A stretch of 64,000 nt of DNA from an uncultured Nitrospirales bacterium (GTDB taxonomy: Bacteria; Nitrospirota; Nitrospiria; Nitrospirales; UBA8639): positions 2,079,001 through 2,143,000 of the forward strand of contig OY282373.1 in NCBI GenBank assembly GCA_958295805.1. Reading direction: 5' to 3'. Under the pieces are notes generated by a model. The model saw nothing but the letters and a program-made list of their open reading frames with translations. It was not told the origin of the DNA and searched no databases. The translations under genes were made by a program, and so were the position numbers. Below are positions 1 through 64,000 of the stretch, one piece after another (positions within the stretch are counted from its first letter, which is position 1; each line of letters starts with the position of its first letter).

Positions 1-456
1 GAAATTCTGATTCACCGGGAAAGCATCATCCACTCTCTGGTAGAATATCGAGACGGGTCCGTCATGGCCCAATTGGGATTACCCGACATGCGAACCCCGA
101 TCAGTTACGCGATGAATTACCCTCACCGCGTGCCGCTCGATCCCCCCTTGCTGAATTTATGGAAATTCGGAACGCTGACGTTTGCTCAACCTGATCCCGT
201 GCGCTTTCCCTGTCTGCGGTTGGCCTATGAGGCGCTCGAACGCGGCGGAACGTGTCCCGCGATTCTCAACGCCGCGAACGAGGTCGCCGTCGAGGCGTTT
301 CTGAATCATGGCCTCCCCTTTGGAGACATTGCCAACGTCATTGAACACACTCTACAATGCACCGACGTTCACCCACTCACGTCACTGGAAGACGCCCTGG
401 ATGCCGACCGGAGTGCCAGGGAAAAAGCTTCGGATCGTATTCTGAGTGTAACCTGA
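1..456 (+). CDS. dxr: 1-deoxy-D-xylulose 5-phosphate reductoisomerase, C-terminal part (5' end outside window)
   Basis: The frame is open from base 1 and encodes about the last 151 residues of the MEP-pathway enzyme that converts 1-deoxy-D-xylulose 5-phosphate to 2-C-methyl-D-erythritol 4-phosphate with NADPH in the cytoplasm. Family signatures seen are SIIHSLVEYRDGSV, then DMRTPISYAMNYP, then the helical C-terminal motif ILNAANEVAVEAF. The catalytic and NADPH-binding N-terminal two thirds lie outside the window. The gene is followed after 39 bp by rseP, a common bacterial neighbour, so the two are probably cotranscribed. Its last 95 bases are part of a 232-bp segment that recurs inverted at 4,954-5,185. 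An ATG at base 64 is internal and not the start. Confidence 0.95.
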   Translation, partial: EILIHRESIIHSLVEYRDGSVMAQLGLPDMRTPISYAMNYPHRVPLDPPLLNLWKFGTLTFAQPDPVRFPCLRLAYEALERGGTCPAILNAANEVAVEAFLNHGLPFGDIANVIEHTLQCTDVHPLTSLEDALDADRSAREKASDRILSVT

Positions 457-593
457 TGAAACCCGTCACGCATCCGCTTCTCTACGAGCCAAACCGTGTC
501 TCCTGATATCATTTACGTCGTCACTCAGAAGGTCTGGTGGTTTCTGGTCGTCCTGGGCGTGCTCGTGACCTTTCACGAGTTCGGACACTTTAT
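362..593 (+). repeat. Direct copy of the 232-bp inverted duplication (dxr 3' end / rseP 5' end)
   Basis: This segment covers the last 95 bases of dxr, the intergenic gap and the first 98 bases of rseP. It matches the reverse complement of 4,954-5,185 over the same 232-bp length, with scattered substitutions and no net indel. This copy lies in the intact genes and is therefore the likely source. Confidence 0.93.
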
Positions 594-1860
594 TGTGGCC
601 CGGTGGGCGGGCGTCAAGGTGCTGAAATTTTCCTTGGGGTTTGGGCCAAGATTACTGAGTCGCCAAATTGGAGACACCGAATACGTCGTCTCGGCCATTC
701 CGTTGGGAGGGTACGTCAAAATGTTCGGTGAAGACGTGGGTGACGTGGCCTCTACGGAAGAACGGGAGCAATCGTTCGTTCATAAACCGTTATGGAAACG
801 CACCCTGATTGTCGCCGCGGGACCGGGATTCAATTTTCTCCTGAGTTATTTGATTTTTTCAGCCTGGCTGGCAACGGGCTCTCCATTGCCCATTCCAACC
901 TTTGCCGAGTTGTCACCCACGATTGACGCCATCAAGGCGGACTCGCCCGCCGACAAAGCCGGCCTGCAAGTCGGCGACCGTATTATCACGATTAACGAAC
1001 AGGACGTGCCCACGCGAAGCAGCGTCTATGCGGCCATTGCCGAAAGCCGCGGGCGTTCCCTGATCGTGGAAGTCCGGCGAGGCGATGCACTCAAGGCGTT
1101 CGTCGTGACGCCCACGCTTTATGCTCCGGACGATCTCAAGAATCCGGTGTACGTGATCGGAATTGAAGAAGCCCCTCCCCTCGTCACCTCCGTGATGCCC
1201 GATACGCCGGCCGAACGGGCAGGGTTGGCAGACGGAGATCGCATTCTTGCGATTCAAGGGGATCAGATTCACACTTGGGGACAGATGACGAAAATCGTGA
1301 GGGCTCATCCAAATGAACCGCTGACCACGCAGGTCGAGCGTGAAGCCACGACGATCACGTTGACGATCACCCCGGAACCCCATGAAGTCACGGAAGAAGG
1401 TCACACGACAGTCATCGGCAAAATCGGCATTATGGGTCCCGGTCGATCGGTGGTGCGTGCGTCCTCTCCTTTCACGGCCGTGGTCCAAGGGGTCAAGGCG
1501 ACCTGGGGATGGTCGGAACTGACCGTGGTGGGCATCTACAAGATGATCACCGGAGACATTGCCTTAAACAACCTCGGGGGACCACTCATGATCGCGAGTG
1601 CCTCGGGAACGGCTGCGGAACGAGGCATCCCCGACGTGATGTTCTTTGTGGCCATTTTGAGTATCAACCTGGGCATTCTGAATTTACTCCCCATTCCAAT
1701 TCTGGACGGCGGACATCTCTTTTTCTTTGCATGCGAAGCGGTGTTGGGTCGTCCGTTGGCCGAACGCCAACGGGAAGTGGCCCAACAAGTCGGCATCGTG
1801 CTGCTGTTTGGAATTATGATTTTTGCTTTTTTCAATGACATTCAACGAATGCTTCAATAA
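496..1860 (+). CDS. rseP: Site-2 zinc metalloprotease RseP (regulated intramembrane proteolysis)
   Basis: This 454-residue protein is an inner-membrane M50-family protease that cleaves anti-sigma factors and remnant signal peptides within the membrane. The zinc motif HEFGH lies at about residues 27-31 in the first membrane segment. The second metal-site motif LDGGH is near residues 403-407 in a late membrane segment. Two PDZ domains lie between them: one carries ADSPADKAGLQVGDRI and the other PDTPAERAGLADGDRI. A hydrophobic segment follows the first cytoplasmic part (near FNFLLSYLIFSAWL). The start is the GTG at 496, 39 bp after the dxr stop; no strong Shine-Dalgarno is visible. Length is normal for the family. 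The first 98 bases are duplicated, inverted, at 4,954. Confidence 0.95.
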   Translation: MSPDIIYVVTQKVWWFLVVLGVLVTFHEFGHFIVARWAGVKVLKFSLGFGPRLLSRQIGDTEYVVSAIPLGGYVKMFGEDVGDVASTEEREQSFVHKPLWKRTLIVAAGPGFNFLLSYLIFSAWLATGSPLPIPTFAELSPTIDAIKADSPADKAGLQVGDRIITINEQDVPTRSSVYAAIAESRGRSLIVEVRRGDALKAFVVTPTLYAPDDLKNPVYVIGIEEAPPLVTSVMPDTPAERAGLADGDRILAIQGDQIHTWGQMTKIVRAHPNEPLTTQVEREATTITLTITPEPHEVTEEGHTTVIGKIGIMGPGRSVVRASSPFTAVVQGVKATWGWSELTVVGIYKMITGDIALNNLGGPLMIASASGTAAERGIPDVMFFVAILSINLGILNLLPIPILDGGHLFFFACEAVLGRPLAERQREVAQQVGIVLLFGIMIFAFFNDIQRMLQ

Positions 1861-1959
1861 TTCGGCAACCTTTTCCCGGAAACGGTCGTCCATCCGCTGC
1901 CACGCCGGACTCCTGCCTGACCACGGCGTTCGGTGAACGTTTGACCCATTACTTCAGTT

Positions 1960-3678
1960 ATGCGAACGAGCCAACTCTTCATTCCCACCCTGCGCGATAA
2001 TCCGGGCGAGGCGGAAGTCGTCAGCCATCGACTCATGTTACGGGCCGGCATGATTCGAAAAGTGGCGGCCGGCATTTATACCTTCCTGCCGCTGGGGCTG
2101 CGCGTACTCAAAAAAATCGAACGGATCATTCGACAAGAAATGAATCGTGCCGGAGCCCAGGAACTCCTCATGCCGATCCTCTCGCCCGCGGAACTTTGGC
2201 GTGAAACCGGACGATGGGACTTTTATGGAAAAGAATTACTGCGCTGTCAGGATCGGCATGACCGGCACTTCTGCTTTGGCCCGACGCATGAAGAAGTCAT
2301 CACCGACCTCTTTCGGCGTGAGGTTCGCTCATACCGTCAACTCCCCATGAACTTTTACCAGATTCAAACCAAATTTCGTGATGAAATCCGCCCGCGATTC
2401 GGGTTGATGCGCGGACGCGAGTTTCTGATGAAGGACGCGTACAGCTTCGATGCCGATGAGGCCGGCGCACGGGTGAGTTATCAAAAAATGTATGACGCCT
2501 ATGACCGGATTTTCACGCGCTGCGGCCTCAAATTCCGCGCAGTGGAAGCAGATAATGGCCTGATCGGCGGCACCACGTCCCATGAATTCATGGTATTGGC
2601 CGAAACCGGAGAAGAGACCCTGGTGTATGACGAAGAGGGATCGTATGCCGCCAACGTGGAACGGGCGGAACTCCTTCCGCCCGACCAGGAAGACGGTGCG
2701 GACCAACTCCCCCTCGAAACGATCCACACCCCAGGGACGAAGACCGTGGAAGCCGTATGCGCGTTGTTGCAGGTTTCTCCGGATCGACTGGTGAAAACCC
2801 TGCTCTATGAAACACCGGCCCATGAGGTCGTTGCAATCCTGATTCGCGGAGATCACGAAGCCAATACCATCAAGATCTGTCGTCATTTAGGGATCACGGA
2901 AATCGCACTGGCAAGTAAGGAAACCGTAGCCGCCGTTTCACCCGCCCCACTCGGGTTCGCCGGCCCGGTGGGACTCCAGGGCATCCGCATTCTGGCGGAT
3001 CATGGAATCAAGGCCATGCGAAACTTCGTGGTCGGCGGGAATAAACCCGACACCCACCTGAAACATGCAAACTGGGGTCGAGACTTTACCGTTGAGGCGT
3101 TTCTTGATCTGCGACGGGCACAGGCCGGTGATCCGTCTCCTCGCAGTGACGGTCGGCTACACGAGGTCCAGGGCATTGAAGTCGGTCACGTGTTCTTGTT
3201 GGGGACCAAGTACAGCAAAGCCATGAATGCCACGGTCCTTGACGCCCAGGGGCAGGAAGTCCCAGCCATCATGGGCTGTTACGGCATCGGCGTCAGCCGA
3301 ACCGCCGCGGCAGCCGTTGAACAGAATCATGACGGCAAAGGCATGGTGTGGCCCGTCCCCATTGCGCCTTTTCACGTCCACCTGCTTCCGCTGACGGCGT
3401 CGGAGACCGTGCTCAAAACCGCCGGCACCCTGTACGACTCATTGATTGCAGAAGGAGTAGAAGTTCTGTGGGACGATCGTAACGAACGCGCCGGAGTAAA
3501 ATTCAACGACGCCGATTTGATTGGCACGCCCTTTCATCTCATCATTGGCGAGAAGGGATTGGCGCAAGGCGTCGTCGAATTCAAACGTCGCAAAACCGGC
3601 GAAGTCGTGAACGTACAACCTGATGCGGTGCAGTCCCACGTGAAAGGTTTACTTTCCGCCTATGATCTTCCCCGTTGA
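1960..3678 (+). CDS. proS: Prolyl-tRNA synthetase, bacterial type with editing domain
   Basis: This 572-residue class II synthetase charges tRNA-Pro in the cytoplasm. Motif 2 is seen as FRDEIRPRFGLMRGREFLMK and motif 3 as GCYGIGVSRTAAAAVEQN. Between them (roughly residues 225-405) lies the INS-type editing insertion that hydrolyses mischarged Ala-tRNA-Pro, which marks the bacterial ProRS form. The C-terminal anticodon-binding domain follows (VEVLWDDRNERAGVKFNDAD). The length matches the usual 565-575 residues. The ATG at 1,960 gives the family N-terminus MRTSQLFIPTLRD. It sits 99 bp after rseP, and the three genes probably form one housekeeping unit. The accessory toxin gene begins within about 30 bases of its stop. 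Confidence 0.96.
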   Translation: MRTSQLFIPTLRDNPGEAEVVSHRLMLRAGMIRKVAAGIYTFLPLGLRVLKKIERIIRQEMNRAGAQELLMPILSPAELWRETGRWDFYGKELLRCQDRHDRHFCFGPTHEEVITDLFRREVRSYRQLPMNFYQIQTKFRDEIRPRFGLMRGREFLMKDAYSFDADEAGARVSYQKMYDAYDRIFTRCGLKFRAVEADNGLIGGTTSHEFMVLAETGEETLVYDEEGSYAANVERAELLPPDQEDGADQLPLETIHTPGTKTVEAVCALLQVSPDRLVKTLLYETPAHEVVAILIRGDHEANTIKICRHLGITEIALASKETVAAVSPAPLGFAGPVGLQGIRILADHGIKAMRNFVVGGNKPDTHLKHANWGRDFTVEAFLDLRRAQAGDPSPRSDGRLHEVQGIEVGHVFLLGTKYSKAMNATVLDAQGQEVPAIMGCYGIGVSRTAAAAVEQNHDGKGMVWPVPIAPFHVHLLPLTASETVLKTAGTLYDSLIAEGVEVLWDDRNERAGVKFNDADLIGTPFHLIIGEKGLAQGVVEFKRRKTGEVVNVQPDAVQSHVKGLLSAYDLPR

Positions 3679-3710
3679 CATACCATGCACTCGCGCGGGA
3701 CCGATCACAA

Positions 3711-3995
3711 GTGAGAATCCGTGGGATAAAATGGCTTCCTGAGATCGTCGAAAAATTAGAGCGGAAACATCAAGTTCACTCTCAGGAGGTAGCCGAGGTC
3801 TTGAAGAACAAACCGAAAATCTTCTTCCGAGAAAAAGGCCGCGTTGAGGGTGAACATCTCTACGAAGCTCTGGGCAGGACAGAAGATGGACGTTATCTTG
3901 CGATTTTTTTCATTCGGAAACCGAAAAACCAAGCGTTCATCATTTCTGCTCGTGATATGAAACAAAAAGAACGGAGACGCTATGGCAGGCAATAA
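3711..3995 (+). CDS. BrnT-like (DUF497) toxin of a type II toxin-antitoxin pair
   Basis: This 94-residue basic protein (GTG start at 3,711) resembles the BrnT family of small RNase-like toxins. Family-like features are the N-terminal segment GIKWLPEIVEKLERKH, the central pattern LYEALGRTEDGRYLAIFFI, and the C-terminal signature FIISARDMKQKERRRYGR. In characterised BrnT proteins the arginine-rich C-terminus contributes to ribonuclease activity. A longer reading from TTG at 3,675 would overlap the proS stop and add residues without family similarity, so the GTG is preferred. The gene overlaps the following antitoxin-like/nuclease gene by 14 bases, the coupling expected of a toxin-antitoxin operon. 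Assignment is from motif resemblance; activity is not shown. Confidence 0.75.
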   Translation: MRIRGIKWLPEIVEKLERKHQVHSQEVAEVLKNKPKIFFREKGRVEGEHLYEALGRTEDGRYLAIFFIRKPKNQAFIISARDMKQKERRRYGRQ

Positions 3996-4974
3996 ATACC
4001 AGGTCAAAGAGCCCCCAGAAAATATGAGCATCCTTGAAGCATCTGACTTTTGGGACGAACACAGCCTGCTCGACTTCCCCGACACCCAAGAGCTTGGCCT
4101 CAGGGAAGGAGACATACGGATTGAGCGAGAAGTCTATAAGGGTGGTTCCAAACAGATGAGGCGTCAGGCACGGAAAGCTTTGAAAGATGCTCTGGAGGAT
4201 TTCGAACCCACCGTCACGTTAGACAGCAAAGGTTATACGCCCAGGCTCCGCGACAACCTTTTGCCGGCCGTCCGCGTCGGTGATTTCGAAAAGGACCTCC
4301 GGCAAGGAAACGGGAATGAGTTGGACAACAAGTTCCGAGCTGCCCACTCGTCTTCGGCCCTGGTTGTCAACTGCTTCGCGCCCTTTCGGCGTCATATTGG
4401 AGATCTGTCGCTGCTCGGTCATCAAGAATTCGAGAGTATTCAATTTGAACGGAAGTGCCGAACCGGTCTGCCCGGGAAATTGCCCAACCTTGACGTGCTC
4501 GTGGAAAGCTCCGATGTCGTTATCGGCATTGAATCCAAGCTGACCGAACACCTCGACGAGCACCGAGCAAAATTCTCTCCGGCTTATCGCGACAATATCC
4601 ACGATGATCGCCGTAAACAGGGGTGGTTCCGCGAGATGCTGCGTCTGATGAAAAATTGTGAACGCTACGTCTGGCTCGACGCAGCCCAACTCATTAAACA
4701 TGCGTTCGGACTTGCATACACCTATCCCGGTTGTGAGACAACGCTCCTCTACCTCTATTGGGAACCGGTCGGTTCGGAAGACTGCCCAATCATCGCGGAA
4801 CATAGACAAGAGGTTGAGGACTTCGCCGCCCGCATCAAGGGTTCCACGCCGTCGTTCAGAGCGCTCAGCTATTCCGAGTTGTGGGAAAGTTGGACCGCCA
4901 CGGCCCCGGGTTGGCTGTCTCAACACCTCAAACGTCTCCGCGCTCGCTACGAGATAAAGTGTCCGAACTCGTGA
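3982..4974 (+). CDS. Antitoxin-like N-terminus fused to a PD-(D/E)XK nuclease-like domain
   Basis: This 330-residue protein appears to be a two-part fusion. Residues about 13-50 (ENMSILEASDFWDEHSLLDF) match the N-terminus typical of CopG-type antitoxins paired with BrnT toxins. The rest does not continue as an antitoxin. It contains a PD-(D/E)XK-like core, NLDVLVES with D171 followed by GIESKL with E184 and K186; E113 is a possible further acidic residue. The domain resembles uncharacterised restriction-endonuclease-like proteins, but no partner methylase is present. An internal ATG at 4,156 (residue 59), with AGGGTGG about 10 bases upstream, could start the nuclease alone. The gene overlaps the toxin gene by 14 bases. 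Its last codons and TGA stop lie in the inverted duplicate of rseP, so the C-terminal tail (about KCPNS) is probably not native. Nuclease activity is inferred only. Confidence 0.65.
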   Translation: MAGNKYQVKEPPENMSILEASDFWDEHSLLDFPDTQELGLREGDIRIEREVYKGGSKQMRRQARKALKDALEDFEPTVTLDSKGYTPRLRDNLLPAVRVGDFEKDLRQGNGNELDNKFRAAHSSSALVVNCFAPFRRHIGDLSLLGHQEFESIQFERKCRTGLPGKLPNLDVLVESSDVVIGIESKLTEHLDEHRAKFSPAYRDNIHDDRRKQGWFREMLRLMKNCERYVWLDAAQLIKHAFGLAYTYPGCETTLLYLYWEPVGSEDCPIIAEHRQEVEDFAARIKGSTPSFRALSYSELWESWTATAPGWLSQHLKRLRARYEIKCPNS

Positions 4975-5185
4975 AAGGTCACGAGCACGCCCAGGACGAC
5001 CAGAAACCACCAGACCTTCTGGGTGACGACGTAAATGATATCAGGAGACACGGCTTGGCTCGTGGAGAGGCAGATGCGTGACGGGTGTCATCCGGTTACA
5101 CTCAAAATACGATCCGAAGCTTGTTCCCTGGCCCGTCAGTCGGCATCCAGGGCGTCTTCCAGCGACGTGAGTCGTTGAACGTCGG
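4954..5185 (-). repeat. Inverted, non-functional copy of the dxr/rseP junction
   Basis: The reverse complement reproduces bases 362-593 at roughly 90% identity or higher, base for base without net gaps. It carries the end of dxr, the dxr stop region, the rseP GTG and the first codons through the FHEFGHF region, then breaks off. It contains no complete gene. It bounds the right side of the BrnT/nuclease insert and supplies the nuclease gene's stop codon. The remainder of the gap to 5,332 holds no gene that can be supported. Confidence 0.93.
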
Positions 5186-5332
5186 CGGCGTGGTCGTGGC
5201 AGGGCATCGTCGGATGACGCTCCGCTAATCCGACCTACCTGAATGAGTCTGGAAAAGGCATGGTAATTGACAAGAGAAAGAACTGGGTGATAGTTTAGCC
5301 TCATTGACCACGTCAATTCTTCGTGAGTGAAC

Positions 5333-5788
5333 ATGCTTACTCAAATGAATATCCGGGGCCTTCTGTTTGACCCCTACAGCAACGCGTACATCGTCATCCT
5401 TCGGGACGAACAAAACTCGGACGTGCTGCCGATATGGGTTGGAAAATCCGAAGCGAACGCCATAAGTTTTGCACTGGAGAACGTGACGCCGCCCCGTCCC
5501 ATGACGCACGATCTGATGAAATCGATTCTGGATAACGTTGGCGCCAAAATCTTAAGCGCCGTGGTCAGCGACTTAAATAATAATACGTACTATGCCAAAA
5601 TCCACTTATGGTACGGCGATTCAGAATACGCCATTGATTCAAGGCCCAGCGACGCCATTGCGCTGGCGTTGCGCGCCGAAGCCCCGATCTTTACCAACGA
5701 GGAAGTCCTCCACAAACAGAATTCCGAAGAGTTGGAACGGTGGCTTGAAAATTTAACGCCCGAAGATTTTGGAAAGTTTGAAACCTGA
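5333..5788 (+). CDS. Bifunctional nuclease family protein (DUF151/BFN), first copy
   Basis: This protein of about 151 residues belongs to the DUF151 family, named for plant proteins reported to have RNase and DNase activity; the bacterial role is unsettled. Family patterns are LPIWVGKSEANAISFALE near the N-terminus and the conserved [18 protein letters not shown] segment. Several starts are possible: GTG at 5,327, ATG at 5,333 and ATG at 5,345. None has a strong ribosome-binding site, and 5,333 is chosen as the first ATG. A second member follows after 57 bp and then rplM-rpsI. The two are clearly homologous and represent an old tandem duplication. Confidence 0.88.
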   Translation: MLTQMNIRGLLFDPYSNAYIVILRDEQNSDVLPIWVGKSEANAISFALENVTPPRPMTHDLMKSILDNVGAKILSAVVSDLNNNTYYAKIHLWYGDSEYAIDSRPSDAIALALRAEAPIFTNEEVLHKQNSEELERWLENLTPEDFGKFET

Positions 5789-5845
5789 GGCGTCGCCGTC
5801 ACGTTTTATTCACCGTCTCGACCATCGACGTCGCCTGCGTCTTTC

Positions 5846-6322
5846 ATGAGCGTTGAGCAAAATACGGACCTGATCCCGTTAAAGGTTCATGGCGTCCTCA
5901 GTGATCGCAAGACGGACACGCAAATCGTGATTCTTCGCGATCAAATCAATGCCCACGTCCTTCCCATCTGGGTGGGAAAGACTGAAGGCGACTCCATTCG
6001 CCTGGCGTTGGACGACGGCGTGCCGGCAAGGCCGACGAGTCATGATCTCATCACGAGTCTCTTGACCCATCTTGGCATGACAATCAGTCACGTCGTGGTA
6101 ACCGAAGTGCAGAACAACACCTATTACGCCGCCATTCATCTATCGGCAAACGGACTTGAACGAACAATCGATGCTCGGCCCAGTGACGCCATTGCCCTGG
6201 CTCTCAGAGTCAAATGTCCGATGTACGTCGTGCAAGACGTGCTCAAGAGGAGGAACGGAGACGGTGGAGAGGCGTGGCTGACCCAATTCGACCCAAAAGA
6301 ATTCGACGAACCCGACGCGTAG
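5846..6322 (+). CDS. Bifunctional nuclease family protein (DUF151/BFN), second copy
   Basis: This 158-residue paralogue of the upstream gene keeps the same fold markers: [20 protein letters not shown], then [15 protein letters not shown], then [19 protein letters not shown]. The central NNTYYA segment and the [11 protein letters not shown] helix are nearly identical in both copies while the termini differ, so both are probably functional and diverged long ago. It lies 37 bp upstream of rplM in the same direction and may be read with the ribosomal genes. The precise cellular function is unknown. Confidence 0.87.
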
Positions 6323-6359
6323 GTCCACGCGATACAGACTCACTTCTGGAGAACATCTG

Positions 6360-6785
6360 ATGCGTAGCTTTCAAGCAAAACCCCACGAAATCGACCGAAA
6401 ATGGCACGTGCTTGACGCGAAAGGGGCCACGCTCGGTCGGTTAGCCACCCAAGCCGCCACGTTACTCCGCGGCAAACATAAACCGACGTTTACACCACAC
6501 GTGGATACGGGCGACCACGTGATTGTGGTCAACGCCAAAGAGATTCGGCTCACGGGGAACAAGTGGACGGATAAGACGTATTATCATCACACCGGATTTC
6601 CCGGAGGGCTGAAATCCATTACGGCCGCACGGCTCTTAGAAAAAAAGCCCACGGAAGTCGTGTCCAAAGCCATTCGCGGGATGCTTCCCAAAAACCCGTT
6701 AGGTCATAAAATGGCGAAAAAGTTGCGAGTCTATGCCGGGGCGGACCACCCGCATGAGGCGCAACGTCCAGAACCGTGGTTATAA
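6360..6785 (+). CDS. rplM: 50S ribosomal protein L13
   Basis: This 141-residue protein is a large-subunit assembly protein that binds 23S rRNA early. Signatures seen are [19 protein letters not shown] near the N-terminus, [28 protein letters not shown], and the C-terminal [19 protein letters not shown]. The ATG at 6,360 is preceded by a TGGAGA Shine-Dalgarno about 8 bases upstream. It pairs with rpsI 47 bp downstream, the near-universal bacterial rplM-rpsI operon. Confidence 0.97.
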
Positions 6786-6832
6786 CCGCCGTTTTTTGTT
6801 AGAAACAGAGCGTGAGAGGAAAGGCACAAAAC

Positions 6833-7225
6833 ATGACAACCCAGCGTCACTACGCCACAGGCAAACGGAAATACGCGATAGCACGCGCCTGGATCGAACC
6901 GGGCACGACGGAAATTCTGGTCAATGGACGAACGCTTGAACAATATTTCACCCTTCTTCCCCATCGGGTACAGGTTGAATCTCCTCTTGACGTGACCAAT
7001 ACGCTTGGCCAATTTCGCGTGAAGGCCAGGGTCTGCGGCGGAGGCATAGCCGGTCAAGCCGGCGCCCTCCGACACGCGATTGCGAAAGCCCTGGTACAAG
7101 CGAACCCGGAGTTTCGCGGCACGCTGAAGAAAGACGGCTTTCTGACGCGCGACCCCCGCGTAAAGGAAAGGAAAAAATACGGGCAAAAAGGGGCACGAAG
7201 CCGATTCCAATATTCCAAGCGGTAA
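6833..7225 (+). CDS. rpsI: 30S ribosomal protein S9
   Basis: This 130-residue small-subunit protein has a basic C-terminal tail that reaches the P-site tRNA. Signatures are YATGKRKYAIARAWIEPG at the N-terminus, the central GGGIAGQAGALRHAIAKAL, and the terminal DPRVKERKKYGQKGARSRFQ ending in SKR. The ATG at 6,833 is chosen over an in-frame GTG at 6,812 because it yields the family start and has GAGAGGAAAG upstream. A strong hairpin terminator follows, so the ribosomal operon ends here. Confidence 0.97.
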   Translation: MTTQRHYATGKRKYAIARAWIEPGTTEILVNGRTLEQYFTLLPHRVQVESPLDVTNTLGQFRVKARVCGGGIAGQAGALRHAIAKALVQANPEFRGTLKKDGFLTRDPRVKERKKYGQKGARSRFQYSKR

Positions 7226-7257
7226 TGACTCGGACGTTCGGTCAAGGATTCATGAGC

Positions 7258-7287
7258 AAAGGGAAGGCTTCTCGGCCTTCCCTTTTT
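7258..7287 (+). terminator. Rho-independent terminator after rpsI
   Basis: An 8-bp GC-rich stem (GGGAAGGC / GCCTTCCC) with a six-base loop is followed by a run of T. AAA before the stem can pair with the first T residues. It separates the rplM-rpsI unit from argC. Confidence 0.9.
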
Positions 7288-7328
7288 TCGTCTGATCGAC
7301 GCTTCGACTTCCCCAGACACGTTCCGCC

Positions 7329-8411
7329 ATGGGCACGTCTCGATTAAAGACAGCGGTACTGGGAGCCAGCGGGTACACGGGCGGAGAACTGCTTCGCCTC
7401 TTGAGTGGCCACCCGCACGTGACGGTCACCACGGTGACCGGAGACAAATCCGCGGGTCTGCCCGTGACGTCACTCTTCCCGCATCTCGACGCGGTTCACG
7501 CGCTCGTTCTGGAACCCCTGAACATTGATCGCGTTCTCAAAAAAGTCGATCTGGTGTTTTCAGCACTTCCGCATACGACGGCCATGGAACCGGTGGCAAA
7601 ATGTCTGCAAGCCAAGATCCCCGTGATTGACCTGAGCGCCGACTATCGGCTTCGCCAAGCCGAGACCTATGAACACTGGTACGGCACGCCTCATACGCAC
7701 CCCGCACTCATCAAAAAGGCGGCGTACGGACTGCCGGAACTCCATCGAACGACAATCCGCCGAACTCGACTCGTTGCCGTGCCGGGATGCTATCCCACGG
7801 CCGCCATTTTACAGTTGGCTCCATTGCTGGCTCATCAGGTCATCAAACCGACCTCCATTGTGATTGACGCCAAATCCGGGGCGTCGGGGGCAGGCAGAAG
7901 CCCTGCCCTGCCCTACCATTTTCCGGAAACGCATGACTCGATCACGGCGTACAAGATCGGACGACACCGCCATACCCCTGAAATCGAACAAGAACTCGAT
8001 CTCATCGTTGCAAAAAACTCGGCTCCGCGAAAAAGAAAAGCAGCAAGAATCAACGTGGCGTTTACCCCGCATTTAATCCCGATGAATCGCGGCATCCTCA
8101 GCACGGCCTATGCCGTTCTCCGGAAACCCATGACAAGCGACGACTTGAACCACGTGTACGCGAAATTTTATAAAAACGAACGCTTCATCAGAATTCGAGA
8201 GGAACCGACGACAATCAGCCCGCTTCACGTTCGAGGGTCGAATTTTTGCGATATCTGCGCGGTAATCGACCACAGGACGAACCACGTCGTCACCGTGGCG
8301 GCATTGGACAATCTGGTCAAAGGCGCGGCGGGCCAAGCCATTCAATCCATGAACCTGATGATGGGATTCCCGGAGGAGACGGCGTTGACGACGCCCGGGG
8401 TGTTTCCCTGA
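7329..8411 (+). CDS. argC: N-acetyl-gamma-glutamyl-phosphate reductase
   Basis: This 360-residue enzyme carries out the NADPH-dependent third step of arginine biosynthesis, reducing N-acetylglutamyl phosphate to the semialdehyde. The dinucleotide-binding motif GASGYTGGELLRLL is near residues 12-25. The catalytic cysteine is C154 in VPGCYPTAAI. The substrate-binding segment with DAKSGASGAGR and the C-terminal LVKGAAGQAIQSMNLMMG are also present. The ATG at 7,329 gives the usual short N-terminus before the nucleotide fold. argJ follows after 49 bp, so arginine synthesis genes are grouped here. Confidence 0.96.
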   Translation: MGTSRLKTAVLGASGYTGGELLRLLSGHPHVTVTTVTGDKSAGLPVTSLFPHLDAVHALVLEPLNIDRVLKKVDLVFSALPHTTAMEPVAKCLQAKIPVIDLSADYRLRQAETYEHWYGTPHTHPALIKKAAYGLPELHRTTIRRTRLVAVPGCYPTAAILQLAPLLAHQVIKPTSIVIDAKSGASGAGRSPALPYHFPETHDSITAYKIGRHRHTPEIEQELDLIVAKNSAPRKRKAARINVAFTPHLIPMNRGILSTAYAVLRKPMTSDDLNHVYAKFYKNERFIRIREEPTTISPLHVRGSNFCDICAVIDHRTNHVVTVAALDNLVKGAAGQAIQSMNLMMGFPEETALTTPGVFP

Positions 8412-8460
8412 CTCGACGCCAGCCGCGCGCCCTCTGCCTGACCCACGTTCCTCATCCGTC

Positions 8461-9672
8461 GTGAACGGAAAAAAATTGAAAGGCGGCGTCACGGCCCCAA
8501 GAGGATTTCTCGCTGCCGGAATCCACGCCGGCATCAAGCCGTCCCCCCTGCTGGACCTTGCCCTTGTGACGTCCACTCACCCCGGCGTCATGGCCGGAGT
8601 CTTCACGAAAAATCGAATCGTCGCGGCCCCCGTCCATCTGGGACGACGGCAACTCAAAAAACACGAGGGGCAAGCCGTCATCGTCAACAGTGGAAACGCG
8701 AACGCCTTCACGGGTCCGCAAGGCGTCGCGGACGCCGTGGAAATGAGAAAACTCGTGTCCACGCAATTACGCGTGCCGACCCACGCCGTCTTCGTGGGAT
8801 CGACGGGAGTCATCAGCCGTCCCATGCCCATGCCCGTCATTCGTCAAGCCGTCCCGCGCCTCATCCGACTCCTTGACAAAACCGGTCACACACGAGCCGC
8901 ACAAGCCATCATGACGACGGATACCCGACACAAAGAAATCGCCCGTCGAACGACGATCGGTCGGCGGGTCGTCACCATGGGCGGGATGGCAAAAGGCTCG
9001 GGCATGATTCATCCGAACATGGCAACGCTGTTGGCCTGTCTCACCACCGATGCCGTGATCGCCCCGCGAGCCCTTCAGTCGGCGTTGACGCAAGCCGTCC
9101 GTCATACCTTCAACTGTATCTCCATTGACGGAGACACGAGCACAAATGATACGGTCTTATGCCTTGCCAACGGACGAGCCGGGAATCCGCCCATTCAGAT
9201 CGGCACCCCGCAATGGAAAAAATTTTATGCCCTTCTCTACGAGGCCTGCCTGTCGCTTTCGTCTCAAATCTGTCGCGATGGAGAAGGGTGTACAAAAGTC
9301 GTCGAGATTATCATCCGCGGGACGAAAACCAATCACGCCGCAAAGACCATCGCACAAACCATTGCGACGTCGCTTCTGGTCAAAACCGCTTTATTCGGCG
9401 AAGATCCCAACTGGGGCCGAATCCTGGCCGCGGCCGGGCGAGCCGGAATCGGATTTCAGCCTTCCAAGCTGTCGTTACAATTCAATGACGTACCCGTCGT
9501 CAAAAACGGCCAAGGCGTTGGAAGCCAAGCCGACCGGCGGGCTCAACGGATCATGCGGAAAAAGGAATACGCCGTGACGCTGACCGTCGGCACACAACCG
9601 GGAAGCGCACGAATCTGGACGACGGATCTCTCCTGCGACTACGTGAACATCAACGCCGCGTATACAACCTAG
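8461..9672 (+). CDS. argJ: Bifunctional glutamate N-acetyltransferase / amino-acid acetyltransferase
   Basis: This 403-residue N-terminal-nucleophile-type enzyme recycles the acetyl group from N-acetylornithine to glutamate in the cyclic arginine pathway. Seen are VTAPRGFLAAGIHAGIK at the start, VNSGNANAFTG, and GSGMIHPNMATLLACLTTDA. In the last motif Thr189 is the expected autocleavage and catalytic residue that separates the alpha and beta chains. The GTG start at 8,461 fits the family N-terminus. It lies 49 bp after argC. The presence of argJ indicates the acetyl-recycling route; whether it also has synthase activity cannot be read from sequence. Confidence 0.96.
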   Translation: MNGKKLKGGVTAPRGFLAAGIHAGIKPSPLLDLALVTSTHPGVMAGVFTKNRIVAAPVHLGRRQLKKHEGQAVIVNSGNANAFTGPQGVADAVEMRKLVSTQLRVPTHAVFVGSTGVISRPMPMPVIRQAVPRLIRLLDKTGHTRAAQAIMTTDTRHKEIARRTTIGRRVVTMGGMAKGSGMIHPNMATLLACLTTDAVIAPRALQSALTQAVRHTFNCISIDGDTSTNDTVLCLANGRAGNPPIQIGTPQWKKFYALLYEACLSLSSQICRDGEGCTKVVEIIIRGTKTNHAAKTIAQTIATSLLVKTALFGEDPNWGRILAAAGRAGIGFQPSKLSLQFNDVPVVKNGQGVGSQADRRAQRIMRKKEYAVTLTVGTQPGSARIWTTDLSCDYVNINAAYTT

Positions 9673-9771
9673 CGGCACATCCTCCGCGGATGGCCGCGCT
9701 TTTCTTCTCGGCCATGAATACGTATGATAGACCCGCGATTCGATGAAGGCTCAGCCCAGGAAACGTGAGCG

Positions 9772-10479
9772 ATGAACGTCTTTCACCGCAAACGAATCAT
9801 GATGCGCGCGTTGTGGAGAATCCGGCTGATGACCGTCGTCCTCTGCCTGTCCCTGCTGCCGGGCTGTGTGGTCGTCGAGACGGGCTATGAGGTCGTCGCC
9901 GGAACCGTCAAGGGCGTCTACTATCTCACGGCCGGAACCGTCAAGCTCATTTACCACGTTGGAAAATTTACGTTCAACGTGGTTCGTGCTCCGCTGGACT
10001 GGGCCTTGACGCACGATGATCTTGAAACGATTGACGGGCTTCCGGTCAAAGAAGCCATCCGCCTCGGTCGAGTGAAATGGGCCCCCTACGTCGTGAAGGG
10101 CAGACGGTACGTGCCCATGAGCGTCAAACAGGCCCAACGTTATGAAGAAACGGGAATTGCCTCGTGGTACGGGGAAGAAACCCGGCGCAAAAAAGGCGGC
10201 CGGATGACCGCAAACGGTGAAGCGTTCGACCCCATGGGGTTGACCGCCGCCCACAAATACCTGCCCCTGCCGATCAACGTGAAAGTCACAAATTTAGAAA
10301 ACGGCAGATCGATTATCGTCCGCGTCAACGACCGCGGCCCATTCCCCAGCGCCGACAACCCGAACTCCGGGAAACGGATTATCGACTTGAGCTATGGTGC
10401 AGCGAGAAAGCTCGGGTTCCATAAAAAGGGCTTAGCCCGAGTCCGCGTCAAAGTCATTCCCGTCAAAATCAAAACCTAA
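9772..10479 (+). CDS. rlpA: RlpA-like septal ring lipoprotein / lytic transglycosylase
   Basis: This 235-residue protein is likely anchored in the outer membrane and acts on denuded peptidoglycan at division sites. A signal peptide with lipobox LLPGC places the lipid-modified cysteine near residue 34. The RlpA double-psi beta-barrel domain spans about residues 125-215, with TGIASWYGEE, GRMTANGEAFDPMGLTAAH and VRVNDRGPF. A SPOR domain is not seen. Residues 35-120 form a low-similarity linker. Start ATG 9,772 is used; ATG codons at 9,799 and 9,802 would also give a signal peptide. The 3' end overlaps the convergent small membrane gene by 4 bases. Confidence 0.9.
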   Translation: MNVFHRKRIMMRALWRIRLMTVVLCLSLLPGCVVVETGYEVVAGTVKGVYYLTAGTVKLIYHVGKFTFNVVRAPLDWALTHDDLETIDGLPVKEAIRLGRVKWAPYVVKGRRYVPMSVKQAQRYEETGIASWYGEETRRKKGGRMTANGEAFDPMGLTAAHKYLPLPINVKVTNLENGRSIIVRVNDRGPFPSADNPNSGKRIIDLSYGAARKLGFHKKGLARVRVKVIPVKIKT

Positions 10480-10841
10480 AGAGAACCGGCGTTGGCCGAT
10501 CCATGATCTCGGTCAAGCGCCTTGCACGGACCGAACACCGTCATCAGGACCACCCCGCGACGCATCAATCCGGGACTGCGATACCGGAATCGCTTCGAGG
10601 AAAGAGAACGCGACCGCGCCACGACGGGTGACGGGTCAATCGAGTCTTCCTGAACACCCGTCACCACCGCTTCCTCGGCACCGCGCTCAAACTCGAAAGC
10701 AGGCACAACCCCCGCGGGAGCATACGATTCCGCTTGAGCGTCCGCCTGCTTCTCCAACTCCTGCCGCAACCAACTCCCCAAAAAGGCAATCAGCCACACC
10801 ACGAGCACGATTCCCAACAAGACAAACGATTCGATTTTCAC
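10476..10841 (-). CDS. Small single-pass membrane protein downstream of floA, function unknown
   Basis: This 121-residue protein is not recognised as a known family. It has one strong membrane segment at about residues 6-27 (FVLLGIVLVVWLIAFLGSWL), then an acidic stretch, then a basic, arginine-rich C-terminus (about residues 75-95). The GTG start at 10,841 lies 7 bases downstream of the floA stop with GAGGCGG upstream, so it is probably translated from the floA transcript. Flotillin-like genes often have an NfeD partner; this protein has no recognisable NfeD domain but occupies that position. A role with FloA in membrane microdomains is only a positional inference. It ends convergently on rlpA with a 4-base overlap. 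Confidence 0.6.
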   Translation of the reverse strand: MKIESFVLLGIVLVVWLIAFLGSWLRQELEKQADAQAESYAPAGVVPAFEFERGAEEAVVTGVQEDSIDPSPVVARSRSLSSKRFRYRSPGLMRRGVVLMTVFGPCKALDRDHGSANAGSL

Positions 10842-10848
10842 GTCCGCC

Positions 10849-11826
10849 TCACTTGCTTGACTCGTCTGAACGTTCTTCGTCGTCGCGCCCGATGGCCTCT
10901 CGCATGGCCGTATCGGCTTGGACGTTCCTCATTCGATAATAATCCATCAACCCGATGTTGCCTTTCCTGAACGCCTCGGCCATGGCTCGCGGCACTTCGG
11001 CTTCGGCTTCAATCACGCGGGCCTTCATTTCCTGTTCCAACGCCACGGCCATGGCCCGACGCTCTTCAGCTTTGGCCTGAGCAATTTGCTTATCGGCGTT
11101 GGCCTGATCGATTTGCAGCTTGGCCCCGATGTTTTCGCCGACGTCCACGTCCGCAATATCAATGGATAAAATTTCAAACGCGGTCCCCGCGTCCAACCCT
11201 TTATCCAGAATGTGTTTGGAGATTTCATCGGGGTTTTCCAGCACGTCCTTGTGCCGGTCCGACGACCCGATCGTGCTCACCATGCCTTCCCCGACCCGGG
11301 CAATCACCGTCTCTTCACCCGCGCCGCCGACCAGGCGGTCAATATTGGTCCGAACCGTCACGCGTGAGACGACGACCAACTGAATGCCGTCCCTGGCCAC
11401 CGCGGTAATTCTGGGCGTCTCAATCACTTTCGGCAGGACGGACATTTGCACGGCTTCCAACACGTCGCGGCCAGCCAAGTCAATCGCCGCGGCTCGTTGA
11501 AACGGCATGGGAATGTTCGCCTTATCCGCCGAGATCATGGCATTGACGACTTTGACGACGTCACCGCCGGCCAGAAAATGTGCCTCTAAATCGTCAATGG
11601 GAACGCTCAAGCCGGCCTTGACCGCGCTGATCCGTGCCGTGACCACCGTGGTAGGCGGCACTCGGCGAAACCGCATGCCCACCAGCGTCAGCAGCCCCAC
11701 GTAGGCGTTCGACGCCCAAGCCGCAATCCATAACGGAATGGGAATAAGGTAAAGAAACCCCGTCAACACAATAAAAAACAGGAGGAGAACCGCTAAAGTT
11801 CCGAATACCTGCGTTTCCGCACCCAT
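10849..11826 (-). CDS. floA: Flotillin-like membrane scaffold protein FloA
   Basis: This 325-residue protein belongs to the FloA (YqfA) family that forms functional membrane microdomains. Two N-terminal hydrophobic segments (about residues 8-28 and 29-50) form the membrane hairpin. The SPFH-like domain follows, with [28 protein letters not shown] and [16 protein letters not shown]. The Ala/Glu-rich coiled coil includes [19 protein letters not shown] and [18 protein letters not shown]. The length equals the usual 325-335. The ATG is preceded by GAGAGG. An extended -10-like TGCTACAGT on this strand at 11,886-11,894 is a possible promoter element without a convincing -35. The gene leads a two-gene unit with the small membrane gene. 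Confidence 0.95.
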
Positions 11827-12021
11827 GAACCTCTCCTTTCACGCAACGGCAATGATGGTACTGAACCAGGAACGGCATTCGGCAAACTGTAGCACAAATC
11901 GAAAAGAAATAGCTTAAAATTTCGACCCTCTTCACAAGAAACCTTCGCAACACGCCATTCCGAGCGTAGCAAGGAAAAAGAATGAGCAAGGTGTCCAATA
12001 CTCTCCACTCCCACAAAAAAA
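11827..12021. other. floA leader and AT-richer spacer
   Basis: This 195-bp stretch holds no supportable gene. It carries the presumed floA 5' region and ends in an A run directly before the first GC-rich array element. Confidence 0.6.
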
Positions 12022-12311
12022 TCACTCCCCCCTTGAGGGGGAGTCGGCAAAACAAGGGCGGAGCCCGCCGGAGAGCCGGTGGGGGGACCCCTCCACCCCA
12101 TGCCCCCAACCGCCCCTCCACCCCGCCGCAGCCCCTGCCCAAACGCCAAAGGCCGCCTCTGGCACGGCCGGTGCTGCTAGCATCCCGACCTCGTCGAAAA
12201 CGGCGCCGGGGGCCTTCAACTCCTCGCCAAAGCCGACACAAACCACCCCCCACCGCTGCCGCCGGCGCCGGACGGCTTGCCGGCACCGACTCCCCCTCAA
12301 GGGGGGAGTCA
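12022..12311. mobile_element. MITE-like element, copy 1 (290 bp)
   Basis: The left end is 12,022-12,047 and the inverted right end 12,286-12,311. The interior is GC-rich and encodes nothing recognisable. Confidence 0.65.
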
Positions 12312-12386
12312 TTGGAGGATAAAGCTGTTCCAGAAAGTTATGTTTACGCCACTACACAAACAGGAATGGTTCAAAACCACAAAAAA

Positions 12387-12675
12387 TCACTCCCCCCTTG
12401 AGGGGGAGTCGGCGAAACAAGGGCGAAGCCCGCCGGTGAGCCGGTGGGGGGACCGCTCCGCCCCATGCCCTCAACCGCCGCTCCACCCCGCCGCAGCCCC
12501 TGCCCGAACGCCGACGGCCGCCTCTGGCACGGCCGGTGCTGCTGGCACCCCGACCACGTCGCGAACGGCGCCGGGGCCTTCAGCGCCTCGCCGAGGCCGA
12601 CACGGACTACCCCCCACCGCTGCCGCCGGCGCCTAGCGGCTTGCCGGCACCGACTCCCCCTCAAGGGGGGAGTCA
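12387..12675. mobile_element. MITE-like element, copy 2 (289 bp)
   Basis: The left end begins at 12,387 and the inverted right end is 12,650-12,675. It differs from copy 1 mainly by point changes in the interior. Confidence 0.65.
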
Positions 12676-12750
12676 TTGGAGGATAAAGCTGTTCCAGAAA
12701 GTTATGTTTACGCCACTACCACAAACCGGCATTTTCAAAGCCATAAAAAA

Positions 12751-13037
12751 TCACTCCCCCCTTGAGGGGGAGTCGGCGAAACAAGGGCGAAGCCCGCCGG
12801 CGAGCCGGTGGGGGGACCGCTCCACCCCATGCCCCCAACCGCCCCTCCACCCCGCCGCAGCCCCCGCCCAAACGCCAAAGGCCGCCGGCACAGCCGGCGC
12901 TGCTAGCATCCCGACCGCGTCAAAAACGGCGCCGGGAGCCTTCAACTCCTCGCCAAAGCCGACACAAACCACCCCCCACCGCTGCCGCCGGCGCCGGACG
13001 GCTTGGCGGCACCGACTCCCCCTCAAGGGGGGAGTCA
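12751..13037. mobile_element. MITE-like element, copy 3 (287 bp)
   Basis: The left end begins at 12,751 and the inverted right end is 13,012-13,037. The interior is closest to copy 1. Confidence 0.65.
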
Positions 13038-13112
13038 TTGGAGGATAAAGCTGTTCCAGGAAGTTGTGTTTACGCCACTACCACAAACCGGCATTTTCAA
13101 AACCATAAAAAA

Positions 13113-13377
13113 TCACTCCCCCCTTGAGGGGAAGTCGGCGAAACAAGGGCGAAGCCCGCCGGCAAGCCGGTGGGGGGACCGCTCCACCCCGCCGCAGCCC
13201 CTGCCCGAACGCCGACGGCCGTTTCTGGCACGGCCGGTACTGCTGGCATCCCGACCGCGTCGAGAACGGCGTCGGGGGCCTTCAGCGCCTCGCCAGAACC
13301 GGCACGGACTACCCCCCACCGATGCCGCCGGCGCCGGGCGGCTTGGCGGCAACGACTCCCCCTCAAGGGGGGAGTGA
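13113..13377. mobile_element. MITE-like element, copy 4 (265 bp, internal deletion)
   Basis: The left end carries a G-to-A change in the loop-distal arm (GGGGAAGTC). About 20 bp around the CCATGCCCCCAACC segment of the other copies are missing. The right end finishes GGAGTGATT instead of GGAGTCATT, so this copy is the most degraded. Confidence 0.65.
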
Positions 13378-13419
13378 TTGGAGGTAGGACGGCATTGACT
13401 ATCGCAAGTCCCTGGCTAT

Positions 13420-13441
13420 GACTCCCCGGGGGAGTCATTGG
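13420..13441. repeat. Solo palindromic remnant of the element end
   Basis: TGACTCCCC is directly joined to GGGGGAGTCA and followed by TTGGAGG, as at the element right ends. It looks like an element reduced to its fused ends. Confidence 0.55.
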
Positions 13442-13525
13442 AGGGGAGCACGCACCGGGCATCTCGTCGGAATAGCACGCGAGTAGGGATCCGAAGGCTT
13501 CCTCAAGGGAGGGGGAAAAGAGGGG

Positions 13526-13552
13526 TACCCTCTCCCCGGCAAGGGAGAGGGT
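13526..13552. repeat. CCCTCTCC-type palindrome downstream of the TonB-receptor gene
   Basis: ACCCTCTCCC pairs with GGGAGAGGGT around a short loop. It belongs to the same hairpin family as those in the 18.4 and 28.1 kb arrays. It may also end transcription of the receptor gene on the minus strand. The rest of 13,378-13,601 shows no gene. Confidence 0.6.
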
Positions 13553-13601
13553 CGAAGAGAGTGGACGTACGCAAATGGCAACGCGGTCCGCGGGACGTGT
13601 T

Positions 13602-16067
13602 TCAGAAGTAGATGCGCGTCAGCAGTCCGAACGTGCGGGGTTGCCCGACGCGATAGGCAAGACGCGCGAGTCCGCCGCGTTCGCGGTCGAACGACAACTT
13701 CGGATTTTCGTCCGCAACGTTCCTGACGTAAAACATGAACTCCCAACTGTCATACACCAATCCCGTGCTCAGGTTGAGCAAGTGGTAAGCATCAAGCTCC
13801 ATCTTATCCCGAAAATTCAAGTGGAGTCGATCACCTTTCGTCAGACCTGCAAACGATTGATCAGGTGGAAACTTTGTGCTTTCCTGATCACCGGACTGGG
13901 TGATCCGATCACCTACGAACTGCCAGGACGTGGAGACGTAACTCTCGTTGGCACGCAAGATACCCGGAAGCGTGTAGGTCGCAGATGCGGAAAGTTGCCA
14001 ATCGGGAACGGAAGGGATGCGGTTGCCGTCCTTGATGCCCTCCACCACTGCCCCGGTATCCGGGTTGGTAATCGTGGAATCAAATTCCGCCTGCACGTAG
14101 CTGCCGGCAAACGTCACCAGCAAGGAATCCATGGGCTGAACGGACAGTTCAAGCTCCCCTCCCATGGTATGAGCCTCGGGCACGCTGATGGCAACACGCG
14201 ACGAACACTTGCCGGCGTCCACGTTTACACCCAAACTATCGATATCGATATAGAAAAACGACCCGTTCAGTGTCACCCTCTTGAACGAGGATTTGACGCC
14301 GACCTCGTAGTTCCACAAGGTCTCGTCTTTGAAACGCTTATATCCTCCGTATTTCGCAAAATCCTCTTCCCTACAAACACCCCTGTTCAACGGGTCATTC
14401 ACGCCGCCGAGGCGAAATCCCCGTGAAGCCTGCGCGTTCACGGCCACATGGTCGGTCACGTCGTAGCTGACCATGAACCGGGGAGCAAACCCGTCGGAAG
14501 AAACCGTCACGTTCTGGTTTTGACCCTTGTAACCCGCCTGGTGATTAGAAAGAACACCACCTGATTTGAAGGTCTTGTCTTCCTTCCAATCATACCAGCG
14601 CAAACCAGCCGTTAAGCCGAGGCGATCGAAAAACGTGTAGGTCGCCTCGCCGAACACCGCAACCTGCCTGAGATCGTACGTCAGGTCAGAGACGTATGGA
14701 GAATCCGTAGTGTCAAAACCGTTATTGGCTTGACCTGCACGCTTATCCCCAATATAGACTCCCCCCCTATTATAGACTGAGTCCCACCCCGGCATGGGAT
14801 ATCGCTGGGAATAGGCGCGATTGCTATTCGAATAAAAGACGCCGGCAAGCCACTGCAGCGCACCGTCATTGTTGGAACTGAAACGCAACTCATGAGTCAT
14901 CTTCTCTAAATTGGTGGTATCGCGTAGATTGGACGGCAGGTTCACGTCTCCAGTTGGAAATTCGAGTTCGACGTTCACGCTCCCAATCAACGCGCTGGCG
15001 TCACGGCTGACCAGAAGGTCGCGTTTGGTATAGCTGACGACGTACGTCGCCTCAAGGAGATTGTTAAAGTTCCATTTAATCACGTTATCAAGGATCATGG
15101 TTTCATCTTCAAACGTTTCGTTCAGCATCAGAAATTGCTCCCGCCTGCCAAGCTGACCGGGCCGTATCGTATTGGAGGAATACGGATTGGCAAACAGGTT
15201 GAAAAATTCCTCGCGATTGAACCCGCCCATGTCGATGTTCTGATAGAGAATGCGCGGCGTGACGGACAGCTTGCTCGTCGGCTGCCACAAGAAGGCAATG
15301 CGCCCCCCCCAGCGGTCGCCGTCATTGACGTCATTGTTCACGCCGCCGCCTTCACGCAGGGCGTCAATGAACCCGGCGTATTGCGTGCCGTAAGTCACCA
15401 CGCGAACGGCCGCCTTCTCACCAATGGGAGCATTGAAGGCCGTCTTGAAATGGCCTCCGTTGGACCCGCCGTCAATGGTATTCAGATCAAGTTGAGCCTT
15501 GGCTTCGTTCACGTTCAACTGGGGCTGATTGGTGATGTACCGAACGGTCCCGCCGATGGAGCCGGACCCGAACAGCGTGCCTTGCGGCCCCCGCAGGGTT
15601 TCCACTCGACTGACGTCATACAAATCAATATCCGGCGTAAAGAGCGACAGCGAGATCGGCGTGTCATCCAGATAGATGCCGACTTGTTCCTTCACGCCAG
15701 GCTGGTCGCGGACGATCTGCCCGGAAGACACGCCGCGGATGTTCACCACGCTCTGCCCGGGCCCCAGGTTTTGGATGGCCAGTCCCGCCACGTTGCGGGA
15801 CAGGTCTTCCAGGTTAAAGGTATTCAGTCGCTGAATGTCCTGTTCCGACTGCACGTTGACCGAAAACGGGACGTCCATGATGGATGAATCTCGTCTGGTC
15901 GCCGTGACCACGACTTCTTGCAACTGCTGGACGTCTGCAATCATCGGACTTTTCTGCGGTTTTTTCTCACTCTGCGCCCACGCATCCGGAGAAAAAGCCA
16001 AAATACAAAACGATAACGCCGTGATGCACGTCATCGCCATACCCTGACGTGCCTGATTTTTCACCAT
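13602..16067 (-). CDS. TonB-dependent outer-membrane receptor
   Basis: This 821-residue receptor imports a ligand (siderophore, vitamin or other nutrient) using energy from TonB. It has a signal peptide with cleavage expected after AWA (about residue 31) and a TonB box QEVVVTATRR near residues 50-59. The plug domain follows, with VNIRGVSSGQ and SRVETLRGPQGTLFGSGSIG, then a long 22-strand-type barrel that ends in an aromatic residue (TRIYF). It resembles the broad 'iron complex receptor' group common in proteobacterial glycan or polyphenol users; the substrate cannot be told. A perfect AAGGAGGT ribosome site precedes the ATG. The gene stands alone, with no TonB, ABC transporter or regulator beside it. 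C8 (15,303-15,310) and C7 (14,761-14,767) tracts lie in the coding region. Confidence 0.93.
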   Translation of the reverse strand: MVKNQARQGMAMTCITALSFCILAFSPDAWAQSEKKPQKSPMIADVQQLQEVVVTATRRDSSIMDVPFSVNVQSEQDIQRLNTFNLEDLSRNVAGLAIQNLGPGQSVVNIRGVSSGQIVRDQPGVKEQVGIYLDDTPISLSLFTPDIDLYDVSRVETLRGPQGTLFGSGSIGGTVRYITNQPQLNVNEAKAQLDLNTIDGGSNGGHFKTAFNAPIGEKAAVRVVTYGTQYAGFIDALREGGGVNNDVNDGDRWGGRIAFLWQPTSKLSVTPRILYQNIDMGGFNREEFFNLFANPYSSNTIRPGQLGRREQFLMLNETFEDETMILDNVIKWNFNNLLEATYVVSYTKRDLLVSRDASALIGSVNVELEFPTGDVNLPSNLRDTTNLEKMTHELRFSSNNDGALQWLAGVFYSNSNRAYSQRYPMPGWDSVYNRGGVYIGDKRAGQANNGFDTTDSPYVSDLTYDLRQVAVFGEATYTFFDRLGLTAGLRWYDWKEDKTFKSGGVLSNHQAGYKGQNQNVTVSSDGFAPRFMVSYDVTDHVAVNAQASRGFRLGGVNDPLNRGVCREEDFAKYGGYKRFKDETLWNYEVGVKSSFKRVTLNGSFFYIDIDSLGVNVDAGKCSSRVAISVPEAHTMGGELELSVQPMDSLLVTFAGSYVQAEFDSTITNPDTGAVVEGIKDGNRIPSVPDWQLSASATYTLPGILRANESYVSTSWQFVGDRITQSGDQESTKFPPDQSFAGLTKGDRLHLNFRDKMELDAYHLLNLSTGLVYDSWEFMFYVRNVADENPKLSFDRERGGLARLAYRVGQPRTFGLLTRIYF

Positions 16068-16073
16068 CGCACC

Positions 16074-16081
16074 ACCTCCTT
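16074..16081 (-). promoter_or_regulatory. Strong Shine-Dalgarno of the TonB-receptor gene
   Basis: AAGGAGGT on the minus strand lies 6 bases before the ATG. It is the best ribosome-binding site in the window and fixes the start. Confidence 0.85.
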
Positions 16082-16214
16082 GTTGAATGCGGGCTGATTA
16101 TTATATAAACCTCACAGAAAATTCAATGCGTTTGTATCGGCTGCAACCCACGTAAAATGAACCGAGACGAATTACTGGAACGAGTGTTCGGAAAGACGTG
16201 ACCGGTCACGATCC

Positions 16215-17285
16215 ATGGAAATCGGCATTGTCGGGCTTCCCAACGTCGGCAAATCGACGATCTTCAACGCGCTGACGTCAGGGGGCGCGGCCGCGTCAAA
16301 CTACCCCTTTACCACCATCGAGCCGAACGTCGGCGTCGTCCCCGTTCCCGACGCTCGCCTGGCCAGGCTGACGGACATCTTCAACCCCCGGGCAACCATT
16401 CCCGCGTCCTGTCGTTTTGTCGATATTGCCGGCCTGGTCAAAGGGGCAGCGAGCGGCGAGGGACTCGGCAACCAGTTTTTAGCCAACATCCGAGAAGTGG
16501 ACGCCATTCTCCACGTAGCACGCCTCTTTGAACATGCCGACGTGGTTCACACCATGGGAAGCGTGGACCCGAAACGCGACGTGGACGTGATTGAAACCGA
16601 ACTGATGCTGGCCGACCTTGAAAGCCTCACGAAACAATTCGACAAAGTCTCCGGCAAGGCAAAGTCAGGAGACAAGGCGGCGAAAGCAACGCTGGAGGTC
16701 CTCACCACCCTGAAAACGGGACTCGAAGAGGGCACGCCTGCCCGTACCCTGGCGCTCGAACCCGGGATGCTCAAGGAATTCTTTCTGCTGACGGCAAAGC
16801 CCGTGCTTTACGTCGGCAATACCGATGAGAAGCCTGACCCGGACGTGATTGCCGATTTTCAGACCTTGACCAGAAAACGCGGTGCGGAGTCAGTCGTCAT
16901 CTGCGGCAAACTCGAAAGCGAAATCGCCGAATTATCCGGCCAGGACCGCGAGGCATTCATGGCTGAGTTGGGACTGGAAAACAGCGGCATGGAGCGGGTC
17001 ATCGTCGCAGCGTACAAGACCCTTGGACTGTGCTCGTATTTCACCGGAGGCCCCAAAGAAGTCCGGGCATGGACGATTCCCGTCGGGACAAAAGCCCCTC
17101 AGGCCGCCGGCGTGATTCACTCGGACTTTGAGAAGGGATTTATCAGGGCCGAGACCTACGATTTCACCGACGTTGACCGGTACGGCTCTGAGCAGGCCCT
17201 GCGTGAAAAAGGCCTGATTCGTTCGGAAGGCAAGAACTACGTCGTGAAAGACGGCGACGTCTGTCTCTTCAAATTCAACGTGTAA
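16215..17285 (+). CDS. ychF: Redox-regulated ATPase / ribosome-binding GTPase-like YchF (Obg family)
   Basis: This 356-residue translation-associated P-loop protein hydrolyses ATP in characterised relatives and binds ribosomes. Seen are the P-loop GLPNVGKST at residues 6-14, the switch segment [34 protein letters not shown], and the C-terminal TGS-type region with [20 protein letters not shown]. The final [15 protein letters not shown] is typical. The ATG at 16,215 starts exactly at the family N-terminus. The gene is divergent from the TonB receptor (147-bp gap) and convergent with the Sel1-repeat gene 13 bases away. Confidence 0.96.
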
Positions 17286-17298
17286 TCGAGCGCGTCGT

Positions 17299-17907
17299 TT
17301 ACAAAACCGTCTCCGGCCCCTTCGATTTCCACGCTGCGGCCAAGGCTTTAGCCTCTTGAATTTGCGCGGGCGTCATCACGCGTTCCAACGTGGACAAGGC
17401 TTGGATGGCCGGGTCCATTCCCTGGTCCGCGGCGAGCACGGCCCACTTGTAGGCTTGCACGTAATCCTGCGTCACCCCTTCGCCTTTGTAGAACATCAGC
17501 CCCACGTGATTTTGCCCCGCGGCGTTCCCCTGCTCCGCGGCTCGCAAAAACCACCGAAACGCCGTGGCGTAGTTTTTCGGGACGCCCAATCCATAGCGAT
17601 ACAGAAATCCCAGATTGTTTTGTGCCCTCGCGGAGCCTTGGTCGGCCGCCGAGCGATACCACTGACGGGCTTTCTCAAAATCCTGCTCAACGCCTTGTCC
17701 CCATCGATACATGAACCCCACCATGTTTTGAGCGTCGGCGTCGCCTTGCGCCGCGAGCGGCGCCCAGATTCTCATCGCCGCTTCATAATCCTCCGCCAGA
17801 TAAGCTTCTTCGCCCAGAGGAAAATCCGCCCTGCTGAGCTGGACACTGACCAACAGCAACCCAAGACCGAACGCGATTGTTTTCCAAGAGAGCAGACGCA
17901 TCATCAT
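17299..17907 (-). CDS. Exported Sel1-like repeat protein
   Basis: This protein of about 202 residues has a signal peptide (hydrophobic segment TIAFGLGLLLVSVQLSRA) and four Sel1-type helical repeats of roughly 36 residues. The repeats are recognised by AQNMVGFMYRWGQGVEQDFEKA, AQNNLGFLYRYGLGVPKNY and GQNHVGLMFYKGEGVTQDY, with AA(D/E)QG at the turns. Sel1 repeats are protein-interaction scaffolds; the partner is unknown. Three consecutive ATG codons lie at 17,907, 17,904 and 17,901 after a GGGGG-rich ribosome site. They are preferred over an upstream ATG at 17,931, which would add charged residues before the signal. The gene is convergent with ychF. Confidence 0.85.
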   Translation of the reverse strand: MMMRLLSWKTIAFGLGLLLVSVQLSRADFPLGEEAYLAEDYEAAMRIWAPLAAQGDADAQNMVGFMYRWGQGVEQDFEKARQWYRSAADQGSARAQNNLGFLYRYGLGVPKNYATAFRWFLRAAEQGNAAGQNHVGLMFYKGEGVTQDYVQAYKWAVLAADQGMDPAIQALSTLERVMTPAQIQEAKALAAAWKSKGPETVL

Positions 17908-18091
17908 GACCCCCAATCTGAATTCCACCATACGTTCTCAATTTTTCGGCTCAACCCTCACGTACAGCATACTGCCCGTTCCCCTTGGATGCCAACGCCA
18001 AATTCAGAACCTTGTCATCCCCTCAGCCGTTTGTCTACAATGAGCGCCGATTTCTCCAAGCGGAGAGACCCGAAACCCCGAAGGGACCATC

Positions 18092-18361
18092 ATGGAAGGA
18101 ATACGATTCGAACGCCGCGGCGACGAAGCCTATTACCCCGTCCTTCTACACGTCGGGAGCATGTATGTCCCGCTCACTGCCGAAGACGTCACGGCACTAC
18201 AAAAGAACAGCGCCATTCTCGGGGAAACGTTTCTCGAATATTTTCTTGACCGGGTAGGCTCTTCCTCCTACTTGAAAGATCAAATCAAGTCGGCATTAGT
18301 CACTCACGGAAACACCACCAGCCAAATTTCCTTCCTTCGACAAGCCCTTCAAAACCTCTAA
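18092..18361 (+). CDS. Small conserved-looking protein, function unknown
   Basis: This 89-residue protein is not recognised. It begins MEGIRFERRGDEAYYPVLL, is compact and mixed alpha/beta in character with no membrane segment or signal peptide, and ends with a probable helix (SQISFLRQALQNL). GAAGGGACC upstream gives a fair ribosome site. Base composition and codon use resemble the core genes rather than the repeats that start right after its stop. It is transcribed divergently from the Sel1-repeat gene. Confidence 0.6.
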   Translation: MEGIRFERRGDEAYYPVLLHVGSMYVPLTAEDVTALQKNSAILGETFLEYFLDRVGSSSYLKDQIKSALVTHGNTTSQISFLRQALQNL

Positions 18362-18399
18362 TCCCCCATCCTCCTCCCTCTCAGTCAATGTCGAGAGAA

Positions 18400-19430
18400 T
18401 CTCCCCTCCTCCTCCCTCTCCCCTTGAGGGAGAGGGCCGGGGTGAGGGGAAGAAATGCCCGCACGCAACCCTCTGCCCCACGCCGCCGGCGTCATGCCCG
18501 GGCAACCGGAAAGCCAGATTCTTCCCTTCGCTCAGAATGACAGAGGAGGGGAAAAATGGCGGCGGAGGGCGGAATGGCGGAAGACACGCCATACACATGC
18601 ACGGCATCAGCCCTGGCTTCTCGCTCCCCGATAACAAATGGCGGGGACAGGTTTCGCGGGAATGACAGACCACAGGCCACTAGCCATACGTCCATGGATT
18701 CTCGCGTGCGCGGGACAGTGGTGGCGGCATGAGATGCCGCCCTACGACCGGTGGATCCCCACATGCGTGGGAATGACCTACGCACACCGCCAGGCAACCG
18801 AATCGAAGCCCCTGGATTCCCGCGGGCGCGAGAATGACGGAAAGGGGATTCACCATGGCGGGAAAGCCCTCTTCCTCCCCGATCCCCATCCTCCTCCCTC
18901 TCCCCTTGAGGGAGAGGGCCGGGGTGAGGGGAAGAAATGCCCGCACGCAATCCTCTGCCCCACGCCTCCGGCATCATGCCCGGGCAACCGGAAAGCCAGA
19001 TTCTTCCCTTCGAAGCTCAGGGCAGGCGCTTCGCTCAGAATGACAGAGGAGGGGAAAATGACGGCGGAGGGCGGAATGGCGGAGGACACGCCATGCACAT
19101 GCACGGCATCAGCCTTGGCTCCCCGATAACAAATGGCGGGGACAGGTTTCGCGGGAATGACAGACCACAGGCCACTAGCCATACGTCCATGGATTCGCGC
19201 GTGCGCGGGACAGTGGTGGCGGCATGAGATGCCGCCCTACGACCGGTGGATTCCCACATGCGTGGGAATGACCTACGCACACCGCCAGGCAACCGAATCG
19301 AAGCCCCTGGATTCCCGCGCGAGCGCGAGAATGACGGAAAGGGAATTCACCATGGCGGGAAAGCCCTCTTCCTCCCCGATCCCCTTCTTTCTCCCTCTCC
19401 CCTTGCGGGAGAGGGCCGGGGTGAGGGGTC
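18400..19430. repeat. Array of concatenated hairpin repeats, about 2 units of 480-500 bp plus a partial
   Basis: A composite unit recurs with CCCTCTCC...GGGAGAGGG palindromes at 18,414-18,436, 18,896-18,918 and 19,393-19,415. Between them, in fixed order, come a GCCCGGGC segment, a GAAGC...GCTTC hairpin, a GGCGGCAT-GAG-ATGCCGCC hairpin (e.g. 18,723-18,741), an ATTCCCACATGCGTGGGAAT palindrome, and a GATTCCCGCGGGCGCGAGAATG palindrome-like segment. No gene is supported: the apparent frames merely read through repeats. The last palindrome lies 36 bases past the gene-1 stop (on the minus strand) and may end its transcript. Confidence 0.85.
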
Positions 19431-19450
19431 TCTGCTCCCGGATGTTCCAA

Positions 19451-20580
19451 CTACCACTGCCAGCCCAGGCGAACCGAGACGCCGTGCGCGGTTTTCTGCC
19501 CGGGCTGTTCTGCCCGTTCACCCTCAAGGGTCACGTCCAGCAACCCACTCAACGCCACACGGCTCCCCAGCCGACAGCGGGACGTCCCGGCCCTCGCCAG
19601 CGCCAGGCCGCCATACGGAGTCAGCCGCCCCCCGTCCGCTAACGCCAAGCCGTAGCCCACGTCCACTTCCAAACTGCCCGGCTGCCAGCCAGCGGCGGGT
19701 CTCGATGTGCTGCTCCCTTGCGGCAACACCGGGGCCGTGCCCCAGAGTTGCTCCACCCCGCTGGCCGCTTGCCCCCACACCGGCGACACACTCAGATACG
19801 CCCCGGCCCCCGCGGCCCCCGGATCCAGCCGCACGTTCACACTCGCCCCCCAGTCCTCAAACGCCCCGTCCTCGTGCAGCAGCAGATACCGCCCCTGCGC
19901 CTCTACCCTCAGGCCCCAATCCGTCCGCGTGTACGCCACCCCACCGCCCAGTTCCGCCCCAAGCCCCTGCTCCGCGGTGCCGCTGTCCCACCGTCCCCCA
20001 AGCTCCAGGCGCGGCTCCAGCCGCGACCCCGCCGAAAGCCCCACCGCGGTCCGGCCTTCCACCAGCAACCGCACCCGCTCCGCGTGTCCCCGCGCCCCCG
20101 GCACATGTGTCTTGCCCTCCGACCGCACCGTCGTCAGAAACGCATCCGTCTTCGCCGCCAAGTCAATCCCCTGCCACGTGGTCAGGGCCTGCCGCCCGCC
20201 CACGGCTCCCAGCCATGAGGTCAGGTCCGTGCTCCACGTCTGAGCGTCACCCACCACCTTGATACCCAAGTCACCCCAGCCCATGCCCAGCAACCCCCAG
20301 ACGCCCAACCCGGCGTAGGGCTTCCAGTGCGCATACGGCAGCACGCTCATCAGTTCCACGTCCACGTTGGCCTTGGTGGCCCCGATGCGCTCATACTCCA
20401 CGTCGCCGGTGCTGTGCGCGACGGCCAGACCGAGCAGCAGGGACGAGCGCGGCCGGTAGTCGAGGCCCAGGTAGCCGCTGTAGAGCCTACCGTCCATCCT
20501 GAAGTCATCTTCGGGCTGACCGGAGAAGCCGCTGGCGGAGCCCCGGCCCCACAAAGTCCAGGCGGGCACACCGTCTTTGC
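19451..20580 (-). other. Autotransporter-like beta-barrel domain of surface protein 1
   Basis: About 375 residues of alternating amphipathic strands begin near ASGFSGQPEDDFRMDGRLYS and include GLAVAHSTGDVEYER, RLEPRLELGGRWDSGTAEQG and YGGLALARAGTSR. The chain ends in an aromatic residue (GWQW), as required by the barrel assembly machinery. It is very similar along its whole length to the barrel at 30,083-31,210. Confidence 0.85.
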
Positions 20581-23500
20581 CGATGCGGGTCAGCGGGAGT
20601 TCGAAGGCGCTGCGGGCCAGGAGGTCTTTGCCCGAGACAGTCTGGAAGCGTAGGGATTGCCCGGGGGAGGCCCGGCTGAGGGCGTTGGGTGGGAAGGGAG
20701 CACGAATGCTCTCCTCACCTTGGAGAAGAATCCCCTCACCCTGACCGCTCCCAGGGGGAGAGGGGGAAGGAGAAGAGGGAGTTTCCAGGGCTAAGCCTAG
20801 GGCTCGGGCGACGCCGATAGCCAAGCCCGTGGCTCGCTGCCAGGGGCTTGGGTTGGACCCGGCATCGCGACGGACGCTGCCGGAGCCTGTATCTGGGAGA
20901 AGAGGTTCTTCACCCCGGGGAAGAGACCCCTCACCCCTGCCCTCTCCCTCAAGGGGAGAGGGAGTAGGAGGCACCCGTCCTGCAACCATCCCACGCAAGA
21001 CCCTGCCCTCGCCCTCAAGGGGAGAGGGAGTAGGAGGCACCCGTCCTGCAACCATCCCACGCAAGACCCTGCCCTCTCCCTCAAGGGGAGAGGGAGTAGG
21101 AGGCCCCCGTCTTGCAACCGTCCCACGCAAGACCTTGCCCTCTCCCTCAAGGGGAGAGGGAGTAGGGGGCACCCGTCTTGCAACCGTCCCACGCAAAACC
21201 CTGCCCTCTCCCTCAAGGGGAGAGGGAGTAGGAGGCACCCGTCTTGCAACCGGCCCGCGCAAGACCCTGCCCTCGCCCTTAAGGGGAGAGGGAGTAGGAG
21301 GCACCCGTCCTGCAACCGTCCCGCGCAAGACCCTGCCCTCGCCCTTAAGGGGAGAGGGAGTAGGAGGCCCCCGTCTTGCAACCGCCCCACGCAAGACCCT
21401 GCCCTCTCCCTCAAGGGGAGAGGGAGTAGGAGGCACCCGTCTTGCAACCGTCCCACGCAAGACCTTGCCCTCTCCCTCAAGGGGAGAGGGAGTAGGAGGC
21501 ACCCGTCTTGCAACCGGCCCGCGCAAGACCTTGCCCTCTCCCTCAAGGGGAGAGGGAGTAGGAGAGGGAGCCGAAGCCTGAGGCTCGGTGAGGCGGAGGA
21601 CTTGGCCGCCGAGGGTGACTTGCAGGCGGGACGCCGGGGTGCTGAAGCGGCCGCCGAGGATCTCTACGGCATCCGCGGCCAGGGTGCGGCCTACCCCGGC
21701 CAGCACCAGTCCCAAATCCCGGCTATAAATCGACGACGTGACTTCAAGGGTGAAGGGCAGCCGCGCCGTGTCCCCGTCCTCGTCCCATGCCGTCCACGTG
21801 TACATCGTTCGCGCCTGGACCCTGGTCGGGGTGCCGGACAAGGTACGCGTATCCGCGTCAAACGTCAGCCCCTGGGGCAGGGTCGGCGACGTCAGGGCAT
21901 ACGTGAGCGTGCCGTCCCCACCCTTGGCCTCCGGCAAGGTCAGGGGCGTGATCGTCGTCGCCACCGAGTAGTTTTGCGCGGGCACCACTGCGTCCCCGAA
22001 CGTCGGCACCAGGTCCGGCATCACTTCAATGGTAAAGTCCATCTCCCCCATCTCCCCGTCTCTGTCTTCCGCGGTGAGTGTGTAGGCGGTCTTGGGCAAG
22101 GCTTCCGTCGGCGTCCCGGTGAGCACCCCGCCGGATCTGTCCACTGGCTCAGGCGGCGTGTACGTCAGACCGGCCGGCAACTCCGGGGACAACCGGTAGG
22201 TGACCGGCTGGCTGCCCCCTGCATAAGGGAAGGTCAGAGGGACGATCTCCTTGTTCTGCACGTAGCGCGGTTCCAGCTTCAACTCCCTGTTGAATCTGGG
22301 GTAGTTCGGTAACACCGTGACGACGAAGGGCAGGTTCGCCACGTCCCCGTCTCCATCTTCCACGTCCAGCATGTAGGTGCCTTCGATCTCAACCGTGACC
22401 GGTATGCCGGTGATACGGCCGCCGTGAGTCTCCGCGCCATCGGGCGAGGAGTAGCTCAGCCCGGCCGGCAGTTCCCGCATCGTATAGCTGAGCGGACTGT
22501 CACCGCCCATGGCCGCGGGCAGGGTCTGCGCGGGTATCTCCATGTATTGCTCGAAAGAGAAGGGACCCTGCACCACGCGAAACGACGGCGCCGGCTCCAC
22601 GACGATGGTGAAACCCGCTGACGAGGCGGTGTCTCCATCCTCGTCCCCCACCATCAGAGAGAGGTCGAACGAGCCCGCCTCCGTCGGCGCGCCGGAGATC
22701 GCACCGCCTTGATCTTCTGCGCTGCCTGGTTGGGTATACGTCAGACCCTTCGGCAGACCCGGCAGCGCATAGGTCAAACGTCCGTTGCCGCCCGTGGCCG
22801 CGGGCAGGACGAGGGGAGCAATGCTCTTCCACTGCGTGTACCCGGCCCCTGGAACAGGCACCACCGTGCCGGGGGGAAACGCCGGACTCTGGTCCATCTG
22901 CACCTCCATGGTGAAGGCCAACGTAGCGGCGTCGGCGTCCGCGTCAGTGGCCGTCAGCGTATAGGTGGCCACCCCGCGCGCCGCGGTCGGCGTACCGAAG
23001 ATGCGGCCGGCCGGGATCGCGGCGTTCCGCTCGTAACTCAGTCCGACGGGCAGGTCAGGCGTTCCGTCCGCCCTTGCCGGGGTCAGCGCGTAGGTCAACG
23101 GCGCGTTGCCGCCTCTCGCCCTCGGGAGGGAGTAGTTCACCGTCGTCTTTTGCGTGACGTAGAGCTGGTCTGGAACCCGCGCATGGCTGAAGTCCGGCAT
23201 CGGATCCCCGCTCACCGCAATGGTGAAGTCCAGCGTTGCCGCGTCGCCGTCCGCGTCCGTCGCCGTCAGCGTGTAGGTAGCCGCGTCCTGGGCCGCTTGC
23301 GGCGTGCCGGTGATGGTGCCGCCGTGATGGTCCGCGGGGGCCGGCGGGGTGTGCGTCAGACCCGCGGGCAGGTTCGGCAGCGCGTAGACAAGGATCCCGT
23401 CCCCGCCCTGCGCCTCCGGCAGGGTCAGCGTGGAGATGGCCGAGCCTTGCATGTACGTTTGTGGCTGAACCGCGGCGGTGCTGAAACTCACCGTCTGATT

Positions 23501-26500
23501 CGCAACCACGCGGATGATGACGTCCAGCGTCGCGACGTCGCCGTCCGAGTCCGTCGCCGCGTAGGTGTACACGGTTGCCGCGGTCTCCACGCTCGGCGTG
23601 CCGGAGATCCGCCGCGTGGCCGCCTCGAACGTCAGTCCCGCGGGCAGAGCCGCGCCGCCCGGCCCTTGCAGCGAGTAGGTGAGCGGCGGATTGCCGCCAG
23701 TGGCCGCGAGCAGTTCCACGTATGCCATCGCCGGACTGCCGACCGCGGCGCCCCGCTTGTAGCGTTGCGCCTGGACCGTTCCACTGAACCGCGGGGTCAC
23801 GTTCGTCTTGACCCCGATGCTGAAGGTCAGCGTACCCGCGTCGCTCGCGCTCGTATCAACGTCCGAGTCGTGCACCGTGTACGTGTACGTCTGCGCCGCC
23901 TGCGACGTGGACGGCGTACCGGACAGCAGGCGGGTCGTCGCGTCGAAGTTCAGCCCGTCCGGGAGTGTACCCGCCAAGCTGTAGCTCAACCCGCCGTTGC
24001 CGCCCGTGGCCACGGGCAAAGAGAGCGTCACGGCCTTGCCCGTCCGGTAGTCCTGATGATCCACCGTCGCGGCGCCAAAATCCGGCGCGCGCATCATTTC
24101 GTTTTCGGTCACCGCCACCGCCACGGGATCGGCGGTGGTCAACGTGCCGTAGCCGCTCACCGCGTGGCTCAACGTCGCCGCGTCCAGGTCGGCGTCGTCG
24201 TCCTCCGCGGCGAGTACCGTCACGGTCTGCGCGGCGTTGTAGTCGCTCACGCTGAAGGTCAGCGACAGATTCTGCGCCGCGGCCCGTGACCCGGACTGCA
24301 CGGTGACCTCGCCGTTGTTGCTGGCAACGCGCACCGTCGCGGTCCCGGTCGGCTGCGTAGCCAGCACCACCGTGTACGTGGCGCTGCCGCCCTCGACCAC
24401 GGTCAGGTTGGTCGGGCTGACGGTGACGCCCAGGGTCTCGTCGTCATCCACCGTCACCGCCACGGGAAGGGCGGAAATCACGGTGCCGTAACCGCTCACC
24501 GCGTGGCTCAGCGTCGCCGCGTCGTCCTCACCGTCGTTATCCGACCCTGCGCTTACCGTCACGGTCTGCGCCGTGCTCCAATCCATCGTGCTGAAGGTCA
24601 GCGCGGAGGAGACGGTGACGTCGGTGCTGCCACCGGTTCGGGATGGGGTAACCGTCACGGCTCCGGTCGGCTGCGTGGCCAGCACCACCGTGTAGAGAGC
24701 CGAACTGCCTTCGTCCACGATCAAGTGGGTCGGCGTGACCGTCACGCCCGCCACGTTGTCCTCAATCACCGTGACCATCACGTTGGACGCCGTCACCGTG
24801 CCGTAGCCGTTGACCGCGTGTCCGATAGTGGCCACCCGTCCGCCCGTGGCGCCCACGTCTCGCGCCGCGCTCACCGTCACGGGCTGCGGCGTGTTCCAGT
24901 TCGTCGTCGTGAAGGTCAGCGCGGAGGAGACGGTGACGTCGGTGCTGCCGCTGGTTCGGGATGGGGTGATCGTCACGGCTCCGGTCGGCTGCGTGGCCAG
25001 CACCACCGTGTACGTCACGGATTGACCTTCGGTCACGTCCAGCGAGGTTGGCGTGACCGTCACACCCGGCACGTCGGCGTCGCTCACCGCCACCGTCACG
25101 TTCGACGCGGTCACCGTGCCGTAGCCGTTGACCGCGTGGCTCAGCGTCGCCGCGTCCGCCTCGCCGTCCGCGTCCCGGACCGCCCGCACCGTCACGGTCT
25201 GTCGCGTGGCCCAGGTGCCGGGCGTGAACGTCAGCGGCGAGGGGGTCGCGGTGACGTCCCCGTTGTCGCTTTCCAAGGTGATGGTCACGGTGCCCGCGGG
25301 CGGCGTGGTCATCACCACGGTGTACGTGGCGCTGCTCCCCTCGGCAAACGACAGGTTCATCGGGTTGACGCGGACCTCGGCGCGCCGCACCTCCGCGGTG
25401 AACGTCCGGGTCGCCGCGTCGCCGTCCACGTCCGTCGCGGTCAGCGTGTACGTCCGCACCGCGGTCACCCGCGTGGGCGTGCCGCCGATGACGCGGGTCG
25501 TCCGGTCGAACAACAGGCCCGCGGGCAACGCCGGCGTCAGCGCGTAGCGCAGGCTGCCGTCTCCGCCGGTGGCCGCGGGCAGGCTCTCGTTCACCGCCCA
25601 ACCCACTGCATACACACGATCGTCCGGCGTCAGGCTGAAAGACGGCTGGGCGTCGGTGGACCGCAAAGCAAACGTCAGCGTATCCTCGTCCCCGTCCCCG
25701 TCCGTGGCCGTCAGCGTGTACGTGGTCCACCCCTTGGCCGCGGCCGGACGGCCGGCAATCACGCCGCCGGTGGTCGTGTTCGTGGGAGGGCTATAGCTCA
25801 GGCCCCCAGGCAGATCCGGCTGCCCGTCCGAGCGGGTCGGGGTCAGCGTGTAGGTCAGTCCCGCTTCTCCACCAGTGGCCGCGGGCAGCGTGAGCGTCAC
25901 GAGAGTCACGGGCGTGACGGTCCGGTCGGACACCGTCGCACTGCCGAAGTCCGGCACGGTCTGCGTGCCGCGCACCTTGTGTCCCGCCTGATCGGCCACG
26001 GCGGCGTGCGTCAGCAGCGCGCCGGGAAGCGACGCGTCCGTGGAGTAGCGGAACGTGCCGGACAGCGCGTTGCCGCCGATGCTGATCCCGTTCGTATCCC
26101 GGTCCGCGGCGGTCACCGTGTAGTTGAAGTCCACGTAGGCGCGTGCGCTGCCGTCGTGCGTCGCGGTCAGCGTGCGTGTACGGCTGCCGACGACCACGTC
26201 CAACTCGGCGTTTTCGAACGAAACGACGTTGCGGTTGAAGTTCGCCCGCACCGTGATGACGTCCCCCGCGGTGTAATACCCCACCGCCCCCGGACTGGAC
26301 GTGACGCTTAGCCCGGTCAGCACCGCCCGGGAGGAAACCTGGAGATAGAAGACGTACACATCGCCGACGTTGCGCGAGTCCCGGGCCGTCAACTCGTAGG
26401 TATCGTTGGCCAGCAGCCGGGTCGGGGTGCCGGTGATGGTGCCGCCGTGTGCGTCTCCGTCGGCGGGAGGGGTATACGTCAACTCCGTGCCGATGGTGGT

Positions 26501-28009
26501 CAGGACGGTGCGGGGAAAGGACCGGGCCAGCGTGTAGGTCAACGCGCCAACGCCCGCGGAGATCGCCCCCGGCAACTGCACGTTGACCGGCACGTGCTGG
26601 TAGAAGGTGTATTGAATGGACGCCCGGTTGCCGAAGGTCACCGGCACGCCGGTCGCCTTGTGGCCCGAAGCGTTGGTGATGGTGAAGCCGGGGAGGCCGT
26701 AGTACGTGTCTCCCAGAGGCGCCGTCCGATTCGACGGGAAGACGCCGACGATGCCCCCAGCGCCGATCTTGACCAACCGCTGCACGCTGATGCCGTCGGT
26801 ATCGATGTCGTTCAACTGCACCGTGTAGCTGAAGACGAGTTTCCGCGTGTTGTTGCCCGAGGTGTAGGTGAACTGGCGGGTGGCGCTGCCGACCTCAACC
26901 TGAAGAGCCGCCAACGGAATGGTCAACCCCAGAAACACGCTGCCCAACATTTGGGCCGACCGGTTGAAGGAGACCTCCACCGCAATGGTTTCGCCGGCCG
27001 CGTACACGTCGCGGACCCGCGGGCGGCTGGTAATACGCACCCCGGTCACGTGGAACGATTCCTCCACCGTCAGGGTGAAGGATAGCTCGGCCGCCCGGCG
27101 CTGGTTCGACGTCCGCAGCGTATAGGTGGTCCTGGGCGACGCGACGGTGGGCACGCCGGAGATGACCGGCGGGGAAGTAATCAGGGGCTGGCTGAGACGG
27201 ACGCCGGCCGGCAGGGACGGCGACACCTCGTACTGATAGTGCAGGAACCCGCCGGCCCGGGCCGTGGGCAGGGTGGCCTGGTTGACCCCGCTGGCGGCGA
27301 TGACCGGCGCGTCCTTGTAGAACACCAGGTCTGGCCCCGTGCGCAGACGGCGGCCCACGTCGTCAAGGAAGATCGGCCGGTAGCGGCCGTTGACCTTGCG
27401 GCTCCCGCCTCCGATGATGACTCTATCCAGTCCCTCTCGCTGGCGGAGGTGTGGGTCCAGCCCGGAGGCATGAACGGGGAGTCCTCTATCGCCTTCACGA
27501 TAAGGATTATAGGATCCTCCACCGGCCTCGCAGGCGTAATACCTGCCGTGCAGCGCGTCTTTATCAATGTTGAAACCGTCGTCGTCCCGGTCGTTGGTCT
27601 GCACCACGTACTTGAAATCGATGAAGCCCCACTGCGAAGTCTGAGCGGCAAAATTGATCAACGGGAGCGCCCGGCGGATCGTTCCTCCGATGTCGAGTTC
27701 CAGATAGGCGTTCTGCGCTTCGCACATCCTGGCGTCGCCTTGGAGTGGGCCGACGTGCTGCGCGTCCACCCAGCGTATCCGCACCGTGATGGTCTCGCCG
27801 GTAAGGTAATAGCCGTCGTTCCCCGCCTCCGGATTGCTCACGACGCTGACGGAGTGGATTTGATGGGTGATCGACGCCGCGGCCGGCCGCGGGGCGAGCA
27901 CCAGCCACACGACATCAAGCATGGCCAAGGCCAAGAAGCCGATGAGCAACCGAACAGGACAGAACCATCCATGCCTCCCCTCGTCGCCGTCCCCGTGCTT
28001 GAATACCAT
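19451..28009 (-). CDS. Giant autotransporter-like surface protein 1: Ig-like/Calx-beta modules plus C-terminal beta-barrel
   Basis: This protein of 2,852 residues starts at ATG 28,009 (MVFKHGDGDEG), because a signal peptide follows at once (VRLLIGFLALAMLDVVWLVL, cleavage near AAA). The open frame continues upstream only through hairpin repeats. Order: N-terminal modules with TGETITVR and DRDTDGISI (27.86-25.95 kb); putative-Ig (He_PIG-like) modules with LPAGL...GTPT...YTLTATD (25.9-25.4 kb); Calx-beta-like modules with WNTAQTVTV (25.4-24.1 kb); further He_PIG-like modules (24.1-21.74 kb); a conserved hinge (SRDLGLVLAGVGRTLA); a 22-residue repeat linker (21.58-20.94 kb); and a barrel of about 370 residues ending SVRLGWQW (20.56-19.45 kb). 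It is probably Sec-exported and displayed on the outer membrane as an adhesin. Acidic DGD motifs suggest calcium binding. Function is inferred from architecture. Confidence 0.85.
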   Translation of the reverse strand: MVFKHGDGDEGRHGWFCPVRLLIGFLALAMLDVVWLVLAPRPAAASITHQIHSVSVVSNPEAGNDGYYLTGETITVRIRWVDAQHVGPLQGDARMCEAQNAYLELDIGGTIRRALPLINFAAQTSQWGFIDFKYVVQTNDRDDDGFNIDKDALHGRYYACEAGGGSYNPYREGDRGLPVHASGLDPHLRQREGLDRVIIGGGSRKVNGRYRPIFLDDVGRRLRTGPDLVFYKDAPVIAASGVNQATLPTARAGGFLHYQYEVSPSLPAGVRLSQPLITSPPVISGVPTVASPRTTYTLRTSNQRRAAELSFTLTVEESFHVTGVRITSRPRVRDVYAAGETIAVEVSFNRSAQMLGSVFLGLTIPLAALQVEVGSATRQFTYTSGNNTRKLVFSYTVQLNDIDTDGISVQRLVKIGAGGIVGVFPSNRTAPLGDTYYGLPGFTITNASGHKATGVPVTFGNRASIQYTFYQHVPVNVQLPGAISAGVGALTYTLARSFPRTVLTTIGTELTYTPPADGDAHGGTITGTPTRLLANDTYELTARDSRNVGDVYVFYLQVSSRAVLTGLSVTSSPGAVGYYTAGDVITVRANFNRNVVSFENAELDVVVGSRTRTLTATHDGSARAYVDFNYTVTAADRDTNGISIGGNALSGTFRYSTDASLPGALLTHAAVADQAGHKVRGTQTVPDFGSATVSDRTVTPVTLVTLTLPAATGGEAGLTYTLTPTRSDGQPDLPGGLSYSPPTNTTTGGVIAGRPAAAKGWTTYTLTATDGDGDEDTLTFALRSTDAQPSFSLTPDDRVYAVGWAVNESLPAATGGDGSLRYALTPALPAGLLFDRTTRVIGGTPTRVTAVRTYTLTATDVDGDAATRTFTAEVRRAEVRVNPMNLSFAEGSSATYTVVMTTPPAGTVTITLESDNGDVTATPSPLTFTPGTWATRQTVTVRAVRDADGEADAATLSHAVNGYGTVTASNVTVAVSDADVPGVTVTPTSLDVTEGQSVTYTVVLATQPTGAVTITPSRTSGSTDVTVSSALTFTTTNWNTPQPVTVSAARDVGATGGRVATIGHAVNGYGTVTASNVMVTVIEDNVAGVTVTPTHLIVDEGSSALYTVVLATQPTGAVTVTPSRTGGSTDVTVSSALTFSTMDWSTAQTVTVSAGSDNDGEDDAATLSHAVSGYGTVISALPVAVTVDDDETLGVTVSPTNLTVVEGGSATYTVVLATQPTGTATVRVASNNGEVTVQSGSRAAAQNLSLTFSVSDYNAAQTVTVLAAEDDDADLDAATLSHAVSGYGTLTTADPVAVAVTENEMMRAPDFGAATVDHQDYRTGKAVTLSLPVATGGNGGLSYSLAGTLPDGLNFDATTRLLSGTPSTSQAAQTYTYTVHDSDVDTSASDAGTLTFSIGVKTNVTPRFSGTVQAQRYKRGAAVGSPAMAYVELLAATGGNPPLTYSLQGPGGAALPAGLTFEAATRRISGTPSVETAATVYTYAATDSDGDVATLDVIIRVVANQTVSFSTAAVQPQTYMQGSAISTLTLPEAQGGDGILVYALPNLPAGLTHTPPAPADHHGGTITGTPQAAQDAATYTLTATDADGDAATLDFTIAVSGDPMPDFSHARVPDQLYVTQKTTVNYSLPRARGGNAPLTYALTPARADGTPDLPVGLSYERNAAIPAGRIFGTPTAARGVATYTLTATDADADAATLAFTMEVQMDQSPAFPPGTVVPVPGAGYTQWKSIAPLVLPAATGGNGRLTYALPGLPKGLTYTQPGSAEDQGGAISGAPTEAGSFDLSLMVGDEDGDTASSAGFTIVVEPAPSFRVVQGPFSFEQYMEIPAQTLPAAMGGDSPLSYTMRELPAGLSYSSPDGAETHGGRITGIPVTVEIEGTYMLDVEDGDGDVANLPFVVTVLPNYPRFNRELKLEPRYVQNKEIVPLTFPYAGGSQPVTYRLSPELPAGLTYTPPEPVDRSGGVLTGTPTEALPKTAYTLTAEDRDGEMGEMDFTIEVMPDLVPTFGDAVVPAQNYSVATTITPLTLPEAKGGDGTLTYALTSPTLPQGLTFDADTRTLSGTPTRVQARTMYTWTAWDEDGDTARLPFTLEVTSSIYSRDLGLVLAGVGRTLAADAVEILGGRFSTPASRLQVTLGGQVLRLTEPQASAPSPTPSPLEGEGKVLRGPVARRVPPTPSPLEGEGKVLRGTVARRVPPTPSPLEGEGRVLRGAVARRGPPTPSPLKGEGRVLRGTVAGRVPPTPSPLKGEGRVLRGPVARRVPPTPSPLEGEGRVLRGTVARRVPPTPSPLEGEGKVLRGTVARRGPPTPSPLEGEGRVLRGMVAGRVPPTPSPLEGEGRVLRGMVAGRVPPTPSPLEGEGRGEGSLPRGEEPLLPDTGSGSVRRDAGSNPSPWQRATGLAIGVARALGLALETPSSPSPSPPGSGQGEGILLQGEESIRAPFPPNALSRASPGQSLRFQTVSGKDLLARSAFELPLTRIGKDGVPAWTLWGRGSASGFSGQPEDDFRMDGRLYSGYLGLDYRPRSSLLLGLAVAHSTGDVEYERIGATKANVDVELMSVLPYAHWKPYAGLGVWGLLGMGWGDLGIKVVGDAQTWSTDLTSWLGAVGGRQALTTWQGIDLAAKTDAFLTTVRSEGKTHVPGARGHAERVRLLVEGRTAVGLSAGSRLEPRLELGGRWDSGTAEQGLGAELGGGVAYTRTDWGLRVEAQGRYLLLHEDGAFEDWGASVNVRLDPGAAGAGAYLSVSPVWGQAASGVEQLWGTAPVLPQGSSTSRPAAGWQPGSLEVDVGYGLALADGGRLTPYGGLALARAGTSRCRLGSRVALSGLLDVTLEGERAEQPGQKTAHGVSVRLGWQW
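20935..21563 (-). repeat. In-frame 66-bp tandem repeat, nine full units plus a partial, coding a Pro/Arg linker
   Basis: The intergenic CCCTCTCC-type palindrome recurs at 20,941, 21,007, 21,073, 21,139, 21,205, 21,271, 21,337, 21,403, 21,469 and 21,535, an exact 66-bp period. Each unit encodes 22 residues beginning TPSPL(E/K)GEG, then VLRG and VA(R/G)R. The repeat joins the hinge to the barrel. Units vary only by point changes, so the array is young. Confidence 0.93.
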
Positions 28010-28129
28010 TGCTTCACGTCTCTTTTTTCTCCCCGCCCCCCTCTCCCCTTCCGGGAGAATGCCGGGATAAGGGAAACGGGGTGAGGGAAAAGAATGATTA
28101 TACCTACTCCACCCCGACCAGAACGAGTA

Positions 28130-30060
28130 AATACCAATTTCTCTCCCGCCCCGCCCCCATCCTCCTCCCTCTCCCCTTGCGGGAGAGGGGCGGGGTGAGG
28201 GGAAGAAATGCCCGCACGCAATCCTCTGCCCCACGCCTCCGGCGTCATACCAGTGCAACCGAAAAGCCAGATTCTTCCCTTCGCTCGGAATGACAGAGGA
28301 GGGAAAAATGGCGGCGGAGGGCGGAATGGCGGAGGACACGCCATACACATGCACGGCATCAGCCCTGGCTCCCCGATAACAAATGGCGGGGACAGGTTTC
28401 GCGGAAATGACAGACCACAGGCCACTAGCCATACGTCCATGGATTCTCGCGCGCGGGACAGTGGTGGCGGCATGAGATGCCGCCCTACGACCGGTGGATT
28501 CCCACATGCGTGGGAATGACCCACGCACACCGCCAGGCAACCGAATCGAAGCCCCTGGATTCCCGCGGGCGCGAGAATGACGGAAAGGGAATTCACCATG
28601 GCGGGAAAGCCCTCTTCCTCCCCGATCCCCCATCCTCCTCCCTCTCCCCTTGCGGGAGAGGGCCGGGGTGAGGGGAAGAAATGCCCGCACGCAACCCTCT
28701 GCCCCACGCCTCCGGCATCATGCCCGGGCAACCGGAAAGCCAGATTCTTCCCTTCGAAGCTCAAGGCAGGCGCTTCGCTCAAAATGACAGACCACAGGCC
28801 ACTAGCCATACGTCCATGGATTCTCGCGCGCGGGACAGTGGTGGCGGCATGAGATGCCGCCCTACGACCGGTGGATTCCCACATGCGTGGGAATGACCCA
28901 CGCACACCGCCAGGCAACCGAATCGAAGCCCCTGGATTCCCGCGGGCGCGAGAATGACGGAAGGGGAATTCACCATGGCGGGAAAGCCCCCTTCCTCCCC
29001 GCTCCCCTTCTTTCTCCCTCTCCCCTTGCGGGAGAGGGGCGGGGTGAGGGGAAGAAATGCCCGCACGCAACCCTCTGCCCCACGCCTCCGGCATCATGCC
29101 CGGGCAACCGGAAAGCCAGATTCTTCCCTTCGAAGCTCAAGGCAGGCGCTTCGCTCAGAATGACAGAGGAGGGAAAAATGACGGCGGAGGGCGGAAGGAC
29201 GGAGGACACGCCATACACATGCACGGCATCAGCCCTAGATTCCCGCTCCCCGATAACAAATGGCGGGGACAGGTTTCGCGGAAATGACAGACCACAGGCC
29301 ACTATCCATACGTCCATGGATTCTCGCGTGCGCGGGACAGTGGTGGCGGCATGAGATGCCGCCCTACGACTGTGAATCCACATTCCCACATGCGTGGGAA
29401 TGACCTACGCACACCGCCAGGCAACCGAATCGAAGCCCCTGGATTCCCGCGGGCGCGAGAATGACGGAAAGGGGATTCACCATGACGAGAAAGCCCCCTT
29501 CCTCCCCGACCCCCTTCTTTCTCCCTCTCCCCTTGCGGGAGAGGGGCGGGGTGAGGGGAAGAAATGCCCGCACTCAATCCTCTGCCCCACGCCTCCGGCA
29601 TCATGCCCGTGCAACCGGAAAGTCAGATTCTTCCCTTCGAAGCTCAGGGCAGGCGCTTCGCTCAGAATGACGGCGGAAGGCAGAATGGCGGAGGACACGC
29701 CATACACATGCACGGCATCAGCCCTAGATTCCCGCTCCCCGATAACAAATGTCGGGGACAGGTTTCGCGGAAATGACAGACCACAGGCCACTATCCATAC
29801 GTCCATGGATTCTCGCGTGCGCGGGACAGTGGTGGCGGCATGAGATGCCGCCCTACGACCGGTGGATTCCCACATGCGTGGGAATGACCCACGCACACCG
29901 CCAGGCAACCGAATCGAAGCCCCTGGATTCCCGCGGGCGCGAGAATGACGGAAAGGGAATTCACCATGGCGGGAAAGCCCTCTTCCTCCCCGATCCCCCA
30001 TCCTCCTCCCTCTCCCCTTGCGGGAGAGGGCCGGGGTGAGGGGGCTCGGGGGGTGAGGGG
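28130..30060. repeat. Array of concatenated hairpin repeats between the two giant genes (five units)
   Basis: The same composite unit as at 18.4-19.4 kb recurs, with CCCTCTCC palindromes at 28,167, 28,640, 29,016, 29,523 and 30,008 (spacings 473, 376, 507 and 485). The 376-bp unit lacks the block from the GGAGGGAAAAATGGCGG segment to the CGATAACAAATGGCGG segment. Point differences are few, so units are recently amplified or homogenised. It lies downstream of gene 2 and upstream of gene 1. No gene in this 2 kb is supported. A gene-1 promoter should lie here or in 28,010-28,130 but none is clear. Confidence 0.87.
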
Positions 30061-30082
30061 GCTCTGCTCCCGGACGTTCCAA

Positions 30083-31210
30083 CTACCACTGCCAGCCCAG
30101 GCGAACCGAAACGCCGTGCGCGGGTTTCTGGCCGGGTTGTTCTGCTCGTTCACCCTCAAGGGTCACGTCCAGCAACCCACTCAACGCTAAACGGCTCCCC
30201 AGCCGATAGCGCGACGTCCCGGCCCTCGCCAGCGCCAGGCCGCCATACGGAGTCACCAAGCCGCGCCCGTCCGCCAACGCCACGCCGTAGCCCACGTCCA
30301 CTCCCAAACTGCCCGGCTGCCAGCCAGCGGCGGGCCGCGATGTGCTGCTGCCTTGCGGCAACACCGGGGCCGTGCCCCAGAGTTGCGCCACCCCGCTGGC
30401 CGCTTGCCCCCACACCGGCGACACCGTCAGATACGCGCCTTCGCCCGCGGCACCCGGATCCAGCCGCACACTCATACTTGCTCCCCAGTCCTCAAACGCC
30501 CCGTCCTCGTGCAGCAGCAGATACCGCCCCTGCGCGTCCACGCTCAACCCCCAATCCGTCCGCGTATACGCGACACCACCGCCCAGTTCCGCGCCAAGCC
30601 CCTGCTCCGCGGTGCCGCTATCCCACCGGCCGCCCAATTCCAGGCGCGGCTCCAGCCGCGACACGGAGGAGACTTCTACCGCGGTCCGGCCTTCCACCAA
30701 GAGCCGCATCCGCTGCGCGTGCCCCTGCGCCTCCGGCACCTCCGTCGTGCCCGCCGCCCGTACCGTCGTCAGGAACGCATCCGTCTTCGCGGCCAAATCA
30801 ATCCCCTGCCACGTGGTCAGGGCTTGCCGCCCGCCCACGGCCCCCAGCCACGAAGTCAGCCGCGTGCTCCGCGTTTGGGTGTCCCCTACCAGCTTGAGGT
30901 CCATCTCGCCCCAGCCCGCGCCCAGCAGACTCCAGACGCCCAGCCCTGGGCGCGGTTGCCAATGCACATACGGCAGCACGCTCGTCAACTCCACGTCCGC
31001 CCCGGCCTTGCTGCCCCCGGTGCGCTCATAGTTCACGTCCCCCGTGCTGTGCGCCACGGCCAAGCCCATAAGCAGGGAGTCCCGTCGGTAGTCAAGCCCC
31101 ACATAGCCGCTGTAGAGCCTGCCGTCCATCTTGAACCCTTCCTCGGGCTGGCCGGAGAAGCCGCTGGCGGAACCGCGCCCCCAGAGGATCCAGGAGGGTA
31201 CGCCGTCTTC
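30083..31210 (-). other. Autotransporter-like beta-barrel domain of surface protein 2
   Basis: About 375 residues are paralogous to the barrel of protein 1, sharing WGRGSASGFSGQPE, TSWLGAVGGRQALTTWQGID and the terminal SVRLGWQW. Differences are scattered substitutions plus one two-residue insertion (RGL in ADGRGLVTPYGG). Confidence 0.85.
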
Positions 31211-34200
31211 GCCGGCGCGGGTCAAGGGCAACTCAAAGGCACTGCGGGCCAGCAGGTCTCTGCCCGAGACGGGCTGGATGCGGAAGGGGGATTGCCAATC
31301 CCTCGGGCCTCTGAAGGTGTCGGTTGGAGTGGACGCCATGATGGACCCCTCACCCCGGAGAAGACCCCCCTCACCCTGGCCCTCTCCCGCAAGGGGAGAG
31401 GGAGAATGAGGAGGAGGAGTGTTGATGGCGACGCCTAGGGCGCGGGCCACGCCGATGGCCAAGCCGGTGGCTCGTTGCCAGGGGCTGGGGCCCCCGGCGG
31501 GGCGGGCGGCGGACTCTTGGGCTTCACTTTGGAGAAGACTCCCTTCACCCCGGAGAACTCCCCCCTCACCCTGGAGAATTCCCCCCTCACCCCGGCCCTC
31601 TCCCGCTAGGGGAGAGGGGGAAGGAGAAGAGGGGGAGGGAGGAGCGGACGCCGCCGGCGCGGTGAGGCGGAGGACTTGGCCGCCTAGGGTGATTTGCAGG
31701 CGGGACGCTGGGGGGCCGAAACGGTTGCCGAGAATCTCGACGGCGTCCGTGGCCAAGGTGCGGCCGACGCCGGCCAGGACCAGGGCCAAGTCCCGGCTCT
31801 GAATGCCGGGTTTGACTTCGATGGTGATCGTAATGCTCACCTTTTCCCGGTCCACGTCCGTCGCGGTCAGCGTGTACTCCCGCTGGTCCGTGGGCGTCGT
31901 CGGCGTGCCGGTGATCGTCCCGCCGTGCTCCGCCCCGGTCTTCGGTTGCTCGTAGGTCAACCCGGCCGGCAGCGGCAGGGTGATCGGCGTCAACTCGTAG
32001 GTGATTGTCCCGTCCCCCGTAGCCCCCGGCAGGTCGCCCGCGCCGTCGCGCACCGCCTGGCCCGTCGGGAACGTCCACGACCGTTTCGCGTTCTTCCCGT
32101 CCGTCTTGAAGGCCACTTCCTTCCCCCCGTCCATCGCCACCACAAACGGGGAGAAGTCCAGCAACTTGGTACAGAGCATCGTGACCGGGTCCGCCCGGTC
32201 CGCCACGTCCTTCACGTCCGCCCTGATCTCCCACTCGCCGTTCTGGTTCTGATGCAGGAGGTACAAGTTCCTGCGTAACCGCACCGCCTCGTCCCACAAC
32301 GCCTGACTCACCGGCAGACAAATGGTCAGGCCATCGTCCCCCAGCACCTTGGCGCGGTTGGCGGCGGTGAGGGGGCTGCCAGCGGACGTCACCGTGATGT
32401 CCACCGCCGTGCGAGCCATCGGCTGCTCGAAGCTGCCCAGGAAGAACCGGCCCCTGTCCGGTATCTGAATATTTGGATCCCCCTCATACAGCCGAATCAC
32501 CACCTCAATGGCCCCATCCGTCTCGGCCGACGGGGTCACCGTCACCGCCGGCGTTGCCTCCGCTCTCGTCGCCGTCACCGTCACCCTGTGCTCATTGATC
32601 GTGGTGTCATCACCCGCCCGTAGCGTGGGCGGCGTATCCTTGTCGATCACGGTCACAGTCACGGCGGCGGACAGCGACGCATAACTGGTATCGAGACTGC
32701 TGACCGTGTGCGTCAGCGTGACCGTCTCGTTCTGGTAGTCGGTCTCGGGGTCCCTGCCCGCCTTCACCGTCACCGGCTGCGCCGTGGCCCAGTTGCCATC
32801 CGTGAACGTCAGGGTGATCGGGGCGACCATCACCGCGTCGGGGTGGCCCTTCACCACCGTCACCGTGACCGTCACCGTGACGGCCACCGTCGGCTGCGTC
32901 GCCAGCCGCACCGTGTACGGCTTCATGTCCGCCGGGTCCGTCGTCCTCTCCTCCAGCGCCAACACGGTCGGGGTAATCTCCAGACCCGGGGTGTCGTCGT
33001 CCGTGATCGTCAGCGTCACGGCATCAGGGTCATCCACGTTGTTGCCGCCCGTCGCCATGGCCGAGACCGTCACCTGCTTGTTGTCCGGCGAATACATGTC
33101 GTTGTTCTTCGCCGTGATCGTCACCAGCCCCGTACTCGTCGTCGCTCCCGCCGCAATGGTCAGGGTCGTCCCGCTCCTCGTGAAGTCACCCGCCATCGCC
33201 AGGGGCACGGCCGTCGCATCCACCGTGAGCGTCACCGCCTCACTTGACGGATGCGAGAGCGTCGCCGTCACCGTCGATACGCCGCCGTTCTCCGAGACCG
33301 ACGCCGGGTTCAGCGCCAGCGTCACATCCGGCTGCGCGTCGTCGTCCGTGATCGTCAGCGTCACGGTGGCCGAGGCGTCCACGTCACCGCCCGTCGCCAT
33401 GGCCGAGACCGTCACCTCCTTGTTGTCCGGCGAATACACGTCGTTGTCCACCGCCCGGAGCGTGACCGTGCCCGTGCTCGTCGTCGCCCCCGCCGCAATG
33501 GTCAGCGTCTCCCCGCTCTGCGTGTAGTCCTCCGCCACCGCCGGGGCCACCGCCGTGGCCGACACCGACAGCGTCACCTCGGCATTCAACGGATGCGACA
33601 GCCGCGCCGTCACCGTCGTCACCCCGTTCGCCTCATCAATCGACGGCGGCGTCAACACCAGCGTCGCCGTCGGCGTCTCGTTGTCCGTGATCGTGCCGGT
33701 GCCGGTCGCAGGAGAAATCGGCGTGCCCACCGGAGTCGGATTGCTGAGGGTCACCTGGATTGTCTCAGTCCCTTCGGTCAAGGTATCGCCCGTAATCGAC
33801 ACCGTGATCGTCTTGCTGGCGTCGCCCGCCGCAAACGTCAGCGTGCCGCCGGTGATGGCTGTGTAGTCAGTGCCCGACGTTGCCGCCCCGGCCCCGGCGG
33901 TCGTTGCATCGGCGTAGTCTACCGTCACCTGCTGATAGCTGGCCGGACTCAGCGACACCGTGAACGTCATGTTCAGAGAACCGGTGTCGCCTTCCGTCAC
34001 GGTCGGCGAGTCAATCGACAGCGTCGGCGTCTCGTCGTCCGTGATCGTGCCGGTGCCACTCGCGGTCGCAATCGTCGAGCCCGTTGATGCGCTACTCAGC
34101 GTCACCACCACCGTTTCGTCCGCCTCGTCCGTCGTGTCGCCTATCACGGCAACGGTGATCGGCTTGCTGGTCTCGCCCGCAGCAAACGTCAGCGTGCCGC

Positions 34201-37200
34201 CAGTGATGGCTGTGTAGTCAGTGCCCGACGTTGCCGTCCCGGTCGTGGCGTCGGCATAGTCCACCGTCACTTGCTGGTAGCTCGCCGGACTCAGCGTCAC
34301 CGTGAACGTCATGTTCAGAGAACCGGTGTCGCCTTCCGTCACGGTCGGCGAGTCAATCGACAGCGTCGGCGTCTCGTCGTCCGTGATCGTGCCCGTGCCG
34401 GCCGCAGTGGAAATCGGCGTCCCGGACGGATTCGGACTGCTGAGGGTGACGATGATGGTCTCGTTCGGTTCGTCTATGGCATCGCCCGTTACCGAAATGC
34501 TGATCGTCTGGCTCGTGTCCCCCACTGCAAACGTCAGCGTGCCGGCTGTGACTGCCGTGTAGTCCGTTCCCGAACTGGCCGTGCCGCCGGTCTGCGCATA
34601 GTTCACCGTCACCTGCTGGTTGCTGGCCGGACTCAGCGTCACCGTGAACGTCATCGTCGTCGACCCGCTGTCGCCCTCGGGCACAGCACTCGGTGAATCA
34701 ATCGACAGCGTCGGCGTCTCGTTGTCCGTGATCGTGCCGGTGCCGGTCGCCGTGGAAATCGGCGTGCCCGCCGGAGTCGGACTGCTGAGTGTCACCTGGA
34801 TTGTCTCGTTCCCTTCGGTCACGAGATCGCCCGTAATCGACACCGTGATCGTCTTGCTGGTGGCCCCCGCCGCAAACGTCAGCGTGCCGCTAGTGATGGC
34901 TGTGTAGTCAGTGCCCGACGTTGCCGTCCCGGTCGTGGCGTCGGCGTAGTTTACCGTCACCTGCTGATAGCTGGCCGGGCTCAGCGACACCGTGAACGTC
35001 ATGTCCCCAGAGCCACTGTCACCTTCCGTCACGGTCGGTGAGTCAATCGACAGCGTCGGCGTCTCGTCGTCCGTGATCGTCAGCGTCACGTCGGCCGGCT
35101 GCGTGATCCCCTGCGTGTTCACCGCCGTGCCCGCCACCGTCACGCTCTTGTCGGCCGCGTCCACGGCGTTGTCCACCGCCGTGACCGTCACCAGCCCCGT
35201 GCTCGTCGTCGAACCCGCCGCGATGGTCAGCGTGGTCCCCGACTGCGAGTAGTCCCCCGCTCCCGCCGGCACCACCGGCGTCGCCGTCACCGTCACCGCC
35301 GTCGCCGCGCTCGACGCATGGTTCAAGGTCGCCGTCACCGTCGTCACGTTCGACGTCCCGCTCTCGGCGATGCTCGTGGCCGACAACACCAGCGTCGCCG
35401 TCGGCGCCGCCTCGTTGTCCGTGATCGTCAACGTCACGGCGGTCGGGTTCGTGATCCCCTGCGTGTTCACCGCCGTGCCCGCCACCGTCACGCTCTTGGC
35501 CGGCGCATCCGTCAGGTTGTCGTTCGCCGTGACCGTCACCAGCCCCGTGCTCGTCGTCGAACCCGCCGTGATGGTCAGCGTGGCCCCCGACTGCGAGTAG
35601 TCCGCCGCTACCGCCGGCCCCACCGGCGTCGCCGTCACCGTCACCGTCGTCGCCGCGCTCGACGCATGGTTCAACGTCGCCGTCACCGTGGCCACGCCGC
35701 CGTTCTCCGCAATCGACGACGGCGCCAGCGCCAGCGTCACCTCCGGCGCGTCGTCGTCGTCCGTCGTCGTCACCAACACGTCCACGTTCGAGAGCACGTT
35801 GTAGTTGGCGTCGGCGCTTGACGGGTCGAGCCGCACCGCCCAAGTCACGGTCCCGTCGTCGATGGCGTCGTCCACGCCGGTCACCGTCACCGGCTGCGCC
35901 GTGTTCCAGGCCGTCGCCGCGAAGGTGAGCGACGACGGCGACACCGTGCCCTCACTCGTATCCCGGCTCGTCACCGACACCGTCACCGCCGCCGAGGGCT
36001 GCGTGTTCAACGCCACCGTGAAGGTCGCAGTCCCGCCACCCTCCGTCGCCTGCCCCGTCACCGCACTCACGGCCAGCCCGTCCTCGTTGTCCGCATTGAC
36101 CGCATAGACCGTGACCGCGGAGAGCCCCTTGTAGTTGGTGTCCACCGTGCTCGTCGTGTTCACCGTCAGCGTGACGGTGTAGTTCCGGTCGCCGTCGTTG
36201 GCGGCGTCGTCCCCGCCGGTCAGGGTCACCGTCTGCTCCGTGTTCCAGGTCATCGCCGTGAAGGTCAGCGACGACGTGGACACCGTGCCTTCCGTCATGT
36301 CCGAACTCGTCACGCCGAGCACCACGGCACCCGTCGGCTCGCTCGCCAGCTTCACCGTGAACGACGCCGTCCCGCCCGACTCCGTCGTCCGCAGCCGGGA
36401 CGACGCCGACGTCGCCGGCGACAGCATGAACCCCGCCGCGTCGTCGTCGGTCAGCGTCAGCGACGCCCCGATGACCGTGCCCGCACCCTGGCTGTTCGCG
36501 GCCGTGCCCGTCACCGTCACCGAGCGGTTACCCACGTTGTCCACGTCGTCGTCCACCGCCGAGATCGCCGCCGTGTCCGTCGCGTTCGCCGTCGACCCCG
36601 CCGCGATGACGATCGTCGCGTCCGACCCCACCGTGTAGAAGTCCGACACCGCCGTCACCGTCACCGTCGTCACCGCGCTCGACGCGTGAGACAGCGTCGC
36701 GCTCACCGTCGTCGAGCCGCCGTTCTCCGGGATCGACGACGACGCCACCGTCAGCGTCACCGTCGGCGCATCGTCGTCGTCCTCCAGCGTCAGCGTGGCC
36801 CCGGTCACCGTCCCCGCGCCCTGGCCGTTGGTCAGCGTCGCCGTCACCGTCGTCGTCCGGTTCGGCTCGTCCGTCGCGTTGTCCACCGCGCTAATCGACG
36901 CCGTATCGGAGGCGGCCGTCGTGGCGCCCGCCGCGATCACGATCACCGCGTCCGACCCCACCGTGTAGCCCGCCGCCACCGTCACCGTCACCGTCGTCGC
37001 CGCGCTTGACGGGTGCGTCAGCGTCGCGCTCACCGCCGACGCCCCGCCGTTCTCGGAGACCAACGCCGGGTTCAGCAAAAGCGCGGCGTTCGGCGCGTCG
37101 TCGTCGTCAGTGAGCGTCAACACCGGTCCGATCACCGACCCCGTGCCCAGGACGCTGGCCACCGTGCCCATCACCGTCGTCGTCCGGGTCGGCTCGTCCG

Positions 37201-40200
37201 TCGTGTTGTCCACCGCGCTAATCAACGCCGTATCGGAGGCGGCCGTCGTGGCGCCCGCCGCGATCACGATGGTCGCGTCCGACCCCACCGTGTAGAAGCC
37301 CGACCCCGGGGTCACGGTCACCGTCGTCGGCTCGCTCGACGGGCGCGACAGCACCGCGCTCACCGTCGAGACGCCGCCGTTCTCGGAAATCATCGCCGGG
37401 TTCAGCGAAAGCGTGGCGTTCGGCGCGGGGTCGTCGTCGGTCACCGTCAGGCTCCCGCCCGTCACCGCCATGGCCATCCCGTCGGCCGTGGCCCGGTCGT
37501 TCGTGATCGTCGCCGTCACCGTGCCCGTCCGGTCCGGCTCGTCCGTCGTGTTGTCCTCCGCCGCGATCGTCGCCGTATCCGCCGCGTTCGCCGTCGACCC
37601 CGCCGCGATCACGATCACCGCGTCCGACCCCACCGTGTAGAAGCCCGTCACCGGGGTCACCGTCACTGTCGTCGCCGCGCCCGACGGGTGCGAGAGCGTC
37701 GCCGTCACCGTCGATACGCCGCCGTTCTCCGCAATCGACGACGGCGCCAGCGCCAGCGTCACCCCCGGCGCGTCGTCGTCGTCGTCGGTGGTCACCAACA
37801 CGTCCACGTTCGTGAGGCCGTTGTAGTCGGTGTCGCTGCTTGACGGATCGAGCCGCACCGCCCAGGTCACTGTCCCATCGTCAATGGTGTCGTTCGCGCC
37901 GGTCACCGTCACCGGCTGCGCCGTGTCCCAGGCCGTCGCCGCGAAGGTCAGCAACGACGGCGACACCGTGCCCTCGCTCGCATCCGGATTCCCGTCCGCA
38001 TCCCGGCTCGTCACCGTCACCGTCACCGCCGCCGAAGGCTCCGTGTTCAACGCCACCGTGAAGGTCGCCGTCCCGCCCGTCTCCGTCGCCTGCCCCGTCA
38101 CCGAACTCACGGCCAAACCGTCCTCGTTGTCCGCGTTCACCGCATACACCGTGGCGGAGAGCGCGTTGTAGTTGGCGTCCACCGTGCTCGTCCCCGTCAG
38201 GGTGACGGTGTAGTTCCGGTCGCCGTCGGTGGCGGCGTCGTCCACGCCGGTCAGGGTCACCGGCTGCGCCGTGTTCCAGGTCGTCGCCGTGAAGGTCAGC
38301 GAGGACGGCAACACCGTGCCTTCCGCCGTGTTCAAACTCGCCACGCCGAGCACCACGTCCCCCGTCGGCTCGGTGGCCAGCGTCACCGTGAAGGTCGCCG
38401 TCCCGCCGGCCTCCGTCGTCCGCAGCCGGGACGTCGCCGACGGCGCCGGCGACACCGCAAACCCCGCCACGTCGTCATCGGTCAGCGTCAGCGTCGCCCC
38501 GGTGACGGTCATCGTCTCCGATTCGGCGGCAGCCTGGCTGTTGGCGGCCGTGCCCGTCACCGTCACATCGTTGTCCGCGTCCACGTCGTTGTCCACCGCG
38601 GTGATCGTCGCCACGTCCGGCGCGTTCGCCGTCAACCCCGCCGCGATCACGATCGTCGCGTCCGTCCCCACCATGTAGACCCCCGACACCGCGGTCACCG
38701 TCACCGTCGTCACCGCGCTCGACGGGTGCGTCAGCGTCGCACTCACCGTCGAGACGCCGCCGTTCTCCGAAACCGCCGCCGGCGACACCGTCAGCGTCAC
38801 CCCCGGCGCCGCGTCGTCGTCCTCCAGCGTCAGCGTGGCCCCGCTCACCGTCCCCGCGCCCTGGCTGTTGGTCAGCGTCGCCGTCACCGTCGTCGTCCGG
38901 TCCGGCGCGTCCGTCGCGTTGTCCACCCCCGCGATCGCCGCCACGTCCGTCGCGTTCGCCGTCTCGCCCGGCGCGATCACGATCGTCGCGTCCGACCCCA
39001 CCGTGTAGCCCGCCGCCACCGTCACCGTCACAGTCACCGTCGTCGCCGCGCTTGACGGGTGCGTCAGCGTCGCGCTCACCGTCGAGACGCCGCCGTTCTC
39101 GGAGACCGACGCCGGGTTCAGCGAAAGCGCGGCGTTCGGCGCGTCGTCGTCGTCGGTCAGCGTCAGCGCCGCCCCGGTGACGCTCCCCGCGCCCTGGTCG
39201 TTGGCAACCATCGCCGTCACCGTCGTCGAACGACCGGCCGCGCCCTGATGCACGTCGTCGTCCACCGCCGCCACCGTCGCCACGTCCATGGCGTTCGCCG
39301 TCTCGCCCGCCGCGATCACGATCACCGCGTCCGACCCCACCGTGTAGCCCGCCGCCACCGTCACCGTCACCGTCGTCGCCGCGCTTGACGGGTGCGAGAG
39401 TTTCGCCGTCACCGTCGAGACGCCGCCGCTCTCCGAGATCGACGTCGGCGACAGCGACAGCGTCACGGTTGGCGCATCGTCGTTGTCGTTCACGCTCACC
39501 GTCACGGTCCCGTCCGGGAGGGCGTCGTACAGCACGTCGGGGCTGGTCGGGTCCAGCGTGACGGCGACCGATGCGCCGTCCGGCTCGTCTACCGCGTCGT
39601 CCACCGCCTTCACGCGCAGTATCCGCTGCTGGTTCCAGTTGTCCCGGGTGAAGGTCAGCGTCTGCGAGGCTTCCGCGGTGCCGGCGCCCACGGCCAGCCG
39701 CACTTCGTCGTCGTCGCCGCTGGTCGCCGTCACCGTTACGGCCGCCGTCGGCGGCCGGCTCGTCAGCGCCACCGTGAAGGTCTGACCGGTCCCGCCCTCG
39801 GTCACCGTCACCGCGGTCTTCGACAGCGAAAGCCCCGCCGAATCCGCGTTCGTGGTCCGCGCCTTCGCGTTGATCGTCGCCAGCAGGTCGTAGGCGTCCG
39901 TGGCAGGGGAGGCCGGGGCCGCGGTGCTCGGGTTCAGCGTCAACTGGTAGTCCTTGTCGCCGTCCACCACGTCGTCGGTCGCGCCGTGCAGGGTCACCGT
40001 CTGCGCCGTGTTCCAGTTCGAGGCGGTGAACGTCAGCGTCGTTGAGGCGGCCGGCGCGCCCGCGCCCGAGGACACCTTCCCCTCGCCGGCGACGGCGCTG
40101 GCGACCGCCACCATAACGTTCTCCGTCGGCTCGCTGGCGAGCGCCACCGTGAAGGTCTCGGTGCTTCCCTCCGCCACGGTGAGCCACGGATCGCTCAAGT

Positions 40201-43200
40201 CCGCCGGAAGCGCCGGGGTGAGCACGAGCACGGCTTTATCGTCCTCCCCAATCAGCAGTTCCGCCACCACCGTCGGATTCCCACCGGAGTCCGTCGCGGC
40301 GGCGACTTGGCTCGCCGTCCCGGCGACGGCGGCCGACACGGCCACCTTCTTGCCGGCGACGGTGGTATCAACGATCGAGTCGATCTTGTCGTCCACCGCG
40401 GTGATCGTCACCGTCCCGGTGCTGGTCGTGTCCCCCGCCGCGATGGTCAGCGTCCTCTCCGCGCTCAGCGAGAAGTCGTCCGCCACCGCGTTGGTGGACG
40501 CCGACGCCGAGACCGTGACCGTCACCGCCGCGCCCGAGACCGCGCTCAAGCTGGCCGTCACCGTCGTCCTCCGCTCTCCAGGCGGCGCGGTGGCCAACTC
40601 CTTGATCGTGTTCGGGGACCCAGAAATCGGGTCCGACAGGGCCAGCGACAGCGTCGGCGCGTCGTCGTCGTCCTCGATCGTGACCGTGGCCGTGCCCCCG
40701 TTCGGCGCGATGGTTACGCCCGACGGGCCGCTCAGCGTCAGGACGACGGTCTCGTCGTGCTCATCCAGCGTGTCGTCGCTCCACTCCACGGAGAAACACT
40801 CACGTTGGAAGGTCGAGCTAGTGCCCGGGGCAGCGCCGAAGGGCGTGGATTGGGAGGTCAAGGCGGTGTAGTCGGCTGCCGTCGCCGTGCCGCCGGTGGT
40901 CGAAACGCTCACCGTCCCCCCATAGCCGGTCGGCTGGCTCAGCACGACACAGATGCTGGGCGTCAGGCTATTCCCATACTCATCCACGGCCCCCTCATTC
41001 ACGACCACGTTCCCGTACCCCGATTGGAACGATACCGTCGGCGGGTCGTCGTCGTCGGTGATGGTCCCCGTCCCGGTTGCCGCCGTGCCCAGCGTGGCGT
41101 TCACCGGGTTGCTCAGCGCCACCTTCACCGTCTCGTTCGGCTCGTCCACCAGGTCGGCGTCCACCGTCACGTCAAGGGTCTTGCTCGTCTCGCCCGCGAC
41201 GAAGGTCAGCGTCCCCGTCGTCGCCGTCGTCGTTCCCGACGCGATGGCCAGCGTCAGCGTCCCCGACGACAGCGCCGTGTAGTCCGTCCCCGGCGTCGCC
41301 GTGCCGGCCCCGGCCCCGGCGACGACGTCGCCGAAGTCCACCTTCACTTCCCTGCCGCTCGCCGCGCTCAGCGTCACCTTGAAGGGGAGCATCGTCGTCC
41401 CGCCGGACACGCTCCCCTCCGTCACCGTCGGCGAGGAGATCGACACCGTCGGCGGGCCGTCGTTGTCGGTGATCGTCAGGGTCACGGCCGGGGGCTGGAC
41501 GATTTCCGAAACGCTGGTCGCTACCGAACCCGACACCGACACCGTCTGGTCAGCCTCGTCCGCGGTGTCGTTCACCGCCGTCACCGTCACCGCGCCCGAA
41601 CTCGTCGTCACCCCCGCCGCGATGGTCAGTTTCCGGTTGGCGCTCAGCGTGAAGTCCGCCGCGTCCGCGTCTGCCCCCGCCGCCGCCGAGACCGTGACCG
41701 TCACCGCCACGGTGGAGGTCTGATCGAGGGTCGCCGTCACCGTCGAAACGCCGCCCTCCGTAATCGACGACGGGTTCAGGACCAGCGTGACCGTCGGCGT
41801 GTCGTCGTCGGTGATCGTCAGCGTTACGTCCACCGGGTTCGCCGCCCCGTTGCCGCCCGACGCCGTGCCCGAGACGGTTACCGATCTGGCCGGGGCCACG
41901 ACCGAATTGTCCACCGCCGAAACAGTCACCGGCGCCATGCTCGTCGTCGAACCCGCGGTGATGACGAGTTCCCGGGCGCTCAGCATGACGGCGCCGGCCG
42001 GCGCCGCGGACACCGTGACCGTCACCGCCGCGCTCGACTCGCCGGACAGGGCCGCGGTCACCGTCGAAACCCCGCCCCGCTCCGAAATCGAGGAGTCCGA
42101 CAGGACCAGCGTGACCGTCGGCGTGTCGTCGTCGTCCTCCAGCGTCAGGGTCGCGCTCAGCGGGGCCGTCACCCCGTTGCCGCCCGCGGCCGTCGCGGAG
42201 ACCGTCACCGACTTGTCCGGCGAATCCACGGCATTGCCGTTCGCCGTCACCGTCACCGCGCCGGTGCTCGTGGTCGAACCCGCGGCGATGGTCAGCGTCG
42301 TCGCCATGCTCAGATCGAAGTCTCCGGCCACCGCGCCCGCACCCGGCGCAGCAGACACCGTGAGCGTCACCTCCGCGCTCGACTCGCCGGACAGGGTCGC
42401 CGTCACCGTCGAAACCCCGCCCGACTCCGAAATCAACGACGGCGAGAGAACCAGCGTCGCCCGCGGCGTCGGGTCGTCGTCGGCCAGGGTCAGCGTCACG
42501 GAGACCGTCTCGGGCGGCGGGGTGGTGCCCGAGGCGATACCCGAAATTGTCACCCTCTTGTTCGGCGAATCCACGGCGTTGTCGTTCGCCCTCACCGTCA
42601 CCGTTCCCGTGCTCGACATCGCCCCCGCCGCGATGGTCAGCGTCATGCCCGTCTGCGCGAAGTCCCCCCTGACCGCGCCCGACTCCGACACCGCCGTCGA
42701 CGACACCGTGACCATCACCGCCGCGTCCGGGACGACCTTGTTCAACGCCGCGGTCACCGTCGCCACGCCCCCGTCCTCCGAAATCGACGACGACGACAAC
42801 ACCAGCGACACCTGCGGGTCGCGGTCGACGTCGAAGATCGTCAACCTCACGTTCCCCGGGGCCGCCACCCTAGTGGTGCCCGTCACGGTTCCCGAAACCG
42901 TCACCTGCTTGTTCGACGTGTCGGCCGTGTTGCCCCTGGCGACGATCACCACCGCGCCCGTGCTCAACGTCGCCCCTGCCGAGATGGTCAGCGTCGTGCC
43001 CGTCTGCGTGAAGTCCCCCGCCAGCGCCGGCGGCACCGGCGCCGTCGAAACCGACACCGCCAGGGCCTCTCTCAACGTCCCGCTCAAGCTGGCCGTCACC
43101 GTCGCCACGCCCCCGTCCTCCGCAATCGACGACGGCATGAGGGACAGCGTCACCGTCGGCGTCGCGTCGTCGTCGTTCACCGTCGCCGTCACCGTCGTGC

Positions 43201-46200
43201 TCGTGAGCGTGTTCCAGGGGTCGTCGGCGCCGCCCGCGCTCCGCGGATCCAGCGTGACGTCAACCGGCTCGCTGGCCGGCTCGTCCACCGCGTCGTCCAC
43301 CGCCTTCACGGTCACCGTCTGCGCCACGTTCCAATCGCCGTCGGTGAACGTCAGGGTTTGCGACGCCGCAAAACTCGGGCTTGTGCCCTTGGCGACCTCC
43401 ACCTGGCCGCCGCTGCTGCTCACCGTCACCTCCACGTTCGCCAACGGCTGCTTCGCCAGCGCCACCGTGAACGTCTCGCCGGCACCACCCTCCGTCACGG
43501 TCACCGCGGTCTTCGAGACCGAAAGCCCCGCCGCGTCCACGTTCGTGGTCCGCGCCTTCGCGTTGATCGTCGCCAGCACGTCGTAGGCGTCCGTCGATTC
43601 GCTGTCCGGGTCCAGCGTCACATCGTAGTCTTCGTCGCCGTCCACCACGTCGTCGGTCACGCCGGTGAGCGTCACCGTCTGCGCCGCGTTCCAGGTCATC
43701 GCGGTGAAGGTCAGCGTCGTCGAAGCCGCCGGCGTCCCCGAACCCGAAGAGACCTTCCCTTCGCCGGTGTCGCCGATCGCGGCCTTGACCGTCACGTCCT
43801 TCGTCGGCCGGGTCGCCAGCTTCACCGTGAAGGTGGTGGTCCCGCCCTCCGCCACGGTGAGCCACGGATCGCTCAAGTCCGCCGGAAGCACCGGGTTGAG
43901 CACCAGCGCGGCGTCATCGTCTTCGACGATCTGCAACGTGACCTCGGCCGGATGCGCCACCCTGACGGCGGCGTCGGCGGCCCCGCTGGACGCGCCCGAC
44001 ACCGACACTTGCTTGTTCGTGACGGCGTTGGCGACCGTCGAGTCAACGTCGTCATCCACCGCGGCGATGGTCACCGTCCCGGTGCTGGTGGTCGCCCCCG
44101 CGGCGATGACCAGCGTCTTGTTGGCGCTCAACCTGAAGTCGTCCGCCGCCGCGTAAGTCCCCGCCGTCGCCGTCACCGTGATCGTCACCGCCGCGTGCGA
44201 CGGATGCGACAGCGTCGCCGTCACCGCGGTCCGCCGCTGGCCCGTCGGCGCGTTCGGATCCTCCTTGATCGTGTCCGTCTTGCCCGGAACAGGGTCCGAC
44301 AGGGCCAGCGTCACCGTCGGCGGGTCGTCGTCGTCGGTGATGGTCAGCGTCGCGTCGGACGGACCCGTGACCCCCTGGGAATTGGACGCCATTCCCGACA
44401 CCGTCACCTGCTTGTCCGGCGCGTCGGTCGTGTTGTCCTTCGCGGTGATCGTGACCGTCACCGTGCTCGTCATTTGCCCCGCCGCGATGGTCAGCGTCGC
44501 CGCGCTCAGCATGAAGTCGCCGTCCACCGCGCCCGACGCCGCCACCGCCGCCGCGGACACCGTGACCGTCGTGACCGCGCTCGACGCGCGGTTCAACGTC
44601 GCCGTCACCGTCGACACCCCGCCCGACTCCGAAATCGACGTGCGCGACAGCGCCAGCGTCGCCCGCGGCGTCGCCTCATCGTCGGCAACGGTCAGGGTCA
44701 CGGCCACGGGTTGCTCAATGGTCCGGCTGCTCATGGCCGTTCCCGACACCGTCACCCGCTTGTCCGGCGCGTCGGTCGCGTCGTCCTTCGCGGTGATCGT
44801 CACCGTCCCCGTGCTCGTCATTTGCCCCGCCGCGATGGTCAGCGTCTCCTCCGCGCTCAGCATGAAGTCGCCGGCCACCGCGCCTGACTCCGCTACCGCC
44901 GCCGCGGACACCGTGACCGTCACCGCCGCGCGCGACGTCCGGCTCAACGTCGCCGTCACCGTCGTCGCGTTGTTCGCCCCGCTCTCGTTAATGGTCACGG
45001 GCGACAGCGCCAGCACCACCTGCGGCACGCCGTCGTCGTCCGTGAGGGTGAGCGTCACGGACGCCGGGGCCGCCACGCCGTTGCCGCCGGTGGCCGTTCC
45101 CGAGACGATCACTTGCTTGCTCTGCCCTCCGACTGCGTCGTCCACCGCCGTGATCGTCACCATCCCGGTGCTCGCCGTGTCCCCAGCCGCGATGGTCAGG
45201 GGCGTTGTCGCGATCAGATTGAAGTCGTCCGCCGTCGCGTTCGTCCCCGCCGTCGCCGAGACCGTGATCGTCACCGCCTTGCTGGATTTGCCGGAGAGCC
45301 GCGCGGTCACCCTCGCGATGCCGCCGTTTTCGGAAATCGGGTTCGCCGACGGGACCAGCGTCACCACGGGCAGCACGTCGTCGTCGGCCAGGGTCAGCGT
45401 CGCGTCAGCCGGGGCCGCCACCACCCCGCGTCCGCCCGCAACCGTGGCCGAGACCGTCACCTTCTTGTCCTTGTCCGGCGCGTACACGTCGTTGTTCACC
45501 GCCGTGATCGTCACCGCGCCGGTACTCGCCGTCTGCCCCGCCGCAATGGTCAGCGTCGTCGCCGCGCTCAGCATGAAGTCGCCCCGAACCGCGTCGGACG
45601 ACGAGACCGCCGAGACCGTGAGCGTCACCGCTTCGCTTGACGGGACGGAGAGCGTCGCCGTCACCGTCGCGACGCCGCCCGACTCAAAAATCGAGCCTGA
45701 CGACGGAGCCAGAACCAGCGTTGCCGTCGGCGTCGCATCGTTGTCGTTCACGGTCACCGTCACCGTCTCGTTCCCGAGGGCGTCGTACACGCCGTCGTCG
45801 GTGCTCGCCGGATCCAGCGTGACGTCCACCGACTCGCTATCCGCCTCATCCAGCGCGTCGTCCACCGCCCTCACGCTCACCGTCTGGACCGTGTCCCAGT
45901 CGCCGACGGTGAAGGTCAGGGTTTGCGAACCCGAGAAACTCAGGCCGGAACCGGCACCCGCGGCGACCTGCACGTCGGCGGCGCTCGTCGCCGTCACCGT
46001 CACGGCCGCCACCGGCTTGCTGGTCAGCTTCACCGTGAAGGTCGCGTCCGCCCCGCCCTCCGTGACCGTTACCGCGCCGGAGGACACGTCCAGCCCCGCC
46101 GCGTCGGCGTTCGTGGTGACCACCCGCGCGCCGGCCGTGGCCAGCACGTCGTAGGCGTCCGTGGTCTCGCCGTCAGGGTCCAGCGTCAGCCGGTAATTGG

Positions 46201-49200
46201 CGTCGGGGTCCACCACGTCGTCCGTCACGCCGGTCAGGGTCACCGTCTGGGCCACGTTCCATGTCGTCGCCGTGAAGGTCAGCGACAACGGCGATACCGT
46301 GCCTTGCGCCGTGTCCGTGCTCGCCACCGCCACCGTGACGTTCGCCGTCGGCTCGCTGTTCAACTTCACCGTGAAGGTCGTGCCGTCGCCCTCGTCCACC
46401 ACGAACCAGGGCTGGCGCGGGTCACTCGGAATCGCCGGGTCCAGCACCAGCGCCGCGGCGTCGTCCTCGACGATCAGCAGGTCCACGTCCGCGGGATCCG
46501 CAAGCCCGCCGGACGCGCCACCCGCCACCACCACCTTCTTGCCGGCGACCGCGCTATCAACCACCGAGTCGATGGCATCGTTCGACGCCGTGATCGTCAC
46601 CGTCCCGGTGCTGGCCGTCTGCCCCGCCGCAATGGTCAGCGTCCTCGCGCTCGACAGCGTAAAGTCGTCCGCCGCCGCGTTGGTATCCTCCGTCGCCGTC
46701 ACCGTGATCGCCGTCGCCACGCTCGCGGGGTGACTCAACGTCGCCGTCACCGCGGTCTTCCGCTCGTCCGCCGGCGCGGCCGCGTCCTCCTTGATCCGGT
46801 CGCGCGACAGGACCAGCGTCACCCTCGGCGCGTCGTCGTCTTCGGCAATCGTCAGCGTCGCGTCGGACGGATTCGCCACCCCGTTGCCGCCGGCGGACGT
46901 CGCCGAGACGGTCACGCTCTTGTCCGGCGCGTACACGTCGTCGTCCACCGCGGTCACCGTCACCGTCCCGGTGCTCGCCGTGTCCCCCGCCGCGATGGTC
47001 AGCGTCGTGCCCGTCAGCGAGAAGTCTCCCGCCACCGCCGGGGCCACCGCCGACGCCGAGACCGTCAGCGTCACCGCCGCGCTCGAAACGCCGCTCAACG
47101 TCGCCGTCACCGTACTCGCGTTACCCGCTCCGCTCTCGTCAATGGTGTCCGGCTTCGTCGCATCCGGCTCCGACAGCGCCAGCGTCACCGTCGGCAGGAT
47201 CTCGTCGTTGGTGATGGTCCCCGTCCCGACCGCCGTCCCCAGCGTCGCGTTGGAGCCGAGGGTCAAGTCCACCCTCACCGTCTCGTCCGGCTCATGTACG
47301 TCGTCGCCCGTCACCGTCACGTTGACGGTCTTGCCCGTCTCCCCCGGGGCGAAGGTCAGCGAGCCGGACACCAGGGCCGTGTAGTCCGTCCCCACGGTCG
47401 CGGTGCCGCCCGTCCCCTCCGCGTAGTCCACCGCCACCGGCTTGCCGCTCGCCGCGCTCAGCGTCACCGCGAAGGAGAGCGTCGCCGTCGAACCCGCCGC
47501 CCCTTCGTCCACGCTCGGCGAGGAAATCGACACCGCCGGCGGGTTGTCGTCGTCCACGATGGTGAGCGTCACGTCGGCCGGGTCCGACACGGCGCCGAGG
47601 CTCGCCACTGTTCCCGAGATCGTCACCGTCTGGTTCGGCTCGTCCGCGGCGTCGTCCGCCGCCGAGAGGGTGACCGTGCCCACGCTCGTTCCCGCCGCCG
47701 CCGCGAAGATCAGCGTCGTCGCCGCGCTCAGCGCGAAGTCGCCCGAATCCGCGCCCGTCCCCGGCGCCGCCGACACCGTCACCGTCACGGGATCGTTCAG
47801 CACCGGACTCAACACCGCCGTCACCGTCGCCACGCCGCCGGTCTCCGAAATCGACGTGCGCGACAACGAAAACGCCACCACCGATCCGCCGTCGTCGTCC
47901 ACGATGGTCAGCGTCTCGTCCGCCGGGTTCGCCAGTTCGCCGTTGCCCCCGGTCACCGTTCCCGAAACCGTCACCGACCGGTTCACCGTGTCGGCCGCGT
48001 TGTCGACGGCCATGATCGTCACCGCGCCGGTGCTCGCCATCGAACCCGCCGCGATGGTCAGCGTCGTACCCGTCCGCGTGAAGTTCCCCGCCACCGCCGG
48101 AGCCACCGCCGTTGCCGACACCGTCACCGTCACCGCTTCGCTTGACGGGTGCGAGAGCGCCGCGGTCACCGACGAAACTCCGCTGCTCTCCAGGATCGAC
48201 GGCGGCGACAGCAACAGCGTGACCGTCGGCGTCGCCTCGTCCTCCCTGATCTCCAGCGTGACGGGCGCCGGAGCCGCGACCCCGCCACCGCCGGCCGTCG
48301 CCGACACCGTCACCATCTTGTCCGGCGCACGAACGCCGTTGTCCTTCGCCGTGACCGTCACCACGCCGGTGCTCGTGGTCGCTCCCGCCGCGATGGTCAG
48401 CGTCGTGCCCGTCCGCGTGAAGTCCCTCGCCATCGCCGGAGCCACCTCCGCCGACGACACCGTGAGCGTCACCACCTCGCTTGACGGATTCGTAAGTCTC
48501 GCGGTCACCGTCGAAACCCCGCCGTTCTCCAAAATCGAAACCGGCGACAGGACCAGCGCCGCCACCGGCAGCGGGTCGTCGTCCGTCAGCGTCAGGGTCA
48601 CGGGCGCCAGGGCCGCCACCAGCCCGTAGCCGCCCGAGATCGCACCGGAGACCGTCACCGTCTGGTTCGGCGCATCCGTCGCGTCGTCCACCGCCGACAC
48701 CGTCACCGCGCCGGTGCTCGCCGTCGCCCCCTTCGCAATGATCAGCGTCCTCGCGCTTGACAGCGCGAAATCGCCCGCCTCCGCGCTCGCCCCCGCCGCC
48801 GACACCGTGATCGTGATCGCCTCGCCCGACGCGCCGCCGCTCAGGCTGGCCGTCACCGTCGAAATCCCGCCGTCCTCCGCAATCGACGACGGCGACAGCG
48901 ACAGCGCCACCGTCGGCACGTCCTCATTGTCGGTCAGCGTCAGCGTCGCCCCGGTCACGTCCACGGGGCCCCGGGCGTTCGCGCCCGTCCCCGTCAGCGT
49001 CACCGACTTGTCCGGCGAATCCAGCGCGTTGGGCTGCGCCTCAATGGTCACCGTCCCCGTGCTCGTCCTCGCCCCCGCCGCGATGGTCAGTTTCGTGGCG
49101 GTCAACGCGAAGTCGGTCGCGACCGCGTACGTTCCCGGCGCCGCCGCCACCGTGATGATCACCGCCGCGTTCGACGTCCGGTCCAGCGTCGCCGTCACCG

Positions 49201-52200
49201 TCGAAACCCCGCCGTCCTCCGCAATCGACGACGGCGCCAGGACCAGCGCCGCCGTCGGCACGTCGTCGTCCTCAATGGTCAGGGTCACGGGCGCCGGGTT
49301 CGCCACCCCGTTGCCGCCCGCGGCCTCGCCCGCCACCGACACTTCCGCGTCCGCCGCGTCCGCCGCGTTGTTCCGCGCCGTGATCGTCACCGTCCCAGTG
49401 CTCGTCGTCGCCCCCACCGCGATGGTCAGCGTCGTGCCCGTCTGCGTGAAGTCTCCCGACCCCGCCGGATACACCCCCGTTGCCGTCACCGTCACCACCG
49501 CCGCCGCGCTCGCAGGGTGCGAAAGCGACGCCGTCACCGTCGAAACGCCGCCGGCCTCCGCAATCGACGACGGCGCCAGCGACAGCGTCACCGTCGGCGG
49601 CGCCTCGTCGTCCGTCAGCGTCAGGGTCACGCGCGCCGGGGCCGCCACCCCGTTGCCGCCCGCGGCCGTCGCCGACACCCGCACCCGCTTGTCCGGCGCG
49701 TCCACGGCGTTGTCCTTCGCCGTCACCGTCACCGCGCCCGTGCTGGTCGTGTCCCCCGCCGCGATGGTCAGCGTCCTCGCGTCCGACAGCGTGAAGTCAC
49801 CGGCCTCCGCGCCCGACGACGACACCGCGGCCGCCGTCACCGTGATCGTCGTCGTCACGCTCGCAGGGTGCGAGAGCGCCGCGGTTACCGTCACCGTGCC
49901 GCCGTTCTCCGAAATCGACGCGTTCGACAGGGCCAGCGTCGCCGTCGGCGTCGCCTCGTCGTCGGTGATCGTCCCCGTCCCGGTCGCCGTGCCCAGCGTC
50001 GCGTTGACCGGCGCGCTCAGGGTCACCCTCACCGTCTCGTCCGGCTCGTCCGTCGCGTCGCCCGTCACCGTCACGTTGACGGTCCGGCTCGTTTCCCCCG
50101 CCGCGAAGGTCAGGGTCCCCGATGCCAGGGCCTCGTAGTCCGTGCCTTGCGTGGCCGTGCCGCCCGTGTCCTCCGCGTACTCCACCGTCACCAGCTTGCC
50201 GCTCGCCCCGCTCAGCGTGACCGGCAGGGAGAGCGTCGCCGTCGAACCCGTGCCCCCCTCGGTCACGCTCGCAGGTGAGATCGACACCGTCGGGGGATCG
50301 TCGTCGTCCAGGATGGCCAGCGTCAGGGCGGCCGGGTCCAACGCCCCGCCGCCCGACGCGGTTCCCGACACCGTGGCCGCTTCGTCCGCCTCGTCCAGCG
50401 CGTCGTCCGTCGCCGCGATGGTCACCGTCCCCGTGCTCACCATCGCCCCCGCGGCGAAGACCAGCACGTTGGCCGCGCTCAGGGTGAGGTCAGCGGCTAC
50501 CGCCGGGGGAACCGCCGTCGTCGTCACCCTGACCGTCACCGCCGCGGACGCGGCCGGACTCAGCGTCGCCGTCACCACCGCCGCGGCCCCGCCCTCCGAA
50601 ATCGACGCGCGCGACAACTCCAGCACCACCTGCGGATCGCCGTCAGCGTCCACGATGGTCAACGTCTCGTCGTCCTGGCGCGTCGCGCCGTTGTCCCCCG
50701 ACGTCGTGCCCGACACCGTCACCTGCTCGTTCGGCGTATCGTCGCCGTCAATGATCGCCGTGATCGTCACCGCGCCCGTGCTCGTCGTCTCCCCCGGCGC
50801 GATGGTCAGCGTCGTCGCCTGGCTCAGCGTGAAGTCGCCGGCCACCGCCGGAGGCACCTCCGTGGCCGACACCGTGACCGTCGTCGCCTCACCCGACGGA
50901 TGCGAGAGCCTTGCCGTCACCGTCGAAACGCCGCCGTCCTCCGAAATCGACGTCGGCGACAGGATCAGCGAAACCGACGGCAACGAATCGTCGTCGGTCA
51001 GCGTCAGCGCACCTCCGGTCACGGCGCCTGCGCCCACGTCGTTCGACGCCGACGCGGTCACCATCACGCGCCGGCCCGCGTTCCCCTCGTGGGCGTCGTT
51101 GTCCACCGCCGCCACCGTCGCCGTATCCGAGGCGTTCGCCGTCTCGCCCGCGGCGATGACGATGACCGCGTCCGAACCCGCGGTGTAGGCGCCGGCCACC
51201 GGCGTCACCGTGATCGTCGTCGCCGCGGCCGACGCGCCGGAGAGCGTCGCCGTCACCGTCGCCACGCCGCCGTTCTCCGCGACGGACGACGGCGACACCG
51301 ACAGCGTCACCGCGGGCGGCGCTTCGTCGTCCTCGATGGTCAGCGTCGCGTCGGCGACCGCGCCCGCGCCGTGGCTGTTGGACATCCTGCCCGAGACCGT
51401 CACTTCCCCGTCCGGCCCATCCACGTCGTCGTCCACCGCCTCGATGGTCACCGCGCCGGTGCTCGCCGTGGCCCTCGCCGCGACGATCAGCGTCCTCGCC
51501 GCGCTCAGACGGAAGTCGCCGTCCTGCGCGTTCGTCCCCGCCGTGGCCGACACTGTGATCGTCGTCGCCACGACCGATGGGTGCGAGAGCACTGCCGTCA
51601 CCGTCGCCGAGCCGGGGTTCGCCCCGTCGTGTTCGTCGATGGTTGACGGCGTGAGGACCAGCACCGCCGTCGGCGCCGCTTCGTCGTCGTCGATGGTCAG
51701 CGTCACCGGGTCCGGGGCCATGATGCTTTCGGGGCCGGCCGCCATCGCCGACACCGTGACCTGCTTGTCCGGCGCGTCCACGTCGTCGTCCGCCGCCGTC
51801 ACCGACACCGCGCCGGTGCTCGCCGTGGCCCCCGCCGCGACGGTCAGCGTCTCCGCCGCGCTCAGACTGAAGTCGCCGGCCGCCGCGTTCGTCCCCGCCG
51901 TGGCCGACACCGTGATCGTCGTCGCCACGGTCGCCGGGTGCGAGAGCGTCGCCGTCACCTCCGCCGCGTTGCTCGAACCGCTCTCGTCAATGCTTGACGC
52001 CGACAACGCCAGCGTCACCGTCGGCGCCGCCTCGTTGTCCGTGATCGTCAGCGTCGCCCCGGTCACCGCGTCGTCCGCCCCGTGGCCGGTCGCCGCCGTG
52101 GCGGTCACCGTCACTTCCCGGACCTCGCTCCCCTGGTAAACGTCGTCGTCCACCGCCGTCACCCTCGCCACGTCGAAGTCGTCCTTCCTCGCTAATGCCG

Positions 52201-55200
52201 CGATGACGATGACCGCGTCCGAACCCGCGGTGTAGGCCCCCGCCACCGGCGTCACCGTGATCGTCGTCGGCGCCGACGACGTGCCGCCGGAGAGCGTCGC
52301 CGTCACCTCCGCCGTGCCACCCTCCACGACGGACGACGGCGACACCGAGAGCGTCACCCCCGGCGGGTCATCGTCGTCCGTGATCGTCAGCGTCCCGGCC
52401 CCCAGGGACTCCATGCTGCCCGGGACCGTGCCCGAAACGATCAAGGTCTTGTCCGGCGCATCCACGTCGTTGTTCACCGCCGTCACCGTCACCGTCCCCG
52501 TGCTCCTGGTCGCCCCCGCCGCGATGGTCAGCGTGTCGTTCGAACTCAGATTGAAGTCGTCCTTGTTCGAGGAATCCACCGAATCCACCACCGACACTGT
52601 GATCGTCACCGCCGCGGTCGCCGCGCTGCTCAGGCTGGCCGTGATCGTCGCCGTGCCGCCGTTCTCCGAGATCGACGGCGAAGACAGCGTCAGCGTCGTC
52701 AGCGGCCCCGAGTCGTCGTCGCGGATCACCAGCGACACGTCGTCCGGGGACGTGACCCCCTGGCTGTTCGCCGCCGAACCCGACACCCCCACGACCATGT
52801 TCCCCGTCCCGGTTCCGTCTCGCGCCGTGATCGTCACCGTCCCCGTGCTGGTCGTCGCCCCCGCCGCGATGGTCAGCGTCCGTGCCGTGCTCAGCCTGAA
52901 GTCTCCGGTGGCCGTGTCCTTCCCCGGCGTCGCCGACACCGTCACCGTCGTCGCCGCGCTCGATGGGTGGTCCAGGCTGGCGGTCACCGTCGCCACGTTG
53001 TTCGCCCCGCTCTCGTCAATGATCGAAGGCGAGAGCGCCAGCGTCACCTTCGGCGCGTCGTCGTTGTCCTTGATCGTCAGGGTCGCGCCCGCCACGGCCA
53101 CCGCCCCGTTGCCGCCCGACGCCGTGCCCGACACCGTCACGCTCTTGTCCGGCTCGTCCACGGCGTTGTCCACCGTCGTCACCGTCACCCTCCCCGTGCT
53201 GGTCGTCGCTCCCGCCGCGATGGTCAGCGTCGTCGCCGCGCTCAACGTGAATTCCGCGGCCGGCGACACCGTGATCGTCACCGCCTCGGTCGAAATGACC
53301 GAGAGCGTCGCCGTCACCGTCACCGCATCCGAAGCGCCGCCCTCCAACGTCTGGTCCGGCGACACCGACAGCGTCGCCGTCGCCGCGTCGTCGTCCGTGA
53401 TCGTGGCCGTGCCGAGGGCTCCCGTTGGCGCGATGGTCGCGTTCGTCGGGCTGCTCAGGGTCAGGACGATGGTCTCGTCCGGCTCGTTCAGCACGTCGCC
53501 CGTCACCATCACGTCAACGTTCCCGCTCGTGGCGCCCGGCGCGATGGTCAGCGTGCCGGCGGTGATGGCCGTGTAGTCCGTGCCCGAGACCGCCGTGCCC
53601 GTCCCCGCGTCCGCATAGGCCACCGTCACCGTCTTCCCGCTCGCCTCGCTCGGCGTCACCGTGAACGACAGCGTCGCCGAACCGCTGTCCCCCTCCGCCA
53701 CGCCCGCCGAGGAGATCGACAGCGTCGGCGGGTCGTCGTCGTCGGCAATCGTCCCCGTGCCCATGATCGCATTCGGGGGCGGATTCCCCGTGAAGGCCGC
53801 GTTCGACGGTTGGCTCAGTGCCACGACCACCGTCTCGTCATCTTCGTCCACCGCGTCGTCCGTCACCGCCACCTCGACGGTCTGGCTCGTCTCCCCCGCG
53901 GCGAAGGTCAGCGTGCCGGCAACCAGGGCCGTGTAGTCCGTGCCCGACAACGCCGTGCCCGTCCCCGCGTCCGCGTAGGCCACCGTCACCGTCCGCTCAC
54001 TCGCCCCGCTCAGCGTGACCGGGAACGACAGCGCCGCCGAGCCGTCGCCCTCCGTCACGCTTGCCGAGCCAATGGACACCGTCGGCCCAGGGTCGTCGTC
54101 GGTAATCGTCCCCGTGCCCGTCGCCGCCGAGTTCGACAGGGTGGCGGCGGACGGGTTGCTCAGTTCCACGACCACCGTCTCGTTCTCTTCGTCCACCGCG
54201 TCGTCCGTCACCGCCACCTCGACGGTCTGGCTCGTCTCCCCCGCGGCGAAGGTCAGCGTGCCCGACGTCGCCGTCGTCGTTCCCGACGCGATGGCCAGCG
54301 TCAGCGTCCCCGACGACAGCGCCGTGTAGTCCGTCCCCGGCGTCGCCGTGCCGGCCCCGGCCCCGGCGACGACGTCGCCGAAGTCCACCTTCACGTCCCT
54401 GCCGCTCACCGCGTTCAGCGTGACCGGGAACGACAGCGTCGCGTCCGCCGCGCCCTCGCTCACGCTCGCCGCGCCGATGGAGACCACCGACGACGGGTCG
54501 TCGTCGTTCACCGTCACCACCAGCGTCACGCTGGCCAGGCCGTCGTAGTCGGCGTCCCCCGAGCTGGCCGGGTCCAGCGTGAACGTGATCTGCTCGCCGT
54601 CGTCCTCGTCCAGACTGTCCTGCTCCACGATCGCGGCCAACGTCTGCGGCGTGTTCCAGTTGCCGGGCGTGAACGTCACCGTCTGCGATGGCAGGCGACC
54701 GCCCCCTTGCAGGGCGACCAGCACGTCGGCGGTGGAGCCGCTCGCCACCGTCACCGTCACGTCCGCGGCCGGCCTGCTCGAAAGCGCCAGCGTGAACAGA
54801 TCCCGGCGATCCTGTTGGGTCTGGCCGCCCTCCGTCACCGTCAGCGCGCTCTTCGACAGGACAAGGCCCGCCGCGTCCACGTTCGTCGTCCGCGCGTTCG
54901 CCGTGACCGTGGCCAGCGCGTCGTAGGCGTCCGTGGACGCCCCGCTCGGGTCCAGCGTCAGCCGGTAGTCTTCGTCGCCGTCCACCGCGTCGTCCGCCGC
55001 GCCGGTCAGGGTCACCGTCTGCGCCGTGTTCCAGTCGGCGGCGGTGAACGTCAGCGTCGTTGAGGCCGCCGGCGCGCCCCCGCCCGAAGACACTTTCCCT
55101 TCGCCGTCGTCGCCGCTTGACACCGCCACCGTCGCGTTCGCCGTCGGCTGGGTCGCCAGCTTCACCGTGAAGGTGGTGGTCCCGCCCTCCGCCACGGTGA

Positions 55201-58200
55201 GCCACGGATCGTTCGCGTCCGCCGGAAGCACCGGGTTCAGCACCAGCGCGGCGGCGTCGTCCTCAGTGATCAGCAGGGTCAGGTCCGCCGGGTTCCCCAC
55301 CCCACTGGAGACGCCGGACACCACCACGTTCTTGCCGGACACGCCGTCGTCAACCAGCGAGTCCACGTTGTCGTTCACCGCGGTGATCGTCACCGTCCCG
55401 GTGCTCGCGGTCACGCCCGCCGCGATGATCAGCGTCGCCGGGCTTGACAGCGTGAAGTCGTCCGCCGCCGCGTTCGTCCCCGCCGTCGCCGACACCGTGA
55501 CCGTCGTCGCCGTGCTCAGGGCCACGGTCAGATGCGCCGTCACCGTGGCAGCGCGCGTGCCCGCGGCCGCGGCCGGGTCCTCCTCAATGGTGGTCCGCGA
55601 CAGCGCCAGGAATACGTCCGTCGGCCGGCCCGTGGCCTCCGCCGACGCCGCCCCGTCCGGCGCCCCCGTCCGCGTCGAAATCACCCGCACCGTGTAGTCC
55701 GTGCCCGCGGTCAGCCCCGTGATCGTGTAGGTCGTCGTCGCCCCGCCGGTCACCACCGTCTGCCGCGTCGCCGGGTCGTAGCCCTCGCTCCCGGACTTCC
55801 ACTGCACCTTGTAACCGTCCGCCTTCGCCGCCGCGGTCCAGTCCACCCGCAGGGCGTCCACCGCCGGCGTCGTCGTCACCCCCGTCACCTGGCCCGGCGC
55901 CCGCGGATTGATCGTCACCGCGAAGGCCACGCTGCCCTCGTCGCCGTCGCGGTCGGTCGCGGTCAGCGTATACGTCGCCGCCCCCGCCGCCGCCGTCGGC
56001 GTGCCGCAGACGGTGCGCGCGGCCCCGCACGTCCCCATCCCGTCAACGTCGAAACTCAGCCCCACGGGCAGGCTCAGCGTCGCAGCCGAACCCGGCCCGG
56101 TCAGCGCATACGAAACGGGAAGGTTGCCGCTTGACGCCGCCGGCAGGAGCTGCGACAGCGCGGCATCCTCGGTCCACGCATACCCCGTTGAGGCATCGGC
56201 CGCGAACGCCGGCTGCGTGTCCTCCTCCACCGTCAGGGCGAACTCCACGAGCGCCTGGTCGCCGTCCACGTCGGTGGCGGTCAGCGCATACGTGGTCGTG
56301 GGCGAGACCGCCGAGGGCGTGCCGGTGATCGTGCGCGTGTCGGCGGCAAAGTCCAGCCCCGCCGGCAGGGTCGGCGACAGCGTATAGGTCACGGGCGAGT
56401 TCACGTCGGTCGCCCTCTCCCCCCGCCCCGGCGTCGGAAAGGTCGCCGCCGGCAGCGCCGGATCGTCGGCCCAGACCGCAACCCCCTTCACGAAGGTCTT
56501 GGCCGCGATCGTCGCCCCGCCGAACGACGGCGACCGGTCGTTGATCCGCGGGTAGCCCGTGTTCGAGAACGAAAGCTTGGTGCGCGCGTCAATGTCGCGG
56601 ATCGCCGGCGTGCCGTGATTCGTCCCCCCATCGGCCGTGATGTCGCCGGTTTGTCCCGGGCGCCAGCCCAAGCCGGGGACGTGGAAGAACCGGAACGGAC
56701 GGCGCGGAATCGAAATGCCGTCGCCGTCCCAGTCCGACGCCTTCACCACGTAGGTGAACACGACCTCGTGCCGTTCGCCTGCGTGGAACTGGGCGAGACT
56801 CGCCTCGCGATCCTGGCCGCCGATCTTCAATTTCAGCCCGACGCCGTCGTCACTGGCGGACACGTTGGCGTCGAAATAGATCGTGAAAAAAATGGTCTGG
56901 GCGGTGGTGATGGGGTTCCCTCCCTGCCTGGTCGTGACGCGGAGTATCGTCGCCCCGGGGTTGACGGACACCGCGATGGAGACGTTCAGCGTCGCCGCGT
57001 CGCCGTCGCGGTCCGTCGCCGTCAGCCGGTACACCGTCTCGCCGCGAGCCGTCGTCGGCGTGCCTGCGATCTGCCCGCCGTGGGTGTCCCGCGCCCCAGG
57101 GGGCGTGTAGGTCAGCCCAGCGGGCAGCGACGCCATTGCGTAGGTCAGCGTCCCGTCGCCCCCCGTCGCCGCCGGCAGGGTGAACGTCGGAACCGACCGG
57201 CTGACCCCGAACGTCCGCGAAACCGACGAGACCGCGAACGAAGGCCGCGAATCGTCCGAAATCGTCCCCGTCCCGGTCGCCGTGCCCAGCGTCGCGTTCA
57301 CCGAGCCGCTCAGGACCACGACCATCGTCTCGTCCGCCTCGCTCCGGGTGTCGGTCCAGGCCGCCACCTCAATGGTCTTGCTCGTCTCCCCGGCCGCGAA
57401 CGTCAGGGTGCCCGAAGCCAGCGCCGTGTAGTCCCGGCCCGCGGTCGCCGTGCCGCCCGTCCCCTCCGCGTAAGCCACCGTCACCTGCCGGCCGCTCGCC
57501 GCGCTCAGCGTTACCGCGAACGACAGCGTCCCGCCCTCGCCCACCGCCGGCGAATCGATCGAGACCGAGGGCATCGGGTCGTCGTCCGTGATCGTGCCCG
57601 TGCCAGAGGCCGTGCCCAGGGTCGCGTTCACCGGGCCGCTCAGGGTCACGACCACCGTCTCGTCCGGCTCGTCCAGCGCGTCGCCGGCCACCGCCGCGTC
57701 GATGGTCTTGCGCGTCTCCCCCGCCGCGAAGGTCAGGGTGCCGCCCGTGAGCGCCGTGTAGTCCGTCCCCGCGGTCGCGGTGCCGCCCGTCCCCTCCGCC
57801 CAGGCCACCGTCACCTGCCGGCCGCTCGCCGCGTCCAGGGTCACCGCGAAGCGCAGCGTCGCCGAGCCGCTGTCCCCTTCCGCCACGCTCGGCGAGGTGA
57901 TCGACACCGCCGGCGGGTCGTCGTCGTCCGTGATCGTCCCCGTGCCCGTCGCCGTGCCCAGGGTCGCGTTCGCCGCGCCGCTCAGGGTCACGACCACCGT
58001 CTCGTCCGGCTCGTCCAGCGCGTCGCCGGTCACCGCCACGTCAATGGTCCCGCTCGTCTCCCCCGCCAGGATGGTCAGCGTGCCGGCGGCCAGGGCCGTG
58101 TAGTCGGTCCCCGACGTCGCCGTGCCCGTGCCCGCGTCCGCGTAATCCACGGTCACCGTCGTGCCGCTCGCCAGGCTCAGACTCACAGGGAAGGAGAGCG

Positions 58201-61200
58201 TCGCCGACCCGGCGTCCCCCTCGGTCACGCTGGCCGAGCCGATGGCAAGGGTCGGCCGCGTGTCGTCATCGACGATGACCCCCGTGGCCGTCGACTCACT
58301 CCCGCTCAGCCTCGCGTTCATCGCGTTGCTCAACGTCAGGGTCACCGTCTCGTCCGGCTCGTTCCCGGCGTCCCCGATCACCGTCACGACGACGGTCTTG
58401 CTCCGGTCCCCCGGCGCGAAGGTCAGGGTCCCGCTCGTAATGGCCGCGTAGTCCGTCCCCGACGTCGCCGTGCCCGTGCCCGCGTCCGCGTAGTCCACCG
58501 TCACCGTCTTGCCGCTGGCCACGCCGAGCAGCACCGTGAAGGTCAGCGTTCCGGGCGCGGCGTCGCCGGCGGCACCCTCGGCGGCGGACGCCGGGTTGGT
58601 GATCGCCAGCTCCGGCTCGCGGTCGTCGTTCGTGAGCGTCAGCGCCGCCCCCGTCACCGCGCCGGCGCCCTGGTCGTTCGACACCGCCGCCGTCACCGTC
58701 ACCGACCGGTCCGCCTCGTCAAGGAGGTTGTCCACCGCGGTCACCGTCGCCGTGTCCGAGGCGTCCGCCGTCGAACCCGCGGCGATGACGATGAGCGCGT
58801 CAGAACCCACAGCATACGCCCCCGCCACCGGCGTCACCGTGATCGTCGTCGCCGCGCTCGACGGACGGTCGAGCGTCGCCGTCACCGTCGAAACCCCGCC
58901 TTTCTCCGAAACCGACGCCGGCGACGCTGACAAGGTCACCGCGGGGGCCGCGTCGTCGTCCTTGATGGTCAGCGTCAACGGCAGCACCGCCGCCCCCACG
59001 GACGCGCCGCTCGCCGTTGCCGAGACCGTCACCGTCTTGTCCGGCGCGTCCACGTCGTTGTTCACCGCCTCGACGGTGACGACGCCGGTGCTCGCCGTCT
59101 CCCCCATCGCGATGGTCAGCGTATTGGCCGTGCTCAGCGTGAAAGCGTTGTTCGTCGCCGGGGCCACCGCCGTCGCCGAGACCGTGACCGTCACCGGGGC
59201 GCCCGCCGCCGCGCTCAGCGTCGCGGTCACCGTCGCCGCCCCCATCGCGCCGCCGTCCTCCTCGATGCTCGCCGACGACAGATGCAGCGTCACCGTCGAA
59301 GCGTCGTCGTCAAGGTTGGCCGCCGAAACCGTCACCGTCGCCAGCCCCCGGTACATCGCGTCGCCGGGCGGCGTGGCGCCGGCCGCCGCGCTGTCCGGGT
59401 CCAGCGTGATCGAATAACTCACGTGGCCGTCCTGATCGGCGTCGCCCTGCCCGTGAACCGTCACCGTCTGGGCCGTGCTCCAGGTCGTCGCGTCGAACGT
59501 CAGCGTCGCCGTTGCCGCGGTCGCCCCCCCGGCAATGGACACCAGCCCCTCGCTCGGGTCTTCGCTCGTCACCGCCACCGTCACCGTCGCCGTCGGCGCG
59601 CTCGACAACGCCACCGTGAAGGTATCCGTGGTCCCCGCCTCCGTGGTCCGCGTCGAACCCGAGGTTTCCGTCACGGTCAGGCCCGCCGCGTCGTCGTCCG
59701 CGTTCGTCACCGCCACCGTGGCGCTCGCCACCTCGTCGCGATATTTCCCGTCGCCGGGCGGCGTGGCCGAGGCCGCGGCGCTGTCCGGATCCAGCGTGAT
59801 CGAATAGCCGGCGTCGCCGTCGTCCGCGTCGTCGTCCAGGCCCCGCACCTTCACCTCTTGCGCCGTGTTCCACGTCGCCGCGGTGAAGGTCAGCGTCCCC
59901 GAGCTCCCCCAGGTGGCGCCGCCGTCCACCGACATTTCACCCTCGCTCGCCGAGCCCGAGGGAATCGATGCCGCCACCGTCACCGCCGCGACCGGCTCGC
60001 TCGACAGGGCCACCGTGAACGAGTCCTCGCCTCCCGCCTCGGTGGTCCGCGTGGAACCCTGCGTCTGCACCACCGTCAGCCCCGCCTCGTCGTCGTCATG
60101 GAGGTAGGCCGTCGCTCCACGAGTGCTGATATTATTCGGGATGGTGACGTTGACCGGGTTCCGCAGCTTCACGACCACGGTCTCGAAGTCGGTCTCGTCC
60201 ACGTCGTCGTCAAGCACCGTCACGCTGAATCCGACGGAGCTCATGCCCGCCGCGATGGTCAGCGTCCGTCCGACGACCGAGGTGTAGTCCACGCCCGGGG
60301 TTGCCGTGCCGTTGCCGTCCGCCAGATCGATGGTGATGGGCAATTCGTGCGTGCCGTTCAAGTCCACCTGGAAATCCATCCGCCCCGCGTCTGTGTAGGA
60401 GTACCTGTCGTTCCTCGTCGCGCCGCCGCTGCGCCCTTCCCATCCGTGGTCCGCCGAAAAGACAATCACCTCCCTCCTGCCGCGTTCGTCGTCGGTGATG
60501 GTCAGCGTCGCGTCCGCCGGGGCCGCGACCTCGTTGCCGCCCGACACCGCGCCGGACACCGTCACCTTCTTGTCCGACGACGGTACAAAGTTCGCCGTCG
60601 TGGTCATCGTCACCGTCCCCGTGCTCGTCGTCGAACCCGCGGCGATGGTCAGCGTCTTCGCCGTGCTCAGCGAGAAGTCGTTGTCCGTCGCCGGGGCCAC
60701 CGCGGTCGCCGACACCGTGACCGTCACCGCCTCGCTCGAGACGCCGGAGAGCGTCGCGGTCACCGTCGACGTGCTTAAGACCAGCGTCCACGGCGTCGTG
60801 CTCTCGATCCAGCTGTTCTCCACCACCGTTGCCGGCGACAGCACCAGCGTCACCGTGGGCAGGGCCTCGTCGTCCGCGATGGTCAGCGTCGCGTTGGCCG
60901 GCTGTATGACCCCGTTGCCGCCCGTCGCCGTGGCCGACACCGTGACCGACCGGTCCGGCTCGTGAACGCCGTCATTGCTTGACGCCGTGGCCGAAACCGT
61001 CACCGTGCCCGTGCTCGTCGTGTCCCCCGCCGCGATGGTCAGTGTCGTCCCCGTCCGCGTGAAGTCCGCGGCGACCGCCCCCGTTCCCGGGGCCGCGGAG
61101 ACCGTCACCGTTACCGCCTCGGTCGCAGGATGCGACAGCGCCGCGCTCACCGTCGACACCCCGCTGTCCTCTGAAATCGAGGCCGGCGACAGGACCAGCG

Positions 61201-64000
61201 AGACCTCCGGCGCCGTCTCGTCGTCCGTCATCGTCAGGGCCGCCCCGGTCACGGCGTTCGTGCCGAGGACGCTTGACGCCGTGCCCGTCACCGTCGTGGA
61301 ACGGCCCGCGCTCCCCTCGTGGACGTCGTTGTTCACCGCCTCGACCGTGGCCACGTCCGTGCTCGTCGTCTGCCCCGCGGCGATGACGATGGTCGCGTCC
61401 GACCCCACGTCGTAGGCCCCGGCCACCGGCGTCACCGTCACCGTCACCGCTTCACCCACGGCTTGCGAGAGGGTCGCGGATACCGTCGCCACCCCGCCGT
61501 TCTCCGAAATCGACGCCGGCGACAGGACCAGCGAGACCGTCGGCGGCAGGTCGTCGTCGGTGAGCGTCAGCGCCGCCCCGGTCACGGCGTTCGCGCCGAG
61601 GCCGCTCGACGCCGTACCCGTCACCGTCACGCTCCGTCCCGCCGCGCCTTCGTAAATCGCGTTGTCCTTCGCCTCGACCGTGGCCACGTCCGAAGCGTTC
61701 GCCGTCTCGCCCGCCGCGATGACGATGGTCGCGTCCGCACCCACGTCGTAGGCCCCGGCCACCGGCGTCACCGTCACCGTCACCGCCTCGGTCGAGGTCC
61801 CGGAGAGCGTGGCCGTCACCGTCGCCACCCCGCCGACTTCCGCAATCGACGCCGGCGTCACCGCCAGCGTTACCCCCGGCGCCGCCTCGTCGTCCGTCAT
61901 CGTCAGGGCCGCCCCGGTCACGCCCCCCGCGCCCTGGTCGTTGGCCATCGTGCCCGTCACCGTCACCCGCCGGTCCGGCTCGTCAATGGCGTCGTCCACC
62001 GCGAAGATCGTCGCGGCGTCCGCGGCGTTCTCCGTCCGCCCGGCCTGGATGACGATCATCGCGGTCGGCGGATCCACCGTGTAGGCGCCCGACACAGGCG
62101 TCACCGTGATCTTCGTCACCGCACTCGACGGGTGCGAGAGCGTCGCCGTCACCGTCGACACCCCGCCGTTCTCCGAAATCGACGCCGGCGACGCCGACAA
62201 CGTCGCCTCCAGCGGGTCGTCGTCGTCGCGCAGCGTCAGGGCCGCGTCCGTCGGATCCGCCACCTCGCCGCCAGCCGCCGAACCCGACACCGTGACCGTC
62301 CCGTCCGGCGAATCCACGTTGTTGGCGTTGGCCGTCACCGTCACCGCGCCCGTGCTGGTCAGCGAACCCGCCGCGATGGTCAGCGTCGCCTGGCTCGACA
62401 GCGTGAAGTCCCCCGTTGACGCCCACGCCCCCGGCGCCGCCGAGACCGTCACCGTCACCGCCTCGATCGAGGTCCCGGAGAGCGTCGCGCTCACCGTCGC
62501 CACCCCGCCGGCCTCCGCAATCGACGCCGGCGAGAGCACCAGCGAGACCGTCGGCGCGCCGTCGTCGTCGCGCAGCGTCAGGGCCGCGTCCGCCGGATCC
62601 GCCACCCCGCCGCCAGACGCCGTGCCCGACACCGTGACCGTCTTGTCCGCGGCGTCGGCGTTGTTGTCGTGGGCCGTCACCGTCACCGTGCCCGTGCTGG
62701 TCGTCTCCCCCGCCGCGATGGTCAGCGTCGCGCCGATCAGCATGAAGTCCGCGGCGACCGCCGGAGAGACCGGTGCCGCCGAGACCGTAATCGTCACCGC
62801 CTCCCGCGCCGGATACGACAGCGCCGCGCTCACCAGCACCACCCCGCCGTTCTCCGAAATCGACGACGACGACAGCACCAGCGACGCCGTCGGCCGCGCG
62901 TCGTCGTCCTCCAGCGTCAGGGCCAGGGGGTTCGGGGCCGACGCCCCGTTGCCGCCCGCAACCGCGCCCGACACCGTCACCTGCTTGTCCGGCGTTACCA
63001 CCGCGTTGCCCACCGCGGTCAGCGTCACCACGCCGGTGCTCACCGTCGAACCCGCCGCGATGGTCAGCGTCTCCGCCGCGCTCAGCGTGAAGTCCCTCGC
63101 CGCCGCGCCCGTTCCCGGCGCCGCCGAGACCGTCACCGTCACTGCCTCGCTCGACGCGCCGGAGAGCGTCGCGGTCACCGTCGACACCCCGCCGGATTCG
63201 GAAATCGACGACGGCGCCAGGGCCAGCGACACCGCCGGCGTCGGCTCGTCGTCCACCAGCGTCAGAGTCACGTTCGCCGGGGGCGTCGCCGTGCCGTCCG
63301 GCACCCGGCCCGAGATAATTACCTCCTGGTTCTGCGAATCCACCGAATCGTCCACCCCCGTAATCACGAACGCGCCCGTACTCGCCGTCTCCCCCGCCGT
63401 GATGGTCAGGCTGGTGCCCAACGGCGTCACGCTGTAACCCGGCTGCGCATCGTCGGCGTCCGGCGAGGCCGACAACCTAGTAACCCTCACGTCCGTGGTC
63501 GCCGGCGCGCTCAGCACCACCGACAGCGTCGCCACCCCGCCGTTCTCCGAAATCGACGACGATGACAGCACCAGCGACACCGCGGGCAAGCCGCTGGGCA
63601 AGACGTCGTCGTCGCGGATCGCCAACGTCGCGTCCGGCGGGTTCGCGACCCCCAGGCCCCCCGACGCGGAACCCGACACCGCCACCTGCTTGTCCGGCGA
63701 ATTCACATTGTTGTCGTTCGCCGTGATCGTCACCGCGCCCGCGCTCTCCGTCCGCCCCGCCGCGATGGTCAGCGTCGTGCCCGTCCGCGTGAAGTAGCCC
63801 GGAATCGCCGGGGCCACCGCCGCCGCCGTCACGGTAATCGTCACCGGCTCGCTCGACGTGTGCGAGAGCGTCGCCGTCACCGTTGACACCCCGCCGTTCT
63901 CCGAGATGGACGCCGGCATCAGGGCCAGGGCCGCGGTGGGCGTCGCGTCGTCGTCGGCAATGGCGAGCGTCGCCCCGGTCACCGCGGAGACGCCCTGGCG
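30083..64000 (-). CDS. Giant Calx-beta-repeat surface protein 2 with C-terminal autotransporter-like barrel (N-terminus outside window)
   Basis: The frame is open from the right edge for 11,305 residues. Most of it is Calx-beta-like modules of about 110 residues (SISE(N/D)GGVSTVTATLS ... TLTIAAGxTTSTGTVTI ... TLTxxDDD), roughly a hundred in all, each ending in an acidic DDD loop suited to calcium. Islands: an atypical module near 60.4 kb (FSADHGWEGRSGG); He_PIG-like modules and a fibronectin-III domain (PGQVTGVTTTPAVDALRVDW) at 55.6-57.2 kb; a Cys-containing domain (ICLPVSQALWDEAV ... LDFSPFVVA) at 32.6-32.1 kb; He_PIG; the hinge SRDLALVLAGVGRTLA; a Gly/Pro linker; and the barrel. Cysteine is almost absent. 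It is probably a cell-surface adhesin or matrix protein. Repeat-rich sequence makes assembly length uncertain. Confidence 0.85.
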   Translation of the reverse strand, partial: RQGVSAVTGATLAIADDDATPTAALALMPASISENGGVSTVTATLSHTSSEPVTITVTAAAVAPAIPGYFTRTGTTLTIAAGRTESAGAVTITANDNNVNSPDKQVAVSGSASGGLGVANPPDATLAIRDDDVLPSGLPAVSLVLSSSSISENGGVATLSVVLSAPATTDVRVTRLSASPDADDAQPGYSVTPLGTSLTITAGETASTGAFVITGVDDSVDSQNQEVIISGRVPDGTATPPANVTLTLVDDEPTPAVSLALAPSSISESGGVSTVTATLSGASSEAVTVTVSAAPGTGAAARDFTLSAAETLTIAAGSTVSTGVVTLTAVGNAVVTPDKQVTVSGAVAGGNGASAPNPLALTLEDDDARPTASLVLSSSSISENGGVVLVSAALSYPAREAVTITVSAAPVSPAVAADFMLIGATLTIAAGETTSTGTVTVTAHDNNADAADKTVTVSGTASGGGVADPADAALTLRDDDGAPTVSLVLSPASIAEAGGVATVSATLSGTSIEAVTVTVSAAPGAWASTGDFTLSSQATLTIAAGSLTSTGAVTVTANANNVDSPDGTVTVSGSAAGGEVADPTDAALTLRDDDDPLEATLSASPASISENGGVSTVTATLSHPSSAVTKITVTPVSGAYTVDPPTAMIVIQAGRTENAADAATIFAVDDAIDEPDRRVTVTGTMANDQGAGGVTGAALTMTDDEAAPGVTLAVTPASIAEVGGVATVTATLSGTSTEAVTVTVTPVAGAYDVGADATIVIAAGETANASDVATVEAKDNAIYEGAAGRSVTVTGTASSGLGANAVTGAALTLTDDDLPPTVSLVLSPASISENGGVATVSATLSQAVGEAVTVTVTPVAGAYDVGSDATIVIAAGQTTSTDVATVEAVNNDVHEGSAGRSTTVTGTASSVLGTNAVTGAALTMTDDETAPEVSLVLSPASISEDSGVSTVSAALSHPATEAVTVTVSAAPGTGAVAADFTRTGTTLTIAAGDTTSTGTVTVSATASSNDGVHEPDRSVTVSATATGGNGVIQPANATLTIADDEALPTVTLVLSPATVVENSWIESTTPWTLVLSTSTVTATLSGVSSEAVTVTVSATAVAPATDNDFSLSTAKTLTIAAGSTTSTGTVTMTTTANFVPSSDKKVTVSGAVSGGNEVAAPADATLTITDDERGRREVIVFSADHGWEGRSGGATRNDRYSYTDAGRMDFQVDLNGTHELPITIDLADGNGTATPGVDYTSVVGRTLTIAAGMSSVGFSVTVLDDDVDETDFETVVVKLRNPVNVTIPNNISTRGATAYLHDDDEAGLTVVQTQGSTRTTEAGGEDSFTVALSSEPVAAVTVAASIPSGSASEGEMSVDGGATWGSSGTLTFTAATWNTAQEVKVRGLDDDADDGDAGYSITLDPDSAAASATPPGDGKYRDEVASATVAVTNADDDAAGLTVTETSGSTRTTEAGTTDTFTVALSSAPTATVTVAVTSEDPSEGLVSIAGGATAATATLTFDATTWSTAQTVTVHGQGDADQDGHVSYSITLDPDSAAAGATPPGDAMYRGLATVTVSAANLDDDASTVTLHLSSASIEEDGGAMGAATVTATLSAAAGAPVTVTVSATAVAPATNNAFTLSTANTLTIAMGETASTGVVTVEAVNNDVDAPDKTVTVSATASGASVGAAVLPLTLTIKDDDAAPAVTLSASPASVSEKGGVSTVTATLDRPSSAATTITVTPVAGAYAVGSDALIVIAAGSTADASDTATVTAVDNLLDEADRSVTVTAAVSNDQGAGAVTGAALTLTNDDREPELAITNPASAAEGAAGDAAPGTLTFTVLLGVASGKTVTVDYADAGTGTATSGTDYAAITSGTLTFAPGDRSKTVVVTVIGDAGNEPDETVTLTLSNAMNARLSGSESTATGVIVDDDTRPTLAIGSASVTEGDAGSATLSFPVSLSLASGTTVTVDYADAGTGTATSGTDYTALAAGTLTILAGETSGTIDVAVTGDALDEPDETVVVTLSGAANATLGTATGTGTITDDDDPPAVSITSPSVAEGDSGSATLRFAVTLDAASGRQVTVAWAEGTGGTATAGTDYTALTGGTLTFAAGETRKTIDAAVAGDALDEPDETVVVTLSGPVNATLGTASGTGTITDDDPMPSVSIDSPAVGEGGTLSFAVTLSAASGRQVTVAYAEGTGGTATAGRDYTALASGTLTFAAGETSKTIEVAAWTDTRSEADETMVVVLSGSVNATLGTATGTGTISDDSRPSFAVSSVSRTFGVSRSVPTFTLPAATGGDGTLTYAMASLPAGLTYTPPGARDTHGGQIAGTPTTARGETVYRLTATDRDGDAATLNVSIAVSVNPGATILRVTTRQGGNPITTAQTIFFTIYFDANVSASDDGVGLKLKIGGQDREASLAQFHAGERHEVVFTYVVKASDWDGDGISIPRRPFRFFHVPGLGWRPGQTGDITADGGTNHGTPAIRDIDARTKLSFSNTGYPRINDRSPSFGGATIAAKTFVKGVAVWADDPALPAATFPTPGRGERATDVNSPVTYTLSPTLPAGLDFAADTRTITGTPSAVSPTTTYALTATDVDGDQALVEFALTVEEDTQPAFAADASTGYAWTEDAALSQLLPAASSGNLPVSYALTGPGSAATLSLPVGLSFDVDGMGTCGAARTVCGTPTAAAGAATYTLTATDRDGDEGSVAFAVTINPRAPGQVTGVTTTPAVDALRVDWTAAAKADGYKVQWKSGSEGYDPATRQTVVTGGATTTYTITGLTAGTDYTVRVISTRTGAPDGAASAEATGRPTDVFLALSRTTIEEDPAAAAGTRAATVTAHLTVALSTATTVTVSATAGTNAAADDFTLSSPATLIIAAGVTASTGTVTITAVNDNVDSLVDDGVSGKNVVVSGVSSGVGNPADLTLLITEDDAAALVLNPVLPADANDPWLTVAEGGTTTFTVKLATQPTANATVAVSSGDDGEGKVSSGGGAPAASTTLTFTAADWNTAQTVTLTGAADDAVDGDEDYRLTLDPSGASTDAYDALATVTANARTTNVDAAGLVLSKSALTVTEGGQTQQDRRDLFTLALSSRPAADVTVTVASGSTADVLVALQGGGRLPSQTVTFTPGNWNTPQTLAAIVEQDSLDEDDGEQITFTLDPASSGDADYDGLASVTLVVTVNDDDPSSVVSIGAASVSEGAADATLSFPVTLNAVSGRDVKVDFGDVVAGAGAGTATPGTDYTALSSGTLTLAIASGTTTATSGTLTFAAGETSQTVEVAVTDDAVDEENETVVVELSNPSAATLSNSAATGTGTITDDDPGPTVSIGSASVTEGDGSAALSFPVTLSGASERTVTVAYADAGTGTALSGTDYTALVAGTLTFAAGETSQTVEVAVTDDAVDEDDETVVVALSQPSNAAFTGNPPPNAIMGTGTIADDDDPPTLSISSAGVAEGDSGSATLSFTVTPSEASGKTVTVAYADAGTGTAVSGTDYTAITAGTLTIAPGATSGNVDVMVTGDVLNEPDETIVLTLSSPTNATIAPTGALGTATITDDDAATATLSVSPDQTLEGGASDAVTVTATLSVISTEAVTITVSPAAEFTLSAATTLTIAAGATTSTGRVTVTTVDNAVDEPDKSVTVSGTASGGNGAVAVAGATLTIKDNDDAPKVTLALSPSIIDESGANNVATVTASLDHPSSAATTVTVSATPGKDTATGDFRLSTARTLTIAAGATTSTGTVTITARDGTGTGNMVVGVSGSAANSQGVTSPDDVSLVIRDDDSGPLTTLTLSSPSISENGGTATITASLSSAATAAVTITVSVVDSVDSSNKDDFNLSSNDTLTIAAGATRSTGTVTVTAVNNDVDAPDKTLIVSGTVPGSMESLGAGTLTITDDDDPPGVTLSVSPSSVVEGGTAEVTATLSGGTSSAPTTITVTPVAGAYTAGSDAVIVIAALARKDDFDVARVTAVDDDVYQGSEVREVTVTATAATGHGADDAVTGATLTITDNEAAPTVTLALSASSIDESGSSNAAEVTATLSHPATVATTITVSATAGTNAAAGDFSLSAAETLTVAAGATASTGAVSVTAADDDVDAPDKQVTVSAMAAGPESIMAPDPVTLTIDDDEAAPTAVLVLTPSTIDEHDGANPGSATVTAVLSHPSVVATTITVSATAGTNAQDGDFRLSAARTLIVAARATASTGAVTIEAVDDDVDGPDGEVTVSGRMSNSHGAGAVADATLTIEDDEAPPAVTLSVSPSSVAENGGVATVTATLSGASAAATTITVTPVAGAYTAGSDAVIVIAAGETANASDTATVAAVDNDAHEGNAGRRVMVTASASNDVGAGAVTGGALTLTDDDSLPSVSLILSPTSISEDGGVSTVTARLSHPSGEATTVTVSATEVPPAVAGDFTLSQATTLTIAPGETTSTGAVTITAIIDGDDTPNEQVTVSGTTSGDNGATRQDDETLTIVDADGDPQVVLELSRASISEGGAAAVVTATLSPAASAAVTVRVTTTAVPPAVAADLTLSAANVLVFAAGAMVSTGTVTIAATDDALDEADEAATVSGTASGGGALDPAALTLAILDDDDPPTVSISPASVTEGGTGSTATLSLPVTLSGASGKLVTVEYAEDTGGTATQGTDYEALASGTLTFAAGETSRTVNVTVTGDATDEPDETVRVTLSAPVNATLGTATGTGTITDDEATPTATLALSNASISENGGTVTVTAALSHPASVTTTITVTAAAVSSSGAEAGDFTLSDARTLTIAAGDTTSTGAVTVTAKDNAVDAPDKRVRVSATAAGGNGVAAPARVTLTLTDDEAPPTVTLSLAPSSIAEAGGVSTVTASLSHPASAAAVVTVTATGVYPAGSGDFTQTGTTLTIAVGATTSTGTVTITARNNAADAADAEVSVAGEAAGGNGVANPAPVTLTIEDDDVPTAALVLAPSSIAEDGGVSTVTATLDRTSNAAVIITVAAAPGTYAVATDFALTATKLTIAAGARTSTGTVTIEAQPNALDSPDKSVTLTGTGANARGPVDVTGATLTLTDNEDVPTVALSLSPSSIAEDGGISTVTASLSGGASGEAITITVSAAGASAEAGDFALSSARTLIIAKGATASTGAVTVSAVDDATDAPNQTVTVSGAISGGYGLVAALAPVTLTLTDDDPLPVAALVLSPVSILENGGVSTVTARLTNPSSEVVTLTVSSAEVAPAMARDFTRTGTTLTIAAGATTSTGVVTVTAKDNGVRAPDKMVTVSATAGGGGVAAPAPVTLEIREDEATPTVTLLLSPPSILESSGVSSVTAALSHPSSEAVTVTVSATAVAPAVAGNFTRTGTTLTIAAGSMASTGAVTIMAVDNAADTVNRSVTVSGTVTGGNGELANPADETLTIVDDDGGSVVAFSLSRTSISETGGVATVTAVLSPVLNDPVTVTVSAAPGTGADSGDFALSAATTLIFAAAAGTSVGTVTLSAADDAADEPNQTVTISGTVASLGAVSDPADVTLTIVDDDNPPAVSISSPSVDEGAAGSTATLSFAVTLSAASGKPVAVDYAEGTGGTATVGTDYTALVSGSLTFAPGETGKTVNVTVTGDDVHEPDETVRVDLTLGSNATLGTAVGTGTITNDEILPTVTLALSEPDATKPDTIDESGAGNASTVTATLSGVSSAAVTLTVSASAVAPAVAGDFSLTGTTLTIAAGDTASTGTVTVTAVDDDVYAPDKSVTVSATSAGGNGVANPSDATLTIAEDDDAPRVTLVLSRDRIKEDAAAPADERKTAVTATLSHPASVATAITVTATEDTNAAADDFTLSSARTLTIAAGQTASTGTVTITASNDAIDSVVDSAVAGKKVVVAGGASGGLADPADVDLLIVEDDAAALVLDPAIPSDPRQPWFVVDEGDGTTFTVKLNSEPTANVTVAVASTDTAQGTVSPLSLTFTATTWNVAQTVTLTGVTDDVVDPDANYRLTLDPDGETTDAYDVLATAGARVVTTNADAAGLDVSSGAVTVTEGGADATFTVKLTSKPVAAVTVTATSAADVQVAAGAGSGLSFSGSQTLTFTVGDWDTVQTVSVRAVDDALDEADSESVDVTLDPASTDDGVYDALGNETVTVTVNDNDATPTATLVLAPSSGSIFESGGVATVTATLSVPSSEAVTLTVSAVSSSDAVRGDFMLSAATTLTIAAGQTASTGAVTITAVNNDVYAPDKDKKVTVSATVAGGRGVVAAPADATLTLADDDVLPVVTLVPSANPISENGGIARVTARLSGKSSKAVTITVSATAGTNATADDFNLIATTPLTIAAGDTASTGMVTITAVDDAVGGQSKQVIVSGTATGGNGVAAPASVTLTLTDDDGVPQVVLALSPVTINESGANNATTVTATLSRTSRAAVTVTVSAAAVAESGAVAGDFMLSAEETLTIAAGQMTSTGTVTITAKDDATDAPDKRVTVSGTAMSSRTIEQPVAVTLTVADDEATPRATLALSRTSISESGGVSTVTATLNRASSAVTTVTVSAAAVAASGAVDGDFMLSAATLTIAAGQMTSTVTVTITAKDNTTDAPDKQVTVSGMASNSQGVTGPSDATLTITDDDDPPTVTLALSDPVPGKTDTIKEDPNAPTGQRRTAVTATLSHPSHAAVTITVTATAGTYAAADDFRLSANKTLVIAAGATTSTGTVTIAAVDDDVDSTVANAVTNKQVSVSGASSGAADAAVRVAHPAEVTLQIVEDDDAALVLNPVLPADLSDPWLTVAEGGTTTFTVKLATRPTKDVTVKAAIGDTGEGKVSSGSGTPAASTTLTFTAMTWNAAQTVTLTGVTDDVVDGDEDYDVTLDPDSESTDAYDVLATINAKARTTNVDAAGLSVSKTAVTVTEGGAGETFTVALAKQPLANVEVTVSSSGGQVEVAKGTSPSFAASQTLTFTDGDWNVAQTVTVKAVDDAVDEPASEPVDVTLDPRSAGGADDPWNTLTSTTVTATVNDDDATPTVTLSLMPSSIAEDGGVATVTASLSGTLREALAVSVSTAPVPPALAGDFTQTGTTLTISAGATLSTGAVVIVARGNTADTSNKQVTVSGTVTGTTRVAAPGNVRLTIFDVDRDPQVSLVLSSSSISEDGGVATVTAALNKVVPDAAVMVTVSSTAVSESGAVRGDFAQTGMTLTIAAGAMSSTGTVTVRANDNAVDSPNKRVTISGIASGTTPPPETVSVTLTLADDDPTPRATLVLSPSLISESGGVSTVTATLSGESSAEVTLTVSAAPGAGAVAGDFDLSMATTLTIAAGSTTSTGAVTVTANGNAVDSPDKSVTVSATAAGGNGVTAPLSATLTLEDDDDTPTVTLVLSDSSISERGGVSTVTAALSGESSAAVTVTVSAAPAGAVMLSARELVITAGSTTSMAPVTVSAVDNSVVAPARSVTVSGTASGGNGAANPVDVTLTITDDDTPTVTLVLNPSSITEGGVSTVTATLDQTSTVAVTVTVSAAAGADADAADFTLSANRKLTIAAGVTTSSGAVTVTAVNDTADEADQTVSVSGSVATSVSEIVQPPAVTLTITDNDGPPTVSISSPTVTEGSVSGGTTMLPFKVTLSAASGREVKVDFGDVVAGAGAGTATPGTDYTALSSGTLTLAIASGTTTATTGTLTFVAGETSKTLDVTVDADLVDEPNETVKVALSNPVNATLGTAATGTGTITDDDDPPTVSFQSGYGNVVVNEGAVDEYGNSLTPSICVVLSQPTGYGGTVSVSTTGGTATAADYTALTSQSTPFGAAPGTSSTFQRECFSVEWSDDTLDEHDETVVLTLSGPSGVTIAPNGGTATVTIEDDDDAPTLSLALSDPISGSPNTIKELATAPPGERRTTVTASLSAVSGAAVTVTVSASASTNAVADDFSLSAERTLTIAAGDTTSTGTVTITAVDDKIDSIVDTTVAGKKVAVSAAVAGTASQVAAATDSGGNPTVVAELLIGEDDKAVLVLTPALPADLSDPWLTVAEGSTETFTVALASEPTENVMVAVASAVAGEGKVSSGAGAPAASTTLTFTASNWNTAQTVTLHGATDDVVDGDKDYQLTLNPSTAAPASPATDAYDLLATINAKARTTNADSAGLSLSKTAVTVTEGGTGQTFTVALTSRPPTAAVTVTATSGDDDEVRLAVGAGTAEASQTLTFTRDNWNQQRILRVKAVDDAVDEPDGASVAVTLDPTSPDVLYDALPDGTVTVSVNDNDDAPTVTLSLSPTSISESGGVSTVTAKLSHPSSAATTVTVTVAAGYTVGSDAVIVIAAGETANAMDVATVAAVDDDVHQGAAGRSTTVTAMVANDQGAGSVTGAALTLTDDDDAPNAALSLNPASVSENGGVSTVSATLTHPSSAATTVTVTVTVAAGYTVGSDATIVIAPGETANATDVAAIAGVDNATDAPDRTTTVTATLTNSQGAGTVSGATLTLEDDDAAPGVTLTVSPAAVSENGGVSTVSATLTHPSSAVTTVTVTAVSGVYMVGTDATIVIAAGLTANAPDVATITAVDNDVDADNDVTVTGTAANSQAAAESETMTVTGATLTLTDDDVAGFAVSPAPSATSRLRTTEAGGTATFTVTLATEPTGDVVLGVASLNTAEGTVLPSSLTFTATTWNTAQPVTLTGVDDAATDGDRNYTVTLTGTSTVDANYNALSATVYAVNADNEDGLAVSSVTGQATETGGTATFTVALNTEPSAAVTVTVTSRDADGNPDASEGTVSPSLLTFAATAWDTAQPVTVTGANDTIDDGTVTWAVRLDPSSSDTDYNGLTNVDVLVTTDDDDDAPGVTLALAPSSIAENGGVSTVTATLSHPSGAATTVTVTPVTGFYTVGSDAVIVIAAGSTANAADTATIAAEDNTTDEPDRTGTVTATITNDRATADGMAMAVTGGSLTVTDDDPAPNATLSLNPAMISENGGVSTVSAVLSRPSSEPTTVTVTPGSGFYTVGSDATIVIAAGATTAASDTALISAVDNTTDEPTRTTTVMGTVASVLGTGSVIGPVLTLTDDDDAPNAALLLNPALVSENGGASAVSATLTHPSSAATTVTVTVAAGYTVGSDAVIVIAAGATTAASDTASISAVDNATDEPNRTTTVTATLTNGQGAGTVTGATLTLEDDDDAPTVTLTVASSSIPENGGSTTVSATLSHASSAVTTVTVTAVSDFYTVGSDATIVIAAGSTANATDTAAISAVDDDVDNVGNRSVTVTGTAANSQGAGTVIGASLTLTDDDAAGFMLSPATSASSRLRTTESGGTASFTVKLASEPTGAVVLGVTSSDMTEGTVSTSSLTFTAMTWNTEQTVTLTGGDDAANDGDRNYTVTLTVNTTSTVDTNYKGLSAVTVYAVNADNEDGLAVSAVTGQATEGGGTATFTVALNTQPSAAVTVSVTSRDTSEGTVSPSSLTFAATAWNTAQPVTVTGVDDAIDDGTVTWAVRLDPSSADANYNVLSNVDVLVTTTDDDDAPEVTLALAPSSIAENGGVATVTATLNHASSAATTVTVTATPVGPAVAADYSQSGATLTITAGSTTSTGLVTVTANDNLTDAPAKSVTVAGTAVNTQGITNPTAVTLTITDNEAAPTATLVLSATSIAESGTSNVTTVTATLNHASSAATAVTVTATPVVPAGAGDYSQSGTTLTIAAGSTTSTGLVTVTAVDNAVDAADKSVTVAGTAVNTQGITQPADVTLTITDDETPTLSIDSPTVTEGDSGSGDMTFTVSLSPASYQQVTVNYADATTGTATSGTDYTAITSGTLTFAAGATSKTITVSITGDLVTEGNETIQVTLSSPTPAGTPISTATGTGTITDNETPTLSIDSPSAVPEGDSGSTTMTFTVTLSPASNQQVTVNYAQTGGTASSGTDYTAVTAGTLTFAVGDTSQTISISVTGDAIDEPNETIIVTLSSPNPSGTPISTAAGTGTITDDETPTLSIDSPTVTEGDTGSLNMTFTVTLSPASYQQVTVDYADATTGTATSGTDYTAITGGTLTFAAGETSKPITVAVIGDTTDEADETVVVTLSSASTGSTIATASGTGTITDDETPTLSIDSPTVTEGDTGSLNMTFTVSLSPASYQQVTVDYADATTAGAGAATSGTDYTAITGGTLTFAAGDASKTITVSITGDTLTEGTETIQVTLSNPTPVGTPISPATGTGTITDNETPTATLVLTPPSIDEANGVTTVTARLSHPLNAEVTLSVSATAVAPAVAEDYTQSGETLTIAAGATTSTGTVTLRAVDNDVYSPDNKEVTVSAMATGGDVDASATVTLTITDDDAQPDVTLALNPASVSENGGVSTVTATLSHPSSEAVTLTVDATAVPLAMAGDFTRSGTTLTIAAGATTSTGLVTITAKNNDMYSPDNKQVTVSAMATGGNNVDDPDAVTLTITDDDTPGLEITPTVLALEERTTDPADMKPYTVRLATQPTVAVTVTVTVTVVKGHPDAVMVAPITLTFTDGNWATAQPVTVKAGRDPETDYQNETVTLTHTVSSLDTSYASLSAAVTVTVIDKDTPPTLRAGDDTTINEHRVTVTATRAEATPAVTVTPSAETDGAIEVVIRLYEGDPNIQIPDRGRFFLGSFEQPMARTAVDITVTSAGSPLTAANRAKVLGDDGLTICLPVSQALWDEAVRLRRNLYLLHQNQNGEWEIRADVKDVADRADPVTMLCTKLLDFSPFVVAMDGGKEVAFKTDGKNAKRSWTFPTGQAVRDGAGDLPGATGDGTITYELTPITLPLPAGLTYEQPKTGAEHGGTITGTPTTPTDQREYTLTATDVDREKVSITITIEVKPGIQSRDLALVLAGVGRTLATDAVEILGNRFGPPASRLQITLGGQVLRLTAPAASAPPSPSSPSPSPLAGEGRGEGGILQGEGGVLRGEGSLLQSEAQESAARPAGGPSPWQRATGLAIGVARALGVAINTPPPHSPSPLAGEGQGEGGLLRGEGSIMASTPTDTFRGPRDWQSPFRIQPVSGRDLLARSAFELPLTRAGEDGVPSWILWGRGSASGFSGQPEEGFKMDGRLYSGYVGLDYRRDSLLMGLAVAHSTGDVNYERTGGSKAGADVELTSVLPYVHWQPRPGLGVWSLLGAGWGEMDLKLVGDTQTRSTRLTSWLGAVGGRQALTTWQGIDLAAKTDAFLTTVRAAGTTEVPEAQGHAQRMRLLVEGRTAVEVSSVSRLEPRLELGGRWDSGTAEQGLGAELGGGVAYTRTDWGLSVDAQGRYLLLHEDGAFEDWGASMSVRLDPGAAGEGAYLTVSPVWGQAASGVAQLWGTAPVLPQGSSTSRPAAGWQPGSLGVDVGYGVALADGRGLVTPYGGLALARAGTSRYRLGSRLALSGLLDVTLEGERAEQPGQKPAHGVSVRLGWQW
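31360..31640 (-). repeat. Two CCCTCTCC palindromes in frame in the linker of protein 2
   Basis: Palindromes at 31,380-31,402 and 31,596-31,618 encode SPSPLAGEGQGEGG and SPSPLAGEGRGEGG. Both are read in the same frame as the 66-bp repeats of gene 1. Short CTCACCCYGGAGAA repeats beside them encode QGEGG/RGEGS. Confidence 0.85.
33660..35060 (-). repeat. Four near-identical tandem Calx-beta modules (about 341-352 bp each)
   Basis: The motif TPTLSIDSP(T/S) recurs at module starts near 35,054, 34,710, 34,366 and 34,025. Each module contains YADATTGTATSGTDYTAI-like sequence and ends GTGTITD(N/D)ETPT. These are true Calx-beta domains and more alike than most others in the protein, so the tandem is recent. 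Confidence 0.8.
39460..55620 (-). repeat. Higher-order repeat: one multi-module block present four times
   Basis: Blocks at about 54,490-55,620, 45,740-46,840, 43,160-44,280 and 39,470-40,680 share the same module order. First is a module starting with an (I/E)KED/IEEDP sequence and ending GKKV-like. Next is one with LPAD..DPWLTVAEGG, then one with DYxLTLDP ... TDAYDxLAT, then one with TTNxDAAGL and ending VTVNDNDATPT. The blocks are separated by ordinary modules. Confidence 0.75.
55590..57240 (-). other. He_PIG / fibronectin-III island inside the Calx-beta region of protein 2
   Basis: In translation order there is a He_PIG-like module (LPAATGGDGTLTYAMASLPAGL), a calcium-style module (FFTIYFDANVSASDDGVGLK), two more He_PIG-like modules, one with two cysteines (GTCGAARTVCGTP), and one FnIII domain. 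It separates an upstream Calx-beta tract from the higher-order-repeat tract. Confidence 0.75.

Follow-up and report, generated by a model that had tools for sequence, protein, structure and literature searches.

The P1 locus

The window, by which we mean the whole 64,000-nucleotide stretch analysed, comes from an uncultured Nitrospirales bacterium (genome G000), whose genome of 2,904,372 bp is a single contig. The locus described here is P1, a giant adhesin-type gene with a tandem array in its linker. The features are, by window position:

19451-28690, minus strand: intact giant adhesin-type open reading frame P1 (3079 aa), with a signal-peptide-like N-terminus, Ig-like repeats, a linker and a C-terminal autotransporter barrel
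19454-20653, minus strand: C-terminal 400-aa beta-barrel, scoring 36.9 bits against Pfam PF03797 (Autotransporter), above the cut-off of 26
20969-21562, minus strand: nine complete 66-bp (22-codon) units at linker site A, from the array and unit comparison
20940-21556, minus strand: ten in-frame palindromes CCCTCTCCC-loop-GGGAGAGGG, seven perfect and three with one stem mismatch
20940-20962, minus strand: tenth palindrome, with a paralog-type tail, from comparison with the paralogs
20732-20767, minus strand: site B of the P1 linker, a second, diverged in-frame copy (PSPSPPGSGQGEG), from comparison with P2-P9
19393-19415, minus strand: palindrome shortly past the P1 stop codon, at the same position in P1-P9, a terminator-like or REP-like place
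28167-30030, plus strand: block of longer intergenic repeats, situated between P1 and P3 and containing five further palindrome copies
30083-63982, minus strand: neighbouring paralog P3, with the same barrel (85% identity), running off the window

The longest open reading frame of P1 begins within upstream repeats. Judging from the translation, the true start is likely the ATG at 28009, followed by the signal-peptide-like segment. The passenger contains ten He_PIG (PF05345) Ig-like stretches. By the criterion of a C-terminal PF03797 domain, P1 is an autotransporter (type Va-like), and PF03797 was also matched by 11 of the 15 barrel homologs scanned. A search by sequence profile gave no relative with a solved structure. 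An AlphaFold2 model built from just three sequences was nearly all-beta, with a pLDDT of 42, and is unreliable. The array lies between the Ig-like repeats and the barrel, and the PF03797 match agrees with the first-pass annotation, which had placed the linker between passenger and barrel. As a separate observation, the open frame of P3 (window 30083-64000) exceeds 13,000 codons and contains many internal repeats of 330-360 bp.

The 66-bp array

Tandem Repeats Finder (TRF) reported a 66-bp array at 20935-21564 with 9.5 copies, 94% matches and 0% indels. On the minus strand it holds ten palindromes of the form CCCTCTCC(C)-loop-GGGAGAGGG, separated by nine intervals of exactly 66 nt each and all in codon phase 0 of P1. 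The earlier statements that ten palindromes recur in frame with an exact 66-bp period, and that this period is a multiple of three, were therefore correct. Their description as ten hairpins needs qualification: there are ten copies, but three have an uncompensated stem mismatch (GGCGAGGG), and as each unit consists of 23 bp of palindrome and 43 bp of other sequence, the palindrome proper makes up just about a third of the array.

Each of the nine complete units codes for a PTPSPLEGEGRVLRGTVARRVP-like 22-mer, summarized as PTPSPL(E/K)GEG(R/K)VLRG(T/P/A/M)VA(R/G)R(V/G)P. The units differ among themselves at 9 codons, and some variants are common to distant units (2 with 7, 1 with 5). The tenth palindrome runs on into a different tail (RGEGSLPRGEEP; continuing CAGGGGTGAGGGG...). 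Since the same tail follows the palindrome in the paralogs and between genes, the tenth copy is probably the founder of the array.

The 43-bp part of each unit contains an inverted repeat of its own, GTCTTGC...GCAAGAC. A search that allowed up to 3 mismatches found this spacer at no other place in its own genome and in none of 13 congeners. Its source was absent from the viral contigs searched, and the repeat peptide had no match in the plasmids searched. The 66-bp unit is confined to P1. Because the unit is stop-free in four of six frames, openness is weak evidence of coding; the array is taken as coding from the conserved, in-frame barrel behind it.

A REP-like palindrome in the genome and the phylum

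The window contains 43 matches to CCCTCTCC, where 3.2 are expected, and none of 100 shuffles reached this number. Genome-wide there are 115 palindrome copies (at most 2 mismatches), against 0 for a reversed-pattern control. From 81 oriented copies the consensus is CCCCTCACCCC(C/T)GGCCCTCTCCC-GCAA-GGGGAGAGGGAG, and we regard the palindrome as a high-copy, REP-like element with a consensus of about CCCCTCACCCCGGCCCTCTCCCGCAAGGGGAGAGGGAG. Assignment to the GTAG/CGTC class of REPs was rejected, as each tag lies within 12 nt of the stem in just 1 of the 81 oriented copies.

In a survey of 126 palindromes, which covered the stretches read around copies, 77 lay outside any frame open for 60 codons both ways, and the remainder were mostly in adhesin linkers. 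Under a stricter pattern, 55 of 296 genomes from the phylum contained the palindrome. G000 encodes one PF01797 (RAYT-like Y1) protein, with no palindrome within 1.5 kb; genome G004 has one such protein with three palindromes nearby. Among 44 palindromes surveyed in G004 there were a few candidate open reading frames, none a clear in-frame insert. Neither a target-site duplication nor a transposase has been established for the palindrome.

In-frame copies in unrelated genes

The palindrome occurs in frame in several unrelated genes, namely the adhesin linkers, rsmB, a NirA-type reductase and, as a candidate, a membrane protein. The inserts lie in either orientation and are read in more than one frame. 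In rsmB (TIGR00563, 344 bits), two in-frame palindromes at G000:C1:164639-164702 add SSPHPDPLPPGEREEGGNPTLSQWEREKGG directly before the FDRILVD-PCSG catalytic motif; the insert is absent from all 11 congeners examined. In the NirA-family reductase, one in-frame copy at G000:C1:447778 adds about 17 residues (ISPSPLEGDGRVRGTKR) to the linker joining the two halves of the protein, and all 12 congeners compared lack it. The candidate in-frame palindrome in the large membrane protein (G000:C1:800104; RESPSPQPSPVEGEGEGVG) has no homolog in the congeners for comparison.

History of the linker among barrel paralogs

The barrel gave 14 matches in its own genome, one copy being split in two pieces, and it is present in all 13 congeners; a survey of 49 genomes placed it in no other genus of the family. 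In another genome collection, the sole relatives found were two copies, 42% identical, from uncultured Candidatus Entotheonella. Given these relatives and the lack of the barrel in the family's other genera, a transfer between lineages is possible.

In the barrel tree, P1-P9 form one group, P10 and P13 fall just outside it, and P11 and P12 lie further out. The place of P13 (G000:C1:2526697-2527897) is unsure, this copy being broken by five in-frame stops and then a frame change. Linkers were delimited from the conserved VTLGGQVLRL to the barrel. Those of P11 (63 aa) and P13 (70 aa) are without a palindrome, and that of P10 (79 aa) has a single degenerate one at site B (YPSPLTGEASVRG). In the linkers of P2-P9 (106-138 aa), sites A and B each hold one palindrome, in a shared frame and orientation (SPSPLAGEGRGEG); in P3 these are at 31380-31402 and 31596-31618, unexpanded. 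The P1 linker measures 312 aa, with the array at site A and the diverged copy at site B. The array was seen solely in P1, one of the nine close paralogs.

Sites A and B are common to P1-P9 by descent, so the number of independent insertions into linkers is small. The palindrome is younger than the linker itself, because relatives have linkers of 63-79 aa that lack it (P11, P13) or hold a single degenerate copy (P10). The simplest order is site B, then site A, then the array. None of the congener linkers read carries the same palindrome. Together, the insert-free paralogs and congeners bear out the earlier claim that an intergenic palindrome had become coding sequence. The further claim that the repeat had made the linker was right in part: the array expanded a linker that predates the palindrome.

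Comparison with known systems

E. coli-type BIME-2 elements consist of a palindrome and a spacer in tandem and are extragenic. The P1 array resembles them in its tandem palindrome and spacer but differs in being coding.

The nearest parallels include the Rickettsia palindromic elements (RPE), described by Ogata et al. 2000 and reviewed in PMC2229807; RPE-like elements in Wolbachia and Methanocaldococcus are also cited in PMC2996958. As with RPE, a palindrome of many copies lies in frame in unrelated conserved genes that have insert-free homologs (PMC2229807), and the copies occur in both orientations and in different frames. The element described here is shorter (about 23-38 bp versus 105-146 bp for RPE), is GC-rich and comes from another lineage, and one insert has been tandemly amplified to about 210 codons. 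The parallel is drawn from behaviour, our element being set beside the published RPE families by description. The feature is thus an RPE-like in-frame palindromic element with tandem amplification added.

Intragenic REPs (PMC3733652) are likewise palindromes of 20-40 bp, mostly outside and downstream of genes with some within open reading frames, and their clusters are reiterated together with flanking DNA. In Thauera and R. conorii, such clusters code for 43-82 aa (PMC3733652). The P1 array differs in having no GTAG/CGTC tag, in being longer and strictly periodic, and in its giant autotransporter host. PARCEL repeats (DUF285; PMC2996958) share the tandem in-frame arrangement, the dyad symmetry in the DNA and the occurrence in surface proteins, but theirs is an amphipathic domain of 25 residues spread between species (PMC2996958), whereas the unit here has 22 residues rich in Pro/Arg/Gly. 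Identity with PARCEL was rejected, given the 22-residue period, the lack of a DUF285 match and the restriction of the 66-bp unit to one gene.

Proposed origin of the array

We consider it quite probable that the P1 linker array was built by an in-frame palindromic element followed by tandem amplification. The REP-like palindrome would insert mostly between genes, and also in frame where extra residues are tolerated. In the autotransporter family it would have entered the flexible passenger-to-barrel linker stepwise, at site B and then at site A, both entries predating the family's recent expansion to nine copies. In P1 only, a 66-bp segment comprising the palindrome and the 43-bp second hairpin would then have multiplied into nine units in tandem, either through slippage or through unequal recombination between direct repeats. 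The product of roughly 210 codons is predicted to be a disordered Pro/Arg/Gly spacer that may hold the passenger further from the barrel, and it would be tolerated rather than finely selected.

Read in this way, one genome outside Rickettsia preserves successive stages in the conversion of intergenic repeat DNA into protein: an empty linker, a linker with one degenerate insert, linkers with two inserts, and one with two of which one is expanded ninefold. This record also includes independent insertions into household genes whose homologs lack the insert. The passage from noncoding repeat to protein, and the distinction between inserts that are tolerated and those later put to use, are now open to direct test.

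Constraint on the units and alternative explanations

The pN/pS among the nine units is 0.81, a value based on 11 variant codons that gene conversion between units could distort. For the barrel it is 0.28-0.34 between P1 and its paralogs and 0.25 with all pairs pooled. The unit variants comprise seven nonsynonymous and four synonymous changes, where the sites predict 2.3 to 1. From this ratio and these counts, the unit sequence looks nearly unconstrained, a pattern consistent with a spacer that is flexible and tolerated. The comparison of substitutions among units, suggested in the first-pass annotation, thus speaks for such a spacer and against protein constraint on the units.

These values also bear on the earlier proposal of a length-variable surface switch, in which unit number changes often in the population, alters the reach of the passenger and is under selection. 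The exact period and the high identity of the units make slippage or recombination likely, the variants common to distant units suggest that rearrangement has recurred, paralogs differ in the length of their linkers (106-138 aa versus 312 aa), and a congener (G006) has an array of its own at the same kind of position. Nevertheless, gain or loss of 66 bp cannot turn the gene on or off, the unit peptides look unconstrained, and since just one of nine close paralogs has the array, the family does not maintain it as a device. We therefore judge the switch unlikely.

Somewhat less probable still is that the array acts as DNA or RNA, through hairpins that slow transcription, termination, or BIME-like binding of gyrase or IHF, with the peptide as a by-product. 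Seven of the ten palindromes are perfect, each unit has its second inverted repeat, and in P1-P9 the stop codon is followed by related palindromes. Against this, a strong attenuator ahead of the barrel would block secretion. There is also no indication that a hairpin function has been retained, because three of the ten stems are mismatched without compensation and the unit folds no better than its shuffles (z -1.1).

An assembly artefact or a spurious open reading frame would be very improbable: such repeats do assemble poorly and the unit is open in four of six frames, but the genome is one contig, the units differ at 9 codons, the frame continues into a conserved barrel under purifying selection, and the tenth copy and its tail match the paralogs. 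That the array is an ordinary coding tandem repeat with a chance likeness to the intergenic palindrome is hardly credible, even though the 43-bp spacer is no known repeat, given 23 bp of identity to many genomic copies, no match for the reversed-pattern control and eight paralogs with an unexpanded copy at the corresponding site.

Tandem amplification elsewhere and linkers of other species

Amplification of the kind we propose for the P1 linker is general around these palindromes, since noncoding arrays that adjoin unexpanded copies carry a palindrome in every unit: one of 110 bp x 4.8 (L046 4269-4798), and two of 2.4 copies each with periods of 109 bp and 102 bp (L047 2133-2388 and 8260-8501). 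On reading, the 110-bp unit also proved to repeat the final codons and stop of the barrel gene. In coding DNA, survival of such arrays would be limited to multiples of three.

The orthologous linker of another species, G011 (G011:C8:114948-115066), contains two CCCGCTCCC-CTGG-CGGGAGCGGG palindromes 66 bp apart, together with a copy of another interspersed repeat (GAGCCCTGAGCTTGTCGAAGGG) that has 9 copies in G011 and 0 in G000. The array in G006 is a coding one of 72 bp x 3 just upstream of the barrel (C31, L073 1945-2162). From these sequences, the linker looks like a place that tolerates repeats again and again. Autotransporter linkers might even draw repeatedly on palindromic repeats as raw material: the same linker would have been colonised separately in two species by the CCCTCTCC and CCCGCTCCC types, with tandem amplification then tuning passenger reach in the population; we regard this broader idea as doubtful. 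Elsewhere in the window, at 12016-13384, there is an intergenic 364-bp tandem repeat of 3.8 copies with CTCCCCCCTTGAGGGGGAG hairpins at the unit ends.
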